This document shows, piece after piece, positions 1 through 64,000 of a stretch of DNA of 64,000 nt; the stretch's first letter is position 1, and each line of letters begins with the position of its first letter. The position numbers and the translations under genes were made by a program. The DNA is taken from assembly GCF_000686885.1 (NCBI RefSeq), contig NZ_JMLU01000001.1:248001-312000 (forward strand), in the 5' to 3' direction. The notes under the pieces are model-generated. The model did not search any database, was not told the DNA's origin, and saw nothing but the letters and a program-made list of their open reading frames with translations. The DNA comes from Flavobacterium sasangense DSM 21067 (lineage in GTDB: Bacteria > Bacteroidota > Bacteroidia > Flavobacteriales > Flavobacteriaceae).

Positions 1-647
1 ACAAATAAATGATTGTGTCCCCAGTGCATTCCAGCAGCAACTAACAATACGAAGAAAATAATAGAACCAGGTAATAAATACGCAGTAATACCTTCCATTA
101 CTCTAAATAAGATTGGAGACCAACCTGCTTGAGCCGCATATTGAATAGCATAAAAAGCTAAAACTCCAACTGAAATTAACATAAAGAAGATACAAGCCAC
201 ATACAAAGCAGCCCATGGCTTATTCTGTAATTGGTGAAGTACGTGTTCTAAATGTGCTTTGTGGTCATCATGTGAATGAGCATCTGCCTTAGCGTGAGTG
301 TCATGATTATCTGTGTGAGCTGGAGCTTCAGCAACCGCTACAACAGCAGTAGTATCTTCAACATGAGCAGTAGAATCTACTGTAGTTTCATGAGCAACAG
401 TATGAGTTGAATCTGCAACATGAGTTTCAACAGCTTTAACAGTATCAGCTACAACATGAGCTTCTGTAGCATGAGGAGCAACTTTCTCTACATGAGCAGC
501 TTCATGACCGTGATGACTATCTGCTAATAATTTTTCTACATCCTCAATTGTTTTTGGAGCATTTAAGAATCCAATTACAATACCTACAACTCCAAGAGCC
601 ATTAGGACGAATGAAAAAGTTTTTAATTTACTTGAAAACGTGTACAT
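1..647 (-). CDS. actF: Alternative Complex III subunit ActF, N-terminal part (cut by window edge)
   Basis: Inner-membrane quinol-binding subunit of the Alternative Complex III (quinol:cytochrome c oxidoreductase). The start is the ATG at 647; the frame stays open to base 1, so only about 215 residues are visible. One membrane segment lies at about residues 10-28 and two more from about residue 148 onward. Between them is a hydrophilic loop of about 100 residues rich in His, Ala, Thr, Val and Asp, with about 19 histidines. The gene follows actE by 27 bp in the same direction. The family call rests on position after actABCDE and on the membrane pattern; the His-rich loop is unusual and its role is unknown. 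Confidence 0.85.
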   Translation of the reverse strand, partial: MYTFSSKLKTFSFVLMALGVVGIVIGFLNAPKTIEDVEKLLADSHHGHEAAHVEKVAPHATEAHVVADTVKAVETHVADSTHTVAHETTVDSTAHVEDTTAVVAVAEAPAHTDNHDTHAKADAHSHDDHKAHLEHVLHQLQNKPWAALYVACIFFMLISVGVLAFYAIQYAAQAGWSPILFRVMEGITAYLLPGSIIFFVLLVAAGMHWGHNHLF

Positions 648-674
648 ATCTATTATTTTCAAAAAGTTTTACTA

Positions 675-1220
675 TTATAATCCAGCTTTTAATTTTAAAA
701 CGTAATCAGCAACAACCCAACGCTCTTCTTGAGACAATTGATTAGCATGAGAACCCATAGAATTTAATCCATAAGTAATTACGTGAAAAACACTTCCGTC
801 TGTAATTTCTCTATCTTTATAACTTGGTACTCCAAGGAATTTTTCTTTCACCACTAAGTTACCTTTTCCATCCCCTGCATCACCATGACAAATTGCACAG
901 TAAACTGTATATAATTCTTTTGCTTTATCTTGATTGATTGATAAAGAATCTAATGGTGATTTCAAAGTTGCTTTAGCTAAAGCATAACCTTCTGGTGTAT
1001 TAGGAATTTCGTAAGGCACAAATCCTCTCTTAATTGATCCCTTTGCAGGCACTTGAGCTTCCACTCCACCTTTAAATACATTATGCTCAGAATAGGTTTC
1101 GTAAGAAACTGCTTCGTACATATTAGGGAAAAACTGATAGTTAGGTTTTGCTTTATCGAAACATGAAGTTGCCATGAAAGACAAACCTACTACTGCTACT
1201 ATTTTATATAAACTTTTCAT
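675..1220 (-). CDS. actE: Alternative Complex III subunit ActE, monoheme cytochrome c lipoprotein
   Basis: Periplasmic electron-transfer subunit of the quinol:cytochrome c oxidoreductase. The 181-residue protein starts with a lipoprotein signal (lipobox ending ATSC near residue 20) and has one heme c motif, CAICH, at about residues 111-115 inside a class I cytochrome c fold; a Met-containing segment (NSMGSH) further on could supply the sixth heme ligand. It lies 9 bp after actD and 27 bp before actF, so it is part of one transcript. Length and single heme match ActE of other Bacteroidota. Confidence 0.93.
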   Translation of the reverse strand: MKSLYKIVAVVGLSFMATSCFDKAKPNYQFFPNMYEAVSYETYSEHNVFKGGVEAQVPAKGSIKRGFVPYEIPNTPEGYALAKATLKSPLDSLSINQDKAKELYTVYCAICHGDAGDGKGNLVVKEKFLGVPSYKDREITDGSVFHVITYGLNSMGSHANQLSQEERWVVADYVLKLKAGL

Positions 1221-1229
1221 AACTATCTA

Positions 1230-1754
1230 TTAATGCTTTTCTACAACTTTAACTTCTACCGCTCCAGTGTTTGTAAAGAAAGAAACTAATTCCTCTTCGT
1301 TACCGTGAACTCCAACTTCCATTAAAAAATGGTCATCTGTAGTTCTTACATCAGGATTTTCAGCTTGTTTAAATGGCCATAATTTACTTCTCATATAAAA
1401 GGTGATAACCATTAAGTGAGCAGCAAAGAAAACAGTTCCTTCAAACATAATAGGCACAAAAGCAGGCATATTATCAATATAATTAAAACTTGGTTTTCCT
1501 CCAATATCTTGCGGCCAATCTTGAATCATAATATAATTCATCAATGCAGTGTATATCGAAAGACCAACTAATCCATATATAAATGCACAAATTGCAAGTC
1601 TTGTAGGCGCTAACCCCATAGCTTTATCCAAACCGTGCACTGGAAAAGGTGTATAAATTTCTTCAATATGATGATGAGCTGCTCTTGTTTGTTTAACAGC
1701 ATCCATTAAAACATCATCATCATTATATATAGCGTGTATTACTTTATTACTCAT
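1230..1754 (-). CDS. actD: Alternative Complex III subunit ActD (DUF3341)
   Basis: Small membrane subunit of Alternative Complex III. I place the start at the ATG at 1754 (sequence MSNKVIHAIYNDDDVLMDAV), giving 174 residues; the open frame runs further upstream but that part would overlap actC. The N-terminal half is a soluble ferredoxin-like DUF3341 domain, followed by two membrane segments at about residues 62-82 and 105-125. It begins 5 bp past the actC stop and ends 9 bp before actE. No cofactor-binding motif is visible, as expected for this subunit. Confidence 0.93.
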   Translation of the reverse strand: MSNKVIHAIYNDDDVLMDAVKQTRAAHHHIEEIYTPFPVHGLDKAMGLAPTRLAICAFIYGLVGLSIYTALMNYIMIQDWPQDIGGKPSFNYIDNMPAFVPIMFEGTVFFAAHLMVITFYMRSKLWPFKQAENPDVRTTDDHFLMEVGVHGNEEELVSFFTNTGAVEVKVVEKH

Positions 1755-1758
1755 GATA

Positions 1759-3168
1759 TTAATGATTATCTGAATGATTATGACCGTGTTGTTCTCTTTC
1801 TCTCTTGTAATTATCACCAGACGCTTTTAAGATTGTCTTAACCTCTGCCTGAGCAATTACAGGGAAACTTCTAGAATATAATAAGAATAATACAAAGAAG
1901 AATCCGATAGTACCAATATAAATACCAGCATCAACAAAAGTTGGTTGGAACATAGTCCATGATGATGGTAAATAATCTCTGTGTAATGAAGTCACGATAA
2001 TTACGAAACGCTCAAACCACATACCAACATTAACCACAATAGAGATGATGAAAGACGCCATGATGTTAGTTCTAATTTTCTTAGACCACATAACTTGTGG
2101 AGAAATTACGTTACAAGTCATCATTAACCAATATGACCACCAGTAAGGACCAGTTGCTCTGTTTAAGAATGCATATTGTTCGTACTCAACTCCAGAATAC
2201 CAAGCTACGAATAACTCCGTAATATAAGCACAACCTACAATAGAACCAGTAATCATGATTACGATGTTCATTAACTCGATATGTTGTACAGTGATATAAT
2301 CTTCTAAGTTAGACACTTTTCTCATGATGATAAGAAGTGTATTTACCATTGCGAATCCTGAGAAGATAGCTCCAGCAACGAAGTATGGAGGTAAGATTGT
2401 TGTATGCCATCCTGGAATTACAGAAGTAGCAAAGTCAAAGGATACAATCGTGTGTACAGAAAGTACAAGAGGAGTTGCTAAACCAGCTAAAACAAGAGAA
2501 ACCTCTTCAAAACGTTGCCAGTCTTTAGCTCTACCAGACCATCCAAAAGAAAGGATAGAATAAACTCTTTTTGTAAAAGGAGTTACTGCTCTATCACGTA
2601 GCATAGCAAAGTCAGGTAATAAACCAGTCCACCAGAAAACTAATGATACTGATAAATAAGTAGAAATTGCGAATACGTCCCATAATAATGGTGAGTTAAA
2701 GTTAACCCATAATGATCCGAATTGATTTGGAATTGGTAATACCCAGTAACCTAACCATGGGCGACCCATGTGAATGATTGGGAATAAACCTGCTTGCATT
2801 ACCGAGAAAATCGTCATTGCTTCTGCAGAACGGTTAATAGCCATTCTCCATTTTTGACGGAATAATAATAATACGGCAGAGATAAGAGTTCCGGCGTGAC
2901 CGATACCTACCCACCAAACGAAATTGGTGATATCCCAAGCCCAACCTACTGTTTTATTTAATCCCCATGTTCCAATACCAGTGGTAACGGTATAAATCAT
3001 ACAACCTAATCCCCATAGGAAAGCGGCTAATGCGATTGAAAATACTATCCACCATTGTTTGTTTGCTCTACCTTCTACAGGTCTAGCCACATCTACCGTT
3101 ACATCGTGGTAAGATTTACTTCCTACTACTAAAGGTTTTCTAATGGGTGCTTCGTAATGAGACGACAT
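1759..3168 (-). CDS. actC: Alternative Complex III subunit ActC (NrfD/PsrC-type quinol-binding membrane subunit)
   Basis: Integral membrane subunit of the NrfD/PsrC family, 469 residues with about ten membrane helices, the main quinol-interacting part of the complex. It follows actB by 30 bp and precedes actD by 4 bp. The C-terminal tail is charged and ends in a His-rich stretch (EQHGHNHSDNH), echoing the His-rich loop of ActF. Length and gene order match ActC in flavobacteria. Confidence 0.95.
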   Translation of the reverse strand: MSSHYEAPIRKPLVVGSKSYHDVTVDVARPVEGRANKQWWIVFSIALAAFLWGLGCMIYTVTTGIGTWGLNKTVGWAWDITNFVWWVGIGHAGTLISAVLLLFRQKWRMAINRSAEAMTIFSVMQAGLFPIIHMGRPWLGYWVLPIPNQFGSLWVNFNSPLLWDVFAISTYLSVSLVFWWTGLLPDFAMLRDRAVTPFTKRVYSILSFGWSGRAKDWQRFEEVSLVLAGLATPLVLSVHTIVSFDFATSVIPGWHTTILPPYFVAGAIFSGFAMVNTLLIIMRKVSNLEDYITVQHIELMNIVIMITGSIVGCAYITELFVAWYSGVEYEQYAFLNRATGPYWWSYWLMMTCNVISPQVMWSKKIRTNIMASFIISIVVNVGMWFERFVIIVTSLHRDYLPSSWTMFQPTFVDAGIYIGTIGFFFVLFLLYSRSFPVIAQAEVKTILKASGDNYKREREQHGHNHSDNH

Positions 3169-3198
3169 AATCCTTTATATTGTTTCTTTAATTAATAC

Positions 3199-6100
3199 TT
3201 ATTTATCGTTTCTAACTTTCACGTGATACATCACGTTTGGTTTTGTTCCGATGTGCTCTAATAAATGATACATTCTGTCAGATTCTACTAATTTAGCAAC
3301 ATCTGATTCTGAATCATTGATATCTCCAAATTTCATAGCACCACTTGAACAAGCTGCAGAACAAGCTGTTTGGAATTCATCCTTACCTACTGCTCTACCT
3401 TCACGTTTTGCTTTTAATTTAACTGCTTGAGTCATTTGGATACACATAGAACATTTCTCCATAACTCCACGAGAACGTACATTTACATCTGGATTGATAA
3501 CCATACGACCTAAATCATCATTCATGTGATAATCAAACTCGCTGTTTTTGTTATATAAGAACCAGTTGAAACGTCTTACTTTATATGGACAGTTGTTAGC
3601 ACAGTAACGAGTACCAACACATCTGTTGTATGCCATGTGGTTTTGACCTTCTCTACCATGAGATGTTGCAGCTACAGGACATACTGTCTCACAAGGAGCG
3701 TGATTACAGTGCTGACACATTACAGGTTGGAAAGCTATTTGAGGATTTTCTGAAGGATCTTCCATACTTGAGAAAGTATCGATAGAATTCATTAATCCAC
3801 CAGCAGACTCTTTTAATTCAATATCACCAGCGAAAGTTTCTTTAGAAGAATAATATCTATCGATACGTAACCAGTGCATATCTCTACTTCTTCTAACTTC
3901 TGCTTTACCTACAACCGGTACGTTGTTTTCAGCGTGACATGCAATAACACATGCTCCACATCCTGTACAAGCATTTAAATCAATAGATAAATTAAAGTGG
4001 TGTCCAACGCTTCTGTCAAAAGAATCCCATAAGTCAACTTCTGTAGCAGCTGTTGGTTTGTGATCTAATGATACCATTGGAACTGGATTCCAAACTTTAG
4101 CATCTTTAGTATTGAAAACTTCTAATGTAGTTTCTTTGATAATATCACCTCTACCCATTAATGTTTTTTGCAACTGAACACAAGCAAATTCATGCTCTCC
4201 ATCAGCAACAGTAATAGTAGCAGATTGATTTGAGTTTAAGTTAGCGTATAAAGCATAAGCATTAACACCTACTTGCATCTCTTCTTTTAATCCTAATTTT
4301 TTACCATATCCAAAAGCTAAACCTAAAGTTCCTTTTGCTTGACCTGGTTGAATTATAACTGGTACATTTTCTAAAGTAGCATTTCCTACTTTAATAGTTG
4401 CATAACTTCCGTTTAAACCTCCGTTAGCTACATTCCAGTTTTTGAATCCATTTGCTTCAGCATCTGCTTTAGACATAGTTACGTAGTTATCCCAAGATAC
4501 TCTTGTAATAGGATCTGGAAATTCTTGTAACCAAGGATTGTTTGCTTGTTGACCATCTCCCATTCCAACTTTAGAATATAATACTAAATCGAAATTAGAA
4601 GACTTTGCTTGAGCTAGAGCTGAAGCTGCCGAAGCATAATCAGCAGAAGCTGCAGTTAATGGACTTGCTACAGAAGCAACAAAACCATCATGAACTGCTT
4701 GATTCCAAGATTTTCCAGCTAAAGAAGTAGCAGAAAAAGATTTTAAGAAATCATAATAAGCAACTGTATTATCTGTCCAAGTTAATAAAGCGTCTTGGAA
4801 CTGTTTTGTATTGAATAAAGGACGAATCGTTGGTTGCATGATGCTGTAATTACCTCTAGTAATTGTAACATCACCCCAAGACTCTAAATAATGTGGAGCC
4901 GCAGCAGCAATTGTAGTTAAAGTTGAAGTTTCATCTTCTTTCATTGAGAAAGCAACTGAAAGCTTAACTGATTTTAAAGCTGCAGCGAAATCCTTAGAAT
5001 TTGCTAAAGTATAAGCTGGATTAACACCATTCATAATTAATGTATGAACTTTTCCAGCTTTCATATCTGCTACTAATTGAGCAACCGCTTTTGCATCTCC
5101 TTTTCTAGTAAGGATAGCATCAGAAGGATTGAAAGCTGCAGATTGTAAAGCATTGTTAATAGCTAAAACTACTAATTGTGCATTTACATCATCTAAACCA
5201 GTCACAACAACACCTTTGCTCTTAGCAGCTGCAAGTTGTTTAGCCGCTTTAGCTATTTGAGCATTTTTAGGTTGAGCACCATTAACAACAGCATAATATA
5301 AATCTGCTAAAGCTTGTTTTTGTTGCGCAACTGTCATTGGAATTCTAACATCTGCATTAGCACCTGCTAAAGACATGTTAGATTCAATTTGAATATGTTT
5401 AGACATCATTCCGTTTTTAGGAATACGACCTTGAGCATACCCTGCATCAAAACCTCCTCCTTGCCAATCTCCTAAGAAATCTGCACCAACAGAAACGATA
5501 ACATCTGCTTTTGAAAAATCATAATTAGCTAAAGCTCTTACACCGTAAACTGCTTGAAAAGCATCTAAAGCGTTTGATTCAGAAACTGCATCATAAACAA
5601 CATGTTTAGTTGTTGGATATTTAGCAACTAGAGAAGCAATTAAAGCATCAGTTGAAGGACTTGCCATAGTATTTGTTAACACTACAACATTTCCACCTTT
5701 TGCTTTAGCATCTTCTAAACTAGCTTTAACTTTAGTGTTTACGTCAGCCCAAGTTGCATCTTTACCAGCAATTTTAGGTTGTTTCAAACGTAAACTATCA
5801 TATAATGAAAGAACAGAAGCATGAACTCTTGCATTTGCTCCAGTTTTTGCTCCTTCTAAATTATTGTTCTCTACTTTAATAGGACGACCCTCACGAGTTT
5901 TGATTAAAATATTAGCAAAATCAAAACCATCAGCCATTGTTGTTGCATAATAATCAGCAACACCAGGAATAATTTCTTCTGGTTGAACTACGTAAGGAAT
6001 TGACTTTACAACAGGACCTTCACAAGCTGCTAATGAAGCTGCAGCCGTGCTAAATCCAACATATTTTAAAAAGTCACGACGAGTAGTTGACGAAGCAGAC

Positions 6101-6234
6101 AAAGATTCTTTATCTCCTAAAAACTGGTCAACCGGAATTGGTTCCACAAACTCGTTGTTTCTTAGCGTCTCAACAATAGAACTATTTTCGTTTAGTTCTT
6201 CAACACTTTTCCAGTATTTTTTGTTTGATGCCAT
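3199..6234 (-). CDS. actB: Alternative Complex III subunit ActB (molybdopterin-oxidoreductase-like domain fused to iron-sulfur domain)
   Basis: Periplasmic 1011-residue electron-transfer subunit. A twin-arginine motif (TTRRDFLKYVGFSTAAA, about residues 51-67) leads to a lipobox (LAAC), so export is probably by Tat followed by lipid anchoring. The central part resembles a molybdopterin oxidoreductase domain, which in this family lacks the Mo cofactor. The C-terminal part carries four Cys clusters: CTGCGACVIAC, CQHCNHAPCETVC, CVGTRYCANNC and CSMC, which fit one [3Fe-4S] and three [4Fe-4S] centres as in other ActB proteins. It starts 32 bp after actA. Confidence 0.96.
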   Translation of the reverse strand: MASNKKYWKSVEELNENSSIVETLRNNEFVEPIPVDQFLGDKESLSASSTTRRDFLKYVGFSTAAASLAACEGPVVKSIPYVVQPEEIIPGVADYYATTMADGFDFANILIKTREGRPIKVENNNLEGAKTGANARVHASVLSLYDSLRLKQPKIAGKDATWADVNTKVKASLEDAKAKGGNVVVLTNTMASPSTDALIASLVAKYPTTKHVVYDAVSESNALDAFQAVYGVRALANYDFSKADVIVSVGADFLGDWQGGGFDAGYAQGRIPKNGMMSKHIQIESNMSLAGANADVRIPMTVAQQKQALADLYYAVVNGAQPKNAQIAKAAKQLAAAKSKGVVVTGLDDVNAQLVVLAINNALQSAAFNPSDAILTRKGDAKAVAQLVADMKAGKVHTLIMNGVNPAYTLANSKDFAAALKSVKLSVAFSMKEDETSTLTTIAAAAPHYLESWGDVTITRGNYSIMQPTIRPLFNTKQFQDALLTWTDNTVAYYDFLKSFSATSLAGKSWNQAVHDGFVASVASPLTAASADYASAASALAQAKSSNFDLVLYSKVGMGDGQQANNPWLQEFPDPITRVSWDNYVTMSKADAEANGFKNWNVANGGLNGSYATIKVGNATLENVPVIIQPGQAKGTLGLAFGYGKKLGLKEEMQVGVNAYALYANLNSNQSATITVADGEHEFACVQLQKTLMGRGDIIKETTLEVFNTKDAKVWNPVPMVSLDHKPTAATEVDLWDSFDRSVGHHFNLSIDLNACTGCGACVIACHAENNVPVVGKAEVRRSRDMHWLRIDRYYSSKETFAGDIELKESAGGLMNSIDTFSSMEDPSENPQIAFQPVMCQHCNHAPCETVCPVAATSHGREGQNHMAYNRCVGTRYCANNCPYKVRRFNWFLYNKNSEFDYHMNDDLGRMVINPDVNVRSRGVMEKCSMCIQMTQAVKLKAKREGRAVGKDEFQTACSAACSSGAMKFGDINDSESDVAKLVESDRMYHLLEHIGTKPNVMYHVKVRNDK

Positions 6235-6266
6235 TGTATAGTATATTAGCTTCTTAAATTATTTTA

Positions 6267-7547
6267 TTAATAGTGACATTTACCACATTCTAAACCTCCC
6301 ATTTGAGCCGCAGTTAACTGAGATACTCCGTATTTTTTAGAAAGTTCTTCATGGATTTTTTTGTAGTAAGCATTATCTTCTACTTTCACATTTGTTTCTC
6401 TGTGACAGTTGATACACCATCCCATTGTTAATGGAGCATGTTGTTTCATGATTTCCATTTCTTCAACTGGACCGTGACAAGTTTGACACTCAACTCCTGC
6501 AACAGTTACGTGTTGAGAGTGATTGAAATAAACGTGATCTGGTAAATTATGAATTCTAACCCATTTAACTGGTTTAGTTTTTCCTGTGTATTTTTGTAAC
6601 GATTTGTCCCATCCAACAGCATCATATAATTTAGCGATTTGCTCATCATAGAACACTTTAGAATGCTCTTCTGTAGCAGTTGTTTCAGCAACTTCACTAA
6701 TGTTTTTGTGACAGTTCATACAAACATTCAACGAAGGAATGTTAGAATGTTTACCAACTCTTGCAGCAGAGTGACAGTATTTACAGTCAATTCCGTTTTC
6801 ACCAGCGTGAATTCTGTGTGAATAGTGAATTGGCTGTACTGGCTCATATCCTTGATCAACACCTATTTGCATCATCCATCCGTATGCAAAATAAGCAGAA
6901 ACCAACAATAACAAGATTGCAGAAACTAATACTAAAAACTGATTTTTAGCATACGCTTTAAAAATGTTCATTACAGAACGATCTTTTTGCGCAACTTCTA
7001 ATCCTTTAGCACCTGTGATCTTAGTTAACATATTGTTCACTAAGAACAACATAACAACCAACATCATCATTACTAACGAAAGCACTCCTAATATTATATT
7101 ATTAGAAACACCTGAATCATCAGCAGCAACATCACCAGTTGCAGCAACAGGCGCTCCAGGAACCGCAGCAGGTGCAGCAGGAGCTTGCTCAGAAGTGTAA
7201 GCTAAAATATTGTCAATATCTTCATCTGACAATTGTGGAAATGCAGGCATTGGAACTTTATTGTTCTCCTCAAAAACCTTTACAGCTTGTGCATCTCCTG
7301 ACTTGATTAATTCTCCACTATTCTTTACCCACTTATACAACCATTCTTTGTCATACTTAGCCTCAACTCCACGAAGTGCTGGACCCGTAGCTTTTGCATC
7401 TAATTTATGACATGCTGCACAATTGGTATTGAATATTTCTTTACCCTTTGCTGCATCTTGAGAGAATGCAGATAAAGAAGTTACTAGCACGAATGCTAAA
7501 CTGAAGAAAATCTTTGAAAACGATTTATGGTTACCCACTTTTTTCAT
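6267..7547 (-). CDS. actA: Alternative Complex III subunit ActA, multiheme cytochrome c
   Basis: First gene of the act operon, 426 residues from the ATG at 7547 (the frame is open further upstream, but a good signal peptide, MKKVGNHKSFSK..., begins here). An N-terminal monoheme cytochrome c domain (CAACH) is followed by an Ala/Pro linker, two membrane segments (about residues 149-171 and 205-226) and a pentaheme domain with CKYCH, CMNCH, CQTCH, CINCH and CGKCH. Six heme c sites are therefore visible. It passes electrons from the ActB iron-sulfur domain toward cytochrome c or an oxidase. The fused N-terminal cytochrome is an addition to the five-heme core. Confidence 0.95.
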   Translation of the reverse strand: MKKVGNHKSFSKIFFSLAFVLVTSLSAFSQDAAKGKEIFNTNCAACHKLDAKATGPALRGVEAKYDKEWLYKWVKNSGELIKSGDAQAVKVFEENNKVPMPAFPQLSDEDIDNILAYTSEQAPAAPAAVPGAPVAATGDVAADDSGVSNNIILGVLSLVMMMLVVMLFLVNNMLTKITGAKGLEVAQKDRSVMNIFKAYAKNQFLVLVSAILLLLVSAYFAYGWMMQIGVDQGYEPVQPIHYSHRIHAGENGIDCKYCHSAARVGKHSNIPSLNVCMNCHKNISEVAETTATEEHSKVFYDEQIAKLYDAVGWDKSLQKYTGKTKPVKWVRIHNLPDHVYFNHSQHVTVAGVECQTCHGPVEEMEIMKQHAPLTMGWCINCHRETNVKVEDNAYYKKIHEELSKKYGVSQLTAAQMGGLECGKCHY

Positions 7548-7631
7548 ATTTAAAATGATTATCGACTTAATTTGGTATACTTTTAGATATACCTTATCTA
7601 AAAACAACACGTTATTTTTTCAAAACTCCGA

Positions 7632-7639
7632 CAAAAATA
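7632..7639 (-). promoter_or_regulatory. Candidate -7 box of the act operon
   Basis: On the minus strand the octamer TATTTTTG fits the Bacteroidota -7 consensus TAnnTTTG, 85 bp before the actA start. No clear -33 TTTG lies 18-21 bp upstream. Predicted transcription start is near 7626. Confidence 0.45.
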
Positions 7640-7737
7640 CAATATTCGAACTATTATTAAAACCTTAATTTTATCTTAAAATGTAATTTATATTTATTCT
7701 AAATAATTTTCAGTCTTTAAGATATCATCTTAAATTG

Positions 7738-7745
7738 TACTTTTG
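7738..7745 (+). promoter_or_regulatory. Candidate -7 box of the SPOR gene
   Basis: TACTTTTG fits TAnnTTTG. It lies 18 bp before the ATG at 7764 and so predicts a very short leader of about 12 nt. A weak -33 element (TTTA at about 7715) lies upstream. Confidence 0.5.
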
Positions 7746-7763
7746 TATTAAAATCAATTGCAT

Positions 7764-8153
7764 ATGAAAAACTTATCAAAACATAACTTATTGTACTTCT
7801 TTATTCTATCTTCATTTTTTTGTTTATCGTCAAGGGCTCAGGACGGAAAAACAAATGTTTCGGTGGACCCAAAAATTGACCAATTGTTAAAAGAAAAAAG
7901 AAAACTAAACACCGGTTTATTTTTAAATGAGGGATATAAAATTCAAATTTTTTATGGAAACAGTGAGGAGTCCAAAAAGAAATTACAAGAATTTAAAAAA
8001 GAATTCAAAGATCTTGACGGAACTATTATTTTCAACAGCCCCAACTATAAAGTATGGATTGGAAACTTTAAAACAAGAATAGAAGTAGAACGCGCAATGG
8101 TAGATATTAAGAAAAAATATCCAACAGCATTAATCATCAAACCTTCTAATTAA
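7764..8153 (+). CDS. Secreted SPOR-domain protein
   Basis: Protein of 129 residues from the ATG at 7764; an in-frame TTG two codons earlier is less likely. A signal peptide ends near SSRAQ (about residue 27). The C-terminal 70 residues have the SPOR pattern (GYKIQIFYGNSEESKKKLQ ... YKVWIGNFKTRIEVERAMVDIKKKYP), a fold that binds denuded septal peptidoglycan. Only one SPOR domain and no membrane anchor are seen, so the protein is probably periplasmic. It is a single-gene unit between act and infB, ending at a shared terminator. Confidence 0.8.
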   Translation: MKNLSKHNLLYFFILSSFFCLSSRAQDGKTNVSVDPKIDQLLKEKRKLNTGLFLNEGYKIQIFYGNSEESKKKLQEFKKEFKDLDGTIIFNSPNYKVWIGNFKTRIEVERAMVDIKKKYPTALIIKPSN

Positions 8154-8167
8154 AACAAATAAAAACA

Positions 8168-8198
8168 AAAAAGCCATTCATTTGAATGGCTTTTTTTA
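8168..8198. terminator. Bidirectional terminator between SPOR gene and infB
   Basis: A hairpin with arms AAGCCATTCA and TGAATGGCTT and a 2-nt loop is flanked by an A-run on the left and a T-run on the right, so it can end transcripts arriving from either side. Confidence 0.85.
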
Positions 8199-8213
8199 TT
8201 GCTTATAATTGAA

Positions 8214-11036
8214 TTATTTCAATTTTTTCTTCACTTCCACTTCATGGAATCCTTCGATTAAATCGTACTCACGAATATCGTTGTAGTTTTTAATCTGCAT
8301 ACCACAATCGTATCCTTTAGAAACTTCTTTAACATCGTCTTTGAAACGTTTTAAAGTAGCCAATTCACCTGTGTAAATTACAACTCCTTCTCTAATTAAA
8401 CGTATTTTAGAATTTCTAAAGATTTTACCATCAGTAATCATACATCCTGCAATAGTTCCCACTTTAGAAACTTTAAACAATTCTCTAATTTCGGCAGTAC
8501 CTGTAATCTCTTCTTTCATTTCTGGAGATAACATTCCTTCCATAGCGTCTTTTAAGTCGTCAATTGCGTCGTAAATAATTGAATAGTTACGGATATCGAT
8601 TTCTTCTTTTTCAGCTAATTGTTTTGCATTTCCTTGAGGACGAACATTAAATCCGATAATAATCGCATCAGAAGCAGAAGCTAACAATACGTCAGATTCT
8701 GTAATTGCTCCAACTCCTTTATGAATAATGTTGATTTGAATTTCTTCGGTAGATAATTTAGAGAATGAATCCGATAATGCTTCAACAGAACCATCCACGT
8801 CTCCTTTAAGAATAATATTCAATTCTTTAAACTGACCTAAAGCAATACGACGACCAATTTCGGCAAGCGTAATATGCTTTTGAGTACGAACCGATTGTTC
8901 ACGTTGTAGTTGTGTACGCTTAGCTGCAATTTGTTTTGCTTCTCTCTCGTCTTCGTAAACATTAAATTTATCACCTGCAGTTGGCGCCCCATCTAAACCT
9001 AGAACAGACACTGGAGTTGACGGTCCAGCCTCTTTAATTTGGTGACCTCTTTCATCAAACATGGCTCTAATTTTACCATGATTTTTTCCAGCTAATACAT
9101 AATCTCCAATACGAAGTGTTCCTGCTTGAACTAAAATAGTAGAAACATAACCTCTTCCTTTATCTAACTGAGCTTCCACTACAGTTCCAAGAGCTAACTT
9201 TTTAGGATTGGCTTTTAATTCTAAAATTTCAGCCTCTAACAATACTTTTTCTAATAATTCAGGCACTCCTTGACCAAATTTAGCCGAAATATCTTGAGAT
9301 TGATATTTACCACCCCAATCTTCAACTAGCAAGTTCATACCCGCTAACTGTTCTTTAATTCTTTCTGGATTAGCAGCTGGCTTATCCACTTTGTTAATAG
9401 CAAAAATCATTGGCACACCAGCAGCTTGAGCATGACTGATAGCTTCTTTTGTTTGTGGCATGATTTCATCATCGGCAGCAACTACAATAATAGCTATATC
9501 GGTAACTTGAGCTCCACGGGCACGCATTGCAGTAAACGCCTCGTGACCAGGTGTGTCTAAGAATGTGATTTTTTCGCCATTTTCTAAAATTACTCCATAT
9601 GCTCCAATGTGCTGTGTAATTCCTCCTGATTCACCCGCAATAACGTTTGCTTTACGAATGTAATCTAGCAAAGAGGTTTTACCGTGGTCAACGTGACCCA
9701 TTACAGTAACAATTGGCGCTCTGTGTACTAAATCTTCTGGATTATCTTGAACTACTTCTGCAGCTTCTTCAATATCTGTTGTAATGAATTCTACTTCATA
9801 TCCAAACTCATCGGCTACAATAGATAATGTTTCCGCATCTAATCGTTGGTTCATCGTAACCATAATTCCAAGCGACATACAAGTTCCGATTACTTTTGTA
9901 ATTGGCACATCCATTAAAGATGCAATTTCACCTACAGTAACAAACTCAGTTACTTTTAATGTTTTGCTCCCTTCTTCTTGTGCTTGTAATTCATCATCCA
10001 CACGTTGACGGTGTGAATCTCTTTTATCTCTACGGTATTTTGCCGATTTTGATTTATTACCCTTGCCTTGTAATCTTTCAAGGGTTTCTTTAATTTGGTT
10101 TTTAACGTCTTCTTCAGAAGGCTCTACCTTTTGAATAATTGGTTTTTTACCTTTATTAAAACCTCCTGCTCCATTACCTTTAACAAACTCTTTTTTAGGT
10201 CCGCCAGCGTTATTGTTTGTTCCAGGAGCTCCAGGCGTACCTGGTTTAACAATACGCTTACGTTTGTTTTTATTATTAGCCGCATTTGCTCCACCAGCAT
10301 TTTGACCTTGAGGAGTTCCAGGCTTTTTAAAATCTTTTTTAGGATCTTCTTTTTTCTTTTTAGGTTTATCAAATTGAGATAAATCAATTTTTTGACCCGT
10401 GAAAGTAGCTCCTGATAACTTTTGATATTGTGTTTCAATTTTTACTTCACCTACTTCTTCTGAAGGGGTTTCTACTTTTGACTCAACCTCTTTAGCCGGT
10501 TTAGCAACTTCAACCTTTTTAACAACAGGAACCTCTTCTTTAACTTCCGTTTTAACTGGTTCTGAAACTTTTGCTTCAACAGACTTAACTTCAGCGACAA
10601 CAGGCTTTTCTTCTGACACAACAACAGGTTTTTCTTCAGAAACTGGTTTTTCAGACTTAACTTCTTGTTTTTTAGGATCTAAATCGATTTTACCAACTGC
10701 TTTTGGAGCAGATAAAACTGCCTTAGCTTTGATAATCTCTTGTCTTTGACGCTCTTCTTCCTGCAAACGTTTCGCTTCTTGTTCTTTTTCAAGTTCGCGT
10801 TTTAGCGCCTCTTTCTCTTTTCTCTTTTCTTCACTCACTTCAAGAGAGGCTACCTTATTCCCTTTGTCAGCAGAAAATTGACCACATAAGACTTTGTATT
10901 CCTCTTGAGATATTTTAGCATTTGGACTCGACTCAATTTCATGACCCTTTTCTTTTAGAAAATCCACAGCTCTATCAAGAGAAATATTTAACTCCCTTAA
11001 AATTTTGTTTATTCTTATTACTCTTTCTTCAGACAT
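8214..11036 (-). CDS. infB: Translation initiation factor IF-2
   Basis: Guanosine-triphosphatase that places initiator tRNA on the ribosome; 940 residues. The N-terminus has an IF2_N domain (residues 1-55), then a long low-complexity charged region of Lys/Glu/Val/Pro and Gly/Asn stretches to about residue 330, a second IF2_N-type domain (about 360-420), and the GTPase domain with G1 [13 protein letters not shown]3 DTPGHEAF and G4 NKVDKP, followed by the beta-barrel and C-terminal domains. It is the last gene of rimP-nusA-infB, 48 bp after nusA, and ends at a hairpin terminator. Confidence 0.97.
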
Positions 11037-11084
11037 ATAACCTTTTTAAAATTCTTTGTATTGTTGTGTTGTTTGGTTAGAGAA

Positions 11085-12326
11085 TTATCCTTCTAATTCT
11101 TCTTTTAATATATTGATTACATCTAAAATAGTTTCCTCTTCAAGATCTGTTCTTCTCACCAAGTCAGCAACATCTTGATTTAATACGCTTCTAGCTGTAT
11201 CTAAACCGATTTTTTCAAATTCTTCAATTACCCAAGCTTCGATTTCGTCAGAGAATTCTCTTAATTCTACGTCATCTTCTTCTTCAGTAACACCTTCTCT
11301 GATTACATCTATTTCATAACCCGTTAATAAACTAGCCAATTTGATGTTATTTCCACCTCTACCAATAGCTTTAGAAACTTCTTCAATTTTTAAGAATACT
11401 TCTGCCGTTTTAGCTTCTTCGTTGATTTTAACTGTAGAAACTTTTGCCGGACTCAATGCTCTTGTAATATATAACTGAGCATTTGTTGTATAATTAATTA
11501 CATCGATATTTTCATTCCCTAATTCACGAACAATTCCATGAATACGAGAACCTTTCATTCCCACACATGCTCCAACAGGGTCAATTCTATCATCATAAGA
11601 ATCTACTGCCACTTTTGCTTTTTCACCTGGAATACGAACTACTTTTTTGATAGTAATTAAACCATCAAATACTTCAGGAATTTCTTGTTCGAATAATTTC
11701 TCAAGGAATTCAGGAGCAGTTCTTGACATGATGATTTGAGGTTTATTACCTTTCAATTCAACATTTTCAATAACCCCTCTTACATTATCTCCTTTTTTGA
11801 AATAATCGTTTGGAATTTGCTTTTCTTTTGGTAAAACAATTTCATTTCCTTCATCATCCATCAAAATTACAGCTTTTGGACGAACATGATGCACTTCTGC
11901 CGTATAAATATCACCAATTAAATCTTTAAATTGTTTATAAAGATTTGTATTGTCGTGTTCATGAATCTTAGAAATCAAATTTTGACGCAAAGCCAAAATA
12001 GCTCTTCTTCCTAATTGAATTAATTTTACTTCTTCAGAAACATCTTCACCTACTTCAAAATCAGGCTCAATTCTTCTAGCTTCAGACAAAGAAATTTCAG
12101 AATTTGGATCTTCAACCTCACCATCTTCTACTACAACACGATTTCTCCAAATCTCCATATCTCCTTTATCAGGATTAATGATGATATCGAAATTATCGTC
12201 TGATCCGTATTTCTTTTTCAATGCATTTCTAAATACATCTTCTAAAATTGCCATTAGTGTAACTCTATCTATGAGTTTGTCGTCTTTAAATTCTGAAAAC
12301 GATTCGATTAATGCAATATTCTCCAT
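11085..12326 (-). CDS. nusA: Transcription termination/antitermination factor NusA
   Basis: RNA-polymerase-bound factor of 413 residues: N-terminal domain (1-125), S1 domain (about 130-200), and two KH domains with KGSRIHGIVRELGNENIDVI and GRGGNNIKLASLLTGYEIDV. The acidic C-terminal repeats of the E. coli protein are absent, as is usual in this phylum; a short acidic tail remains. It lies 13 bp after rimP. Because NusA promotes hairpin-dependent pausing and termination, the terminator-like hairpin in front of rimP could give it control of its own operon (inference). Confidence 0.96.
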   Translation of the reverse strand: MENIALIESFSEFKDDKLIDRVTLMAILEDVFRNALKKKYGSDDNFDIIINPDKGDMEIWRNRVVVEDGEVEDPNSEISLSEARRIEPDFEVGEDVSEEVKLIQLGRRAILALRQNLISKIHEHDNTNLYKQFKDLIGDIYTAEVHHVRPKAVILMDDEGNEIVLPKEKQIPNDYFKKGDNVRGVIENVELKGNKPQIIMSRTAPEFLEKLFEQEIPEVFDGLITIKKVVRIPGEKAKVAVDSYDDRIDPVGACVGMKGSRIHGIVRELGNENIDVINYTTNAQLYITRALSPAKVSTVKINEEAKTAEVFLKIEEVSKAIGRGGNNIKLASLLTGYEIDVIREGVTEEEDDVELREFSDEIEAWVIEEFEKIGLDTARSVLNQDVADLVRRTDLEEETILDVINILKEELEG

Positions 12327-12339
12327 GTCAACTCTTTAT

Positions 12340-12807
12340 TTAAAATGATATTATAACAATTGCTTCTTTAATATTCTCATAAGGGATTTCCAGTTTTTTA
12401 TCCACCGTCTCTTTTCCTTTACCTATTTTTTTTGGCTCACGCGCCTGCCACTCTAAAGTTATTTTTTCATCGTCAGCCATTGATAATTTAGCTTCAATTT
12501 CTTCTGAAGAAATGGTCTTAACCTTGATAGTTCTACCAATATTTTTCTTGAATTGTCTTACTAATTTTAACGGACTTGATACACCCGCCGAAGCCACTTC
12601 TAAAGAAAAATCTTGCTCTTCACGATCTAAATTATTCTCAACCGCTCTACTTACGTCGATACAATCTTGCAAATTTACACCAAAATCACCATCTAAAATA
12701 ACACTAATTTTATTAGCATCATTGATGGACAAATCAATTAAAAAAAGATGCTCACGCTCGGCCAATGCCGCATCTAGCACTTCTTGAACTTTACTTTTAA
12801 ACGTCAT
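12340..12807 (-). CDS. rimP: Ribosome maturation factor RimP
   Basis: Assists 30S subunit maturation; 155 residues from the ATG at 12807 ([15 protein letters not shown]). The open frame continues upstream with an ATG at 12843, but that start would lie in the hairpin and would give an extra 12 residues atypical for the family. The N-terminal alpha/beta domain contains VISRAVE-like [11 protein letters not shown] and [15 protein letters not shown], the family signature, and a C-terminal SH3-like domain follows. First gene of the operon with nusA 13 bp downstream. Confidence 0.93.
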
Positions 12808-12815
12808 ATTTTTAT

Positions 12816-12841
12816 AAAAAGAGGCACGCTTTGCGTGCCTC
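12816..12841 (-). promoter_or_regulatory. Terminator-like hairpin in the rimP-nusA-infB leader (candidate attenuator)
   Basis: A perfect 9-bp stem GAGGCACGC / GCGTGCCTC with a 3-nt loop (12821-12841) is followed on the minus strand by TTTTTA. This is a textbook intrinsic terminator pointing into rimP and ending about 9 nt before its ATG. On the plus strand no T-run follows, so it does not serve the opposite strand. It sits downstream of the only candidate promoter. Confidence 0.75.
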
Positions 12842-12868
12842 ATAATCCTTAGTCCTTTAATAACGATG

Positions 12869-12876
12869 CAAATATA
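12869..12876 (-). promoter_or_regulatory. Candidate -7 box of rimP-nusA-infB
   Basis: Minus-strand TATATTTG matches TAnnTTTG. It would start RNA near 12863 and give a leader of about 55 nt holding the hairpin. No good -33 box is seen. Confidence 0.5.
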
Positions 12877-12934
12877 CAAATTTTTTTGAATTAAAAAAAA
12901 CATTGTCAGTTTGGATATTTTTTGTACTTTTATA

Positions 12935-12952
12935 GTGTAATTCATTTTACAC
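12935..12952. promoter_or_regulatory. Inverted repeat upstream of the universal stress protein gene
   Basis: GTGTAA-N6-TTACAC lies 26 bp before the start codon, in the promoter/leader area. It could be an operator for a dimeric regulator or a short 5' hairpin; only the symmetry is directly seen. Confidence 0.4.
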
Positions 12953-12977
12953 CATTAAAATAACCTAAAACAAACTT

Positions 12978-13802
12978 ATGAAACGAATTTTAGTACCAAC
13001 CGATTTTTCAAAACACGCAGAGTACGCATTAAAAGTTGCAGCACAAATCGCCAAAAAAAATGACGGTGAGATTTTTTTACTACATATGTTGGAATTACCA
13101 ACAACAGGAAACGACGCTCTTTCAAGAGCTCACGATATTCCAGAATTAATGTTTTTCAAAAATGCAGCCGTAGCAAAACTTGATGAATTAATGGATGCTG
13201 ATTATTTAAACGGCGTTAAAATTTCAAGAATTATTCAATTTGAAATGGCTTTTGAAGGAATTATTAAAAACGGAGAAGCTCACAATGCAGATTTGATTGT
13301 TATGGGATCTCATGGAGCAAATGGTTTCCAAGAGATGTTTATCGGATCTAACACAGAAAAAGTAGTAAGAAATTCTGAGGTTCCAGTACTAGTTATAAAA
13401 AGAGAAGAAGACACTTTCAGCGCAGCAAAATTTGTATTTGCTTCTGATTTTTCAGACGAAATTAAAAAACCATTTGAAAAAGTTGTAGAGTTTGTAAACA
13501 AATTTGGCTCACACCTTTATTTAGCAAACATCAACACTCCGAACAATTTCAAATCTACTAAGGTAGCTCAAAAACAAATGGATGAGTTTATTGCTAACTT
13601 TAAAATCGACAATTACTCAACACATATTTACAACGATGTTAATGTTGAAAAAGGCATCTTACATTTTGCAAAAAGCATTGATGCGGACATCATCGGAATG
13701 AGCACACACGGTAGAAAAGGTTTATCACACTTCTTCAATGGAAGTATTAGTGAAGATTTAGTAAATCACGCTAAAAGACCAGTTATTACATTCAAAATCT
13801 AA
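12978..13802 (+). CDS. Tandem-domain universal stress protein
   Basis: Cytoplasmic 274-residue protein with two UspA domains. The first (about 1-146) has MKRILVPTDFSKHAEYALK and the ATP-loop-like GSHGANGFQEMFIGSNTEKVVRNSEVPVLVI, close to the G-2x-G-9x-G(S/T) nucleotide motif. The second (about 150-274) ends with STHGRKGLSHFFNGSISEDLVNHAKRPV. It is a single-gene unit between the divergent rimP operon and a strong terminator. Its ligand and stress trigger cannot be told from sequence. Confidence 0.92.
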   Translation: MKRILVPTDFSKHAEYALKVAAQIAKKNDGEIFLLHMLELPTTGNDALSRAHDIPELMFFKNAAVAKLDELMDADYLNGVKISRIIQFEMAFEGIIKNGEAHNADLIVMGSHGANGFQEMFIGSNTEKVVRNSEVPVLVIKREEDTFSAAKFVFASDFSDEIKKPFEKVVEFVNKFGSHLYLANINTPNNFKSTKVAQKQMDEFIANFKIDNYSTHIYNDVNVEKGILHFAKSIDADIIGMSTHGRKGLSHFFNGSISEDLVNHAKRPVITFKI

Positions 13803-13823
13803 TTTTCACAGATTTGTATCCAT

Positions 13824-13854
13824 AAAAAAAGACCGCAATAGCGGTCTTTTTTTT
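13824..13854 (+). terminator. Terminator of the universal stress protein gene
   Basis: Hairpin GACCGC-AATA-GCGGTC flanked by A- and T-runs; it may also act on the opposite strand. Confidence 0.85.
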
Positions 13855-13889
13855 ATTATAACTTATACAATATTAAATGTTTACAAAAA

Positions 13890-13923
13890 TAAAAAACTCC
13901 ACTTATTTCTAAGTGGAGTTTTG
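13890..13923 (-). terminator. Terminator of the tRNA-Gln gene
   Basis: Arms ACTCCACTTA and TAAGTGGAGT with a TTTC loop; on the minus strand followed by a T-rich run. It begins immediately after the tRNA 3' end. Confidence 0.85.
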
Positions 13924-13994
13924 TTGGCCCACAAGGACTCGAACCTTGAATGACGGTACCAAAAACCGGAGTGTTACCATTACACCATGGGCCA
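13924..13994 (-). tRNA. tRNA-Gln (anticodon TTG)
   Basis: Reads as a cloverleaf on the minus strand. The acceptor stem is TGGCCCA paired with TGGGCCA. The D arm is GTGTAATGGTAACAC, the anticodon loop TTTTGGT gives anticodon TTG, and the T arm is CAAGG-TTCGAGT-CCTTG. The U1-A72 first pair is typical of glutamine tRNA. No CCA is encoded: the 3' end is followed by ACAA, so CCA must be added enzymatically. The anticodon stem has one mismatch at its outer pair. It has its own promoter and terminator. Confidence 0.93.
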
Positions 13995-14023
13995 ATACCT
14001 AACAACCTTTTCGATTGCGAGTG

Positions 14024-14054
14024 CAAATGTAATGCATATTTTTTATTCTGCAAA
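14024..14054 (-). promoter_or_regulatory. Promoter of tRNA-Gln
   Basis: Full match to the Bacteroidota promoter on the minus strand: TTTG (14051-14054), 19-bp spacer, TACATTTG (14024-14031). It lies 30 bp before the mature tRNA 5' end and is one of the two best promoters in the window. Confidence 0.85.
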
Positions 14055-14150
14055 TTTTTCTAAAAAAAATATTAAAAAAATTATTAAAACGAAATCGTAA
14101 ACAAAAAAATAGTTTCTTTGTAGGAGAATATAGAAAAATCAAAATACAAT

Positions 14151-17100
14151 ATGAATTCATTCAACTTTAAAAAGTGGAACACTATTTTAGGATGGTCTAC
14201 TTTTATGGTAGCATTAATTACTTATTCATTAACAGTAGAACCTACAATGAGTTTTTGGGATTGTGGTGAGTATATCGCAACTTCGGCTAACCTAGAAGTA
14301 GGACATCCACCTGGAGCTCCTTTATTTCAAATGCTAGGTGCTTTCTTCGCAATGTTCGCTTTTAGCCCAGACAAAATAGCTTTAATGGTGAACTACCTTT
14401 CTGTATTCTCAAGTGCTTTTACAGTTCTTTTCATGTTTTGGTCGTTAACCATTTTATTGAAGAAATTAATTATTGGAGAAAAAGAACTTTCAACAAACAA
14501 TGCTGTCATGATTTTAGGCAGTGCCGTTGTTGCAACTTTATCATTTACTTTTACTGATAGTTTTTGGTACAATGCAGTGGAGGCAGAAGTTTATGCCATG
14601 GCAACTTTCTTGATTGCCTTGTTATTTTGGCTAGGATTACGCTGGGAACAAGAAATCAATACACCTCGTGGAAATAAATGGCTATTGATTATTTCATTGG
14701 TAATCGGACTTTCATTTGGAGTTCACTTTATGGCTTTATTAGCTTTTCCCGCAATTGGATTCTTATATTTCTTTAAAAAATATAACAATGTAACTTTAAA
14801 AAGCTTCTTAATAGCTAATGTAGTTATTATTGCTATTCTACTTTTTATTTTTAAATTATTACTCCCATATACGTTAGCTTTCTTTGGTAAAACTGAAATT
14901 TTTATGGTGAATAGCCTTGGAATGCCATTTAACTCAGGAACAATCTTTGCCTTTATTTTAATTGTGGCTGCTTTCTATTTTGGATTAAATTATACTAAGA
15001 AAAAAGGTCACGTTTTTTACAACACCTTAATTTTAGCAACTCTTTTTATCTTGATTGGATTTTCAACTTGGATGATGTTGCCAATTCGTGCAAATGCTAA
15101 TACTCCTATTAATGAAAACAAACCATCAGATGCTGCAGAGGTTTTAGCTTATTACAATCGTGAGCAATATGGAGAACAAAAATTATTTTATGGACCTCAA
15201 TTTTCAGACACTTACTCTGGATTAGATCCTGTTACACCGTATTTAGACGACAAGCCTAACTACGAGCGTGATTACAAAACAAAAAAATATATCATTACCA
15301 ACGATTACATCAACGCAAAACAAAATACGGACGATGCTCACAAAGCATTCTTACCTAGAATGTGGAGTAATGAGCATAATGAAAATTATATGATTTTTAC
15401 TGAACCTTTAGAATTCAGAATAAATCCAGAATACGCACACGAGGATGAATTAGTAAATATCGTAACCCAATTTAGAAAAGCTTATGATGCCGGTGAGGTT
15501 GACGAAAAAGACTACGATAAATTTTTAAAAGGTTATGGCGAATATTTAATTGTAGACAAACCTACTTTCTTCAACAACATGAAGTTTATGGTACAATATC
15601 AATTTGGATACATGTATGTTCGTTATTTGATGTGGAATTTTGTAGGAAGACAAAGCGATGAACAAGGAAAATATGACAACACCAATGGTAATTGGTTAAG
15701 TGGTATTGATTTTATTGACGAAATGTTCATTGGAACTCAAAAAAATCTTCCTTCTGACATGGCTAACAACAAAGGAAGAAACACCTATTTCTTCTTACCT
15801 TTTATTTTAGCTATTATAGGAATGGTATTCCATGCAAAAAGAGATATTAAAAGTTTTTATGTCTTACTTACATTATTTTTATTTACAGGCTTAGCTTTAA
15901 AAATATACTTAAACGAAAGACCTTTTGAACCAAGAGAAAGAGATTACGCTTTAGTAGGTTCGTTTTATGTATTTGCTATGTGGATTGCTTATGGTATTTA
16001 TGCTATTTTTGATTCTTTGAAAAAATACATTCAACCTAAAATTGCTATTCCAGTTGTATTAGTTCTTTCTTTATTAGCCTCACCAGTAGTGTTAGCGTCA
16101 CAAAACTGGGACGATCATGATCGTTCTAATAAAGACACTGCTTTAACAATGGCTAAGGCTTATTTAGATTCTTGTGAGCCTAATGCTATTTTATTTACAA
16201 TTGGCGATAACGACACATTCCCTCTTTGGTACATGCAAGAAATTGAAGGCTATAGAACCGACATTCGTATTGTAAATACTAGCTTATTCATGACGGATTG
16301 GTATATTGACCAAATGAAAATGAAAACGCATAATTCTGAACCAATTCCAAGTTCATTTAACAGAGAACAATACAAAGGAAGCAACAGAGATTATAGTTTA
16401 TTTGTAGAAAGAACTAAAGAACCTTTATTATTAGACGAAATGCTTAAATTCATTGCTTTAGATGATGAAAGAGCTAAAATCGAATTGAATAATGGTCGTA
16501 AAATCAATTATTTCCCATCTAAAAAAGTAATTTACCCTATCGATAAAGCAGCGGTAATAAAAAATAAAGCAGTTTCAGAAAAATTCTATGATTCAATTGT
16601 TCCGGCAATAGAATTTGAAATTAAAGATGACGCGCTTTACAAAAATCGTTTGATGATGCTTGACATCGTAAATCAAAATAATTGGAAACGTCCTATTTAT
16701 TTTACAGGTGGAAGTTTTGGTGAAGACGATTATCTTTGGATGAAAGATTACCTTCAATTAGATGGTATGTGTTTTAAACTAGTTCCAATTAAAACGCCTG
16801 CTGAATCTCCAAGTCCAATGAAAATGGGACAAATTGATTCTGAAAAAATGTACAATATTGTAATGAAATGGGATTGGGGCAATAGCGGAAAACCAATTAT
16901 TTATCACGATCCTGAAACACGCAAAAACAGTATTAGTTATAGAACTAATTTGGCTCGCTTGATGGAAACCTTAATTATAGAAGGCAAAAAGGATAAAGCT
17001 GAAAAAGTAATTGACTTAGCAATGGAAAAAATGCCAATTCAATATTTCGAATATTATTCTATGCTAGAACCATTTGCAATGGGATATTACGAAGTTGGTA

Positions 17101-17351
17101 AAAAAGAAAAAGCTAGAGAAATTATTTCTCAAGTAATTAAAAAATATCAGGAAAATCTAACTTTTTACAATAGTTGGAAACCTAGCGAACAAAACTTTGG
17201 CGCTATGGATATTGTTACCGACATTGAACAATATAGGAATTTGCTTCAAGTTGCAAAAAACGCAAATGACTTAGAATTTTATAATAAAGAAAAAGTGAAA
17301 TTTAATAATTTCAATAAAATGTTTCAACGTTTTGGTAGAGACATGGAATAA
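14151..17351 (+). CDS. DUF2723 multi-spanning membrane protein (GT117-type glycosyltransferase)
   Basis: A 1066-residue inner-membrane protein. The N-terminal DUF2723 domain holds the signature WDCGEYIATSANLEVGHPPGAPLF (about residues 37-60), with the acidic residues and GHPPG loop typical of lipid-sugar-dependent mannosyltransferase-like enzymes. About 12 membrane segments follow in two blocks, around residues 10-330 and 540-650. The periplasmic C-terminal part has GDNDTFPLWYMQE and TPR-like helices near the end. The family is nearly confined to Bacteroidota and is thought to act in protein O-glycosylation or envelope glycan assembly; the substrate is unknown. It stands alone with a terminator behind it. 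Confidence 0.88.
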   Translation: MNSFNFKKWNTILGWSTFMVALITYSLTVEPTMSFWDCGEYIATSANLEVGHPPGAPLFQMLGAFFAMFAFSPDKIALMVNYLSVFSSAFTVLFMFWSLTILLKKLIIGEKELSTNNAVMILGSAVVATLSFTFTDSFWYNAVEAEVYAMATFLIALLFWLGLRWEQEINTPRGNKWLLIISLVIGLSFGVHFMALLAFPAIGFLYFFKKYNNVTLKSFLIANVVIIAILLFIFKLLLPYTLAFFGKTEIFMVNSLGMPFNSGTIFAFILIVAAFYFGLNYTKKKGHVFYNTLILATLFILIGFSTWMMLPIRANANTPINENKPSDAAEVLAYYNREQYGEQKLFYGPQFSDTYSGLDPVTPYLDDKPNYERDYKTKKYIITNDYINAKQNTDDAHKAFLPRMWSNEHNENYMIFTEPLEFRINPEYAHEDELVNIVTQFRKAYDAGEVDEKDYDKFLKGYGEYLIVDKPTFFNNMKFMVQYQFGYMYVRYLMWNFVGRQSDEQGKYDNTNGNWLSGIDFIDEMFIGTQKNLPSDMANNKGRNTYFFLPFILAIIGMVFHAKRDIKSFYVLLTLFLFTGLALKIYLNERPFEPRERDYALVGSFYVFAMWIAYGIYAIFDSLKKYIQPKIAIPVVLVLSLLASPVVLASQNWDDHDRSNKDTALTMAKAYLDSCEPNAILFTIGDNDTFPLWYMQEIEGYRTDIRIVNTSLFMTDWYIDQMKMKTHNSEPIPSSFNREQYKGSNRDYSLFVERTKEPLLLDEMLKFIALDDERAKIELNNGRKINYFPSKKVIYPIDKAAVIKNKAVSEKFYDSIVPAIEFEIKDDALYKNRLMMLDIVNQNNWKRPIYFTGGSFGEDDYLWMKDYLQLDGMCFKLVPIKTPAESPSPMKMGQIDSEKMYNIVMKWDWGNSGKPIIYHDPETRKNSISYRTNLARLMETLIIEGKKDKAEKVIDLAMEKMPIQYFEYYSMLEPFAMGYYEVGKKEKAREIISQVIKKYQENLTFYNSWKPSEQNFGAMDIVTDIEQYRNLLQVAKNANDLEFYNKEKVKFNNFNKMFQRFGRDME

Positions 17352-17367
17352 CTAATTTCTAAAACAC

Positions 17368-17411
17368 AAAATGTTCCAAGTGAAAGAAATTTCGTTTGGA
17401 ACATTTTTTTT
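17368..17411 (+). terminator. Terminator after the DUF2723 gene
   Basis: Arms ATGTTCCAA and TTGGAACAT, with further pairing of GTGAAA against TTTCGT near the loop, are followed by a run of eight T. The next gene starts 17 bp later. Confidence 0.8.
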
Positions 17412-17427
17412 ATGCTAATTTTACAAC

Positions 17428-18066
17428 ATGAACTTCAATTGGGTTAAAACAAATAAATGGATTAAAAAGGTTTTCAATAATCTGGTTTGGGATATTCCAA
17501 ATTCGGATAATAAAATCTATTTAACGTTTGATGACGGCCCAATTCCAGAGGTAACTGAATGGGTTTTAAATATTTTAAAATCGAAAGACATAAAAGCTAC
17601 TTTCTTTTGTATAGGTGATAACATGAAAAAACATCCCGAAGTTTATAAAAGAATCCTTGCTGAAGGTCATCAAACAGGAAATCACACCTTTAATCATTTG
17701 AACGGCTGGAACACCGAAACTAATCATTATATAGAAAATTTCAAGTTGTGCGAAACTGAACATTCAAAACTGAACACTAAACACTCGTTTTTATTTCGTC
17801 CTCCTTATGGAAAAATCAAACCAAGTCAATCTAAAACAATTAGACAATTTGGTTACAAGATAATTATGTGGGATGTGTTAAGCTATGATTTTGACTCAAC
17901 CGTTTCAGAAGAAAAATGCTTAGAAAATGTAATTTCAAATACGGAACAAGGAAGTATTATCGTATTTCACGATAGCGTAAAAGCAGAAAAAAATCTGAAA
18001 TATGCACTGCCAAAAGCAATACAAGTTTTAAAAGATAAGGGGTTTGTTTTCGATGTAATTTCTTAG
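17428..18066 (+). CDS. Polysaccharide deacetylase family protein (NodB domain)
   Basis: 212-residue carbohydrate esterase 4 enzyme that removes acetyl groups from N-acetyl sugars such as peptidoglycan or a surface glycan. The CE4 motifs are intact: TFDDGP (about 32-37), metal-binding HTFNH, RPPYGK, WDVLSYDFD and the catalytic-His motif IVFHDS. No signal peptide is evident, so it may be cytoplasmic or released without a classical signal. The stop overlaps the stop of the convergent thioredoxin-fold gene by 4 bp. Confidence 0.88.
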   Translation: MNFNWVKTNKWIKKVFNNLVWDIPNSDNKIYLTFDDGPIPEVTEWVLNILKSKDIKATFFCIGDNMKKHPEVYKRILAEGHQTGNHTFNHLNGWNTETNHYIENFKLCETEHSKLNTKHSFLFRPPYGKIKPSQSKTIRQFGYKIIMWDVLSYDFDSTVSEEKCLENVISNTEQGSIIVFHDSVKAEKNLKYALPKAIQVLKDKGFVFDVIS

Positions 18067-18359
18067 GCTTGTTCTTGCACTAAAGAAATTAAAGTGTTAG
18101 CATCAAGTTCACCGCTTTGTCTCCATACCATTTGACCTTCTTTATAAATCATTAAAGTAGGTAAACCTTTAATACGAAGCGCTTCAGCTAATTCCTGATT
18201 TTTATCCACATCAATTTTAATTACACGCGCTTTATCTCCTAAAGCAGCCGCTACATGACGAATTACTTCATTCATAGCTACTGAAGGTTCATTCCACTCT
18301 GTAAAGAAATCGATTAGTACAGGTACTTGAGCATCGATAAGTTCTCCAAATTTTGACAT
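18063..18359 (-). CDS. Thioredoxin-fold protein lacking active-site cysteines
   Basis: 98 residues from the ATG at 18359; the open frame upstream begins with GTG and adds 13 atypical residues. The thioredoxin core is clear: VPVLIDFFTEW, then the cis-Pro loop KGLPTLMIYKEG. Where an active thioredoxin has WCGPC this protein has WNEPS, so both redox cysteines are missing and the protein contains no cysteine at all. It therefore cannot do dithiol exchange; a binding or chaperone role is likely. It follows the metallophosphoesterase gene on the same strand. Confidence 0.85.
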   Translation of the reverse strand: MSKFGELIDAQVPVLIDFFTEWNEPSVAMNEVIRHVAAALGDKARVIKIDVDKNQELAEALRIKGLPTLMIYKEGQMVWRQSGELDANTLISLVQEQA

Positions 18360-18434
18360 AAATTGCAATTTATTAGTATCAAAAATATTAATTTTCACAC
18401 GAAAATAATATACAAATGTAGCATTTTTACTGAA

Positions 18435-19661
18435 TTACGCTACTTTTTCTCCTTTTTTTAGTTCAATAACCGTTATTTCGGGCATAATTCCTACCCTACC
18501 AGGATAAGCATGAAAGCCAAAACCACGATTTACATAAATATATCTTCCAGCATTTTCATACAATCCTGCCCATTGTTTGTAAACATATTGTACTGGACTC
18601 CATTTTACCCAACCAGGTATTTCTATCCCAAATTGGAATCCGTGTGTATGTCCTGATAATGTTAAATGATAATGATTGTCATCGTGCTGAATTTTCTCAT
18701 CCCAATGACTCGGATCATGACTCATTACAATTTTGAAATCTTCTTTAGACAAACCTTTAGAAGCTAAATTTAAATCGCCACGTTCACCAAATTTTCTTCC
18801 CCAGTTTTCAACTCCAACGATTGCCAATTCTTGATTGTCTTTTTTGATTTTTACATGTTCATTTAACAACAATTTAAAATCAATTTTATTATGAATCGAT
18901 TTGATATTCTCAAAGTTTTGAAGCTTATCTTGTTTTGATGGCCAATCCACATACTCCCCATAGTCATGATTTCCTAAAACAGAAAATTTTCCATATTTAG
19001 GATTATGAATTCCTTTAAAAGTATCAATCCAAGGATCCATTTCGGTAGCATGAGTATTCACAATATCACCCGTAAACAAAACCATATCCGAATTTTGTTC
19101 ATTAATCAAATCAATTGCATATTGAATTTTTTCTGCATCATCAAAACTTCCACTGTGAACATCCGAAATATGTGTAATCGTTGTTCCATCAAAAGCATCT
19201 GGCAAATCAGGAAAAAAAAGCGTTTGTCTGATTACTTTGTAATTATATTTTCCAATGGTAATTCCGTATAAAAAAGAAGCAAACGGAATAGCAGCTATTC
19301 CTAAAGCAATCTGACTCACAAAACGCCTTCTTTCTGGCAAAAAACCTTCTGAATCACTGTTAACCAAAGAAAATAAACCCACAAAAAAACGAACAATATC
19401 TTCTCCGAATAAAATAATTGTCAATAATAACTTTGGCACATAAAGTAACAATAACAAACCAAAAGTCGTCATGGTTTGTGGCGTTTGACCAACACTTCTG
19501 TCAAAATGATATAATTGATAAATAATATATGCTAAGGCAATAGCAGAGGTTACATAATAGAATACAAAAAACCACTTTGATTTTATCAAAGTCTTAAATG
19601 CCTGAAAAGCATAGATTTCAAGAATGATTACAAATACTAAAAAAACAATCCAACGAATCAT
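18435..19661 (-). CDS. Membrane-anchored metallophosphoesterase
   Basis: 408 residues from the ATG at 19661 (a TTG six codons upstream is the alternative). About four N-terminal membrane segments (residues 1-140) precede a calcineurin-like phosphoesterase domain with the full metal-binding set: THISDVHSG, FTGDIVN, LGNHDYGE, MSHDPSHW and SGHTHGFQFG. This architecture is that of YkuE/YaeI-type enzymes, which act on membrane-associated phosphoesters; the substrate is not known. It lies 75 bp before the thioredoxin-fold gene on the same strand. Confidence 0.88.
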   Translation of the reverse strand: MIRWIVFLVFVIILEIYAFQAFKTLIKSKWFFVFYYVTSAIALAYIIYQLYHFDRSVGQTPQTMTTFGLLLLLYVPKLLLTIILFGEDIVRFFVGLFSLVNSDSEGFLPERRRFVSQIALGIAAIPFASFLYGITIGKYNYKVIRQTLFFPDLPDAFDGTTITHISDVHSGSFDDAEKIQYAIDLINEQNSDMVLFTGDIVNTHATEMDPWIDTFKGIHNPKYGKFSVLGNHDYGEYVDWPSKQDKLQNFENIKSIHNKIDFKLLLNEHVKIKKDNQELAIVGVENWGRKFGERGDLNLASKGLSKEDFKIVMSHDPSHWDEKIQHDDNHYHLTLSGHTHGFQFGIEIPGWVKWSPVQYVYKQWAGLYENAGRYIYVNRGFGFHAYPGRVGIMPEITVIELKKGEKVA

Positions 19662-19730
19662 TAGCTCTTTTTTTTGCAAAGTAACTACAACTTTGTCAAT
19701 TCAATACGTATTTATTAAAATTTTAACGAT

Positions 19731-19768
19731 TAAAAAAGGCTGTAAAACAATTTAGATTTACAGCCTTT
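19731..19768 (-). terminator. Terminator of the DUF4394 gene
   Basis: Arms AAAGGCTGTAAA and TTTACAGCCTTT around a 10-nt loop; the minus strand continues with a T-run. Confidence 0.8.
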
Positions 19769-19789
19769 GAAATTAATAACTAAAACTCT

Positions 19790-21322
19790 TTAAAATCCTA
19801 AGCCAACAGTCATTGCAGTTACGTTTGGTGAAAAATTCACTACACGAGTTGCAGCACCAGTTGTTAAATTGATTCTGTAAACAGCTTGTGTACCATTTAC
19901 TGTTAAAATTGAGAAGGCTTCATTACTGTTTCCTCCAATATCAAAACCATTCATAGATGAAGCGGTTATACCTAAACTTCCAACTAAAACTAACGTTCCA
20001 TTATTTGGTGGATTTTGTAAATATAAATTATTGTTACTTGTGTCAATTACAAAAAGTTGTGTAGTAGTACTTTGTGCAAAATTATTAGTGTAGGCAGCAG
20101 CAGTTACAGAAGGTGTTCCTGGATTTAAACTCCCATCCGTTGATACAACCGTTCCTAAATCAGGGTGTAAACGTAAGTTTTGTCCAGTATTACTTACCAA
20201 TCGAATTCTATCAACTGTTGGGTTAAAGTCGAAGCCGAAATCTGAACCAGAAAGCGCCGGAGTTAATCCAGAACCTACCGCTGTTACTTGTCCGTTTGCC
20301 GTATTTATTGTTAACAATCTACTTTGATTCGTTACCGCATATAAAGCACCGTTTGCTGGTCTAAAATCTAATCCTACAATTTGCTCACTAGCATTCATTC
20401 CAGTTAAAGCAATTGAATTTGAAGAACCTAAAAGCGGATGAATTCTATATAACATGTTAGAAGAAGAGGTTGCATAAGCAATTGGTTTTGATTTAAAAGC
20501 TACTTCAACAATTTGCTGAGAAAAAGTTCCTATCCAAGTAGCTTTTCCAGACATTAAACTGATTGTATATAATCTTGATTCATTATTTTTATTATTCACT
20601 GCCATTGCATAGTTAGAATCTGGTAAAATATCCAATCCTCCCGTTCCTTCAAAATCTACTTCTAAAGCCCCTACAAGTTCTAAAGTCCCATTATTTGGTG
20701 GGTTTTGAAGATACAACTTGTCAGTAGTATAATCAATATCATACAACATAGTTGCTGTACTTCCCGCAAAACTGTTTGTATAACCAACTGCTTCAATTTT
20801 AGTATTCATAACACCATTGATACTTCCATCTGTAGCCACAACAGTACCTAACTCAGGATGTAATCTTAAATTTTGACCGTTATTTGAAACCAAACGAATT
20901 CTATCTACCGTTGGATTAAAATCAATAGAACTTGAAGTGCCTTCAATCAGTGGTGAAAACGGAGCAGCTCCAATTGGCGTTGCCAAACCAGAAACTTCAT
21001 TGATAATATACAAACGGCTAGTAGAACCCAAACCGTATAGCTGACCCGTAGCAGGTCTGTAATCAATGCTCAAAATGTTTTCACCTGATTGTAATCCCAT
21101 TATTGTTAGATTACGAATTGGTGCTTCCAAATTTCTAGCATTAAAATAGTAAATCTTATTGTCATTACTAAGAGCAGTAAAATTTACCAAAGGAGCCACT
21201 TCTGGCATTGGAGTTGGTTCTGGTTGAGGCATTGGAGCAGTATCGTCATCAGAACATGCTACAAAAATTGTCAAAAGACTCATCAGTAAAACTGATTTCA
21301 CAGGTAATAAAATTTGTCTCAT
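19790..21322 (-). CDS. Lipoprotein with two DUF4394 domains
   Basis: 510 residues from the ATG at 21322 (a GTG seven codons upstream is possible). The signal peptide ends in a lipobox (TIFVAC, about residue 23), followed by a Pro-rich linker. Two homologous halves of about 230 residues follow, each with LYGLG/LYAVT, a shared block FNPTVDRIRLVSN-GQNLRLHP (both halves) and LYLQNPPNNGTL-LVG. This suggests a repeated beta-propeller-like fold. The function is unknown; it is likely exposed on the outer membrane or in the periplasm. It is divergent from polA. Confidence 0.82.
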   Translation of the reverse strand: MRQILLPVKSVLLMSLLTIFVACSDDDTAPMPQPEPTPMPEVAPLVNFTALSNDNKIYYFNARNLEAPIRNLTIMGLQSGENILSIDYRPATGQLYGLGSTSRLYIINEVSGLATPIGAAPFSPLIEGTSSSIDFNPTVDRIRLVSNNGQNLRLHPELGTVVATDGSINGVMNTKIEAVGYTNSFAGSTATMLYDIDYTTDKLYLQNPPNNGTLELVGALEVDFEGTGGLDILPDSNYAMAVNNKNNESRLYTISLMSGKATWIGTFSQQIVEVAFKSKPIAYATSSSNMLYRIHPLLGSSNSIALTGMNASEQIVGLDFRPANGALYAVTNQSRLLTINTANGQVTAVGSGLTPALSGSDFGFDFNPTVDRIRLVSNTGQNLRLHPDLGTVVSTDGSLNPGTPSVTAAAYTNNFAQSTTTQLFVIDTSNNNLYLQNPPNNGTLVLVGSLGITASSMNGFDIGGNSNEAFSILTVNGTQAVYRINLTTGAATRVVNFSPNVTAMTVGLGF

Positions 21323-21427
21323 AATTAATTTGTTTTTCTTCACTTACGAAAAACATGAAATCATGGTTTTATTTTATGAGATTTTTTCTGTAATAAACAA
21401 AAAAGACCAAAAACACATATATTTTTA

Positions 21428-21435
21428 TAACTTTG
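21428..21435 (+). promoter_or_regulatory. Candidate -7 box of polA
   Basis: TAACTTTG matches TAnnTTTG and lies 23 bp before the chosen ATG. This supports the start at 21459 over upstream in-frame codons. No -33 TTTG is seen. Confidence 0.5.
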
Positions 21436-21458
21436 AAAAATTAAAGAACACCAATATT

Positions 21459-24311
21459 ATGTCACAAAAACGCCTTTTTTTACTCGATGCTTACGCCTTA
21501 ATTTTCAGAGGTTACTATGCTTTTATAAAAAATCCTCGTATCAATTCGAAAGGAATGGATACTTCTGCCATTATGGGATTCATGAATTCTTTGATGGATG
21601 TAATTAAACGCGAAAAACCTGACCATTTAGCAGTAGCATTTGATAAAGGCGGAAGCGATTACCGTTTTGAAATGTATCAAGAATACAAAGCGCATCGTGA
21701 CGAAACTCCAGAAGCAATTAAAATTGCTGTTCCTTATATTCAAGAATTATTAAGAGCAATGCACATTCCAATTATCGAAAAAGCAGGTTTTGAAGCCGAT
21801 GATTTAATTGGAACATTGGCTAAACAAGCCGAAAAAGAAGGTTTTCAAGTGTTCATGGTAACGCCAGATAAGGATTTTGCGCAATTGGTTTCGGAAAATA
21901 TTTTCATGTACAAACCTGCTCGAATGGGGAATGACATCGAGATTTGGGGAATTCCCGAAGTCTTAGAAAAATTTGAAATTGAGCGCCCAGAACAAGTGAT
22001 TGATTTCTTAGGAATGATGGGCGATTCTGCCGATAATATTCCAGGATTGCCTGGCGTAGGTGAAAAAACTGCTAAAAAATTCTTAGCGGAATATGGTACT
22101 TTAGAAAACTTATTAGCCAATACGCATCAATTAAAAGGTGCGATGAAAGATAAAATTGAAGCCAATAAAGAATTGGGAATTTTATCCAAAAAATTAGCCA
22201 CTATCCTACTCGATTGTCCGGTGACATTTGATGCTGACGATTACGAATTATCAAAACCTGATGTGGAGAAAACTGATGCTTTGTTTCAGGAATTAGAATT
22301 CCGTCAAATGAAAGCGCAGTTTGATAAACTTTTTGGAAGCGGAAAAGAATATGATGAGATTGATTCTAACGGAACTACTTCTGAAATTCAGCAACCCATT
22401 AAAAAAGCTCCAGCTAAAAAATCAAACGAAGATCAATTTGATTTGTTCGGTTTTAGTGAAGAATCGGATGAACCAACAGCGAATCATTCGTATTATGCGA
22501 CTTTAGAAAATACAACGCATTTCTATCAAATTGTTCAAGGCGATTTGCCAGTAAAATTGTTAATGCAGAATTTATTGAATCAAACTTCGGTTTGTTTTGA
22601 TACAGAAACTACTGGAATTGACGCTTTGAATGCCGAGTTGGTAGGAATGTCATTCTCTTTCGAAAAAGGAAAAGGGTTTTATGTTCCGTTTCCTGAAAAT
22701 CAGGAAGAAGCACAAACATTAATTGAAAAATTCCGACCATTCTTCGAAAATGAAAACATCGAAAAAATTGGTCAGAACATGAAATACGACTTGAAAATTC
22801 TTTCCAATTACAATATTCAAGTCAAAGGAAAATTATTCGACACCATGATTGCGCATTATTTAATTAATCCAGATATGCGACATAATATGGATGTTTTGTC
22901 GGAAACCTATTTGAAATATTCGCCTAAATCCATTGAAACTTTAATTGGTAAAAAAGGAAAAAATCAATTGTCGATGCGCGATGTTCCTTTGGAAGATATC
23001 AAAGAATATGCAACCGAAGATGCTGATATTACCTTCCAATTAAAAGAACATTTCCAACCGATTTTAGAAAAAGTAGGTACGAAAAAATTATTCGACGAAA
23101 TCGAAATTCCGCTAGTTCCTGTTTTAGCAGACATGGAAAAAGAAGGAATTCGCTTAGATGTGGAATTTCTAAAAAGTATGTCGGTTGACATGCAAAAAGA
23201 AATCGATGCGTTGGAACAACAAATCTATGAAACCGCTGGCGAGAAATTCAATTTGGCTTCTCCAAAACAGTTGGGCGATATTTTATTCGACAAACTAAAA
23301 ATTGGTGGCGCGAAACAAAAGAAAACTAAAACCGGTCAATATGCCACTGGCGAAGAAGTGTTGAGTTATTTGGCTAACGAACATCAAATCGTGCGCGATA
23401 TTTTAGAATGGCGTCAAATGGTGAAATTGCAAAGTACCTATATTGACGCTTTACCAAATCAAGTTGATAAAAAAACAGGAAGAGTGCATACTGATTATAT
23501 GCAAACGGTTGCCGCTACAGGTCGTTTGAGTTCGAATAATCCGAATTTACAAAACATTCCTATTCGTACCGAAAGAGGAAGACAAATTAGAAAAGCGTTT
23601 ATTGCGCGCGATGAAAACTACACGCTACTTTCTGCCGATTATTCTCAAATTGAATTGCGTATTATTGCGGCTTTGTGTGGCGAAGAAAATATGATTAAAG
23701 CGTTTCAAAATCACGAAGACATTCACAAAAGTACGGCCGCAAAAGTGTTCAATGTGCCTTTAGACGAAGTGACAAAAGAGCAAAGAAGTCATGCAAAAAC
23801 CGTAAACTTTGGAATTATTTATGGTGTTTCAGCTTTTGGATTGAGCAACCAAACCAACTTATCAAGAAAAGAAAGTGCTGAATTAATTGAAGCGTATTAC
23901 AAAACGTATCCAAGATTAAAATCGTTCATTCAAGAGCAAGTGGATTTTGCAAGAGAACACGGCTATGTAGAAACGATCTCGGGAAGAAGACGTTATTTAA
24001 AAGACATCAACTCAGCCAACGCAATTGTTCGTGGTGGTGCGGAACGAAATGCAGTGAATGCGCCAATTCAAGGTTCAGCTGCGGATATTATTAAAATTGC
24101 GATGATTAACATTCACAAAAAACTGACTTCTGAAAATTGGAAATCAAAAATGCTATTGCAAGTACATGACGAATTAGTATTTGATGTACACAACTCCGAA
24201 TTAGAAAAAATTCAACCAATGATCAAACACGAAATGGAAAACGCGTTCAAAATGGCAGTTCCATTAGATGTGGAAATTGGATTGGGTAAAAATTGGTTGG
24301 AAGCGCATTAG
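21459..24311 (+). CDS. polA: DNA polymerase I
   Basis: 950 residues from the ATG at 21459 (MSQKRLFLLDAYALIFRGYYA). The 5'-nuclease domain (about 1-290) has GFEADDLIGT and the helix-hairpin-helix DNIPGLPGVGEKTAKKF. The 3'-5' exonuclease domain appears intact, with DTETTGID, NMKYDLKIL and EDADITFQL. The polymerase domain has motif A LSADYSQIELRI, motif B KTVNFGIIYGVSAFGLS and motif C QVHDELVFD. It fills gaps in repair and removes RNA primers. The gene is monocistronic. Confidence 0.97.
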   Translation: MSQKRLFLLDAYALIFRGYYAFIKNPRINSKGMDTSAIMGFMNSLMDVIKREKPDHLAVAFDKGGSDYRFEMYQEYKAHRDETPEAIKIAVPYIQELLRAMHIPIIEKAGFEADDLIGTLAKQAEKEGFQVFMVTPDKDFAQLVSENIFMYKPARMGNDIEIWGIPEVLEKFEIERPEQVIDFLGMMGDSADNIPGLPGVGEKTAKKFLAEYGTLENLLANTHQLKGAMKDKIEANKELGILSKKLATILLDCPVTFDADDYELSKPDVEKTDALFQELEFRQMKAQFDKLFGSGKEYDEIDSNGTTSEIQQPIKKAPAKKSNEDQFDLFGFSEESDEPTANHSYYATLENTTHFYQIVQGDLPVKLLMQNLLNQTSVCFDTETTGIDALNAELVGMSFSFEKGKGFYVPFPENQEEAQTLIEKFRPFFENENIEKIGQNMKYDLKILSNYNIQVKGKLFDTMIAHYLINPDMRHNMDVLSETYLKYSPKSIETLIGKKGKNQLSMRDVPLEDIKEYATEDADITFQLKEHFQPILEKVGTKKLFDEIEIPLVPVLADMEKEGIRLDVEFLKSMSVDMQKEIDALEQQIYETAGEKFNLASPKQLGDILFDKLKIGGAKQKKTKTGQYATGEEVLSYLANEHQIVRDILEWRQMVKLQSTYIDALPNQVDKKTGRVHTDYMQTVAATGRLSSNNPNLQNIPIRTERGRQIRKAFIARDENYTLLSADYSQIELRIIAALCGEENMIKAFQNHEDIHKSTAAKVFNVPLDEVTKEQRSHAKTVNFGIIYGVSAFGLSNQTNLSRKESAELIEAYYKTYPRLKSFIQEQVDFAREHGYVETISGRRRYLKDINSANAIVRGGAERNAVNAPIQGSAADIIKIAMINIHKKLTSENWKSKMLLQVHDELVFDVHNSELEKIQPMIKHEMENAFKMAVPLDVEIGLGKNWLEAH

Positions 24312-24314
24312 GAA

Positions 24315-24348
24315 AGTGTTCAGTGGACAGTAGCAGTTGGCAGTTTAT
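24315..24348. repeat. Degenerate 7-bp tandem array after polA
   Basis: Five units each starting AGT: AGTGTTC, AGTGGAC, a 6-bp AGTAGC, AGTTGGC, AGTTTAT. The first unit is the same word as in the array around the four-helix-bundle gene at 58.7 kb. Confidence 0.7.
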
Positions 24349-24375
24349 AATAACAATTAAAACAAATATTTAGAA

Positions 24376-24798
24376 ATGAAGAAAATTTTATTAGTAGCCG
24401 TTTTAGCAATTTTGGCTTCATGTGAAAACATTACCACAAAAAACAATGCTCCTGAAGATATTGAATTTGCTAAAGAATTAGCAACTAAATTTTATGAAGA
24501 ATTATCTAATAAAGACACAACCAAAATTAGTAGTTACTTAGACAAATCTATTCCTAAAGAAGAACTTGGCAAATTAGTCAAGAAAAACCTACAAGACTAT
24601 GGAGAAATAATTAAAGTTGACATCAATAAAACTCAAACTTCTAGCGTAACAAAAAATGATGTTAATGAGACAAAATATAGTATGGAAATATTAACCATTT
24701 ACCAAAAAGGCAAAACTCTTGATGAGATTTCATTTACAAAAGACAACAATAAAGGAATCACACTAAATTCATATTTAGTCCATGAGGTAATTGAATAA
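24376..24798 (+). CDS. Small lipoprotein of unknown function
   Basis: 140 residues with a lipoprotein signal (lipobox LASC near residue 16). The mature part is charged, with EFAKELATKFYEELSNKDTTKISSYLD, suggestive of an NTF2-like (DUF4878/DUF3887-type) fold, but I cannot assign a family with confidence. It lies between polA and the sdpRI genes and ends at a hairpin terminator. Confidence 0.7.
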   Translation: MKKILLVAVLAILASCENITTKNNAPEDIEFAKELATKFYEELSNKDTTKISSYLDKSIPKEELGKLVKKNLQDYGEIIKVDINKTQTSSVTKNDVNETKYSMEILTIYQKGKTLDEISFTKDNNKGITLNSYLVHEVIE

Positions 24799-24820
24799 GA
24801 AGTCTCAAATATTTATTACA

Positions 24821-24860
24821 AACCCGATACGTTTCAAAACCTATCGGGTTAATTTTTTTA
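24821..24860 (+). terminator. Terminator after the small lipoprotein gene
   Basis: Arms AACCCGATA and TATCGGGTT with a 12-nt loop, followed by a T-run. Confidence 0.8.
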
Positions 24861-24867
24861 AAATCAT

Positions 24868-24898
24868 TTTGTCATTTCAAATAATATTTAGATATTTG
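24868..24898 (+). promoter_or_regulatory. Promoter of sdpR-sdpI
   Basis: TTTG (24868-24871), a 19-bp spacer and GATATTTG (24891-24898), one base off TAnnTTTG. The -7 box fills the middle of the palindrome at 24884-24907. Confidence 0.55.
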
Positions 24899-24907
24899 TC
24901 TAAATAT
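24884..24907. promoter_or_regulatory. Palindromic operator for the ArsR-type repressor
   Basis: ATATTTAGA-N6-TCTAAATAT is a perfect 9-bp inverted repeat just before sdpR. ArsR-family repressors bind such AT-rich palindromes. Its overlap with the -7 box predicts autorepression. Confidence 0.65.
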
Positions 24908-24917
24908 ATAAATTAAT

Positions 24918-25172
24918 ATGAACGCAATTTTCAAAGCCTTAAACGACGAAACCAGAAGAGATATTCTGGAATTGCTGCGTAAACAGGAAATGACAGCTGG
25001 CGATATTGCGGACCAATTTCATATTTCAAAGCCTAGTATTTCGCATCATTTAGATATTTTAAAACGTGCCGATTTAGTCACGAGCGAGAAAAAAGGACAA
25101 TTTGTAGTCTATTCTTTAAATACTACAATTGTTGATGATATTTTACAATGGATTATTACTCTAAAAAAATAG
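24918..25172 (+). CDS. sdpR: ArsR-family repressor, SdpR type
   Basis: 84-residue winged-helix DNA-binding protein: MNAIFKALNDETRRDILELL, recognition region FHISKPSISHHLDILKRADLV, and wing EKKGQFVVYSLN. No metal-binding Cys/His cluster is present, matching SdpR-type members rather than metal sensors. It is followed after 3 bp by sdpI, the same pairing as sdpR-sdpI in Bacillus subtilis, where SdpR represses the pair. A palindrome overlaps its promoter. Confidence 0.85.
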   Translation: MNAIFKALNDETRRDILELLRKQEMTAGDIADQFHISKPSISHHLDILKRADLVTSEKKGQFVVYSLNTTIVDDILQWIITLKK

Positions 25173-25175
25173 AAT

Positions 25176-25817
25176 ATGGAAAAGTTTAAAAAAGAAATTC
25201 CGTTTTTAGCAATTGCTTTAATTCCTTTTGCTTATCTAATTTACATTTGGAATCGGTTACCAGAAAAAGTTCCAATGCATTGGAATGGCGCTGGAGAAAT
25301 TGATCGCTATGGCGATAAAAAAGAACTTCTTGTAACATTATTCATGCTAGTTGGAATCACCTATTTTGTTTTCCTAATTATTCCTTCTATTGACCCAAAA
25401 CAAAAACTGCAAAACATGGGAAACAAACTGAATAATTTACGAATGATTCTTACTTTATTCATGTCGGGTTTAGCGGTTTTTATTTTGTATAGTGTTCAAC
25501 AAAAAAGTAGCAATCCCGGATTTGTGTTTGCCATTATTGGCTTACTTTTTGCTTTCTTAGGTAATTATTTCAAAACCATAAAACCGAATTATTTCATCGG
25601 AATTAGAACACCTTGGACACTAGAAAACGAAGAAGTTTGGAAAAAAACACATTTAATGGGCGGAAAATTATGGTTCGTTGGCGGGCTTTTAATGGCGTTG
25701 ACATTTTTGTTACCAAACGAAATGCAATTGTATACTTTTTTAGGAATTACTGCCGTTATTACTATTGTTCCAATTGTATATTCGTATTTAGAATTCAAAA
25801 AAATTAAAAATCAGTAA
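25176..25817 (+). CDS. sdpI: SdpI-family membrane protein
   Basis: 213 residues with six membrane segments. The N-terminal DUF1648 block (PEKVPMHWNGAGEIDRYGDK, about 30-49) and the C-terminal SdpI signature (IGIRTPWTLENEEVWKKTHLMGGKLW) are both intact. In Bacillus SdpI gives immunity to the SdpC toxin and relays its presence to SdpR; no sdpABC-like toxin genes lie nearby here, so the role may be envelope-stress sensing or immunity to a foreign toxin. Confidence 0.87.
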   Translation: MEKFKKEIPFLAIALIPFAYLIYIWNRLPEKVPMHWNGAGEIDRYGDKKELLVTLFMLVGITYFVFLIIPSIDPKQKLQNMGNKLNNLRMILTLFMSGLAVFILYSVQQKSSNPGFVFAIIGLLFAFLGNYFKTIKPNYFIGIRTPWTLENEEVWKKTHLMGGKLWFVGGLLMALTFLLPNEMQLYTFLGITAVITIVPIVYSYLEFKKIKNQ

Positions 25818-25858
25818 CAAAATAAAATCTCAACTACTAATTTGGAAAACAGAATATT

Positions 25859-27226
25859 ATGAAAAAATTACTTCTCTTATTATTTGCTTTTTCGAGCTTC
25901 ACTTTCGCTCAAGATAAATTCACACGAATGGATAGTTTGTTGAACTATTTACATGAAAACAACAAATTCATGGGTTCGTTAACCATTCGCGAAGGAGAAA
26001 ATGTGGTTTTTAATAAAGCGTATGGTTATGCTGATATTGAAAAAAATATTAAAGCTGATCGTTTTACACGTTACAAAATTGGTTCTATTTCAAAAACTTT
26101 TACGGCCGTAATGGTAATGCAATTGATAGAAGAGAAAAAGTTGACTTTGCAAACCAAATTGAATCGTTTTTATCCAAAAGTTAAGAATGCTGATAAAATC
26201 TCAATTTACGATTTATTACACCACAGAACAGGAATTGTTGATTACATAAACCAAGATTCTACTTTTCATAAAGTGTTAGATAAAAAACATTCGAAAGAAG
26301 ATATTTTAAAAGTAATTACATCTTACAAACCTGTTTTTGAGCCTGGAAGTAAATATCAATATAGCAATTCAAACTTTTTTATTTTAGGCTGTATTATTGA
26401 AAAGTTAACTAAAAAATCCTACGCTGAAAATTTACAAAATCGAATCGTTAAAAAAGCTGAATTAGGAACGTACGAAAACAAAACCGAAATGACCGCTAAA
26501 GGCGCAGTCAATAATAAAGTTTTCGTTCCAACTACATACTATAAAGAAGAAGCAACAAATACAGCAAATAAAGAAAGTTATTCCTATTATTTTGATGGGA
26601 CCAATTGGGTGAAATCGTTAGAAAACAACAATTCGATAGCGTTTGCTTCTGGCGGAATTACATCAACTACTGCTGATTTAACGAAGTTTATTTATGCACT
26701 TTTCAATGGAAAATTGGTTAGCCCAACTTCTTTAGACCAAATGAAAGAAATTAAAGAAGGTTACGGAAAAGCTTTAATTCAGTTTCCATTTGGCGAAAGA
26801 CGTTTTTATGGTCATGGTGGAAGAATTGAGAATTTCAGCTCGATGTTAGGCTATTATCCAACCGAAAAATTAAGTTTTTCTTTAATTTCAAATGGCGATA
26901 ATTTTGTACAAAACGATATTATCATTGGAATTTTAAGTATTTATTATAAAATGCCGTTCCCATTTCCAAAGTTCATGAAGATGGATAAAGCAGAATTAGC
27001 AAAATTCATAGGAACTTATGCGTCAAAAGATTTACAAATAAAAATCACAGTTTCTGAAAAAAATGGCGAATTGTTTGCTCAAGCTACTGGACAAGGTGCT
27101 TTTCCATTGACATTTAAAGAAGAAACCACTTTTGTTTTTGCAGCAGCTGGAATTGAAATGGTTTTTGGAGATAAGTCATTTGTGCTAATTCAAGGTGGAA
27201 TGAAATTTAACTTTACAAAAGAATAG
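25859..27226 (+). CDS. Serine hydrolase of the beta-lactamase / class C family
   Basis: 455 residues with a signal peptide (cut near TFAQ, residue 18). The penicillin-binding motifs are in place: SISK (catalytic Ser and Lys, about residue 78), YSN (tyrosine motif) and HGG replacing KTG. A C-terminal lipocalin-like region of about 95 residues follows. Members hydrolyse D-amino peptides or esters; true beta-lactamase activity cannot be assumed. It follows sdpI by 41 bp and precedes a small secreted protein by 8 bp. Confidence 0.85.
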   Translation: MKKLLLLLFAFSSFTFAQDKFTRMDSLLNYLHENNKFMGSLTIREGENVVFNKAYGYADIEKNIKADRFTRYKIGSISKTFTAVMVMQLIEEKKLTLQTKLNRFYPKVKNADKISIYDLLHHRTGIVDYINQDSTFHKVLDKKHSKEDILKVITSYKPVFEPGSKYQYSNSNFFILGCIIEKLTKKSYAENLQNRIVKKAELGTYENKTEMTAKGAVNNKVFVPTTYYKEEATNTANKESYSYYFDGTNWVKSLENNNSIAFASGGITSTTADLTKFIYALFNGKLVSPTSLDQMKEIKEGYGKALIQFPFGERRFYGHGGRIENFSSMLGYYPTEKLSFSLISNGDNFVQNDIIIGILSIYYKMPFPFPKFMKMDKAELAKFIGTYASKDLQIKITVSEKNGELFAQATGQGAFPLTFKEETTFVFAAAGIEMVFGDKSFVLIQGGMKFNFTKE

Positions 27227-27234
27227 TTAAAAAA

Positions 27235-27621
27235 ATGAAATTACTATTTACTTTCCTAATTATTCTATCTTCTAACTTTGTGAAATCACAGAATTTTGAC
27301 AAGTTTGAAGATTATATTGTTAATGAATGGATTCTTGAGAACTATGAAATAAATGGTACAAAATTTCCGCCAAAATCTGGACATGAAAATGATAAAATGA
27401 TTTTTACAAAAGAGTATAAATCAGAATCTATAAATAATGGGATTTCGCAAAAAGGAACTTGGAAATTTGATAAATCAAAAGGAATTCTGCTTGTAGTAGA
27501 CGAAAAAAATAGATTTAATATGGAATTAAAAGTAATTTCATATTCTGAGAACAATTGTATTCTAGAATTAGAAAATCCCGAAAATCAAAAAATAAAAATA
27601 TTCTTAAAAGCTAATAAATAA
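27235..27621 (+). CDS. Small secreted lipocalin-like protein
   Basis: 128 residues with a signal peptide (cut near FVKSQ). The mature part, with NEWILENYEINGTKFPP and KGTWKFDKSKGILLVVD, has the strand pattern of the lipocalin-like domain common in Bacteroidota, which is a guess from pattern only. It is probably co-transcribed with the serine hydrolase upstream. Confidence 0.6.
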   Translation: MKLLFTFLIILSSNFVKSQNFDKFEDYIVNEWILENYEINGTKFPPKSGHENDKMIFTKEYKSESINNGISQKGTWKFDKSKGILLVVDEKNRFNMELKVISYSENNCILELENPENQKIKIFLKANK

Positions 27622-27644
27622 AAACTCAAGCTTAATAAAACAAT

Positions 27645-28355
27645 ATGCAAAACACCATCGCTACCATCAAAAGCATTACCAATAGCAAATATCTCGATAT
27701 CATTGGAGTGGTTTTGGTGGTGGGCGTTTCAGTGTATTTAGAATATTACAAAACTACGTACGATTTTAGTTTTAACGGAAAGAATTACTCGTTTTACTTG
27801 GGTTATTTTTCCATTCTAAACACTTGCTTATCGATGATGGCAACACGATTGGTTACCAAGAAAAACAATATTGGGAATTTAATCAGTACTTGTAACACCT
27901 TATTAAGCGGAAGTATCGATTATCTTTTAGGAAATATTGGTGCGATTTTAACGTATCCCGTTTCGTTTTTTGGAAACTATTTTGCGTTCCGAATTTGGAA
28001 AAAGAAACAATATTTGAATGCTATTGACGGTATCTTTTTCCGAAATATGGCAATTGGCTTACTGCTTTCGTTAGTATTGAATTACATTGCTTTCACTACC
28101 TTTTCAGACAAAGCGATTGATTGGAAATTATTCTTCGCCATAGCTATTCCGGCTGGAATTAGTTTTGGCGGCACCTTTAATATAGGAAGAATGTATCCTG
28201 ATAATTGGATCAATTGGCAAGTGTATAATTTATTCAAAATTGTACAAAATGTAATGCTGATGAACATTGCCAACACAGCAAAATATGTGTTTTATATGTT
28301 TAATGCGATTTTAGGTTACATCACTTGGAAAGATGATAAAGCGAAACAACTATAG
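27645..28355 (+). CDS. PnuC-like integral membrane protein
   Basis: 236 residues with about seven membrane segments. The C-terminal part (WINWQVYNLFKIVQNVMLM ... YVFYMFNAILGYITWKDDK) resembles the PnuC family of nicotinamide riboside/vitamin transporters, including the closing ILGY-x-WK motif also present in the PnuC-family protein at 46.7 kb. The N-terminal half is more divergent. It could carry another vitamin-like substrate. It ends 6 bp inside the convergent LacI gene. Confidence 0.6.
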   Translation: MQNTIATIKSITNSKYLDIIGVVLVVGVSVYLEYYKTTYDFSFNGKNYSFYLGYFSILNTCLSMMATRLVTKKNNIGNLISTCNTLLSGSIDYLLGNIGAILTYPVSFFGNYFAFRIWKKKQYLNAIDGIFFRNMAIGLLLSLVLNYIAFTTFSDKAIDWKLFFAIAIPAGISFGGTFNIGRMYPDNWINWQVYNLFKIVQNVMLMNIANTAKYVFYMFNAILGYITWKDDKAKQL

Positions 28356-29372
28356 TTTCCTCGTAGATTCTCTCTGACGCAACTCTGTTTTAATTACTAC
28401 CGTTTGCGGTTGGTAAAACTCGTCTTTAGAATTTAGTTTATGGATTAATAACTCCGCTGCTTTGGCTCCAATTTCTGGCGCGTGTTGACTCACGGTTGAT
28501 AAACTCGGCGTTAATCGTCTTGACCAAACACCATCAGCAAAACCAATAATATTTAATTCTTCAGGAATTTTGATTCCTTGTTTTAGAGCCATTCGCATCG
28601 TCATGGTGGAACTGTGTTCGTCTAATGCAAAAACAGCATCCATTTTTTTAGAAGAAATTAAGGTTTGTAGTTTTACATCAAAATCTTCAATAGCAGTTTC
28701 AAGAATAATCAAATCTTCGTCAATTGACATGTTAGCATCTGTGAGGGCTTTTTTATAGCCTTCAAAACGTAATTTTCCAACACTCAAATTATTTACAATA
28801 GAGAGCAAGGCGATTTTTTTACTTCCTAATTTAATCAAATGAGTCGTAGCATGATAAGCGGAATCAAAATCATCTACCACTACTTTATCACAATTAATAC
28901 CATCGGCTACTCTATCAAACATTACGATAGGCGTTCCGCTATTCATAATATCTTTAAAATGTTTGTATTCTTTTAAAGATTGCGTTTCTTCGGCAATGGC
29001 CACAATAAAACCATCAATAGTTCCATTATTTAACATATCCATTACTTGTTGCTCTTTATTGAAAGATTCATTGGAAATTCCGGTAATCACGTTATATCCT
29101 TTTTCCAACGCTACTTTTTCAATTCCACTGAACACTTTTGCAAAAAAAGGATTCAATATATTAGGTATAATTACTCCTATAGTATTGGTACGCTGATTTT
29201 TTAGATTCTTCGCAATACTATTAGGTTTGTAATTCTGCAAAGCGGCATACTCTTGAATTTTTATTTTGGTAGCTTCGCTAATTTCAGGACTATCACTAAG
29301 TGCTTTTGATACAGTAGATATGGATACCCCAAATTCTTGGGCAATCTGTTTTAGAGTTGCTTTTGCTTTCAT
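28350..29372 (-). CDS. LacI-family transcriptional regulator
   Basis: 340 residues: N-terminal helix-turn-helix (TLKQIAQEFGVSISTVSKALSDSPEIS), hinge helix (NSIAKNLK) and a periplasmic-binding-protein-like ligand domain starting at NTIGVIIPNILNPFFAKVF. LacI regulators usually sense a sugar or its phosphate, but no sugar-uptake or glycosidase genes lie within the window around it, so its targets are probably elsewhere. It is divergent from rplM, with 197 bp between. Confidence 0.92.
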   Translation of the reverse strand: MKAKATLKQIAQEFGVSISTVSKALSDSPEISEATKIKIQEYAALQNYKPNSIAKNLKNQRTNTIGVIIPNILNPFFAKVFSGIEKVALEKGYNVITGISNESFNKEQQVMDMLNNGTIDGFIVAIAEETQSLKEYKHFKDIMNSGTPIVMFDRVADGINCDKVVVDDFDSAYHATTHLIKLGSKKIALLSIVNNLSVGKLRFEGYKKALTDANMSIDEDLIILETAIEDFDVKLQTLISSKKMDAVFALDEHSSTMTMRMALKQGIKIPEELNIIGFADGVWSRRLTPSLSTVSQHAPEIGAKAAELLIHKLNSKDEFYQPQTVVIKTELRQRESTRKL

Positions 29373-29493
29373 ACGTAAAAGTTAAGAGGTAAAAATAGTG
29401 TATTTCTCGTATTTAAAAAAACAACTTCAAATGAATTTTAGATAAAGATGTGATGTGTAACGATTTAGAAAAAATAATATTTTACATTAGGGG

Positions 29494-29524
29494 TTTGCAA
29501 TTCTAATAAATAATTGTACTTTTG
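29494..29524 (+). promoter_or_regulatory. Promoter of rplM-rpsI
   Basis: TTTG (29494-29497), a 19-bp spacer and TACTTTTG (29517-29524): a full consensus match 45 bp before the GTG start of rplM. Confidence 0.85.
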
Positions 29525-29569
29525 CACTCCCTTTATTGGGAATGGAATGTTTAATTTAAATTAATTATT

Positions 29570-30025
29570 GTGAACACATTAAGCTACAAAACAGTATCAG
29601 CCAACAAAGCAACTGCAGACAAGCAGTGGATTGTTGTGGACGCTGAAGGGCATAACTTAGGTCGTTTATCTACAAAAGTAGCGATGCTTTTAAGAGGTAA
29701 ATACAAGCCAAGTTATACACCGCACGTTGATTGTGGGGATAACGTAATTGTTATCAACGCAGAAAAAATCAACCTTACTGGTAACAAGTTAGATGACAAA
29801 ACGTACATCAGACACACAGGTTACCCAGGAGGTCAAAGAAGTTTAACTGCTAGAGTAATGCAACAAAAAAACCCTGCATTATTAGTAGAAAAAGCTATCA
29901 AAGGAATGTTACCTAAAAACAAATTAGGTGCTGAATTATTCCGCAATTTAAATGTATATGTAGGTTCTGAGCACAAACACGCGGCTCAATCACCTAAAAC
30001 CGTTAACCTAAACGATCTTAAGTAA
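29570..30025 (+). CDS. rplM: 50S ribosomal protein L13
   Basis: 151 residues, with a GTG start at 29570 (no better in-frame ATG). It has the L13 core WIVVDAEGHNLGRLSTKVA, LRGKYKPSYTPHVDCGDNVIVINA and RHTGYPGG. Its stop overlaps the rpsI start (TAATG), so the two are translationally coupled. It has a strong consensus promoter. Confidence 0.97.
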   Translation: MNTLSYKTVSANKATADKQWIVVDAEGHNLGRLSTKVAMLLRGKYKPSYTPHVDCGDNVIVINAEKINLTGNKLDDKTYIRHTGYPGGQRSLTARVMQQKNPALLVEKAIKGMLPKNKLGAELFRNLNVYVGSEHKHAAQSPKTVNLNDLK

Positions 30026-30411
30026 TGGGAGTTATTCACAAAATCGGTAGAAGAAAATGCGCTGTTGCACGTGTTTATGTTTCAGAAGGAACAGGTAAAA
30101 TCACTGTAAACAAAAGAGAATTCACTAACTACTTCCCAACTGCAACTTTACAGTACAAAGTTATGCAACCAATGTCTATGACAGAAAATGCATCAAACTT
30201 TGACGTTAAAGTAAACGTATATGGTGGTGGTTCGACAGGACAAGCAGAAGCTGTGAGAATGGCTATTGCAAGAGCAATGTGTGAAGTTGAGGCTGAAAAC
30301 AGAGCTATCCTTAAACCAGAAGGATTATTAACAAGAGATCCTAGAATGGTTGAACGTAAAAAATTCGGTCAGAAAAAAGCACGTAAGAGATTCCAATTCT
30401 CGAAACGTTAA
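30025..30411 (+). CDS. rpsI: 30S ribosomal protein S9
   Basis: 128 residues with the S9 signature GGGSTGQAEAVRMAIARAM and the basic C-terminus ending KARKRFQFSKR that reaches the decoding site tRNAs. Overlaps the rplM stop by one base. rpsB follows after 187 bp that include a 7-bp repeat array. Confidence 0.97.
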   Translation: MGVIHKIGRRKCAVARVYVSEGTGKITVNKREFTNYFPTATLQYKVMQPMSMTENASNFDVKVNVYGGGSTGQAEAVRMAIARAMCEVEAENRAILKPEGLLTRDPRMVERKKFGQKKARKRFQFSKR

Positions 30412-30523
30412 TATTCGATATTTATCAGAATATATTTTCAGATTTATTTTTACAATTAAAATTGAATTAAAAACAAAGTTGTCGATATTCCTTGTAAAAA
30501 GGGAATTAGTTTAGCATCTAAAT

Positions 30524-30558
30524 GAAGCCTAAAGCCTAAAGCTTAAAGCTTAAAGCCC
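30524..30558. repeat. Degenerate 7-bp tandem array between rpsI and rpsB
   Basis: Five consecutive 7-bp units of the AAAGCYT type (for example AAAGCCT then AAAGCTT). It lies 40 bp before the rpsB start within the presumed leader. Confidence 0.8.
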
Positions 30559-30598
30559 AACGGAACATTGCTAATCACGGAACGTAAACTATTACACA

Positions 30599-31360
30599 AT
30601 GGCAAACAAAATTGACGTTAAAGAGTTATTAGAAGCAGGTGTACATTTCGGACACATGACTCGTAAATGGGATCCAAACATGGCTCCTTACATTTATATG
30701 GAGCGTAATGGTATTCATATCATTAACCTATATAAAACTGCAGCTAAAATTGAAGAAGCTAACGAAGCTTTGAAAAAAATCGCTGCATCTGGTAGAAAAG
30801 TATTATTCGTTGCTACCAAAAAACAAGCAAAAGATATCGTTGCTGAGAAAGCAGCTGCATGTAACATGCCTTACATCACTGAAAGATGGCCAGGTGGTAT
30901 GTTAACTAACTTCGTAACTATCCGTAAAGCTGTTAAAAAAATGGCTTCTATTGATAGAATGAAGAAAGACGGTACTTTCATGACTTTATCTAAAAAAGAA
31001 AGATTACAAGTAGATCGTTTACGTGCTAAATTAGAGAAAAACTTAGGTTCTATTGCTGACATGTCTAGACTTCCAGCAGCTCTTTTTGTAGTAGACGTTA
31101 AAGCTGAGCATATTGCAATTAAAGAAGCACAAAAATTAAACATTCCAGTTTTCGCAATGGTAGATACGAACTCGGATCCACGTCCAATTGATTTCGTAAT
31201 TCCTGCTAATGATGATGCTTCTAAATCTATTGATAAAGTTTTATCTTTAGTATCTGCTGCTTTAATCGAAGGTCTTTCTGATAGAAAAGTTGAAAAAGAC
31301 GAATTACCAGCTAAAGAAGTAGAAGCTACTGAAGCTCCTGCTACCGAAACTGAAGCATAA
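30599..31360 (+). CDS. rpsB: 30S ribosomal protein S2
   Basis: 253 residues with the S2 motifs LLEAGVHFGHMTRKWDPNM, TERWPGGMLTNF and VDTNSDPRPIDFVIPANDD. A short Glu/Ala/Thr-rich tail follows. It forms the usual rpsB-tsf pair, and no separate promoter is evident, so it may be read from the rplM promoter. Confidence 0.97.
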   Translation: MANKIDVKELLEAGVHFGHMTRKWDPNMAPYIYMERNGIHIINLYKTAAKIEEANEALKKIAASGRKVLFVATKKQAKDIVAEKAAACNMPYITERWPGGMLTNFVTIRKAVKKMASIDRMKKDGTFMTLSKKERLQVDRLRAKLEKNLGSIADMSRLPAALFVVDVKAEHIAIKEAQKLNIPVFAMVDTNSDPRPIDFVIPANDDASKSIDKVLSLVSAALIEGLSDRKVEKDELPAKEVEATEAPATETEA

Positions 31361-31368
31361 ATAAATTA

Positions 31369-31465
31369 AATTCCAAGAATTAAATTCCAAATTCCAAACT
31401 TGTTCTAACCATTCGTTAGCAATTTAGTAAAATTGGAATTTGGGATTTAGTAATTGGGATTTTTT
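31369..31465. repeat. Paired inverted 7-bp arrays between rpsB and tsf
   Basis: Left arm 31369-31396 has units AATTCCA, AGAATTA, AATTCCA, AATTCCA. The right arm 31431-31465 has AATTGGA, ATTTGGG, ATTTAGT, AATTGGG and a T-rich unit. The arms are imperfectly complementary with a 34-nt loop, so the RNA could fold into a long hairpin ending in a T-run between the two genes. Confidence 0.8.
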
Positions 31466-31498
31466 ACTTTTATAAACAACAAATAAAAAAAATACAAA

Positions 31499-32320
31499 AT
31501 GGCAAATATTACTGCTGCAGACGTAAATAAATTAAGAACTATCACTGGTGCTGGAATGATGGATTGCAAGAAAGCATTAGTGGAAGCAGAAGGAGATTTC
31601 GATTTAGCTATCGAAAACTTAAGAAAAAAAGGTCAAAAAGTAGCTGCTAACCGTTCAGATAGAGAATCTACTGAAGGAGCTGCTGTTGCTGTTATCAATG
31701 CTGATAATACTGCGGGAGTTGCAATCACTTTAAACTGTGAAACTGACTTCGTAGGTAAAAATGAAGCATTCGTAAAATTAGCAAACGATTTAGCTAACCA
31801 AGCATTAAACTTCGCTACTAAAGAAGAATTATTAGCTTCTGATTTCAACGGAATTACTGTTGCTGAGAAATTAATCGAGCAAACAGGAGTTATCGGAGAA
31901 AAAATCGAAATCGGTGCTTTTGAAAGATTAGAAGGTGCATTCGTAGGATCTTACATCCACGCTGGTAAAATTGCTACTTTAGTAGCTTTATCTGCTAACG
32001 TTGCTGGTGCTGACGAAGCTGCTAAAAACGTTGCAATGCAAGCTGCTGCTATGAACCCAATTGCTTTAAACGAAGCTGGTGTTGATGCTGCAATCATTGA
32101 AAAAGAAATCGAAATCGCTAAAGAGCAATTAAGAGCTGAAGGTAAACCAGAAGCAATGTTAGACAACATTTCTAAAGGAAAAATCCAACGTTTCTACAAA
32201 GACAATACTTTAGTAAACCAAGATTATATCAAAGACAGTTCTATGAGTGTTGCTGCTTACATTAAATCTGTAGACGCAAACTTAACTGTTACTGGATTTA
32301 GTAGAGTTGCTTTAGGATAA
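31499..32320 (+). CDS. tsf: Translation elongation factor Ts
   Basis: 273 residues; the nucleotide-exchange factor for EF-Tu. The N-terminal UBA-like module has LRTITGAGMMDCKKALVEAEGD, and the core has the conserved TDFVGKNEAFVKLANDLA (the TDF motif that contacts EF-Tu). Last gene of the ribosomal cluster, closed by a terminator. Confidence 0.97.
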   Translation: MANITAADVNKLRTITGAGMMDCKKALVEAEGDFDLAIENLRKKGQKVAANRSDRESTEGAAVAVINADNTAGVAITLNCETDFVGKNEAFVKLANDLANQALNFATKEELLASDFNGITVAEKLIEQTGVIGEKIEIGAFERLEGAFVGSYIHAGKIATLVALSANVAGADEAAKNVAMQAAAMNPIALNEAGVDAAIIEKEIEIAKEQLRAEGKPEAMLDNISKGKIQRFYKDNTLVNQDYIKDSSMSVAAYIKSVDANLTVTGFSRVALG

Positions 32321-32343
32321 TCCTATTCTAAACTAATAAATAC

Positions 32344-32381
32344 AAAACCTTAATTCTTTAACAAGAGTTAAGGTTTTTTTC
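32344..32381 (+). terminator. Terminator after tsf
   Basis: Arms AACCTTAA and TTAAGGTT around a 14-nt region that can itself pair, followed by a T-run. Confidence 0.85.
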
Positions 32382-32428
32382 TTTTTAAAATACTGTATAT
32401 TTGGGGTAAACGAAAAAAGAAAATAGCT

Positions 32429-35400
32429 TTGAAAAAAATTGCTCTTCTATTTGCCCTTGTATCAGCTTCATTATTTGCTCAAGAAAAAAAATACCAAAGT
32501 TTATTGTGGGAGATTAGCGGTAATGGTTTGCAAAAAAAATCATACGTTTACGGTTCTATGCACGTAAGTGATAAAGTTTCGTATCATTTATCGGATAATT
32601 TTTTTAAACATCTTCAAGAAGCCGATATCATTGCAAATGAGAGTGAACCAGGAACTTGGACAACGCTTTTCGATTTGTTTAGCTTTTACAGTCAGTATGC
32701 CAATCAAGGTAAATTTTATACTAATTTTTATATTCAACCTATTGAAAAAGATAATTTATATCCACTTTTCAGAAGCAGCAATTACAACTTAATAAGCCTT
32801 CTTACACGAACAAACGAAGCGCAAAAAGACTATCAAGAAGAAACCTATCTAGATATGTTTATCTACAGAACAGGTAGAAAATACAACAAAAGAACTGTTG
32901 GTTTAGAAGACGTAAAGCAATCGACTTTAAACATCATGATGGCGCAAGCAAAAATGGATGAAAGCGAAGTAGATAAAAATCGTCAAGCTATTTTAAAATT
33001 ATTAAAAAACAAATCATACGACCAAGCACTTAACGATTATTACAGAGAAAAAGACCTAGACATGATTGATTCATTAACCATGTTAAGCTCACCAAAATCA
33101 TTTTTAAAAGCCATGCTTTTTGACCGAAACATAGAAATGGTTAAGAACATGGATTCAATTATGAAAACTGGAAGTTTATTCAGTGCCATTGGAGCGGCTC
33201 ACTTGCCAGGACCAAAAGGTGTTATCGAATTACTTCGCGCTAAAGGGTATAAGGTCACACCCGTTTTTGGCAATTATACCGAAAAAGGAAAAGCAGCCAA
33301 AAAACAAATTGAAGAATACTTTACCAAACCTGAATTAAAAAATAGAGCAACGGCAGACGGTATGATTTCCTTGCCTTTATTTGAAATTGTACTTGAAAAC
33401 GGCGAAGATTTAGAATCGCCCGACTTAGTAAATGGTGGTTATGTAAACGTAAAAAGAAAACTCCTAAATGACTTCTTGAACAAGAAAAATAAAACATTCA
33501 ATATCAAAACTTTAGACAGTTTGTTCTATGAAAATATTCCAGGGGATATACTAGAAAAAAAATCATTTCAAGAAAAAAATTATTGGGTCTACGATATTAA
33601 AAGTAAAACCAAAACAGGCAACGCGCAACGTTATCGCTATTACATTACGCCACTAGAAATTATCACAGTAATTATGGGTGGCGAAGGTGATTATGTAAGA
33701 CGCTTTGAAGAGGATATTTTTTCTAAAATCGAGATAAAAAACAGCAAAAACACTTGGGAAAAAATTAGTCCAATAAAAGGAAATTTTGAAATTCAAGTTC
33801 CGGCTTACAATACTTACACTGGAAACAAAAACAACGGCAAAGACAACTCCGACATTGCTATTACGGCTTTAGATGAAAAGAAAAAAAGCTTTTACTTTTT
33901 AATCGAAAAAACACTTTCTGAAATTGATAATTTAGAAAATTCAGAATACGAATTAAAACGAATCCACCAAGAATTTTACGCCCAACACGAATTAGATTCT
34001 ACCCAAACTAAATTCAATAAAGAACGAATTGCTTTCTTTTCAAAATCGAGTATTGAAAACAGAGAGATTCAACTAAAATCGCAATTAAACGGCAATAAAT
34101 ATTACCTTTTAGGAACAGTTAATGCAGAAGATGCAGATACCAAACATTTTTTCGATTCATTTGAAATTAAACCTTCATTAGAATCTGAAAGTTATAGAAT
34201 ATTCCGTGATACAACGAATCATTTTAGTATTGAAATTCCTGAAAAACAAAACGAGCACTTAGACTTCTTAGTGGAAAGAGAACTTCAAAACGGTAGCAAA
34301 AAGAAAAATCATTTTACGACACAATCTAAAAACTATCAATTTTTAGGAAGTAATGGTTCAATAATACAACTTAACTATTACAAATATCATCGTTATGAGA
34401 CTGAAAAATCAATAGATTCTATTTGGAAAAATTATCGTAAACAAATCATAGGTGATGTAACTGCAAATGAAACCCCTGCAGATATTGAAGGTGATAACGA
34501 AGTAATTGAAGTACCAATTGTTGAAGAAGACCTTAATTTAGCTTCTGATTATATGTTTTCAGATTGGGATAAAAAACTATTCCCAAAAGATGAACAACTA
34601 AAAATTATTGACGAAAAAATTAGTTACGACAAAGATAAAAATGTACATACTTTTGAAGCAATGGTTTCAAAACCAAGTTCAAAACAAGCTATTAAATACA
34701 AATTATTACTGAATGGAAATACCATTTATGAGCTATCTACATTGGTTTCTAAAAACTATGATAACAAAGATCCTTTTGTAGAAAAAACATTCCATTCTAT
34801 TACTTTACAAAACAAAAAAACAGAGAACATTTTAGAAAATAAAATGGACTTATTTTTAAGCGATGTTAGAAGTAAGCACGATAGCATTCGTTATTCTGCC
34901 TTAAAATCGATTGATTATTTAACGATAGAAAAAGAAGATTTCCCAAAGTTTAAAACCTTCTTAAATACTTTTAAATTTAGAGATGATGAAACTGAAATTC
35001 TTGGGGAATTATATGAAAAATTAGGACGAATTAAATCACCTGAAGTTATTACCTATTTAGAAAATGCTTACAAGAAAGAAAATACAAATACGGTTATTCA
35101 ATTTGCTGTTTTAAGAGCGTTAACCTTTCAAAAAAGTAAAGAAGCATATAAGAAAATACAAGAACTATTAGAATATGATTTGCCTATTTCAGATAATGAA
35201 TATGAAATTATCGAACTTTTTAATCATTTTGAAGAAGACTTAGAAAACAGTCAGGTTTTGTTTCCAAATATTTTTCAATATTACAGTATTAAAGAGTTCC
35301 ATGAGCCTATTGTATCTTTTACACGTCAGCTTTTGATAAAAAATCACGGCAATGCAAAAAAATTAAAATCGTACAAAAAAATGATTTTAACCAATGCAAA

Positions 35401-36136
35401 ACTAGAATACAAACGATTAGCTAGCTGGAAAAGCAAACAAAACTTTAAAAATAAAGACGAGGACGAATACTATGAAAAAGATGAAGCTCCAATAGAAGAT
35501 TTTATAAGTTATTACACAATTTTATATCCGTTTAAGGCCGAAAAAGATGTGTCAGAATTATTTAAAAAGGCAACCGATTTAAGAATTGAAGAATTGGATT
35601 TAGCATTTGCAGAAGTACAATTGGAAAAAACCAATCAAGTTGATTCTCAAACAATGGATAGCGTTCTTGAAAATGAGAAAATTCAGTTTAAAGGGTTTTT
35701 AATGCTGCATCACATGAAGCAAAATTCGTATTTAACAAAATATGACGCAAAAACTATTGCCATGGCTGCCGATATTTACTTTGAAGACATCGATAAGGAA
35801 AAAGACTCATTGTCCTTCTATGATACTAAGGATATTAAATTTAATGGTAAAAAAATCACGTACTTCTTCTTCAAGAAAATCAACATCGAAGAGAATTCAT
35901 ACAATACCAATCAACAAAAAATTAGTGGCATTGCATTTATAACAGAAAATGGAAAAATCAATATAAAAGAATATTGTAAATTAAATGCTAAAACCTATTT
36001 AGAAGAAAAAGAAATTGATGCAATAATTAAATGCATGATTGACGAATCGTTAAACGATAATCATAGAAGAGCCTCTTATGGCAAACTTAAAAACGGAAAT
36101 CAATTTTCTGTTGAAGATTATTTAGAAGAATATTAA
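32429..36136 (+). CDS. Large secreted protein with N-terminal TraB/GumN domain and HEAT-like region
   Basis: 1235 residues. The TTG at 32429 is the best start: it yields a clean signal peptide (MKKIALLFALVSASLFAQ) and no ATG serves. Residues about 24-290 are a TraB/GumN domain with the family's two conserved motifs, YVYGSMHVS and SAIGAAHLPGPKGVIELLRAKGY; related proteins (TIKI, GumN) are thought to be metalloproteases. Residues about 800-960 contain helical HEAT-like repeats (RYSALKSIDYL, VITYLENAYK, QFAVLRALTFQ). The middle and C-terminal parts match nothing I recognise. Usual TraB/GumN proteins are near 300 residues, so this is a fourfold extension. Confidence 0.8.
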   Translation: MKKIALLFALVSASLFAQEKKYQSLLWEISGNGLQKKSYVYGSMHVSDKVSYHLSDNFFKHLQEADIIANESEPGTWTTLFDLFSFYSQYANQGKFYTNFYIQPIEKDNLYPLFRSSNYNLISLLTRTNEAQKDYQEETYLDMFIYRTGRKYNKRTVGLEDVKQSTLNIMMAQAKMDESEVDKNRQAILKLLKNKSYDQALNDYYREKDLDMIDSLTMLSSPKSFLKAMLFDRNIEMVKNMDSIMKTGSLFSAIGAAHLPGPKGVIELLRAKGYKVTPVFGNYTEKGKAAKKQIEEYFTKPELKNRATADGMISLPLFEIVLENGEDLESPDLVNGGYVNVKRKLLNDFLNKKNKTFNIKTLDSLFYENIPGDILEKKSFQEKNYWVYDIKSKTKTGNAQRYRYYITPLEIITVIMGGEGDYVRRFEEDIFSKIEIKNSKNTWEKISPIKGNFEIQVPAYNTYTGNKNNGKDNSDIAITALDEKKKSFYFLIEKTLSEIDNLENSEYELKRIHQEFYAQHELDSTQTKFNKERIAFFSKSSIENREIQLKSQLNGNKYYLLGTVNAEDADTKHFFDSFEIKPSLESESYRIFRDTTNHFSIEIPEKQNEHLDFLVERELQNGSKKKNHFTTQSKNYQFLGSNGSIIQLNYYKYHRYETEKSIDSIWKNYRKQIIGDVTANETPADIEGDNEVIEVPIVEEDLNLASDYMFSDWDKKLFPKDEQLKIIDEKISYDKDKNVHTFEAMVSKPSSKQAIKYKLLLNGNTIYELSTLVSKNYDNKDPFVEKTFHSITLQNKKTENILENKMDLFLSDVRSKHDSIRYSALKSIDYLTIEKEDFPKFKTFLNTFKFRDDETEILGELYEKLGRIKSPEVITYLENAYKKENTNTVIQFAVLRALTFQKSKEAYKKIQELLEYDLPISDNEYEIIELFNHFEEDLENSQVLFPNIFQYYSIKEFHEPIVSFTRQLLIKNHGNAKKLKSYKKMILTNAKLEYKRLASWKSKQNFKNKDEDEYYEKDEAPIEDFISYYTILYPFKAEKDVSELFKKATDLRIEELDLAFAEVQLEKTNQVDSQTMDSVLENEKIQFKGFLMLHHMKQNSYLTKYDAKTIAMAADIYFEDIDKEKDSLSFYDTKDIKFNGKKITYFFFKKINIEENSYNTNQQKISGIAFITENGKINIKEYCKLNAKTYLEEKEIDAIIKCMIDESLNDNHRRASYGKLKNGNQFSVEDYLEEY

Positions 36137-36137
36137 T

Positions 36138-36791
36138 ATGTTTCAAAGAAGAAAAGATATCATCTACGTTGTATTAGCTGGAATTTTCATTACCAATGCT
36201 TTAGTAGCAGAATTAATTGGAGGAAAACTAATATATATTGGCGATGTAGTCATGAGTTTGGGGATTTTACCTTGGCCAATAGTTTTCATCACAACCGATT
36301 TAATCAATGAATATTTTGGAGAAAAAGGAGTAAAGAAACTATCTTTTATAACAGCTGGATTGATTGCCTACACCTTTTTCTTATTACTAATTGGACTTCA
36401 AATTCCAGCAGTAAAAGGAAATGGTTTAATAACCGACGAACAATTCACTGCTGTTTTTGGGCAAAGTATGTGGATTATTGTGGGAAGTATTACGGCTTTT
36501 TTAGTTTCTCAATTAATTGACGTTACAATCTTTCATTTTGTCAAAAACCGAACAGGAAAAAAGATGATTTGGCTAAGAAGTACGGGTTCAACTGTAATTT
36601 CGCAACTTTTCGATAGTTTCATTGTACTCGGAATTGCCTTTTGGTTACCGGGAAAAATCGATACTAAAATGTTTATTGCATCTGCATTAACAGGTTACAC
36701 AGTAAAATTATTAATTGCTATTGGATTAACACCTTTAATCTATCTAGGTCATTATTTAATAGAAAAATATTTAGCAAAAGATGGAAAATAA
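36138..36791 (+). CDS. Queuosine precursor transporter (YhhQ family)
   Basis: 217 residues with six membrane segments. The family features are visible: VLAGIFITNALVAELIGGKL near the start, FITTDLINEYFGEKGVKK and the later RNRTG-like KNRTGKKMIWLRSTGSTVISQLFDS. These proteins import 7-deazaguanine precursors for queuosine in tRNA. The gene starts 1 bp after the TraB-type gene and overlaps tag by 11 bp. Confidence 0.9.
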   Translation: MFQRRKDIIYVVLAGIFITNALVAELIGGKLIYIGDVVMSLGILPWPIVFITTDLINEYFGEKGVKKLSFITAGLIAYTFFLLLIGLQIPAVKGNGLITDEQFTAVFGQSMWIIVGSITAFLVSQLIDVTIFHFVKNRTGKKMIWLRSTGSTVISQLFDSFIVLGIAFWLPGKIDTKMFIASALTGYTVKLLIAIGLTPLIYLGHYLIEKYLAKDGK

Positions 36792-37341
36792 AACCCGTTG
36801 CGCTTGGTGCGAAAAAGACGATTTATATAGAAATTATCACGATAACGAATGGGGAAAACCCGTTTATGACGATGAAATCATCTTCGAATTTTTGATTTTA
36901 GAAACGTTTCAAGCAGGATTGAGTTGGTATACTGTTTTAGCCAAAAGAGAAAATTTCAGAAAAGCATTTGACAATTTCGATTTAATGAAAATAGCGAATT
37001 ATTCGGAAGACAAAATGGATGCATTAGCAGAAGATGCTGGAATTATTCGAAACAAATTAAAGATTAAAGCTACGGTTACCAATGCGCAAGCGTTTATAAA
37101 AGTGCGAGAAGAATTTGGAAGTTTCTCTAAATACATTTGGGGATTTGTAGATGGAAAACCTATTGATAACAAACCCAAAACCTTAAGCGAAGTCAAAGCC
37201 ACCACTCCTATCTCAGATGCTTTGAGCAAAGATTTAAAAAAACGCGGATTCAAATTTGTAGGCTCTACAGTAATGTACGCCCATATGCAAGCTACTGGAA
37301 TGGTGAATGACCATGTTGTAGATTGTCACACAAGAAAATAA
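36781..37341 (+). CDS. tag: DNA-3-methyladenine glycosylase I
   Basis: 186 residues; excises 3-methyladenine from alkylated DNA. The zinc site of the Tag family is complete: Cys7 and His20 (spacing as in the E. coli Cys4/His17 pair) and a C-terminal His-x3-Cys (DHVVDC). The base-recognition segment YHDNEWGKPVYDD and EFLILETFQAGLSW are intact. It overlaps the transporter gene by 11 bp and is followed by the VF530 gene after 3 bp. Confidence 0.95.
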   Translation: MENKTRCAWCEKDDLYRNYHDNEWGKPVYDDEIIFEFLILETFQAGLSWYTVLAKRENFRKAFDNFDLMKIANYSEDKMDALAEDAGIIRNKLKIKATVTNAQAFIKVREEFGSFSKYIWGFVDGKPIDNKPKTLSEVKATTPISDALSKDLKKRGFKFVGSTVMYAHMQATGMVNDHVVDCHTRK

Positions 37342-37344
37342 AAA

Positions 37345-37557
37345 ATGAGCAACGACCCACTTCACGGAAAATCTTTAAAAACGATTGTAGAACAATTGGT
37401 TGATTTTTATGGTTTTGATACTTTGGCAGAACTTATAAACATCAATTGTTTTAAGGAAAATCCATCGGTAAATTCTAGTTTGAAATTTTTAAGAAAAACC
37501 GATTGGGCAAGAAAAAAAGTAGAGGAATTGTATATAAGAACAATGCCAAAGTTTTAA
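37345..37557 (+). CDS. VF530 family (DUF2132) DNA-binding protein
   Basis: 70 residues. Features are DPLHGKSLKTIVEQLVDFYGFDTLAELI and a C-terminal SLKFLRKTDWARKKVEELY, both hallmarks of the VF530 family, whose solved member is a small all-helical protein thought to bind DNA. Probably co-transcribed with tag. It overlaps the convergent aat gene by 4 bp. Confidence 0.88.
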   Translation: MSNDPLHGKSLKTIVEQLVDFYGFDTLAELININCFKENPSVNSSLKFLRKTDWARKKVEELYIRTMPKF

Positions 37558-38189
37558 CCTTTCAACACCATCAAAAAATCTTCTCTTTCAATTTCCACAC
37601 AACCTAAACTTGCTAAATGATCGTTGTAGACTTGGCAATCTAACAAATGATAATTAGCTAATTCTAATTGTTTTGCTAAGGCTATAAAAGCAAATTTACT
37701 AGCATTTGGTACTTTTGAAAACATACTTTCGCCACAAAAAACATGACCTAAATCAACACCATACAAACCACCAACTAGTTTGTCATCTTGCCAAACTTCT
37801 ACACTTTTTGCGATGCCTAATTCGTGTAATTTGCAATAGGCTTCTACCATGTTATCAGTAATCCAGGTGCCTTGTTGGTCTTTTCGAGAAATCTTTTTAC
37901 AGTTTAGAATTACGTCTCTAAAAGCAGTGTTGAAAGTAACTTTAAATTTCCTTTGATTGATGATATTGCGCATGCTTTTTGAAATCTTCAAATCTTCAAA
38001 AAACAAAACCATCCGCTCTGGCGGACTCCACCACAAAATAGGTTCATCATCTTCAAACCATGGAAATATTCCTGATTTATAAGCCAAAAGTAATCGCTCT
38101 GGTGATAAATCGCCTCCAACAGCTATAATCCCTTCAGGAGAAGCCATTTCTATTGGTGGAAAATATAATTCTTTGGTTAAAAAATACAT
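37554..38189 (-). CDS. aat: Leucyl/phenylalanyl-tRNA--protein transferase
   Basis: 211 residues; adds Leu or Phe to N-terminal Arg/Lys of proteins, marking them for ClpAP degradation (N-degron pathway). Family motifs: FPPIEMASPEGIIAVGGDLSPERLLLAYKSGIFPW, WWSPPERMVL, and GGLYGVDLGHVFCGESMFS. It is convergent with the tag/VF530 genes. Upstream lies an inverted 7-bp array pair. Confidence 0.96.
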   Translation of the reverse strand: MYFLTKELYFPPIEMASPEGIIAVGGDLSPERLLLAYKSGIFPWFEDDEPILWWSPPERMVLFFEDLKISKSMRNIINQRKFKVTFNTAFRDVILNCKKISRKDQQGTWITDNMVEAYCKLHELGIAKSVEVWQDDKLVGGLYGVDLGHVFCGESMFSKVPNASKFAFIALAKQLELANYHLLDCQVYNDHLASLGCVEIEREDFLMVLKG

Positions 38190-38196
38190 CTTTTTA

Positions 38197-38286
38197 AATT
38201 TAGACTTCAGAAATTAGAATTTAGAAAAAGAAAAAGTCAGAAATTATAAAACTTCTGACTTCTAATCTCTAATTTCTAAATTTTAG
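38197..38286. repeat. Paired inverted 7-bp arrays between DUF3127 gene and aat
   Basis: Left arm 38197-38224: AATTTAG, ACTTCAG, AAATTAG, AATTTAG. Right arm 38252-38286: CTTCTGA, CTTCTAA, TCTCTAA, TTTCTAA and one more unit. The arms are largely complementary and would form a long hairpin that ends exactly at the stop codon of the DUF3127 gene; it may act as its terminator. Confidence 0.8.
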
Positions 38287-38663
38287 AAAGGTAAATCGTC
38301 GTGCTCTTCTTCGTTAAAGTTAGTTGCAGGTTCAAAAGCAGCTGCTGGTGGCATTGGTGGCATTTGAGGTGCTGCCGCTGGAGCTTCTGCTTGTACTTTT
38401 TCTATTCTCCAACCTTGGATAGAGTTAAAATATTTAGTTTCTCCTTGTGGATTTACCCATTCTCTTCCTCTTAAATTGATAGACACTTTAACTTGTTCTC
38501 CAACATTATAATTGTTTAACAAATCTGTTTTATCTTGTGCAAACTCAATCAAAATGTGTTGAGGATATTGCTCTTCTGTAGTCACTACAAGCTCTCTTTT
38601 TTTGAAAGATGCACTTACTTGTTGTACAGGATTAATTAATTTTACTCTTCCTAAAACTTCCAT
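38283..38663 (-). CDS. DUF3127 protein (OB-fold, SSB-like)
   Basis: 126 residues from the ATG at 38663 (MEVLGRVKLI); the frame is open further upstream into the preceding gene end. A compact beta-rich domain (HILIEFAQDKTDLLNNY, VKVSINLRGREWVNPQGETKYFNSIQGWRIEK) is followed by a Pro/Ala linker and an acidic end, EEEHDDLPF. This closely imitates the acidic ...DDLPF tail that single-stranded-DNA-binding proteins use to recruit partners. That resemblance is seen; the DNA role is inferred. It starts 11 bp after the flavin reductase. Confidence 0.85.
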   Translation of the reverse strand: MEVLGRVKLINPVQQVSASFKKRELVVTTEEQYPQHILIEFAQDKTDLLNNYNVGEQVKVSINLRGREWVNPQGETKYFNSIQGWRIEKVQAEAPAAAPQMPPMPPAAAFEPATNFNEEEHDDLPF

Positions 38664-38674
38664 AATACTAAAAT

Positions 38675-39550
38675 TTATTTTTTTGCTAATAACAATTTCC
38701 AAGCATCAATTGCTCTTCCATTATCTACATACTCTTTCGCTTTTTGAAATTTTGTGTCCATATCATCCGCACTTAAAACCGCTTTGACTTCAAAATTTTC
38801 TTTTACAAATATAGCAATTTCTTCTTCGGTTGGGATATTTTCTATATTTCCTAATCTTGCTAAATCATTTCCAGTAAAATAACCACTTTCTTTGATGAAA
38901 TCTGGAATCATATCTACTCCAATTCCCAAAGTAGTTAGTGGTTTTTCAACTTCAAACATGCCTACATTTGAGCGACTGTACCAATTAGCTCCCATTCGGG
39001 CAACCAAGTCGATTTTGTATTGGTCAATCATTCCGTTGGCATCTAAAATAGCTTCGTTAATGTGAATTTTTACCACTTCACAAATTACTAAATTTCCAGC
39101 ACCACCTTGGTCGCCTAAAGCAATCACATCATTAATCTTACATTCAAATTGCACCGGACTTTCAGCAACACGAAATGGTTTTACTTTATCTGATTTTAGC
39201 ATAGTAAATCCGGCTTTTTCAAACTCATTTACACCATCTGGATATTCCGTACTAGATAATGACATTTGTTCTACGATGTCGTAATTCACAACATTAATCA
39301 CAACTTCTTTCGTATTTTGAGCGTTGATTAACGTGTGTTTTGTAGTATTATCTCGCACACGTCTAGCAGGTGAAAAAATTAAAATTGGTGGATTAGAACT
39401 GAATACATTAAAGAAACTAAATGGCGATAAATTTGGATTCCCATTACTATCCATTGTACTGGCAAAAGCGATAGGTCTTGGCGCTACGGCACTTTGTAAA
39501 TATCCTTGTAATTTTGCTGGCGCTATTTCTTTTGGATCGATGCTTAACAT
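38675..39550 (-). CDS. Flavin reductase family protein (FMN-binding split barrel)
   Basis: 291 residues. The N-terminal two thirds are a split-barrel flavin domain (SAVAPRPIAFASTMDSNGNPNLSPFSFFNVFSSNPP, then RVRDNTTKHTLINAQNTKEVVINVV). This pattern is typical of flavin reductase-like FMN-binding proteins. The C-terminal 80 residues are a helical extension. Electron donor and partner are unknown. Same strand as and probably co-transcribed with the DUF3127 gene. Confidence 0.88.
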   Translation of the reverse strand: MLSIDPKEIAPAKLQGYLQSAVAPRPIAFASTMDSNGNPNLSPFSFFNVFSSNPPILIFSPARRVRDNTTKHTLINAQNTKEVVINVVNYDIVEQMSLSSTEYPDGVNEFEKAGFTMLKSDKVKPFRVAESPVQFECKINDVIALGDQGGAGNLVICEVVKIHINEAILDANGMIDQYKIDLVARMGANWYSRSNVGMFEVEKPLTTLGIGVDMIPDFIKESGYFTGNDLARLGNIENIPTEEEIAIFVKENFEVKAVLSADDMDTKFQKAKEYVDNGRAIDAWKLLLAKK

Positions 39551-39573
39551 GTTGAAACTTTTTTACAAAGATA

Positions 39574-39603
39574 ACAAACAATTACAAGTTCAATTACAAG
39601 AAT
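39574..39603. repeat. Hexamer-type array upstream of the histidine kinase gene
   Basis: Units of about 6 bp with a 12-bp higher order: CAATTACAAGTT then CAATTACAAG. Lies in the 103-bp gap between divergent genes. Confidence 0.6.
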
Positions 39604-39653
39604 AAACATCAAATTAAAAAGGATTTTAGTATTTTTACTTCAAATACGAATAC

Positions 39654-40802
39654 ATGCAGTTTTCAGAAAAGCGAAATCTTACGCGTTGGTTTATCATAGT
39701 AGCATCTTTTTTCATTGTAATCTTAATACTTTGGAATACCTATAACTTTTTCCAAATTTTTAAAAACGAAGAGCGAGCAAAAATGGAGTTTTGGGCAAGT
39801 GCGCAAAAAACGTTAGCTAATGCCAATGAATTTACAGATATTGAATTACCATTCCAAATCATCCAAAACAATACTACAATCCCAATGATTGTAACAGATA
39901 GTAAAGATTCCATTATAAGCCACAACAATATTGAGGACGCAATTGCAAATGATACTGCTGCGTTAAAAAAATATTTCAATTCGATAAAAAACGACAACCA
40001 ACCCATAAAAATGCAACTTTCGGAGAAAAGTTATCAATTGGTTTATTATGGAAATTCGCCTTTATTAAATAAATTAAAATATTATCCTATTGCTTTATTA
40101 TTGATTATTATTTTGTTTGGTGCTGTAGTGTATAATTTTTATCGTGCAACCAAAATGGCGACGCAAAACAAACTTTGGGCTGGAATGGCAAAAGAGACGG
40201 CACATCAAATTGGGACTCCTTTATCGTCTTTAATTGGATGGTTGGAAATTTTAAAATTAGACAATGTTGAAGAAAGTACCATTGTAGAAATAGAAAAAGA
40301 TATTACTCGATTACAAACCATTACAGATAGATTTTCGAAAATAGGAAGCGAACCTGTATTAGAAAAACGTGATATAGTTGAAGACACGAAAAACACGGTT
40401 GATTACTTACAAACTCGAGTTTCTCAGCAAGTTAATTTTACTTTCAAGGCTCCTGAACATCCTATTTATGTGGAAATCAATCCTGCTTTGCATAGCTGGA
40501 CAATAGAAAATTTAGTGAAAAATGCCATTGACGCCATGAAGGGAAAAGGTAGTCTAAATATTATAATTTCAGAATTAGAAGATATGGTAAAAATCAGTAT
40601 TTCAGATACTGGAAAAGGAATTCCTAAAAACCTATTCACTAAAGTTTTTGAACCTGGGTTTACCACTAAAAAACGCGGTTGGGGATTAGGATTATCATTA
40701 ACTAAACGAATTGTTCAAGAATATCACAAAGGAAAAATTAAAGTAGTTCATTCTGAAATTGGAAAAGGAACTACCATGCAGATTAGTTATAAAACAACAT
40801 AA
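39654..40802 (+). CDS. Sensor histidine kinase (orphan)
   Basis: 382 residues. Two membrane segments (about 13-33 and 143-163) frame a periplasmic sensor of about 110 residues. The dimerisation/phosphoacceptor helix has AKETAHQIGTPLSSLIGWLEIL (phosphorylated His in AHQIGTP). The ATPase domain has the N box NLVKNAIDAM, G1 DTGKGIP, F box KVFEPGFTTK and G2 GWGLGLSLTKR. No response-regulator gene lies next to it, so its partner is encoded elsewhere. Ends at a bidirectional terminator. Confidence 0.93.
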   Translation: MQFSEKRNLTRWFIIVASFFIVILILWNTYNFFQIFKNEERAKMEFWASAQKTLANANEFTDIELPFQIIQNNTTIPMIVTDSKDSIISHNNIEDAIANDTAALKKYFNSIKNDNQPIKMQLSEKSYQLVYYGNSPLLNKLKYYPIALLLIIILFGAVVYNFYRATKMATQNKLWAGMAKETAHQIGTPLSSLIGWLEILKLDNVEESTIVEIEKDITRLQTITDRFSKIGSEPVLEKRDIVEDTKNTVDYLQTRVSQQVNFTFKAPEHPIYVEINPALHSWTIENLVKNAIDAMKGKGSLNIIISELEDMVKISISDTGKGIPKNLFTKVFEPGFTTKKRGWGLGLSLTKRIVQEYHKGKIKVVHSEIGKGTTMQISYKTT

Positions 40803-40832
40803 AAAAATCCCGAATCATCGGGATTTTTATTT
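40801..40832. terminator. Bidirectional terminator between histidine kinase and HIT genes
   Basis: AAATCCCGA-ATCA-TCGGGATTT with an A-run before and a T-run after; serves both convergent genes. Confidence 0.88.
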
Positions 40833-41220
40833 ATAAGTTTGAAGCAATTTGTTCTGCTAATTCTTGAAACTCTTCAGGTGTTAAACTGGTTTTTCTTTGA
40901 AAACGCATATCATCCATATCTTGAAGTGGAATTAAATGTACGTGAACGTGTGGCACTTCTAATCCAACAACAGCTACTCCAATACGTTTACATTCAACCG
41001 ATTTTTCAACAGCTTTAGCTACTCTTCTAGAAAACTTCATTAATCCTAAATAATGATCTTCTTCCATATCAAAGATTTTATTAATCTCTTGTTTTGGAAT
41101 ACAAAGTGTGTGTCCTTTTGCATTAGGATTCACATCTAAAAAAGCCAAATAATTTTCATCCTCAGCAATTTTATAACAAGGAATTTCTCCGTTTACTATT
41201 TTAGTAAAAATACTAGCCAT
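40831..41220 (-). CDS. HIT-family nucleotide-binding protein (HINT type)
   Basis: 129 residues with the histidine-triad motif HVHVHLIPL (about residues 96-104) and the N-terminal IFTKIVNGEIPCYKI block of HINT-type phosphoramidases. These hydrolyse adenosine phosphoramidates. It lies 13 bp after greA and is probably co-transcribed. Confidence 0.93.
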   Translation of the reverse strand: MASIFTKIVNGEIPCYKIAEDENYLAFLDVNPNAKGHTLCIPKQEINKIFDMEEDHYLGLMKFSRRVAKAVEKSVECKRIGVAVVGLEVPHVHVHLIPLQDMDDMRFQRKTSLTPEEFQELAEQIASNL

Positions 41221-41233
41221 TTTAAATAAATTA

Positions 41234-41710
41234 TTAGTCTCTTGTAATTTCTAAAACATCAAATTTTAACACACCGTTTGGCACGTTAATTTCTGCTACT
41301 TCTCCAACAGATTTTCCAAGTAGACCTTTCCCAATAGGAGAAGTTACTGAGATTTTTCCTGTTTTTAAATCGGCTTCACTTTCAGCTACTAATGTATACT
41401 TCATTTCCATACCATTAGCTTGATTTTTAATTTTAACGGTAGACAACACCAATGCTTTTGACAAATCTAATTGCGACTCATCAATTAAACGAGCATTTGC
41501 CACTAACTCTTCCATTTTAGAAATTCTCATTTCTAATAAACCTTGCGCTTCTTTTGCAGCATCATATTCTGCATTTTCAGATAAATCTCCTTTATCTCTT
41601 GCCTCTGCAATAGCTTGCGATGCTTTAGGGCGCTCTATACTTTTAAGTTGATCTAATTCGTCTCTTAATTTTTTTAATCCTTCTGCGGTGTAATAAGATA
41701 CTGTACTCAT
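41234..41710 (-). CDS. greA: Transcription elongation factor GreA
   Basis: 158 residues; rescues backtracked RNA polymerase by stimulating transcript cleavage. The N-terminal coiled coil has the acidic tip segment ARDKGDLSENAEYDAAKEAQ that reaches the polymerase active site; the C-terminal FKBP-like domain has TSPIGKGLLGKSVGEVAEI. Downstream is the HIT gene. Its leader carries a stable hairpin right after the predicted RNA start. Confidence 0.96.
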   Translation of the reverse strand: MSTVSYYTAEGLKKLRDELDQLKSIERPKASQAIAEARDKGDLSENAEYDAAKEAQGLLEMRISKMEELVANARLIDESQLDLSKALVLSTVKIKNQANGMEMKYTLVAESEADLKTGKISVTSPIGKGLLGKSVGEVAEINVPNGVLKFDVLEITRD

Positions 41711-41736
41711 AACTTCATAGTTTATATAAATAGAAA

Positions 41737-41758
41737 GAATCCCACCTGCATGGGATTC
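41737..41758 (-). promoter_or_regulatory. Hairpin in the greA leader
   Basis: GAATCCCA-N6-TGGGATTC forms an 8-bp stem; on the minus strand it is followed by TTTCTATTTATATAAA. It starts within a few bases of the predicted transcription start and could be an attenuator or a 5' stabilising hairpin. Confidence 0.6.
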
Positions 41759-41765
41759 CTTTTCA

Positions 41766-41773
41766 CAAAGATA
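41766..41773 (-). promoter_or_regulatory. Candidate -7 box of greA
   Basis: Minus-strand TATCTTTG matches TAnnTTTG; no TTTG at the -33 position. Confidence 0.5.
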
Positions 41774-41833
41774 GTGATTTATTTTTAATATTAATTTAAG
41801 TAATATTGTAATGTTTAGTCAAAAGTAATTAAT

Positions 41834-41841
41834 TAAATTTG
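41834..41841 (+). promoter_or_regulatory. Candidate -7 box of the Rieske-like lipoprotein gene
   Basis: TAAATTTG matches TAnnTTTG. RNA would start near 41847, which makes the ATG at 41850 almost leaderless and favours the ATG at 41868. Confidence 0.5.
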
Positions 41842-41867
41842 TTTTACAAATGAAAACAAAAAACCTA

Positions 41868-42290
41868 ATGAAAAAATTTCTTATTCTACTTTTAATACCT
41901 TTATTTTTTGGATGTGACAAAGAAGATTTTCAAAACAATAACCCATATTTACCAAACTATCCTGTAAACTTAAACATCAATATGAGTTTACCTCAATACA
42001 GTAATTTATTAAGTCCTGCTAATGCAGTTTACATCAATTCTGCTGGACAAGGAATTAGAGGAATAATCGTTTTTAACACAGGAAGTGGTTATGTTGCTTA
42101 CGACGCAGCATGTCCAAATCAGGCTTTAGCCTCTTGTTCCACTATGACTTTAAGTGGCATTAATGCTATTTGTCCGTGTGACGATAAACGTTATAGTTTA
42201 TTCTCTGGTTTATCACAAGGCATGCAATATCCAATGAAACGTTATCGCATAGAACAAACAAGTGAAGTTTCGCTTCGTGTATACAATTAA
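41868..42290 (+). CDS. Rieske-like lipoprotein with altered iron-sulfur ligands
   Basis: 140 residues from the ATG at 41868, which gives a compact lipoprotein signal (MKKFLILLLIPLFFGC); an ATG at 41850 in the same frame is the alternative. The mature part resembles a Rieske domain. Where a Rieske centre has C-P-H and C-P-C-H-G, this protein has ACPN and CPCDDKRYSLFSG. Both His ligands are replaced (Asn and Asp), while the cysteines remain. A normal [2Fe-2S] Rieske centre is therefore unlikely. It is monocistronic with a shared terminator. Confidence 0.75.
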   Translation: MKKFLILLLIPLFFGCDKEDFQNNNPYLPNYPVNLNINMSLPQYSNLLSPANAVYINSAGQGIRGIIVFNTGSGYVAYDAACPNQALASCSTMTLSGINAICPCDDKRYSLFSGLSQGMQYPMKRYRIEQTSEVSLRVYN

Positions 42291-42292
42291 TA

Positions 42293-42328
42293 AAAAAGCC
42301 TGAAATTTTATATTTTCAGGCTTTTTTC
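42293..42328. terminator. Bidirectional terminator between the Rieske-like and TonB-receptor genes
   Basis: AAAGCCTGAAA and TTTCAGGCTTT arms with A- and T-runs outside; serves the two convergent genes. Confidence 0.88.
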
Positions 42329-42345
42329 AACTTAACTTAATTTAA

Positions 42346-44532
42346 CTAAAATTTTAAATTCATTCCAAGAAGAAAATTAATCCCTGCTTGCGGATAATAA
42401 CCTGTTCCCTCTATTGTTACTGGAGTTGGTCCAGACCAAGTATCATCATATGTGTAGAAATACCCGTTTGATTCATATTCTACATTAAAGATATTATTTA
42501 CCAACGCTGAAAAAACAATCGATTTAATTCCTTTATTGATTTGCCAATCGTAAGAAGCATTAAAATCATTAATGAAATAACTATCCAATATAGAATTTTC
42601 TGAATCGATATTTCCCATATACTGTTCTCCAACAAATTTTGACAATAATGACAATTGTAATCCTTTAACTGGCAAGTAAGTAAACCTATTTCCAAAAATA
42701 AAATTAGGTGAATACGCAATATTTGTATTCCCTAAATTTAGAATTACACCATCTCTTTGAAAATAGAAATCTTTATTTTGATTCTGACTCAAAGTTATAT
42801 TTGGATTCAAAATTAATTTATTAGTAATTGCAATTGTAGATTCTATCTCCAAACCTAATCTGTAACTTTTTCCACTATTTGTAAAAATTGGCGAACCTAC
42901 ATCGTTTAGTGCTCCTGTCATAACCAATTGGTCATTATATCGCATGTAAAAAGCGTTTGCTGATAATTTTACTTTTTTAGAATTGTATTTCCATCCCAAT
43001 TCATAATCAAATAAACGCTCTGGTTTTACAGCGCCATTTTCGTAATCATCTCGTCGTGGTTCTTTGTTAGCAATTCCAAAATAACCATAAAAGGCGTTTT
43101 TTTCGTTTAATTGATAATTCAAACCTGCCTTTGGATTAAAGAAGCGAAACGTATCGTTTACATCGTCGAACTTTGTACTAGTAGCATCGTAAAACACCAT
43201 TCTGTATTGCAAATCAGCAAATAAATTCAACTTGTTTGTAACATTGTATGATGCTTTTGTATAAAAATTTACATCGTCTTTATTACCATAATTATCATAA
43301 TAGCGATTTGGATTTGGAATGTAATTTTGTGTCCAAACTACTTCACCATAATGCAATCCTAAATAACGATTTGCAGCTCCTCCAAATAATAAATCGGTTT
43401 TAGCTGTTTTATAATTTAACGAGAATGTGGCTCCAAAGAAATCATTATCTAACCAACGTTTTCTTACCAAATCAGAAATTGGATTACCATTAAAAGCTGG
43501 TAAATTATAGTCGGTTAAATCTGCATCTTCTTTGTATTGTTCAAAATAGCCTTTCCCAATGGTATAATGTAATGCCGCATTTGAAATCCAGTTCTCTGTC
43601 CATTTTTCTGTCCAATGCAATTGAAAATGATTTTGCCAATAATTATCGGTTTCATTATTATAGAATTTCATGTTGCCGAATTCATCGAAATACATTCCGG
43701 CAGGATTGAAGGTTCTACTTCCATTTAAATCTTCCGTTCCGTACCAAGCTTGATAGGTTTTTTCTTTTCCACCAAAAGCTAAAAACTTAATCAAAGTAGA
43801 TTCCTTCACATAATTAGCATTAAAAAAATAACCAAACATATTAGAAGTAGCTCTATCGATAAATCCATCCGAAGCTATATTGGAAATTCGACCATTCATT
43901 TCGAAATTATTATGCAAACCTGTACCAAAAGAAAGCGTGTGTTTTCTCGTATTGAAACTTCCGAAAGAATTTGAAATTTCGGCATACGCTTTTTCTTGAT
44001 AGGATTTGGTTGCCATGTTTAAACTCGCGCCAAAAGCTCCGGCTCCATTAGTTGAAGTTCCTACTCCACGTTGCAACTGAACACTTTCTAAAGAGGAAGC
44101 AAAATCAGGTAAATTCACAAAAAATGTTCCTTGACTTTCACTATCATTAAAAGGAACCCCGTTTAAGGTAACATTAATACGAGAGCCATCAGAACCACGT
44201 ACTCTCATGTACGTATAACCTACTCCATTTCCAGCATCGGTTGTGCTAACCACAGAAGGCAAATATTGCAATAAAACGGGTACATCTTGACCTAAATTTC
44301 GTGGCGCAATTTCTTCTTTGGAAACATTTGTAAATGTAATTGGGTTTTTGTCTTTTGCTCTAACAGACGAAACGGTTACTTCTTTTAATTCGGTAACTTT
44401 TGTGGTATCTTTCTTAGTTTCTTGCGAAAAAGAAATAAAAGGCAAAAGGTAAAAGGCAAAAGGTAAAAGGCAACTAAAATAGCGACTTTTTGTTTTTGGC
44501 ATTAAGCCATTTTTTTTGAATAAAGTTTTCAT
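42346..44532 (-). CDS. TonB-dependent outer-membrane receptor, TPP-riboswitch controlled (probable thiamin receptor)
   Basis: 728 residues. A signal peptide (hydrophobic core about residues 20-33, cut before QETKKD) leads to a TonB-box region, then a plug domain (IAPRNLGQDVPVLLQYLPSVV, MRVRGSDGSRINVTLNGVPFND) and a 22-strand-type barrel ending in aromatic LLGMNLKF. The TPP riboswitch 96 bp upstream on the same strand makes thiamin or a precursor the likely ligand, as for other thiamin receptors of the phylum. The signal-peptide core is encoded by a 7-bp repeat array. Confidence 0.92.
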   Translation of the reverse strand: MKTLFKKNGLMPKTKSRYFSCLLPFAFYLLPFISFSQETKKDTTKVTELKEVTVSSVRAKDKNPITFTNVSKEEIAPRNLGQDVPVLLQYLPSVVSTTDAGNGVGYTYMRVRGSDGSRINVTLNGVPFNDSESQGTFFVNLPDFASSLESVQLQRGVGTSTNGAGAFGASLNMATKSYQEKAYAEISNSFGSFNTRKHTLSFGTGLHNNFEMNGRISNIASDGFIDRATSNMFGYFFNANYVKESTLIKFLAFGGKEKTYQAWYGTEDLNGSRTFNPAGMYFDEFGNMKFYNNETDNYWQNHFQLHWTEKWTENWISNAALHYTIGKGYFEQYKEDADLTDYNLPAFNGNPISDLVRKRWLDNDFFGATFSLNYKTAKTDLLFGGAANRYLGLHYGEVVWTQNYIPNPNRYYDNYGNKDDVNFYTKASYNVTNKLNLFADLQYRMVFYDATSTKFDDVNDTFRFFNPKAGLNYQLNEKNAFYGYFGIANKEPRRDDYENGAVKPERLFDYELGWKYNSKKVKLSANAFYMRYNDQLVMTGALNDVGSPIFTNSGKSYRLGLEIESTIAITNKLILNPNITLSQNQNKDFYFQRDGVILNLGNTNIAYSPNFIFGNRFTYLPVKGLQLSLLSKFVGEQYMGNIDSENSILDSYFINDFNASYDWQINKGIKSIVFSALVNNIFNVEYESNGYFYTYDDTWSGPTPVTIEGTGYYPQAGINFLLGMNLKF
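44437..44474. repeat. 7-bp tandem array inside the receptor signal-peptide sequence
   Basis: About five units alternating AAAAGGC and AAAAGGT, that is 2.6 copies of a 14-bp unit. Read on the minus strand they encode LLPFAFYLLPF, the hydrophobic core of the signal peptide. Confidence 0.9.
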
Positions 44533-44627
44533 TCGTAAAATAAATACGAATAAAAGGGGTAATTATTCCTTGGTTAAAAATTAATTTTAATACTCTTTGA
44601 CGCTAATAAACGTGCACATTTATTTTT

Positions 44628-44708
44628 GTCAATTCCCTAAACAGCATTATCTGTTCTAGGTTCTATGGGTATGATCTCAGCTCGTTATTTAGAGCACCCC
44701 TTTGAGAC
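44628..44708 (-). ncRNA. TPP (THI-box) riboswitch
   Basis: The minus strand contains the conserved parts in order: AGGGGTGC, CTGAGATCATACCC, GAACCT and GATAATGC, then TAGGGA. The P1 stem pairs TCAA with TTGA. It senses thiamin pyrophosphate and controls the TonB receptor downstream. A small hairpin CGTA-N7-TACG directly before the receptor ATG could be part of the expression platform and act on translation. Confidence 0.95.
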
Positions 44709-44712
44709 GGGG

Positions 44713-44720
44713 CAAAGATA
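44713..44720 (-). promoter_or_regulatory. Candidate -7 box of the riboswitch-receptor transcript
   Basis: Minus-strand TATCTTTG matches TAnnTTTG, a few bases before the riboswitch 5' end; a TTG lies 21 bp upstream. Confidence 0.6.
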
Positions 44721-44734
44721 AGGCAATATCAATG

Positions 44735-44804
44735 ACAATTACAAGAACAATTTCAATTTCAAACTTTTTTATATTGATTTTGAACTTGAATTTGTTCTTG
44801 AACT
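44735..44804. repeat. Paired inverted 6-bp arrays after arfB
   Basis: Left arm 44735-44764 in hexamers ACAATT, ACAAGA, ACAATT, TCAATT, TCAAAC. The right arm 44775-44804 has TGATTT, TGAACT, TGAATT, TGTTCT, TGAACT. The arms are partly complementary and could form a terminator-like hairpin just after the arfB stop. Confidence 0.75.
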
Positions 44805-44805
44805 T

Positions 44806-45207
44806 TTAAAAGTTTGGTTTTTTCCTATTTTGCTTTAAAATGCTCATTACTTTTTTGGCATTCAGGCGTTTTTCTTTTACCGCTCTTGGAATTTTAGTTT
44901 CTTTTCGCTCTTTTGGAATAATCAGTGCATTTTCTAGTAACTTAAAACATTTCTTAATGACTTTTTCTTTGTTTTTCAGTTGACTTCTATCTTCTTCGCT
45001 AGTTAAAATAAGAATTCCATCTTGCGTTAATTTAGTTGCGATTTTGGTTTGCAACAAAGTTTTTTCATCATCGGTCAATCCTTTTGAATTGACTATATCG
45101 AATGTCAACACTACTTTAGAAGAAACTTTATTTACATTTTGTCCTCCTGCACCGCTACTTCTTACCGCTTTAAATGAAAACTCAGATGCGATTATTGATT
45201 TATCCAT
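44806..45207 (-). CDS. arfB: Alternative ribosome-rescue factor ArfB (peptidyl-tRNA hydrolase)
   Basis: 133 residues. It has the catalytic GGQ motif in RSSGAGGQNVNKVSSKV (about residues 17-33) and a basic C-terminal tail (KEKRLNAKKVMSILKQNRKK) that in ArfB enters the empty mRNA channel of stalled ribosomes. Too short for a normal release factor. The start overlaps the end of the DUF4301 gene by 8 bp, so it is the last gene of a five-gene operon. Confidence 0.95.
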   Translation of the reverse strand: MDKSIIASEFSFKAVRSSGAGGQNVNKVSSKVVLTFDIVNSKGLTDDEKTLLQTKIATKLTQDGILILTSEEDRSQLKNKEKVIKKCFKLLENALIIPKERKETKIPRAVKEKRLNAKKVMSILKQNRKKPNF

Positions 45208-46735
45208 TATCAGGTTGGTGTGAAGATTTTAATAAATCATTTACAGTTTTAACTGGATTGAAAGTTTCTAACGGAACCTCAACAAAAATAGTGGTCCATT
45301 TTGCCATAGCGCCATTCCATAACCCAGGAAGTTCAAAAGCTTTAATAGGTTTGCCGTTTTTTGTTTTTTCGGTAATAAAAGCTGCTTTTGGATCGACAAA
45401 CTGGGTTAAATCAAACTTTTCGCCTTTAAAGTTCTTAACTCCGCAAACAATATCAACCGGGTTAAAATGAGTAGCTTCTTTTGCTATGTTTTTTTGCGAT
45501 TTATTATTCAAATCTATTTGAGAAGATTCAACAATTTGTAAAGTTTGACGTCCTTTTTCATCTTGTACCCAAAATGGCCCACCACCTGGTTCGCCTTCAT
45601 TTTTAACCATTCCACAAACACGAATTGGTCGATTTAAGACTTTAATTAAATACTCAATTTTGTATTCGGTTTGGAAAAAATTAAATTCTTCTGGCAATGG
45701 AAAAGCTGTTTTATTTTCAGCAAAATCTCTGATTTCGTTAATTTGTGCTTCCGTTACATTTCCGTTTGAAAGCAATTTTAAATAATTGAAAATTTTGTAC
45801 TGAACAAAAAATAAAACACCACCTAATAACTTCTTATTCGTTTCAATTACTTTTCTATGATTTTGAGAAACGTTATCAATATTTTTAATGTAAATTATAT
45901 CCGATTGTAACGCATTCAAATTATCAATCAAAGCACCATGCCCACCAGGCCTAAAAAACAACTCTCCATTTTCTACACGAAAAGGAGTATTATCTTCATT
46001 AACCGCTAAGGTATCGGTGGATTGATTTTGATACGAAAAACTGATTTCACAATCTGAAAATTGATTGGTAATCTTCTCAAAATCGGGTTGAAATTCTTCC
46101 GTTATAGTGAAATGAATTTTTGTCTTTTGATTTTCTTTCTTAAAAAAATCGGACTCAAAAATATTTTCTTCAATTGGAGTAATGATTTTCTCATCTCTCA
46201 CATGAAAAGGCAAAATACCTTTTGGTTTGTTAGCAAAATCTAATCCTTCCTTACTTAACAAAGTTTTTATTAATGCGTGATATTTTTTATCGCTTGATAA
46301 CGAATAATAATTCGGATACAATTGAATAGTTTTCTCTTTCAATTCTCTGTAGAAAGGAAAGTTTTTTAATCCGAAAATAAAGATCGAAATATCTTTAGCA
46401 TTTCGCTTATTAATATAACTATTGATAGTGTCATTCTCGGCATCAAACTCATTCAAAAACTCATTCAAAAATTTGAACATACGAGTAGCCGCACCCGAAG
46501 CAGGCACAAACTTTTCAATCGAATAATTGGCTTTGTGTTTATCGAAATAGTTTACAAAAACAGAGGTATCCTCTTCTGAAAATTGCCAAATACCATCGCC
46601 TACTTTTGCTGAGCGAACTAGGTTAATTTTGGGAATTCCTTGGATAAAAAAATCCAACTGTTGTTGAATTTTATCGATTGAGTTTCCCCTCTTTTGTATG
46701 TATATTAAATCGTCTTCTGTAAAAATCTTTTCCAT
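45200..46735 (-). CDS. DUF4301 family protein
   Basis: 511-residue soluble protein of a family mostly limited to Bacteroidota. Visible blocks include KFVPASGAATRMFKFLNEF, LPFHVRDEKIITPIEE, FRPGGHGALIDNLNAL and VCGMVKNEGEPGGGPFWV. The GHGAL and nucleotide-sugar-like GEPGGGPF patterns hint at a sugar-phosphate nucleotidyltransferase-like fold, but I cannot name a reaction. It overlaps pnuC by 31 bp and arfB by 8 bp. Confidence 0.85.
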   Translation of the reverse strand: MEKIFTEDDLIYIQKRGNSIDKIQQQLDFFIQGIPKINLVRSAKVGDGIWQFSEEDTSVFVNYFDKHKANYSIEKFVPASGAATRMFKFLNEFLNEFDAENDTINSYINKRNAKDISIFIFGLKNFPFYRELKEKTIQLYPNYYSLSSDKKYHALIKTLLSKEGLDFANKPKGILPFHVRDEKIITPIEENIFESDFFKKENQKTKIHFTITEEFQPDFEKITNQFSDCEISFSYQNQSTDTLAVNEDNTPFRVENGELFFRPGGHGALIDNLNALQSDIIYIKNIDNVSQNHRKVIETNKKLLGGVLFFVQYKIFNYLKLLSNGNVTEAQINEIRDFAENKTAFPLPEEFNFFQTEYKIEYLIKVLNRPIRVCGMVKNEGEPGGGPFWVQDEKGRQTLQIVESSQIDLNNKSQKNIAKEATHFNPVDIVCGVKNFKGEKFDLTQFVDPKAAFITEKTKNGKPIKAFELPGLWNGAMAKWTTIFVEVPLETFNPVKTVNDLLKSSHQPDNG

Positions 46736-47319
46736 TCTTTATAGCCTAAAATAGCAATAATCGTAAATAGTATAAATTGAAAACTCGAAAAGGTCAACCC
46801 TTTATAAAAGTATAAAGGAATTGAAATTGCATCGGCAATAATCCATAAAATCCAGTTTTCGATTTTTCTTTTGGCCATGAGCCACATCCCAACAAAAAAT
46901 AATCCTGTTGTGAGTGCATCAACATAAGCTGTCCAATGGGTAAATTTATCAAAAAAATGGTAAACTAATACAACAAACGTCAAGGTAATTGTAAAAATTA
47001 GCGTTGAAATTAGAAATTCTTTCCGATTAATAGTTGAAATGGGAAATTCTTCTGCACCGCTTTTTGTTTTGGACCATAAATACCAACCCAAAAAACTCAT
47101 AATTGTATAATAGAAATTGATAATTAAATCGCCATACAATTGAAATTCAAACAAAATATAAACGTAAAGAATCGTGCTAACCAAACCCGTTGGGTATACC
47201 AAAATATTGTTTTTTCGAGCAAACAAAACACTGATAACTCCAAATACGACAGCAATTAATTCTAATGCAATCAAGAAGTTGGAATACTCTTTATACTGAG
47301 AAAAAAGAAACTCTATCAT
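46705..47319 (-). CDS. PnuC-family vitamin transporter (nicotinamide riboside or thiamin)
   Basis: 204 residues with seven to eight membrane segments. The family motif WILWIIADAISIPLYFYKG (W-x3-N/D-like binding helix) and the ending ILGYKEWKRF are intact. PnuC imports nicotinamide riboside; related PnuT proteins in Bacteroidota import thiamin and tend to lie near thiamin receptors. Here the gene lies about 2.2 kb from a TPP-controlled receptor but outside the riboswitch transcript, so both substrates remain possible. It overlaps its neighbours on both sides. Confidence 0.88.
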   Translation of the reverse strand: MIEFLFSQYKEYSNFLIALELIAVVFGVISVLFARKNNILVYPTGLVSTILYVYILFEFQLYGDLIINFYYTIMSFLGWYLWSKTKSGAEEFPISTINRKEFLISTLIFTITLTFVVLVYHFFDKFTHWTAYVDALTTGLFFVGMWLMAKRKIENWILWIIADAISIPLYFYKGLTFSSFQFILFTIIAILGYKEWKRFLQKTI

Positions 47320-48032
47320 AGCGAAAAGAAGTTACTATCGTTTTCAAAAGCTGTTCCAATCACCACCAAATCTGCGCCGGCTTCATACACTTCTTGAATC
47401 GTTTTCATAGAACGAATACCTCCACCAACAATCAAAGGAATATGAATATTTTGTGATACAAACCGAATCATTTCTAATGAAACGTGTTGGTTGGCACCAC
47501 TTCCAGCTTCTAGATAAATCAATTTCTTTCCTAAAAATTCGCCTGCTTTTGCGGTTTTGTAAGCTAATTCGATATTGTTGTTTTCAATTGGTTGGGTTTG
47601 ACTTACACGTTGCACGGCGGTTTCTTTTCCTCCATCGATTAGTAAATAACCTGTTGGGATAATTTCTAAATTTGATTTTTCTAACGCTTCTACCGAATTA
47701 ATATGATGCTCAATCAAATATTCTGGATTTCGACCTGAAAGTAGACTTAAAAATAGAATTCCATCAGCTTCATTGGAAATTTGTGATGGATGACCTGGGA
47801 AAATTAAAATGGGTAATTGTGTTTCTTTTTTTAATGTAGCTATCAATTCATCCAAATGCGTTCCGCTAAATGTGCTTCCTCCAACAAAAATATGTGTGGC
47901 TGGTGATTCTTTAATTTTATTTGACAAAACAATTGCTTTCTCAATAGAAACTTTTTCAGGATCAATCAGAATAGCTAATAGTTTTCTATTGTCTTTTTTA
48001 GCTTGAAGTATATTTGAATAGAGATTTTGCAT
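47316..48032 (-). CDS. Geranylgeranylglyceryl phosphate synthase family protein
   Basis: 238 residues from the ATG at 48032 (MQNLYSNILQAKKDNRKLLAIL); nine more upstream codons are open but improbable. It is a TIM-barrel prenyltransferase with LIDPEKV, FVGGSTFSG, FPGHPSQIS, YLEAGSGA and GGGIRS phosphate loops. The family joins geranylgeranyl diphosphate (or heptaprenyl diphosphate in PcrB) to glycerol-1-phosphate; flavobacterial members have been shown to be real GGGP synthases. Located 2 bp after the PPTase gene. Confidence 0.92.
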   Translation of the reverse strand: MQNLYSNILQAKKDNRKLLAILIDPEKVSIEKAIVLSNKIKESPATHIFVGGSTFSGTHLDELIATLKKETQLPILIFPGHPSQISNEADGILFLSLLSGRNPEYLIEHHINSVEALEKSNLEIIPTGYLLIDGGKETAVQRVSQTQPIENNNIELAYKTAKAGEFLGKKLIYLEAGSGANQHVSLEMIRFVSQNIHIPLIVGGGIRSMKTIQEVYEAGADLVVIGTAFENDSNFFSL

Positions 48033-48033
48033 T

Positions 48034-48663
48034 TTATTTATTTGGAAAAGCACACACAAAGATATAATCTTCTACTTTATAAAATTGAATAGTAAACTTT
48101 TCTATTGTGTTATTAAAATGCAATTCTGCCGAACATTTCTCGTCAGATAAACAAAATTCGTCTTCAAAAATATGTTCAGGAAAACTTATTCCTACTTCAT
48201 TCTTAATTTTGAATATCGATTCTTTAACACCCCAAATAATAGTTGCCTTCATTATTTTTTCAAATTCCGAAAGATTTTCAAGATGCTTCATTTCTAAAAA
48301 ACGAGGGGCAATTTTCAAGGTTTTCTCTTTTAGAATTTCAATATCAATACCCATTATTTGATTACTTATACAAATGCAAGAAAATGTATGAGAATGCGAA
48401 ATAGAAATATTTTTACCATCATTTAAAATTGGTTTTCCTGTTTCAGTATATGTTAAATCATAATCATTATATCCAATATGTTGCAACAACATTCTAACGG
48501 CTAAAAAACCCTTTTGATGTTCTTTAGATTTCATTCCCTCTAATCTAAATAATGAAGTATCTTTTAGCGAAACCGCTCTAAATAATGAAGTTACATCTTC
48601 TGTGATGTGCCAAAAGTATGCGGTTGTAGTTGCATTAATTTGTATGGATGTATAAAAAGGCAT
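48034..48663 (-). CDS. 4'-phosphopantetheinyl transferase
   Basis: 209 residues. It transfers phosphopantetheine from CoA to carrier proteins. The Mg-binding motif MGIDIE and the second motif WGVKESIFK are present, and the length fits the Sfp/Gsp group. It is first in the operon PPTase-GGGPS-PnuC-DUF4301-arfB and divergent from ahcY. No polyketide or nonribosomal peptide genes are nearby; the target may be a fatty-acid-type carrier protein elsewhere. Confidence 0.9.
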   Translation of the reverse strand: MPFYTSIQINATTTAYFWHITEDVTSLFRAVSLKDTSLFRLEGMKSKEHQKGFLAVRMLLQHIGYNDYDLTYTETGKPILNDGKNISISHSHTFSCICISNQIMGIDIEILKEKTLKIAPRFLEMKHLENLSEFEKIMKATIIWGVKESIFKIKNEVGISFPEHIFEDEFCLSDEKCSAELHFNNTIEKFTIQFYKVEDYIFVCAFPNK

Positions 48664-48750
48664 CGGATATTTAATTGTGGTTCAAATAATTAGCAAGATA
48701 AACAAATCACAAAATTTCAAACATTATTTAGAAAATAAAAACTTATGTTG

Positions 48751-48758
48751 TAACTTTG
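48751..48758 (+). promoter_or_regulatory. Candidate -7 box of ahcY
   Basis: TAACTTTG matches TAnnTTTG; TTTA 20 bp upstream is a near match to the -33 box. Confidence 0.6.
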
Positions 48759-48792
48759 CACCCTCAAATTTAAAAATAAATTAATAAATATA

Positions 48793-50109
48793 ATGAGTAC
48801 AAAAACAATTCCATATGTACCATACAAAGTTAAAGATATTTCTTTAGCAGCATGGGGAAGAAAAGAAATTCAATTAGCTGAAGCTGAAATGCCAGGTTTA
48901 ATGGCTTTAAGAGCAGAATATGGCGCAAGTCAACCTTTAAAAGGAGCTCGTATTGCTGGATGTTTACACATGACCATCCAAACAGCAGTTTTGATTGAAA
49001 CGTTAGTTGCTTTAGGTGCTGATGTAACTTGGTCTTCTTGTAACATTTTCTCTACTCAAGATCATGCTGCCGCTGCAATTGCTGCTGCTGGAATTCCTGT
49101 TTATGCATGGAAAGGTATGAATGAAGAAGAATTTGACTGGTGTATTGAGCAAACTTTATTCTTTGGAGAAGATCGTCAACCATTAAACATGATTTTAGAT
49201 GATGGTGGTGACTTAACAAACATGGTTTTTGATAGATACACAGAATTAGTTTCTGGAATTAAAGGTTTATCAGAAGAAACTACAACTGGAGTTCACCGTT
49301 TATACGAAAGAATGAAAGCAGGAACTTTATATATGCCAGCTATCAACGTAAATGACTCCGTTACTAAATCTAAATTTGACAACAAATACGGATGTAAAGA
49401 ATCTGCTGTTGATGCGGTTCGTAGAGCTACTGACGTTATGTTAGCAGGAAAAAGAGTAGTTGTTTGTGGTTATGGTGATGTAGGAAAAGGAACTGCTGCT
49501 TCTTTCCGTGGTGCTGGTTCTATTGTAACAGTTACTGAAATTGATCCAATTTGTGCTTTACAAGCAGCAATGGACGGTTACGAAGTTAAAAAATTAGACA
49601 CTGTTATTGCTAATGCTGATATCGTTATTACTACAACTGGAAATAAAGATATCGTAGTAGGTCGTCATTTCGAAGCTATGAAAGATAAAACTATCGTTTG
49701 TAACATCGGACACTTCGATAACGAAATCGATATGGCTTGGTTAAATGCTAACTATGGTGATACAAAACAAGAAGTTAAACCTCAAGTTGATATTTACAAC
49801 GTAAACGGTAAAGAAGTTATCATTTTAGCTGAAGGTCGTTTAGTAAATTTAGGTTGTGCTACAGGTCACCCAAGTTTTGTAATGTCAAATTCATTTACTA
49901 ACCAAACGTTAGCTCAAATTGAATTATGGACAAACAGTGCAGCATACAAAAACGAAGTATATATGTTACCTAAACATTTAGATGAAAAAGTAGCAGCACT
50001 TCACTTAGCTAAATTAGGTGTTGAATTAGAAACTTTAAATCCAGAGCAAGCTGCTTACATTGGAGTTGAAGTTCAAGGTCCATTCAAACCTGAGTATTAC
50101 AGATACTAA
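48793..50109 (+). CDS. ahcY: Adenosylhomocysteinase
   Basis: 438 residues; splits S-adenosylhomocysteine into adenosine and homocysteine in the methyl cycle. The NAD-binding loop [13 protein letters not shown], the active-site stretch [16 protein letters not shown] and the C-terminal signature ending FKPEYYRY are all present. Codon use fits a highly expressed gene. It stands alone between a consensus-like promoter and a strong terminator. Confidence 0.98.
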
Positions 50110-50114
50110 TTTTT

Positions 50115-50149
50115 AGTAAATAGTGAAAAGTGATTAGTAAAAAGTCACC
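50115..50149. repeat. Degenerate 7-bp tandem array after ahcY
   Basis: Five 7-bp units all starting AGT: AGTAAAT, AGTGAAA, AGTGATT, AGTAAAA, AGTCACC. Exactly 35 bp, between the stop codon and the terminator. Confidence 0.85.
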
Positions 50150-50160
50150 TAAATTATACA

Positions 50161-50189
50161 AAACCCTTACAGCAATGTGAGGGTTTTTT
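50161..50189 (+). terminator. Terminator of ahcY
   Basis: CCCTTACA-GCAA-TGTGAGGG with one G-T pair, followed by six T. Confidence 0.88.
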
Positions 50190-50253
50190 CTTTTACCAAC
50201 TATTTTTCAACAAATTAGCAACAACTTGAAACTTTTGGCGTTAAATTTGTACT

Positions 50254-50303
50254 AATCATCAATCATCAACCTGTCCGCCTTTGGTGGATCAAAATCAATC
50301 ATC
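50254..50303. repeat. 7-bp array with embedded palindrome before the DUF4407 gene
   Basis: Two perfect AATCATC units, then a near-palindrome TCCGCC-TTT-GGTGGA (50274-50288), then AAAATC and AATCATC again directly before the ATG. The mirror layout (units on both sides of a palindrome) suggests an inserted element. Confidence 0.7.
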
Positions 50304-51404
50304 ATGTTAAAACGTTTTTTTATGTTATGCTCGGGCGTAGATTCCGACATAATTAATGGCTGTTCCAATGGCGAGCAAAACAAATATGCCGGAATTGGAG
50401 CTACCGTTTTCTTCACTGCCGTAATGGCTTTTATTGCGAGTGCTTATGCCCTTTTTACTGTTTTCGACAATCCTTTTATTGCAATAGCTTTCGGGTTAGT
50501 TTGGGGTTTGCTCATTTTTAATTTGGATCGATTTATTGTTTCTACCATTAAAAAAAGAGATAGCTTTCTTGACGAATTTATTCAGGCAACTCCTCGAATT
50601 GCATTGGCGATTATTATTGCAATCGTAATTTCAAAACCTTTGGAAATCAAAATCTTTGAAAAAGAAATCAATACCGTTTTATTGAAAGAAAAGAACGAAA
50701 TGATGTTGGCTAACAAAAAACAAGTAGCCAATTATTTTCAATCCGACTTAGATAAAAACAAAGCGCAAATTGATAGTTTAAAATCGGATATTCTTAAAAA
50801 AGAGAAAGAAGTAAACGATTTATATTCAGTCTACATCACAGAAGCCGAAGGAACTGCCGGAACTAAAAAATTAGGTAAAGGTCCGGTTTATAAAGAGAAA
50901 CGTGAAAAACATGATGCTGCTTTGCAAGATTTAGCGACATTAAAAGCCTCAAACCAAGCAAAGATTACCGATTTAGAAGCGAAAGCTAAAACCTTACAAG
51001 CCGATTTAGACAAAAAAGTCACCGAAACCCAACCTATTATTGAAGGTTTCGACGGTTTAATGGCGCGAATTAACGCCTTGAATAAACTACCTTTCTTACC
51101 TTCATTTTTTATTATGCTATTGTTTTTAGCTATTGAAACTTCACCAATTATTGCGAAATTATTATCACCAAAAAGCGAATACGACTTTAAACAAGAAGAT
51201 AACGAAATGGGCATCAAAAACATGCTAGCTCAAAACCGTTACCAAAGCGAATTACAAAAACAAACTGATGCAGAAATTTACGATAAAGTGTATGCCGACA
51301 TAAAAGAAGACAAAGAACTTTACAACTACAAAAAGAAAAGCGCTATGGAATTGCTAAAACTCCAAGCTGATGGATTTGTGGAGAAGCAAAAGAAGAGTTT
51401 GTAA
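50304..51404 (+). CDS. DUF4407 membrane protein with coiled coil
   Basis: 366 residues: three N-terminal membrane segments (about 30-115), a long charged coiled-coil domain (about 130-260) and a fourth membrane segment (about 258-280) before a cytoplasmic tail. The opening FMLCSGVDSDII, with a Cys just before the first segment, is typical of the family. Function is unknown. Single gene with its start codon inside a repeat-rich leader. Confidence 0.85.
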   Translation: MLKRFFMLCSGVDSDIINGCSNGEQNKYAGIGATVFFTAVMAFIASAYALFTVFDNPFIAIAFGLVWGLLIFNLDRFIVSTIKKRDSFLDEFIQATPRIALAIIIAIVISKPLEIKIFEKEINTVLLKEKNEMMLANKKQVANYFQSDLDKNKAQIDSLKSDILKKEKEVNDLYSVYITEAEGTAGTKKLGKGPVYKEKREKHDAALQDLATLKASNQAKITDLEAKAKTLQADLDKKVTETQPIIEGFDGLMARINALNKLPFLPSFFIMLLFLAIETSPIIAKLLSPKSEYDFKQEDNEMGIKNMLAQNRYQSELQKQTDAEIYDKVYADIKEDKELYNYKKKSAMELLKLQADGFVEKQKKSL

Positions 51405-51405
51405 T

Positions 51406-51443
51406 AAAAAAGGCAATGAAATCTAAATTTACATTGCCTTTTC
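51406..51443. terminator. Bidirectional terminator between DUF4407 and DsrE genes
   Basis: AAAAGGCAATG and CATTGCCTTTT arms with a 13-nt loop; both convergent genes end here. Confidence 0.85.
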
Positions 51444-51458
51444 TAATAAAAGTAATTT

Positions 51459-51962
51459 CTACGTAAAAATGATTTGTGTCCTGTCACCATCACACAATTC
51501 GTAAAATTCTCCTATGGTAATAATATCTGTTACTTCTTCAGACAAATCTTCTTTGGAAAGTTTAAACATGTCAACCGCAAGTTTACAAGCGTAAATCATT
51601 CCGCCGCCAGCTGTAATCATTTCTAGAAATTCATCAACGGGAGGCATGCCTAATTCATCCATTTGTTTTCTCATCATACTTGAAACTGCAGATTCTACTC
51701 CTGGTAGTCCGCCAAGCATAGTTGGAAATGGAATTCCACCTGGCATTTTCATAGCTGGGTTACCTGTTGTTGCTGTATGCAAGTGATTCATTGATTTTTT
51801 GGTGATACCTTCTAGTCCAAAGAATGTAAAAAACAGATTCGTTTCGATTCCTTCCATTACCGCCCCATTGGCCATCACTAAAGAGGCGTAAACATCTTCA
51901 AGATTTCCTTTGGCACATATGATACACACTTTTTCTAAAGGTTTTTTTTCTTTCGTTTCCAT
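51459..51962 (-). CDS. DsrE/DsrF-like sulfur-carrier protein (DsrE2 type)
   Basis: 167 residues. The N-terminal KVCIICAKGNLEDVYASLVMANGAVMEGIETNLFFTFFGL and the later AGGGMIYACKLAVDMFKLS match DsrE2-type proteins, with Cys residues in both blocks (CIIC and YAC). Such proteins bind sulfane sulfur in thiol-based relay. Last gene of the FadL-SQR-TusE-DsrE module, 15 bp after the TusE-like gene. Confidence 0.88.
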   Translation of the reverse strand: METKEKKPLEKVCIICAKGNLEDVYASLVMANGAVMEGIETNLFFTFFGLEGITKKSMNHLHTATTGNPAMKMPGGIPFPTMLGGLPGVESAVSSMMRKQMDELGMPPVDEFLEMITAGGGMIYACKLAVDMFKLSKEDLSEEVTDIITIGEFYELCDGDRTQIIFT

Positions 51963-51977
51963 GTTGAAAATTTTAAA

Positions 51978-52289
51978 TTAAATACAACTTTTGGGTCTTG
52001 GAATTCCAGCCATTTTACTTGATATTTTTAATGGTCCTTTTGGAAACAAAGTATATAATTCTTTGATATCTACAACGCCACTTTTTCCAACACCTCTAAT
52101 GGTTAGAGCGATATCTTTTTTATATTGTTCTTGTAAATAGGTTAACACTTCAAAATGCTTTGGTGTTACTTCGTTTATACCTTCTTCATTTCCAATTTCT
52201 ATTGCAATGTCTTTATTCCATTGTGATAAATCAGTTAAATATCCATTTGTGTCAACATCTACTGATTTTCCTGCTATTACTTTTTCCAT
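51978..52289 (-). CDS. TusE/DsrC-family sulfur-transfer protein
   Basis: 103 residues. The family pattern is clear: DTNGYLTDLSQWNKDIAIEIGNEEGI, then a flexible C-terminal arm KMAGIPRPKSCI with the penultimate Cys. The second arm Cys that true DsrC has about 10 residues earlier is Lys/Ser here, so this is a single-Cys TusE-like carrier that can hold a persulfide but cannot form the DsrC trisulfide. It lies between the SQR and DsrE genes. Confidence 0.9.
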   Translation of the reverse strand: MEKVIAGKSVDVDTNGYLTDLSQWNKDIAIEIGNEEGINEVTPKHFEVLTYLQEQYKKDIALTIRGVGKSGVVDIKELYTLFPKGPLKISSKMAGIPRPKSCI

Positions 52290-52318
52290 CTTTTTATTAT
52301 TTAATATTAATATTATTT

Positions 52319-53554
52319 TTAGTCAAAATTCTTTCCTGATTTGCTCATTTTTGGTGTAATGAATGGTAATTTTCTTGCAGGTAAGAGCATGTTCCAATAA
52401 ATCCATCTGAAGGCTAATTTACCCCAGTGATTTAATCGAGATTCTGTCAATAAATTTAAAGGACCAATTCCTGCAAATGGAAACTTTCCTTTAACTGGCT
52501 CGTAATCGTAATTAAAATCAATTAAAAGGGCTTTCCCATGACCAGTTTCAATGAAACAATTGGCATGACCATCAAAATCTGGTTTTAATTCTTTGCCATC
52601 AATATATAATAGAATATTTTCAGTTAATATTTCTGCTTGAAAATGGGCTACAGAACCTGCTTTTGAAGCTGGAACATTGGTACAATCACCTATGGCAAAA
52701 ATATTTTCTTTAACGGTTGTTTGTAGTGTGTTTTTATCTGTAGGAACATAGTTTAAATCATCTCCAAAACCAGAACGAAGCATGACTTCATCTCCCATAT
52801 TTGTGGGTATTGTTACCAATAAATCAAAAGGAACTTCATCTCCACCATAATCGACAATTACACCTTTTTCACCATCGATATGTTCTACAGCAAAGTCGGG
52901 AACGATTTTAATACCTTTTTCTTTTAAGAGGTGGCCTAACGCTGCTGAACTTTTTTCTTTTGTAAACGCTGCTGAAAGTGGCGTAACGTATGTGATTTCA
53001 ACTTTGTCTCGCATTCCTTTTTTAAGAAAAAAGGAATCGGCAAGAAACGCAAATTCTAGAGGAGCAACGGGACATTTGATAGGCATTTCGGTAATGTGCA
53101 CGACCATTTTTCCGCCTTTCCAATCTTTAAGTTTGTCTCGTAAGGCTAAAGCTCCTTCAAAGGTGTAAAAGTCGAAAATGGTTTTGTACCAATAATCACC
53201 TAACATGCCTTCTACTTCTCCAGGAGCAGTTTTTGTTCCTGTGGCAAGGATTAAAATGTCGTATTTTAATTTTGTTCCGTTTTCTAGGACTACTGTATCT
53301 GAATCTTTATCAATTATATCAATCTTTTCTCGAACTAATTTAACTCCTTTCGGTATAAATTCATCAATTGTTTTTTTAACATCTTCTGGTTTGTAGGTGT
53401 CAAAAGGTAAAAACAAAAAGCCCGGTTGGTAGTAATGTGTTTTATATTGATCAACTATTGTTATAGTCCAATCTGATATGTTCAACTTCTTTTTAAGGTG
53501 ACTTGCCATCATAGTTCCAGCTGTTCCTGCACCAAGTATTACTAAATTTTTCAT
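52319..53554 (-). CDS. sqr: Sulfide:quinone oxidoreductase
   Basis: 411 residues. It oxidises sulfide at the membrane and passes electrons to quinone. FAD-binding motifs VILGAGTAGTMMA, ILATGTK and IFAIGDCTNVPASKAG are seen. Three cysteines match the SQR set: MPIKCPVAP, AIGDC and a Cys in HANCFIETG. The C-terminal amphipathic WGKLAFRWIYWNMLLP probably binds the membrane. It is followed by tusE-like (29 bp) and dsrE-like genes. Confidence 0.93.
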   Translation of the reverse strand: MKNLVILGAGTAGTMMASHLKKKLNISDWTITIVDQYKTHYYQPGFLFLPFDTYKPEDVKKTIDEFIPKGVKLVREKIDIIDKDSDTVVLENGTKLKYDILILATGTKTAPGEVEGMLGDYWYKTIFDFYTFEGALALRDKLKDWKGGKMVVHITEMPIKCPVAPLEFAFLADSFFLKKGMRDKVEITYVTPLSAAFTKEKSSAALGHLLKEKGIKIVPDFAVEHIDGEKGVIVDYGGDEVPFDLLVTIPTNMGDEVMLRSGFGDDLNYVPTDKNTLQTTVKENIFAIGDCTNVPASKAGSVAHFQAEILTENILLYIDGKELKPDFDGHANCFIETGHGKALLIDFNYDYEPVKGKFPFAGIGPLNLLTESRLNHWGKLAFRWIYWNMLLPARKLPFITPKMSKSGKNFD

Positions 53555-53588
53555 TATTTTGTAATTTTTATGTTCTTAAATATTACAA

Positions 53589-53618
53589 TAAAGTTACTAA
53601 TTTATAAAAAATCTCAAA
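53589..53618 (-). promoter_or_regulatory. Candidate promoter of the sqr-tusE-dsrE operon
   Basis: Minus strand: TTTG (53615-53618), an 18-bp spacer and TAACTTTA (53589-53596), one base off the consensus. Predicted RNA start near 53583. Confidence 0.55.
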
Positions 53619-53632
53619 GTAACATAAGTTAC
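53619..53632. promoter_or_regulatory. Perfect palindrome upstream of sqr (candidate Crp/Fnr-type operator)
   Basis: GTAAC-ATAA-GTTAC, a 5-bp inverted repeat with 4-bp spacer. Its centre is about 42 bp before the predicted RNA start, the class II activator position used by Crp/Fnr-family proteins. Confidence 0.6.
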
Positions 53633-53677
53633 ACAACTAAATTTCAATTACTTTGATTTTTTATGAGTTTAATAATT

Positions 53678-55000
53678 TTATTTTTTATTTTTAGAATTAA
53701 TTTTGTAAGAAACACCAAACATTATTAAATCAGTTGTCATATCATAAGCAACCTCACTTCCTGGAATTGCACCATACGGATTTGAACTTGAAGCAAACAT
53801 TGGATTTAATAATTGACCTGAAGTTTTACCATTACTTATTCCGTGGTGATATACAGCATCGAGAACTAAATTATTAGTAGCTTTATAGCTGAATCCAAAC
53901 TGAAAAGCATTTTCAATAATTGCAGTAGCTGGAATATTAAACATAGTTACATCACTATCAATGGGATTTGAACTATAGGTATAACCAAATCGTAAAGGTA
54001 ATTTTTCTATTCCTTTATATTGAATCCCTGCTGATAAAATGGAAACATTTTTCCATCCAAATCCAGCTACAGATGCTGTTGATGTCCAACCTGTATTTGA
54101 AAAACCATCAGTATTTTCATAATCAACCATTCTGTAATCTAAAGCCAAGTCAAATTTGTTTTTTGAATAACCTAATCCAAAAGAAATAATTGCTGGGTAA
54201 TTCATTTTAAATTCATTTGTTCCTGTTGAATTATCTAAATATGTATTTTCGAAATCAAATGCGCTAAAAAACTGTTGGGTTTTATACGAAGCGCCTGCTT
54301 TAAATCCAGTTGCAGAATCATAAAATAATCCTAATTGACCTCCGAATCCAGTTGCAGAAGCTTTATTTGTTGAAGGATAACCAGCCATTGAAGGACTGGC
54401 TGTAGGATTTGGCATTAATTCTAAACTTGCATAATTAAACGTTGGAGCTAGTCCAATTGACAATTTATTTGAAATTTTATAAGCCCAAGTAAATCCAACT
54501 TGTAGTAACATATAATCTGATTCAATTTTACCAAATCCGCCCATGCTTTGAGGCATATTTATTGGATTTATTGTGCTTTGAGGAAATGTAACTCCAAATC
54601 CACTAATTCCAAATGCAGAAGCTCCAAAAGTATGCTTACTGTTTTCTTTACCCCAAACCATAGCTAATGCAGGCATAGGAGAAACACCTCTGTCGTCTTT
54701 TGTGTTTCCACTATAAAAATTTCCTGTTGGATTTCCAAAAGAATCAAACTCTGGAACAGTTGAATATAATTCAGGAGAAGAATAAAAAAAGCCTAAATCA
54801 AACTTAATTATTTTACTATCAAATACAGATATTGCTGCTGGATTCCATTGTAGTGCACCTGATATTTCTAATGGTTGTGCTGTTGAAGCGCCTCCCATAG
54901 ACATATTAGAAGCTCCAACACCTTGCATAATATGACCTGTTTGAGCATATAAAAAACTTGAAACAAAAAGTAAGCTAAAATTAAATATGACATTTTTCAT
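53678..55000 (-). CDS. OmpP1/FadL/TodX-family outer-membrane protein
   Basis: 440 residues with a signal peptide (cut near FLYAQ). The mature start GHIMQGVGASNMSMGGASTAQP matches FadL-type channels for hydrophobic substrates: an N-terminal hatch followed by a 14-strand barrel. It lies 123 bp upstream of sqr on the same strand, with a separate promoter for sqr between. A link to sulfide use is suggested only by position. Confidence 0.88.
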   Translation of the reverse strand: MKNVIFNFSLLFVSSFLYAQTGHIMQGVGASNMSMGGASTAQPLEISGALQWNPAAISVFDSKIIKFDLGFFYSSPELYSTVPEFDSFGNPTGNFYSGNTKDDRGVSPMPALAMVWGKENSKHTFGASAFGISGFGVTFPQSTINPINMPQSMGGFGKIESDYMLLQVGFTWAYKISNKLSIGLAPTFNYASLELMPNPTASPSMAGYPSTNKASATGFGGQLGLFYDSATGFKAGASYKTQQFFSAFDFENTYLDNSTGTNEFKMNYPAIISFGLGYSKNKFDLALDYRMVDYENTDGFSNTGWTSTASVAGFGWKNVSILSAGIQYKGIEKLPLRFGYTYSSNPIDSDVTMFNIPATAIIENAFQFGFSYKATNNLVLDAVYHHGISNGKTSGQLLNPMFASSSNPYGAIPGSEVAYDMTTDLIMFGVSYKINSKNKK

Positions 55001-55025
55001 GATATCGTTTTTTAAAATTTCTATA

Positions 55026-55033
55026 CAAAGTTA
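55026..55033 (-). promoter_or_regulatory. Candidate -7 box of the FadL gene
   Basis: Minus-strand TAACTTTG matches TAnnTTTG; no -33 TTTG is present. Confidence 0.55.
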
Positions 55034-55046
55034 AAAGTATAAAAAA

Positions 55047-55069
55047 ATGATATTTATGATATAAATCAT
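55047..55069. promoter_or_regulatory. Inverted repeat in the FadL promoter
   Basis: Contains ATTTAT-GAT-ATAAAT with outer ATGAT and ATCAT arms offset by one base. It covers the place of the missing -33 box, as an activator site would. Confidence 0.45.
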
Positions 55070-55103
55070 TGTAAGCTGTCTTTAAATAGCTATCTTTATA
55101 ATA

Positions 55104-55137
55104 ACAAAAAAGCCCGAAACGTAAATTTCAGGCTTTA
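55104..55137 (-). terminator. Terminator of the PH/SHOCT gene
   Basis: AAAGCCTGAAA and TTTCGGGCTTT arms (one G-T pair), then a T-run on the minus strand. Confidence 0.8.
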
Positions 55138-55155
55138 AACAATATTACTATTTTA

Positions 55156-55851
55156 TTATAGATATTTCAAAATCTCCGATTTTAATCGGTCATATTCACC
55201 TTGAAGGATTAAACCGTTATCCAATAATTTTTTATAATTCTGAAGTTTCGCAAACAACTCGTCTTGTGTTAATTGCGCTAACCCTTTTTCTTCCGAAATT
55301 GGAGCTTCAACTTCCGTATCGCGAATTACATCATTTGGAGTTGGTATAATTTCAGCATAATTAGTTACTTCCTCTGTTGGAGTTTCCTCAATAGCTTCTT
55401 CTTGAACTAGAGTTTCCGATTTAACTTCTTCTATAATTGGAGTTGTTATTTTCGGATTTTTCAACAAATCCAATTGCTCTTTCGCGTAAGTGTATAATTT
55501 TCGAGCTTGATTTTTTGGTAAATAATCAACTGTGTGTGTTAAATCTGAATTAGTTGTAAAGGTAAAATCTGCTCCTAAAATACCTTCTTTTACAAACGAA
55601 CCTGCGATATCATCCCAATCATAATCAATGAATTCCATTGACAAACCTAAATTTTTAGGCTTACATAAAATGATACGTTTGTTGGTCACCACAATGCTAT
55701 CTGGAAAAATAGTTACTGCAGGTTTTTTCTGAACGGCAATGTAGCCTACTTCTTCGTTCGACATTAAAAGATTTTCCAATTTAGCCGTGATTTTCTCAAT
55801 AGCTTTTGGATCTTGATCTTCGTTTAATATTTTTTTTAAGTTGTCTATCAT
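55156..55851 (-). CDS. Bacterial PH-domain protein with SHOCT motif
   Basis: 231 residues. The N-terminal bacterial PH domain (about 35-125: AVTIFPDSIVVTNKRIILCKPK ... DWDDIAGSFVKEG) is linked by a Glu/Thr-rich region to a C-terminal SHOCT motif (LTQDELFAKLQNYKKLLDNGLILQGEYDRLKSEIL). SHOCT segments often mediate oligomerisation. No signal or membrane segment is seen. Function unknown. A 7-bp array lies immediately before its start. Confidence 0.85.
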   Translation of the reverse strand: MIDNLKKILNEDQDPKAIEKITAKLENLLMSNEEVGYIAVQKKPAVTIFPDSIVVTNKRIILCKPKNLGLSMEFIDYDWDDIAGSFVKEGILGADFTFTTNSDLTHTVDYLPKNQARKLYTYAKEQLDLLKNPKITTPIIEEVKSETLVQEEAIEETPTEEVTNYAEIIPTPNDVIRDTEVEAPISEEKGLAQLTQDELFAKLQNYKKLLDNGLILQGEYDRLKSEILKYL

Positions 55852-55857
55852 AATTTA

Positions 55858-55899
55858 TTTCAAAATTCTTTATTCAAAATTGAATATTCAACATTTACT
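55858..55899. repeat. Degenerate 7-bp tandem array upstream of the PH/SHOCT gene
   Basis: Six 7-bp units of the ATTCAAA type (for example ATTCTTT, ATTCAAA, ATTGAAT, ATTCAAC). Begins 6 bp from the start codon, so it lies in the leader. Confidence 0.8.
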
Positions 55900-55961
55900 T
55901 TTTTACCTACAAGATTTTAAAAACCTCACAGAAATCATTCACAAAAGTAATGCCTAATTTT

Positions 55962-56324
55962 CTATTCTTGAATTTCTTGTTGGACTTTTTTCGTTAAACT
56001 TTTGAAAACAAGTTCGTAGGAATGATTAATCAATTCGCACATCATTTTATCGGAAACATCACCATGAAAACGAACGGTATTCCAATGTATTTTACTCATG
56101 TGATAGCCTGGTTCAATGGCTTCATATTCCGCTCGAAGTTCCAAAGCTCGTTTTGGATCGCATTTTAAATTTAACGATGGCGTTCCTTTTTCCCATTCGG
56201 ATAATGAGGTTAAGCAAAACATTTTTCCACCTACTTTAAATACCAAAGTATCTTCATCAAACGGAAAATGTTCAGTGACACCTTTTTTAGATTGGCAGAA
56301 TTCGTATAGTTGTTGGATGTCCAT
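55962..56324 (-). CDS. MmcQ/YjbR-family protein
   Basis: 120 residues of the double-wing YjbR fold: EHFPFDEDTLVFKVGGKMFCLTSL, LNLKCDPKRALELRAEYEAIEPGYHMSKIHWNTV. Family members are thought to bind DNA. It lies 8 bp after the cyclase gene on the same strand and is probably co-transcribed. Confidence 0.88.
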   Translation of the reverse strand: MDIQQLYEFCQSKKGVTEHFPFDEDTLVFKVGGKMFCLTSLSEWEKGTPSLNLKCDPKRALELRAEYEAIEPGYHMSKIHWNTVRFHGDVSDKMMCELINHSYELVFKSLTKKVQQEIQE

Positions 56325-56332
56325 TTTGATGA

Positions 56333-57103
56333 TTACTTTTCAATTTTATACAAAATAGGTTTTGATGGTGAAGCATCATTTTCAAACGAAGCGAATTGTA
56401 AATTCAATAAATAACTCCCGTCTTTTATTTCTTCATTAACGTAAATCATTTCCGTAATCGTACAATTGAATCGAGCATCTTGATTGACTTGATTCACATC
56501 TTTTACATTCCAAAACGCTTTATGTGCTAATAATTTTCCTTCGTCGTGTTCTTTGTCGACACTTGGCAAATCGACAAGCAAATGTTGAATTCCTTTTTCT
56601 TTAATAAAAATCGCAGCAGCTTCTTCCAAATAAGGAGGATTTGTATTGGAATAATTCAGATGCTTTTTGCTTTCTGAATTTGGCAATGTTCTGATGATGA
56701 TTGCTTCTGGCGAATTTCCTCCCAATGCTGATTCAATTTGCTCTTTTGTAATAACTAAATCTTCTCCAACAGCTTTTGGTTCCACTGAAATCAATTCTGC
56801 AGTAAAGAAAAACTGTTTCAAACATTGATTTATTGAATAAAAATGGCGGGTAATATGTCCCAAACATTCCGTATGCGTACCATGTGCGTGCGGATTGAAA
56901 AAAATATTATTGAAATTAGTAGATGATTTTTCTTCCGAAACTTTTCCTATCCAATCGCCCATTTTTACGGGTTCGATTTCAGGGGCATTTTGATACCAAG
57001 CAATTGGATTTTGATCGTCATTGGTTAGTGGAATCGAAATATCAATCGGTTTTGATAAGTCGATTTGAAATGTAGAATTATTGTGAGTGATTGTTGTTTT
57101 CAA
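56333..57103 (-). CDS. Cyclase-family protein (kynurenine-formamidase-like)
   Basis: 256 residues. The family metal-binding signature appears as NPHAHGTHTECLGHI (H-x-G-T-H-x3-G-H) at about residues 70-84, with later DLPSVDKEHDEGKLLAHKAFW. The start is TTG at 57103; no upstream ATG is available and the next ATG would cut into the fold. Such enzymes hydrolyse amides including N-formylkynurenine; the substrate here is unproven. Confidence 0.85.
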   Translation of the reverse strand: MKTTITHNNSTFQIDLSKPIDISIPLTNDDQNPIAWYQNAPEIEPVKMGDWIGKVSEEKSSTNFNNIFFNPHAHGTHTECLGHITRHFYSINQCLKQFFFTAELISVEPKAVGEDLVITKEQIESALGGNSPEAIIIRTLPNSESKKHLNYSNTNPPYLEEAAAIFIKEKGIQHLLVDLPSVDKEHDEGKLLAHKAFWNVKDVNQVNQDARFNCTITEMIYVNEEIKDGSYLLNLQFASFENDASPSKPILYKIEK

Positions 57104-57155
57104 AGCAATTATTGATTAAATTTACAATGATATTCAGATTTTAAAGATAGACAAA

Positions 57156-57535
57156 ATGAAGAAATTTTTCATAATTTTATCGCTTTTATCTACGTTTTGT
57201 TTGTTCTCTCAAACCAAAACTGATACGATTCAACCGATTTTACAACCAATTAAAATCGATGTTAATTTGAATTCGAACAAACATTTTTTCACATTCAATC
57301 AACTAAATTTCTACACAAAAAATGATTTTTCTATTTACAATAGAACCACGATGATGAATGATAATTATTCGATTTATAATGGCCAATTTGAATACAAGAA
57401 TTCCATTTAATTCCACAAAACATGTTGTTTAATTCTAAAATTGATTCGTTCAATCCCAGCGGAACAGATGAATTTGGAAGTACCCTTTTCATGGGTGTTT
57501 TAAATTTAGCCGAACAATTATTTCAATCGAAATAA
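57156..57535 (+). pseudogene. Small secreted protein gene, apparently frameshifted
   Basis: The first frame (57156-57410) gives 84 residues: a signal peptide (MKKFFIILSLLSTFCLFSQ) and a Thr/Asn-rich mature part ending NGQFEYKNSI. A second frame, open from about 57392 to the stop at 57533-57535, gives NMLFNSKIDSFNPSGTDEFG and then STLFMGVLNLAEQLFQSK, which reads like protein and ends 2 bp before the convergent hemW stop. A one-base shift near 57392-57410 would join them into about 122 residues. It could be a real mutation, a sequencing error or coincidence. Family not recognised. Confidence 0.55.
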
Positions 57536-57537
57536 AA

Positions 57538-58668
57538 TTATAAATTCAACAGAAATAAATCACTGGCAATTCCATCGCTTAAAAACTTTCCTTTTTTAGT
57601 AGTTCGTAAAATGTTTTCATCTACAAACAACAAATGGTCTTCTATGAATTTTGCTGCTTGACGGTTCAAATAATCTAAATAGGTTTTACCAAATTCTTGC
57701 TCGACTCTTTCTAATGAAACACCCCAAATTGTGCGCAACCCCGTCATGATATATTCGTTGTAACAATCGGTTTTGGTTAAGGTTTCAATTTCTATTGGTA
57801 ATTTATTTTCTTGAATGGATTTGATATAAAGTGAATTATTCGAAACATTCCAACCTCTATTTTTTCCATCATAACTGTGAGCAGACGGACCAATTCCGAT
57901 GTATTTTTTACCTAACCAATAACTAGAATTGTTTTTGGAGAAATAGTTTTCCTTTCCAAAGTTCGATAATTCATAATGAATGAATCCGTTTTCCGAAAGT
58001 TTGTCAACCAAAATATGAAAATGTTCTTGCGCCACTTCATCATCAGGTTGTGGAATAATTCCTTTTTGAATAAACGAATGCAAAGCTGTTTTAGGTTCGA
58101 CTGTTAAAGCATAACTCGAAATATGCGGCACACCAAAAGACAAAGCCGTTTCGATGTTTTGCAACCATTTTTCATTACTCATTTCGGGAACACCATAAAT
58201 CAAATCAATAGAAATATTATCAAAATATTGAATAGCTGTTTCCAAACATTTTTTAGCTTCTTCAGCATTGTGCGCACGATTCATCATCTTCAAATCGTCT
58301 TCAAAAAACGATTGAATTCCGATTGATAATCGGTTGACTTTATTTTTTGAAAGTTCAATTATTCGATTCTCTGTTAAATCATCTGGATTGGCTTCTACCG
58401 TAATTTCTGGATTTTCGACTACTTTATAGTTTCGATACACTTCATCAATTAAAAATCTCAAATCTGCAATCTGCAATATCGAAGGCGTTCCACCACCAAA
58501 ATAAATCGTTTCTACAATCTCATCCTTAAACTCGTTTTTACGTAATTCAATTTCTTTAGCCAATGCCAAAACCATCTCCTCTTTCTTCTTCAAATTAGTA
58601 GAAAAATGAAAATCGCAATAGTGACAAGCCTGTTTGCAGAATGGTATGTGGATGTAAATTCCGCTCAT
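57538..58668 (-). CDS. hemW: Radical SAM heme chaperone HemW
   Basis: 376 residues. The radical-SAM cluster motif is CKQACHYCDF (C-x3-C-x2-C followed by Phe, the HemW form rather than the C-x-C of coproporphyrinogen oxidase HemN). YFGGGTPS and the HemN C-terminal domain follow. HemW inserts heme into respiratory proteins. Its ATG sits 5 bp from the inverted-repeat arm that brackets the four-helix-bundle gene. Confidence 0.93.
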   Translation of the reverse strand: MSGIYIHIPFCKQACHYCDFHFSTNLKKKEEMVLALAKEIELRKNEFKDEIVETIYFGGGTPSILQIADLRFLIDEVYRNYKVVENPEITVEANPDDLTENRIIELSKNKVNRLSIGIQSFFEDDLKMMNRAHNAEEAKKCLETAIQYFDNISIDLIYGVPEMSNEKWLQNIETALSFGVPHISSYALTVEPKTALHSFIQKGIIPQPDDEVAQEHFHILVDKLSENGFIHYELSNFGKENYFSKNNSSYWLGKKYIGIGPSAHSYDGKNRGWNVSNNSLYIKSIQENKLPIEIETLTKTDCYNEYIMTGLRTIWGVSLERVEQEFGKTYLDYLNRQAAKFIEDHLLFVDENILRTTKKGKFLSDGIASDLFLLNL

Positions 58669-58673
58669 ATTTA

Positions 58674-58705
58674 AGTGCTCAGTGTTCAGTTTTTAGTGTT
58701 CAGTA
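58674..58705. repeat. Left arm of a perfect 32-bp inverted repeat (7-bp array)
   Basis: Units AGTGCTC, AGTGTTC, AGTTTTT, AGTGTTC and AGTA. Exactly complementary over 32 bp to 59119-59150. It lies 16 bp beyond the stop of the four-helix-bundle gene. Confidence 0.95.
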
Positions 58706-58721
58706 CTAGTTACAGTTTTAT

Positions 58722-59096
58722 TTAGTTTTCAGATTTTGAACCGAATTTTCCCGGGTTTAAAATCATGTAATTTATTAATCTTCCGACTTCTTTTGATTTT
58801 TCAGTCAAATAGTCAAATGTCTCTTGAGTAATATATTTACAAGCTAAAGCATATTCTAACCAACCTTGCGTTTCGGAATTTTCTGCATCTGCATCAGTTA
58901 ATTTGCTGTGAAAATATTTTGGATATTCCCTTTTACGGTAAGCTTCAGCTATTGTGATTGTTACACTTCTTGAACTTCTTCTAATTTGATCTGTTAAAGA
59001 ATAAGTTTCTTCTTTTGGAAAACTTTTTGATATTTCAAAAACTTCCATTGCAACATCAAATCCTTTTTTATAAGCTAATAAATCTTGAAATCTCAT
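58722..59096 (-). CDS. Four-helix-bundle protein (S23 / rRNA-intervening-sequence family)
   Basis: 124 residues of the IVS/S23 four-helix family: MRFQDLLAYKKGFDVAMEVFEISKSFPKEE, YSLTDQIRRSSRSVTITIAEAYRK and a C-terminal GRLINYMILN. Relatives are encoded within intervening sequences of 23S rRNA genes, and similar bundles (Avd) work with diversity-generating retroelements. Here it sits alone between ruvC and hemW, bracketed 16 and 22 bp away by a perfect 32-bp inverted repeat, so the whole 477-bp unit looks like a cassette. No reverse transcriptase or rRNA gene is nearby. Confidence 0.92.
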   Translation of the reverse strand: MRFQDLLAYKKGFDVAMEVFEISKSFPKEETYSLTDQIRRSSRSVTITIAEAYRKREYPKYFHSKLTDADAENSETQGWLEYALACKYITQETFDYLTEKSKEVGRLINYMILNPGKFGSKSEN

Positions 59097-59118
59097 ATTG
59101 TTTATTTACACGATATTA

Positions 59119-59150
59119 TACTGAACACTAAAAACTGAACACTGAGCACT
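59119..59150. repeat. Right arm of the perfect 32-bp inverted repeat
   Basis: Exact reverse complement of 58674-58705. Its outer end overlaps the first two bases of the ruvC stop codon read on the minus strand (59149-59151), so the cassette abuts ruvC directly. Confidence 0.95.
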
Positions 59151-59703
59151 ATTTTTTAACTCTCGATTCATTCTGTTTTACAAAAGCATCCCAACCCGAA
59201 TAACTTTTTCCCACTTCCACTCTTCCTGAATTGAAAAAATGACAAACTGCTGCAGCCAAACCATCTGTTGAGTCGAGGTTTTTTGGTAATTCTTTTAAAC
59301 CTAATAATTGTTGAAGCATTTTAGCAACTTGTTCTTTGCTGGCGTTTCCATTTCCGGTGATGGCCATTTTAATTTTTTTGGGTTCGTATTCTGTAATAGG
59401 AATATCTCTCGAAAGTCCGGCTGCCATGGCAACTCCTTGTGCTCTTCCTAATTTTAACATCGATTGTACGTTTTTACCAAAGAAAGGCGCTTCAATAGCA
59501 ATTTCATCTGGATTGTGTGTGTCGATTAACTCAATGGTTCGCTCAAAAATGACTCTTAATTTCTGATAATGGTTGTCGTATTTGGATAAAATGAGTTCGT
59601 TCAACTGTAGAAATTCCATTTTCTTGTTGACTACTTTGATTAATCCAAAACCCATAATCGTAGTTCCTGGGTCAATTCCTAATATGATGCGTTCGTTTGC
59701 CAA
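59149..59703 (-). CDS. ruvC: Holliday junction resolvase RuvC
   Basis: 184 residues. Catalytic acidic residues are in ILGIDPGTT, AIEAPFFGKN and DSTDGLAAAVCHFF. The start is TTG at 59703 (codons for MANERIILGID), as no ATG is available before the catalytic Asp. It cuts Holliday junctions with RuvAB. It is followed on the same strand by the four-helix-bundle cassette and hemW. Confidence 0.95.
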   Translation of the reverse strand: MANERIILGIDPGTTIMGFGLIKVVNKKMEFLQLNELILSKYDNHYQKLRVIFERTIELIDTHNPDEIAIEAPFFGKNVQSMLKLGRAQGVAMAAGLSRDIPITEYEPKKIKMAITGNGNASKEQVAKMLQQLLGLKELPKNLDSTDGLAAAVCHFFNSGRVEVGKSYSGWDAFVKQNESRVKK

Positions 59704-59710
59704 TTATTTA

Positions 59711-59745
59711 GTTTCAAGTTTAAGGTTTCAAGTTGAAAGTTTTGT
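59711..59745. repeat. Degenerate 7-bp tandem array between ruvC and the flippase-like gene
   Basis: Five units starting GTT: GTTTCAA, GTTTAAG, GTTTCAA, GTTGAAA, GTTTTGT. Exactly 35 bp, filling most of the divergent intergenic gap. Confidence 0.85.
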
Positions 59746-59756
59746 TTCTTTGCAAC

Positions 59757-60683
59757 ATGATTTCAATTCCTCACAAAGCTAAGCAATTCCTTGTTTTTAC
59801 CATCAAACTTTTGATTGTAATTGGTGCGTTTTATTTTATTTATGACCAAATTGCTAGTAATTCAAAGTTAGAATGGAGTAAGTTCCAGACTTTAGTTTTG
59901 GAAAAAACTTCAATTACAACTATCATTTTCATTTTATTATTTAGTGTTGCGAATCGCTATTTTGAGATTTTAAAATGGCAAAATTTAGTTGATTTCATCA
60001 AACCGATTTCGGTTGGCGAAGCAAGTAAACAAGTTTTGGGAGCTTTAACTGCTGGAATTTTCACACCAAATGGTTTGGGAGAATATGCCGGAAAAGCCAT
60101 GTTTTTCAAGAAAGAACAAACTAAAAAAGTGGTATTTTTAAACTTGATTTGCAACGGAATTCAAATGATTTTGACAATCATTTTCGGAGCTATTGGATTG
60201 ATTTTAATTGGGTATTGGAAATGGGCGTTAGCGATAATTGGAATGGCAATCGTGTTATTTTTCGCTTCAATTCTTTCGAAAAATATCACTATTAAAGGTT
60301 ATTCCATTCAGAAATTGCTCCACAAAATCAACGAAATTCCGAAGAAGATTCATCGAAAAAATATTTTATTGGGCATTTGTCGTTACTTGGTTTTTTCGCA
60401 TCAATATTATATTTTGTTTTTGGTTTTTGATGTGGATTTACCTTATCTGACTTTGATTAGCTCGATTGCTGCGGTTTACTTTTTAGCTTCTTCGTTGCCG
60501 AGTTTTCAATTTTTAGATTTTGCTGTAAAAGGAAGTGTGGCGATGTTTTTCTTCGGAAAATATGGTGTTAACGAATGGATAGTAATTTTCATTAGTACGT
60601 TAATGTGGTTTTTAAACGTAGTTTTACCCGTGGTAATTGGAAGTTATTATGTGATGCGATTTAAGTTGAATACTTCAAAATAA
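59757..60683 (+). CDS. Lysylphosphatidylglycerol synthase/flippase-like membrane protein
   Basis: 308 residues from the ATG at 59757 (a TTG eight codons earlier lies inside the repeat array). About eight membrane segments. The family blocks are visible: FKPISVGEASKQVLGALTAGIFTPNGLGEYAGKAMFFKKEQ and ASSLPSFQFLDFAVKG. Such proteins (AglD/MprF transmembrane part) often flip or modify lipids. A glycosyltransferase gene follows 7 bp later, suggesting joint work on a glycolipid. Confidence 0.85.
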   Translation: MISIPHKAKQFLVFTIKLLIVIGAFYFIYDQIASNSKLEWSKFQTLVLEKTSITTIIFILLFSVANRYFEILKWQNLVDFIKPISVGEASKQVLGALTAGIFTPNGLGEYAGKAMFFKKEQTKKVVFLNLICNGIQMILTIIFGAIGLILIGYWKWALAIIGMAIVLFFASILSKNITIKGYSIQKLLHKINEIPKKIHRKNILLGICRYLVFSHQYYILFLVFDVDLPYLTLISSIAAVYFLASSLPSFQFLDFAVKGSVAMFFFGKYGVNEWIVIFISTLMWFLNVVLPVVIGSYYVMRFKLNTSK

Positions 60684-60690
60684 ATTCTTT

Positions 60691-61794
60691 ATGTTGGAAT
60701 TAATTCTCGGAATTGTTTTTCTAATTTACATCCTGTTCATCGGGCAACTGATTTATGGATGTAATCGCATGAAACGCTTTTCGAGAAAGGAATTCACTCC
60801 AAAAACATCTTTTACCATTGTAGTTCCGTTCCGAAATGAAAAAGAGAATCTCCCGAATTTATTACATTCTATTTCTTTGTTGCATTATCCGAAAGAATTA
60901 GTGGAAGTGATTTTAGTGGATGATGACTCTGAAGAAGTGTTCAGTGTTCAGGATTTAGTGTTCAGTTTGAAAGTAATTAAAAACGAACGGAAATCTAATT
61001 CACCAAAGAAAGATGCGATTGAAACAGCTATTCAAATAGCCAAAAACGATTGGATTATAACTACCGATGCAGATTGCTTGGTTCAGAAAGATTGGTTGAA
61101 AATTTATGACCAATATATTCAGGAAAATGAAGTGGAAATGGTGGCTTCTGGCGTTTGTTATGTTCCAAAAAGTGGCTTTTTATCCGCTTTCCAGAATTTA
61201 GATTTTCTAAGTTTACAAGGCGCTACAATTGGAAGTTTTGGAATGAATCAACCTTTTATGTGTAATGGTGCAAATTTTGCGTATTCCAAAGTATTTTTCA
61301 AGGAATTAAATGGATTCCAAGGAAATGAAATGATTGCCAGCGGAGACGATGTTTTTTTATTACAAAAAGCAGTATCATATGCTCCGAAGAAAGTTGGATT
61401 TTTGTTGGCTAAAGAAAGTATTGTCGCTACAAAACCAGTAGAGAATTGGTCTGAATTATTTCAGCAACGGGTTCGCTGGGCTTCGAAAAGTACGGGTTAT
61501 TCTTCGTTTTATGGTAAGTTGCTAGCTTTAGTAGTTTTTGGCGGGAATTTAGTCTGGATTTTAAGTTTTTTACTTTGGTTGACAAGTGTATTAGACCAAA
61601 ACATTTTCATGCTTTTTGTCGCTTTAAAATTCCTAATCGATTTTATCTTAATATACAAAACAGCAAACTTCTTTGAATCGAAATTGCAATATGTGTTAGC
61701 GAGTAGTTTGCTGTATCCGTTTTTTAGTGTTTCGGTGGCGGTGTATTCTTTGTTTGGGAAATATAATTGGAAAGGGAGAAAATTTAGTAAATAA
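60691..61794 (+). CDS. Family 2 glycosyltransferase, membrane-bound
   Basis: 367 residues: N-terminal membrane segment, GT-A domain with FTIVVPFRNEKENLPNLL, VDDDS, TTDADC (metal-binding DxD-type) and QQRVRWASKSTGY (the Q-x2-R-W product motif of processive GT2), then two to three C-terminal membrane segments. Residues about 82-94 (EEVFSVQDLVFSL), right after VDDDS, are encoded by a 7-bp repeat array. Co-transcribed with the flippase-like gene. Confidence 0.9.
   Translation: MLELILGIVFLIYILFIGQLIYGCNRMKRFSRKEFTPKTSFTIVVPFRNEKENLPNLLHSISLLHYPKELVEVILVDDDSEEVFSVQDLVFSLKVIKNERKSNSPKKDAIETAIQIAKNDWIITTDADCLVQKDWLKIYDQYIQENEVEMVASGVCYVPKSGFLSAFQNLDFLSLQGATIGSFGMNQPFMCNGANFAYSKVFFKELNGFQGNEMIASGDDVFLLQKAVSYAPKKVGFLLAKESIVATKPVENWSELFQQRVRWASKSTGYSSFYGKLLALVVFGGNLVWILSFLLWLTSVLDQNIFMLFVALKFLIDFILIYKTANFFESKLQYVLASSLLYPFFSVSVAVYSLFGKYNWKGRKFSK
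60936..60970. repeat. 7-bp array inside the glycosyltransferase gene
   Basis: Units AGTGTTC, AGTGTTC, AGGATTT, AGTGTTC, AGTTTGA. It matches the inverted-repeat arm at 58674-58705 in 28 of 32 positions and is in frame. Confidence 0.9.
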
Positions 61795-61913
61795 ATAACT
61801 CGCAAAGACGATTTATTTGGAACGCGGATGAGAGGATAAAACTGATATTCACAGATTTTTTCAACCGCAAACTTGTCATGCTGAAAGCATCTCTTTTATG
61901 TTAAAAATTAAAT

Positions 61914-61968
61914 TTTTGAGTTTGATTTTTGAACTTGTACTTGAATTTGCTCTTGATTTTGCCCTTGC
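61914..61968. repeat. 6-bp degenerate array at the 3' end of the TonB_C lipoprotein gene
   Basis: About nine units of the form nnTTGn (for example ACTTGT, ACTTGA, TCTTGA, CCTTGC) filling the gap directly up to the stop codon at 61969. A small hairpin ATGCT-GAA-AGCAT lies at about 61878-61890. The rest of the 174-bp gap shows nothing else. Confidence 0.75.
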
Positions 61969-62454
61969 TTACTTCTCCATTTTAATAATGACCGGAAGCA
62001 CAAATTGCGTTTTTACTTTCACGCCTCTTTTTATGGCAGGTTCTACTTTTGGGAAATCGGATAATCTTGAGGTTAAAATACTATCGATTTTTGTTTTATC
62101 TGCCAAAGCAATGCTGTCATTTGGATATAGGGTTTCGAATTGCAAACTCGAATCGGGATTTACGGTAATTTTTACGTTGATGGTGTCGATTTCTGGATAT
62201 TCAATACGTAACGTGTCAATTCCTATTCGCTCTTGAATGGTTTGCGCCATATAATCGAAGAAACATTGTCTTTTGATTTCCGCATCTTTTATGGTATCGC
62301 ATTGCAAAACCGATGGAAATTCATCGACTTCGTCCCAATTGATTTTTTTCAATTCTTGTTCTAGCAATTCTTTCTCATTAGGAACTTCTTTTTCAAAGTA
62401 CTGACAAGAAACTAATGAAATAAACAATATAAAAATAGCTGTTTTTTTACTCAT
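61969..62454 (-). CDS. Lipoprotein of a TonB_C gene cluster
   Basis: 161 residues with a lipobox (SLVSC, about residue 17). The C-terminal part, IDSILTSRLSDFPKVEPAIKRGVKVKTQFVLPVIIKMEK, has the closing pattern of TonB C-terminal domains seen in the two genes upstream (APAxxRG/GKxVKxxFxLPIxx). Probably a divergent relative acting in the periplasm. It lies 4 bp after its neighbour, so the three genes form an operon. Confidence 0.7.
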   Translation of the reverse strand: MSKKTAIFILFISLVSCQYFEKEVPNEKELLEQELKKINWDEVDEFPSVLQCDTIKDAEIKRQCFFDYMAQTIQERIGIDTLRIEYPEIDTINVKITVNPDSSLQFETLYPNDSIALADKTKIDSILTSRLSDFPKVEPAIKRGVKVKTQFVLPVIIKMEK

Positions 62455-62458
62455 AAAA

Positions 62459-62929
62459 TTATTGTAATGAATACATCAAAGGAAATGCATGTTTTACCTT
62501 AACCACTTTCCCTTTATGTTTTGCTGGTTCAAATTTTGGTAATTTTAATATTGTTTTTCTTAATTCTTCTTTTATCGACTCCGCTTGAGGTGGTCCAATA
62601 ATTTCTTGAACAACTGCTATCCCATTCTCATCAATTATAAACTTTGCAAGTAATTTCACAGTAATTCTTTTCTCAATTACATCCTCTGGAAATACAAAAT
62701 TCTTTTTAATATGATTCATTAATTCGGTTTGAAAACACTCTTGAGATTTTTCAACAGCAATTCCTTTACAATTTGGAAATGCAGGTGCTTGTTCAACTAT
62801 TGTCAAAGGTATAATTTCAGAATTTGAGTCAATAATCTGAACATCATTAATAATAACTGTCTTCTCTTTTTCTTGAGAAAATGAAATTATTGAAAAAACT
62901 AAAAAAACCACTTGAATTAATTTTCTCAT
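62459..62929 (-). CDS. Secreted TonB C-terminal-domain protein
   Basis: 156 residues with a signal peptide (cut near ISFSQ). The TonB_C pattern is clear: MNHIKKNFVFPEDVIEKRITVKLLAKFIIDENGIAVVQEIIGPP and FEPAKHKGKVVKVKHAFPLMYSLQ. Unlike TonB it has a signal peptide instead of a retained N-terminal anchor and no Pro-rich spacer, so it cannot span the periplasm. It starts 1 bp after the next gene upstream. Confidence 0.82.
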   Translation of the reverse strand: MRKLIQVVFLVFSIISFSQEKEKTVIINDVQIIDSNSEIIPLTIVEQAPAFPNCKGIAVEKSQECFQTELMNHIKKNFVFPEDVIEKRITVKLLAKFIIDENGIAVVQEIIGPPQAESIKEELRKTILKLPKFEPAKHKGKVVKVKHAFPLMYSLQ

Positions 62930-62930
62930 A

Positions 62931-63545
62931 TTACTCTTGCATCTGAAAGGTTATTGGTATTGCAAACATAATATTTATTGGTTTTCCATCGCAAGTAGCT
63001 GGAATAGCTGTTGGCAACGATTTAATTATGCGTATAGCTTCTTCCTCTAAAATCAATCCATTTTTTGGACCATTAGCTTCTTTTATTTGCGGATTTCCTT
63101 CTTTATCAATATAAAATTGTACCAAAACTCTTCCTTCTAATTCGTAATCCATTGCAAATTCTGGATATCTAAACTTGTTATAGATATGCTTTCTTATATA
63201 ATCTGTAAAAGCAATTTTTTCTTCAAAACCTGTTGTTGGGTTTTTTCTAACGTAATAAGGCGATTCTTGATTATTACATATAGGAAGATCTCCTACCTCT
63301 TTTTTGACATTATCAGCTAGTTTTGATTTCTCAATAGAATCGGCTTGTTTTTTTTGCTTTTTTGCAATTTGACTTTCTTCAACACGAACTAAATAAGCAT
63401 CCCATTCTTTTTTTCTAATTTCTTCATATTCCCTTTTTGTTTTTGCCAGTTCATTTAAACGTTCTTGAGTAGACATTTTTTTATCTTGTGCAATAGCACT
63501 ATTAACAATTATAAAAGAAACAAAAAATAAAAAAACAAATCGCAT
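62931..63545 (-). CDS. Secreted TonB C-terminal-domain protein with helical N-terminal region
   Basis: 204 residues from the ATG at 63545 (a TTG three codons upstream is the alternative). A signal peptide (cut near NSAIAQ) is followed by a charged helical stretch (about 25-90) and a TonB_C domain (YIRKHIYNKFRYPEFAMDYELEGRVLVQFYIDKEGNPQIKEANGP). First gene of a three-gene operon of such proteins. Role unknown; possibly a periplasmic partner in energised transport. Confidence 0.82.
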   Translation of the reverse strand: MRFVFLFFVSFIIVNSAIAQDKKMSTQERLNELAKTKREYEEIRKKEWDAYLVRVEESQIAKKQKKQADSIEKSKLADNVKKEVGDLPICNNQESPYYVRKNPTTGFEEKIAFTDYIRKHIYNKFRYPEFAMDYELEGRVLVQFYIDKEGNPQIKEANGPKNGLILEEEAIRIIKSLPTAIPATCDGKPINIMFAIPITFQMQE

Positions 63546-63574
63546 AGAAATCAATTATTTAAAAAAGTAAGAAA

Positions 63575-63582
63575 CAAAGTTA
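63575..63582 (-). promoter_or_regulatory. Candidate -7 box of the TonB_C operon
   Basis: Minus-strand TAACTTTG matches TAnnTTTG, 30 bp before the ATG at 63545; no -33 box is seen. Confidence 0.5.
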
Positions 63583-63590
63583 TAAATTTG
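63583..63590 (+). promoter_or_regulatory. Candidate -7 box of the DUF456 gene
   Basis: TAAATTTG matches TAnnTTTG, 22 bp before the ATG and directly adjoining the opposite-strand -7 box at 63575-63582. Confidence 0.5.
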
Positions 63591-63611
63591 TTAGACAATA
63601 ACTAAAATCTT

Positions 63612-64000
63612 ATGGAATACTTTTTATTGATTCTGGGTTTGCTTTTAATGATAGTTGGGATTATTGGAAGTTTACTTCCTGCTTTACCAGGTCCGCCTAT
63701 TAGTTGGGTTGGGATTTTATTGCTTTATTTTTGTTCAGGAATGGAAACCAATTATTGGTTACTAGGAACAACTTTAGTAATTGCCGTTGTGATCGGTATT
63801 TTAGATTATGTAATTCCAGCTCAAGGAACAAAATATTTTGGCGGAAGTAAATACGGAATTTGGGGAACGAATATAGGTTTGGTTATTGGAATTTTCGCAC
63901 CTATTCCTTTTGGTTTTTTAATTGGACCTTTTGTTGGAGCACTCGTGGGAGAACTTATATATAACTCTCAAGAAAAAGGACGAGCATTTAAAGCTGCTGC
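63612..64000 (+). CDS. DUF456 membrane protein (cut by window edge)
   Basis: The visible 129 residues start at the ATG at 63612 and contain at least four membrane segments. The DUF456 pattern is clear: LPALPGPPISWVGILLLYF, LDYVIPAQGTKYFGGSKYGIWG and FGFLIGPFVGALVGELI. These Gly/Pro-rich small membrane proteins have no settled function. The frame is open to the window end and the family is about 160 residues long, so about 30 residues are missing. Confidence 0.9.
   Translation, partial: MEYFLLILGLLLMIVGIIGSLLPALPGPPISWVGILLLYFCSGMETNYWLLGTTLVIAVVIGILDYVIPAQGTKYFGGSKYGIWGTNIGLVIGIFAPIPFGFLIGPFVGALVGELIYNSQEKGRAFKAA

Follow-up and report, generated by a model that had tools for sequence, protein, structure and literature searches.

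Five-core periodic arrays beside S23 four-helix-bundle genes: a candidate minimal selfish module in bacteria and an archaeon

The S23 unit between ruvC and hemW

The window (the whole stretch of Flavobacterium sasangense DNA that was analyzed, 64,000 nucleotides) carries a 477-bp unit between ruvC and hemW. The unit consists of a gene for an S23/IVP four-helix-bundle protein and two flanking arms (Table 1), which form a perfect inverted repeat of 32 bp with 413 nt between them. This repeat had been pointed out in a first-pass annotation of the sequence and was confirmed by exact reverse-complement comparison; the match between the arms is far beyond chance. The spare of 16 and 22 bp given there around the gene was also found, the upstream array lying 22 nt 5′ of the S23 start. 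The unit had been placed exactly between the ruvC stop and the hemW start, but its borders are less clean: the TAG stop of ruvC (59149-59151, minus strand) shares 2 nt with the outer arm and is partly built from the outermost core, and the ATG of hemW (58668) is separated from the downstream arm by 5 bp.

Table 1. Coordinates of the ruvC-hemW unit, its neighbors and further units of the same family in the window
Feature	Coordinates	Strand	Basis
S23/IVP four-helix-bundle gene, 124 aa	58722..59096	(-)	PF05635 2.6e-29, AlphaFold2 model, Foldseek, dN/dS
Upstream arm (5′ of the S23 gene on its own strand), five AGT cores	59119..59150	(-)	sequence
Downstream arm, inverted copy of the five-core array	58674..58705	(+)	sequence
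ruvC, upstream neighbor	59149..59703	(-)	PF02075 2.6e-41
hemW, downstream neighbor	57538..58668	(-)	PF04055 + PF06969
Five-core unit of the same family inside ORF 60691-61794	60936..60966	(+)	sequence
Same-family unit L024, apparently coding	17755..17785	(+)	similar sequence in G012, G032

Each arm is internally periodic. On the strand leading into the S23 gene, it reads AGTGCTC AGTGTTC AGTTTTT AGTGTTC AGT plus one base, with five AGT cores at 7-nt spacing and 4-nt spacers, 31 nt in total. Other arrays were observed in the window. A five-core array with another word (AGTTTCA AGTTTAA GGTTTCA AGTTGAA AGTT) is located just 5′ of the ruvC start (59710-59741), and further period-7 arrays, whose words include AAGCCTA and AAAAGGC, are at 30525-30556, 31430-31507, 38192-38285 and 44437-44473. 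Eleven strong lag-7 segments were counted in the window, whereas lags 6 and 8-11 gave no more than 2.

The S23 gene matched the PF05635 profile at 102 bits (curated cut-off 33.8) and also bAvd (PF22296, 3e-10). These were its only profile matches; no transposase family and no HUH TnpA-like protein was hit. The profile search covered the S23 gene and its neighbors ruvC and hemW. The AlphaFold2 model (pLDDT 94.4) has helices at 7-23, 34-54, 59-85 and 91-113. Its nearest folds in Foldseek were 2rld and 2gsc (TMq 0.75-0.86), followed by Avd (4dwl, E 0.01), which bears out a likeness to Avd that the annotation had claimed. Both 2rld and 2gsc, S23 structures released in 2006 and 2007, contain five chains. 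The protein in 2gsc is from Xanthomonas campestris, and the Xanthomonas S23 protein is called a homopentamer (PMC4990558; this and the other papers cited are represented here by excerpts). By likeness to these solved relatives, the protein of the window is probably ring-forming, as a pentamer.

Against nine homologs, the dN/dS of the S23 gene was 0.03-0.16, a tenth homolog being saturated; thus, selection acts on the S23 protein. When the genome of the window (G000) was compared with G032, the arms differed at only 2 of 62 sites, whereas the synonymous sites of the S23 gene differed at 0.317 and the 23-nt spacer beside the S23 start codon matched at only 14 of 23 positions. The sequence comparison indicates that both the S23 protein and the arms are under purifying selection.

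The RNA of the unit is predicted to fold with a continuous terminal stem (MFE -123.5, z -7.3), in agreement with the earlier suggestion that the gene would lie in the loop of a 32-bp stem. An Rfam search of 57000-61000 gave no match to a known RNA family. With such a fold, the unit might be an rRNA-type intervening sequence (IVS) outside rRNA, in which RNase III would cut the stem and S23 would be either a passenger or an RNA chaperone. The strong predicted stem would suit this explanation, as would the position of the S23 ORF inside it and the size of the unit, which is near that of the Coxiella IVS (428-444 nt with a 28-bp stem; PMC4990558). To this extent, the likeness to rRNA intervening sequences drawn in the annotation stands. 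However, the unit is located between ruvC and hemW and not in any rRNA gene. Moreover, most of the arms compared (at 84 and 77 loci, see below) pair imperfectly while the spacing of the cores is kept, and it is periodicity, not pairing, that looks conserved. We therefore consider the IVS explanation improbable.

Close S23 homologs were found in 109 of the 299 genomes of the genus that were searched. Among the 29 best-scoring homologs from other genomes, 23 adjoin ruvC or hemW, with identities down to 71%. Since these homologs share the junction, the copy in the window is old. A transposon-like cassette recently mobile at this junction would account for the perfect terminal repeats, and for the close relative G023 (HemW 98.6% identical), which has no S23 gene there. 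Against it stand the 23 shared positions, the failure to see any duplication and the lack of a match to a transposase family. Recent insertion at ruvC-hemW was therefore rejected, and we regard it as very improbable. As judged from these homologs, the unit is an old resident, and a clean recent insertion at this place is not supported. Thus, one part of the mobile cassette that the annotation had proposed holds, namely that gene and repeats are one unit, since the array word follows the protein (see below), whereas a recent insertion is not supported.

We read 30 ruvC loci, the window's own included, among 60 RuvC matches. A short hairpin without a gene was present in 13 of them and a gap without a scored hairpin in 3 (a class that includes gaps with periodic arrays pairing poorly), while 4 were bare, 2 carried another insert and 2 had no adjacent hemW. 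The remaining 6 hold an S23 gene, so that presence of the gene here in all relatives, which the annotation had named as speaking against a cassette, is partly the case. The hairpin word at ruvC-hemW varies between species. Target-site duplications, which the annotation had proposed to look for, were not visible by eye at this junction, where the bare examples (L049, L054, L067 and L068) are very short.

Periodic arrays beside S23 genes in other genomes

The genome of the window has six PF05635 genes. By eye, each of them is flanked on both sides by repeats, with a word that differs from gene to gene, and the best periods at these loci (L006 to L011) are 7, 8, 7, 7, 8 and 6. The surroundings of L006 have what we take to be the gene order of a published four helix bundle gene mentioned in the last section. 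L011 is a divergent PF05635 gene (33.6 bits) with a best flank period of 6 and a TTGAAC word, and L282 of G023 is at the same place.

In the phylum to which this genome belongs, PF05635 was detected in 66 of 90 genomes. From 127 ORFs at 124 loci, we took 84 representatives below 70% identity. Their flanks gave a lag-7 peak of 0.387 and 0.366, other lags giving 0.26-0.32 except for multiples of 7; the lag-7 values were 0.280 inside the gene and 0.253 in DNA 500-600 bp away. Named genomes yielded 587 loci, of which the best 80 were used; the peak was seen in 61 Bacteroidota-type and 16 other loci, 3 being left out for short flanks. Phyla were sorted by record title here; Gracilimonas was kept with Bacteroidota, and Limnohabitans, possibly mislabelled, with the others. 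Arrays were read in records titled SAR324, Saccharibacteria, Acidobacteria, Ignavibacteria, Clostridia, a betaproteobacterium and a Methanophagales archaeon, the majority of them metagenome bins. At other loci that were read, for example those of Nitrospirales and Nomurabacteria and one of those of Anaerolineaceae, no array with period 7 was seen.

A phylum that includes a cyanobacterium has PF05635 in 86 of 194 genomes. Thirty S23 genes of this phylum were read, with a lag-7 peak of 0.369 and 0.394; about a dozen lack an array of period 7, several of these having period 8 instead. Many of the period-8 S23 genes in this sample (L429-L457) come from genomes near 2 Mb.

A total of 217 S23 genes were scored for flanking periodicity, consisting of 164 representatives below 70% identity and 53 further genes that are only non-identical, near-copies (such as L436 and L437) included. 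A periodic array was detected alongside 201 genes, and the same period on both sides in 130 (60%). The best period was 7 in 151 genes, 8 in 42, 6 in 5 and 9 in 3, with none in 16. By comparison, Markov-shuffled flanks gave 43 genes with any array and none with both sides, and DNA 500-700 bp away gave 36 and 3 of the 151 loci with a flank long enough. The 217 S23 genes come from several phyla and one archaeon. The 16 genes without an array and the 87 without matching arrays on both sides were counted against the interpretation that we propose below.

Gaps beside S23 genes were periodic (lag-7 identity of at least 0.6) in 48 of 86 cases, as against 5 of 26 other gaps at the same loci. An inverted match between arms above the 99th percentile of cross-paired arms was found at 31 of 84 and 19 of 77 loci. 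This strict alignment finds few loci because the spacers differ between the arms, and the periodicity test is the better one. On the S23 tree, periods 7 and 8 required 18 changes (shuffled mean 38; 0 of 500 shuffles as low), few branches being well supported. In these sequences, the period follows the S23 tree.

The number of cores was estimated from array length. Period-7 arrays have a modal length of 30 nt (34 arrays); 67 of 263 are 30-32 nt long, compared with 18 at 27-29 nt and 25 at 33-35 nt. The 53 S23 genes that had played no part in finding this length peak show it again (14 of 49 arrays vs. 3 and 4). For period 8, 21 of 70 arrays are 33-36 nt long. Among the arrays read, five cores is the commonest count at both periods. 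For the window's word in its own genome, 21 of 27 arrays have exactly five cores and none has more, although the search pattern asked for about four; these 27 arrays come from 30 of 55 matches and are thus not all in that genome. At other loci of the genus, the spread is broader: of 144, 50 have five cores, 41 three and 25 four. Many arrays have more or fewer than five cores, which was counted against our interpretation, and some are long. The strand leading into the S23 gene is C-poor (0-22% per position in 30-31-nt arrays), and thus fits a single-stranded site. A deviant third heptad was considered as a general feature, since it occurred in 23 of 38 arrays at first, and was set aside when it did not clearly recur in new data (3 of 8).

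To relate word and protein, pairs of S23 genes in different contexts were compared (260 of 286 ORFs). An arm score of at least 20 was reached by 89% of the pairs at 70% protein identity or more, 29% at 60-70%, 10% at 50-60% and 2-3% below, the three lowest bins being samples of 1500 pairs. The top bins are dominated by the subfamily of the window; without it, the figures are 2 of 4 at 70% or more, 29% of 49 and 6% of 728. Within the genus, and again in different contexts, 47% of 1817 same-subfamily pairs match, whereas only 2.0% of 2784 cross-subfamily pairs do. Thus, the word is not simply the genome's own. In the genomes compared, the array word follows the S23 subfamily, and the independent variation of repeats and gene considered in the annotation was not found. 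The subfamily of the window itself occurs in nine or ten gene contexts, depending on grouping. This count is based on 70 loci (the best-scoring 30, own included, and 40 more), which were grouped by homology of the flanking ORFs; one of the groups, with 54 loci, combines ruvC-hemW and at least one further place.

Many bacteria have an excess of heptamers (PMC4692102), and the arrays might be neutral tandem repeats that arose by slippage and stand beside S23 genes by chance. The occurrence of some long arrays would agree with this. However, slippage does not account for the inverted orientation, the subfamily-specific word, the preference for five cores or the conservation of arms at high synonymous divergence, and the control gaps were much less often periodic than those beside S23. 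The explanation is already contradicted by the link between word and protein and by the shuffled and far-flank controls, and we give it hardly any credence. The pairing of arrays with most of the S23 genes examined, in many kinds of bacteria and an archaeon, suggests that the protein reads these repeats.

Scattered units and a second junction

A four-core pattern, searched with up to 2 mismatches, gave 25 forward and 30 reverse matches in the genome of the window, including overlapping matches within arrays and both arms; the reversed pattern gave 2 and 3. Across the genus, the median number of matches was 16 in the 109 genomes with a close S23 homolog and 3 in the 190 without (p 5e-14); the arms of the element itself and overlapping matches within long arrays are part of these counts, which ignore the kinship between genomes. 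The window's unit was present in 130 of the 190 genomes without a close homolog, and absent from 60 of these and from 8 of the 109, which was counted against the interpretation proposed below.

Two further units in the window are listed in Table 1. The ORF that contains the first is presumably glycosyltransferase-like. At the same codons of this ORF, G000 and G023 have an ACTGAAC word, G032 a CTTCCAT word and G012 a TTCTAAA word. G032 holds an S23 gene (L280) with a TGGAAGA/CTTCCAA word in its arms; an S23 gene with the TTCTAAA word was not seen in G012 among the S23 loci read. At the L019 and L020 sites, the unit is present in some relatives and absent in others. At L014 (G000:C1:359970), the unit stands where G012 and G009 have an unlike sequence of the same length, which looks like overwriting. 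Thus, not all units are simple insertions. No target-site duplication was seen by eye at the sites of scattered units. Several units (L022, L023, L029, L030 and L031) are, by eye, near the tip of longer imperfect inverted repeats; some of them cluster at G000:C4:14.2-15.0 kb, and all five resemble hairpins of another repeat family.

A second junction, which we take to be between a fabG-like gene and a membrane-protein gene, holds one S23 subfamily in G032 and another in G142, each with its own word. At this place, about 15 bp separate the two genes in G000 and G023, and G012 and G014 have a hairpin without a gene. Of the 33 matches to this junction, 30 were classified (G142 is not one of the 30): a long insert is present in 1 (G032), a hairpin in 13 and no scored hairpin in 12, a class that again includes gaps with periodic arrays pairing poorly; 3 are bare, and 1 could not be parsed. 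Inspection by eye gave no target-site duplication that could be assigned. The short gap in G000 (TGGTTAAACTATAA) may be a collapsed element, and therefore gain and loss cannot be told apart at this junction. The different elements here, together with presence and absence in close relatives, suggest the traces expected of a mobile unit. More generally, the nine or ten contexts of the window's subfamily, the two subfamilies at the second junction and the close relatives without the gene there suggest, indirectly, that the S23 family is mobile.

A proposed five-core reader and its relation to known systems

We propose that the unit of the window would be one member of a widespread two-part system, made of an S23 gene and its own five-core arrays. 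Each protomer of the S23 pentamer would bind one core, all on a single strand of the array, much as TRAP, also a ring, binds its spaced triplets, and each S23 protein would recognize its own word. The recognized object would be the DNA of the element, or its RNA plus a copy; a DNA element, and not only mRNA, is the proposed target because both ends offer the same site on opposite strands. S23 would then recruit host or trans-acting enzymes, which would spread the short ends by copying or recombination, and at times the complete unit, with stop-start junctions and tolerant loops as targets of insertion. Lone ends would be by-products of this selfish module, and the ruvC-hemW copy would be an old resident. 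To our knowledge, S23 has no known catalytic residues or active site, and the enzyme must therefore come from elsewhere, which counts against the model. We infer binding and movement from sequence, and we assign an even chance of being correct to the proposal as a whole, namely a ring-shaped S23 pentamer that reads five-core arrays, and a minimal selfish module made of gene and arrays.

Several of the same observations would be expected if S23 were a ring-shaped RNA-binding regulator that is not itself mobile. The five AGU cores just 5′ of the S23 start codon would then be an autoregulatory site, and the scattered units would be a regulon or terminator-like sites spread by ordinary recombination. 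The short distance between array and S23 start, the C-poor strand and the purifying selection on protein and arms are consistent with a regulator, and in one genome heptamers are found just 5′ of start codons (MacGregor 2015, PMC4679880). On the other hand, the inverted site after the gene would be superfluous for a regulator of mRNA, at least one unit is inside a listed ORF and others look coding, and hairpins of such words occur in many intergenic gaps without an S23 gene. We regard this explanation as unlikely, although deserving of serious attention.

The selfish-module reading can be extended further. The S23 proteins of bacteria and archaea would be pentameric rings, each reading a cognate five-core array of 7- or 8-nt period, and gene plus inverted arrays would be a new minimal class of selfish element. 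The ends that it sheds would be a main source of the unexplained heptamer repeats of prokaryotes, and the rRNA IVS would be a special case that landed in rRNA. This wider claim we put forward tentatively, with rather more doubt than belief.

Taken singly, S23 genes, IVS elements and heptamer repeats were known before, and what appears to be new is the pairing of S23 genes with arrays. No report linking S23 to periodic arrays was found in the open-access literature, as far as its excerpts go, and an unseen report is possible. The pairing offers a partner protein for heptamer repeats and a candidate binding site for S23 proteins, and the agreement of five cores with a five-chain protein allows a direct test of binding. 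If the module does move, there would be a mobile unit that measures about 480 bp and encodes a single protein, one for which no catalytic site is known.

Cyanobacterial STRR are heptamer repeats. Others are TAACTGA in Beggiatoaceae (PMC4679880), and GGGAATC in Xanthomonas and GGGGA(C/T)T in Nostoc (PMC4692102). For TAACTGA, horizontal spread was considered possible and its mechanism not evident (PMC4679880, 2015). Like the S23 arrays, these repeats are 7-nt tandem and mostly intergenic, and TAACTGA belongs to the same word class as that of the window (ACTGANN). In the excerpts, the published heptamers are described without an S23 partner (that of PMC4679880 has no match for S23, and that of PMC4692102 none for S23 or XCC0516), whereas the arrays studied here are tied to S23 genes, have a preferred number of cores and occur in inverted pairs. 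S23 proteins have been described as without known function (PMC4990558). Their genes have been noted in cas loci and in CPR rRNA insertions (PMC3936711, PMC11270868), their likeness to Avd has been mentioned (PMC10053308), and an S23 domain appears in a figure legend (PMC10910872). The gene order referred to above for L006 is that of a gene listed as four helix bundle, with guanylate kinase on one side and a nicotinate-nucleotide adenylyltransferase on the other (PMC5524665). For the Coxiella IVS, with its S23 ORF in a 28-bp terminal stem, older proposals of mobility have been cited (PMC4990558).

The rRNA IVS of Leptospira and Coxiella resemble the unit of the window in size, and in having a terminal inverted repeat whose loop contains a PF05635-type gene. 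They differ in lying in an rRNA gene, and the arms of the window's unit are five-core periodic arrays. In REP/RAYT systems, a protein gene is flanked by inverted repeats and many repeats are present elsewhere, a layout like that of the S23 unit. However, RAYT is a catalytic HUH enzyme, whereas S23 is a four-helix bundle and its repeats are periodic arrays. Avd of the diversity-generating retroelements has the same fold as the S23 protein of the window. TRAP is a ring protein that reads evenly spaced RNA triplets, one per subunit, with eleven subunits and 2-3-nt spacers. The geometry proposed for S23, whose binding is putative, is analogous in an unrelated fold, with five subunits and 4-nt spacers.
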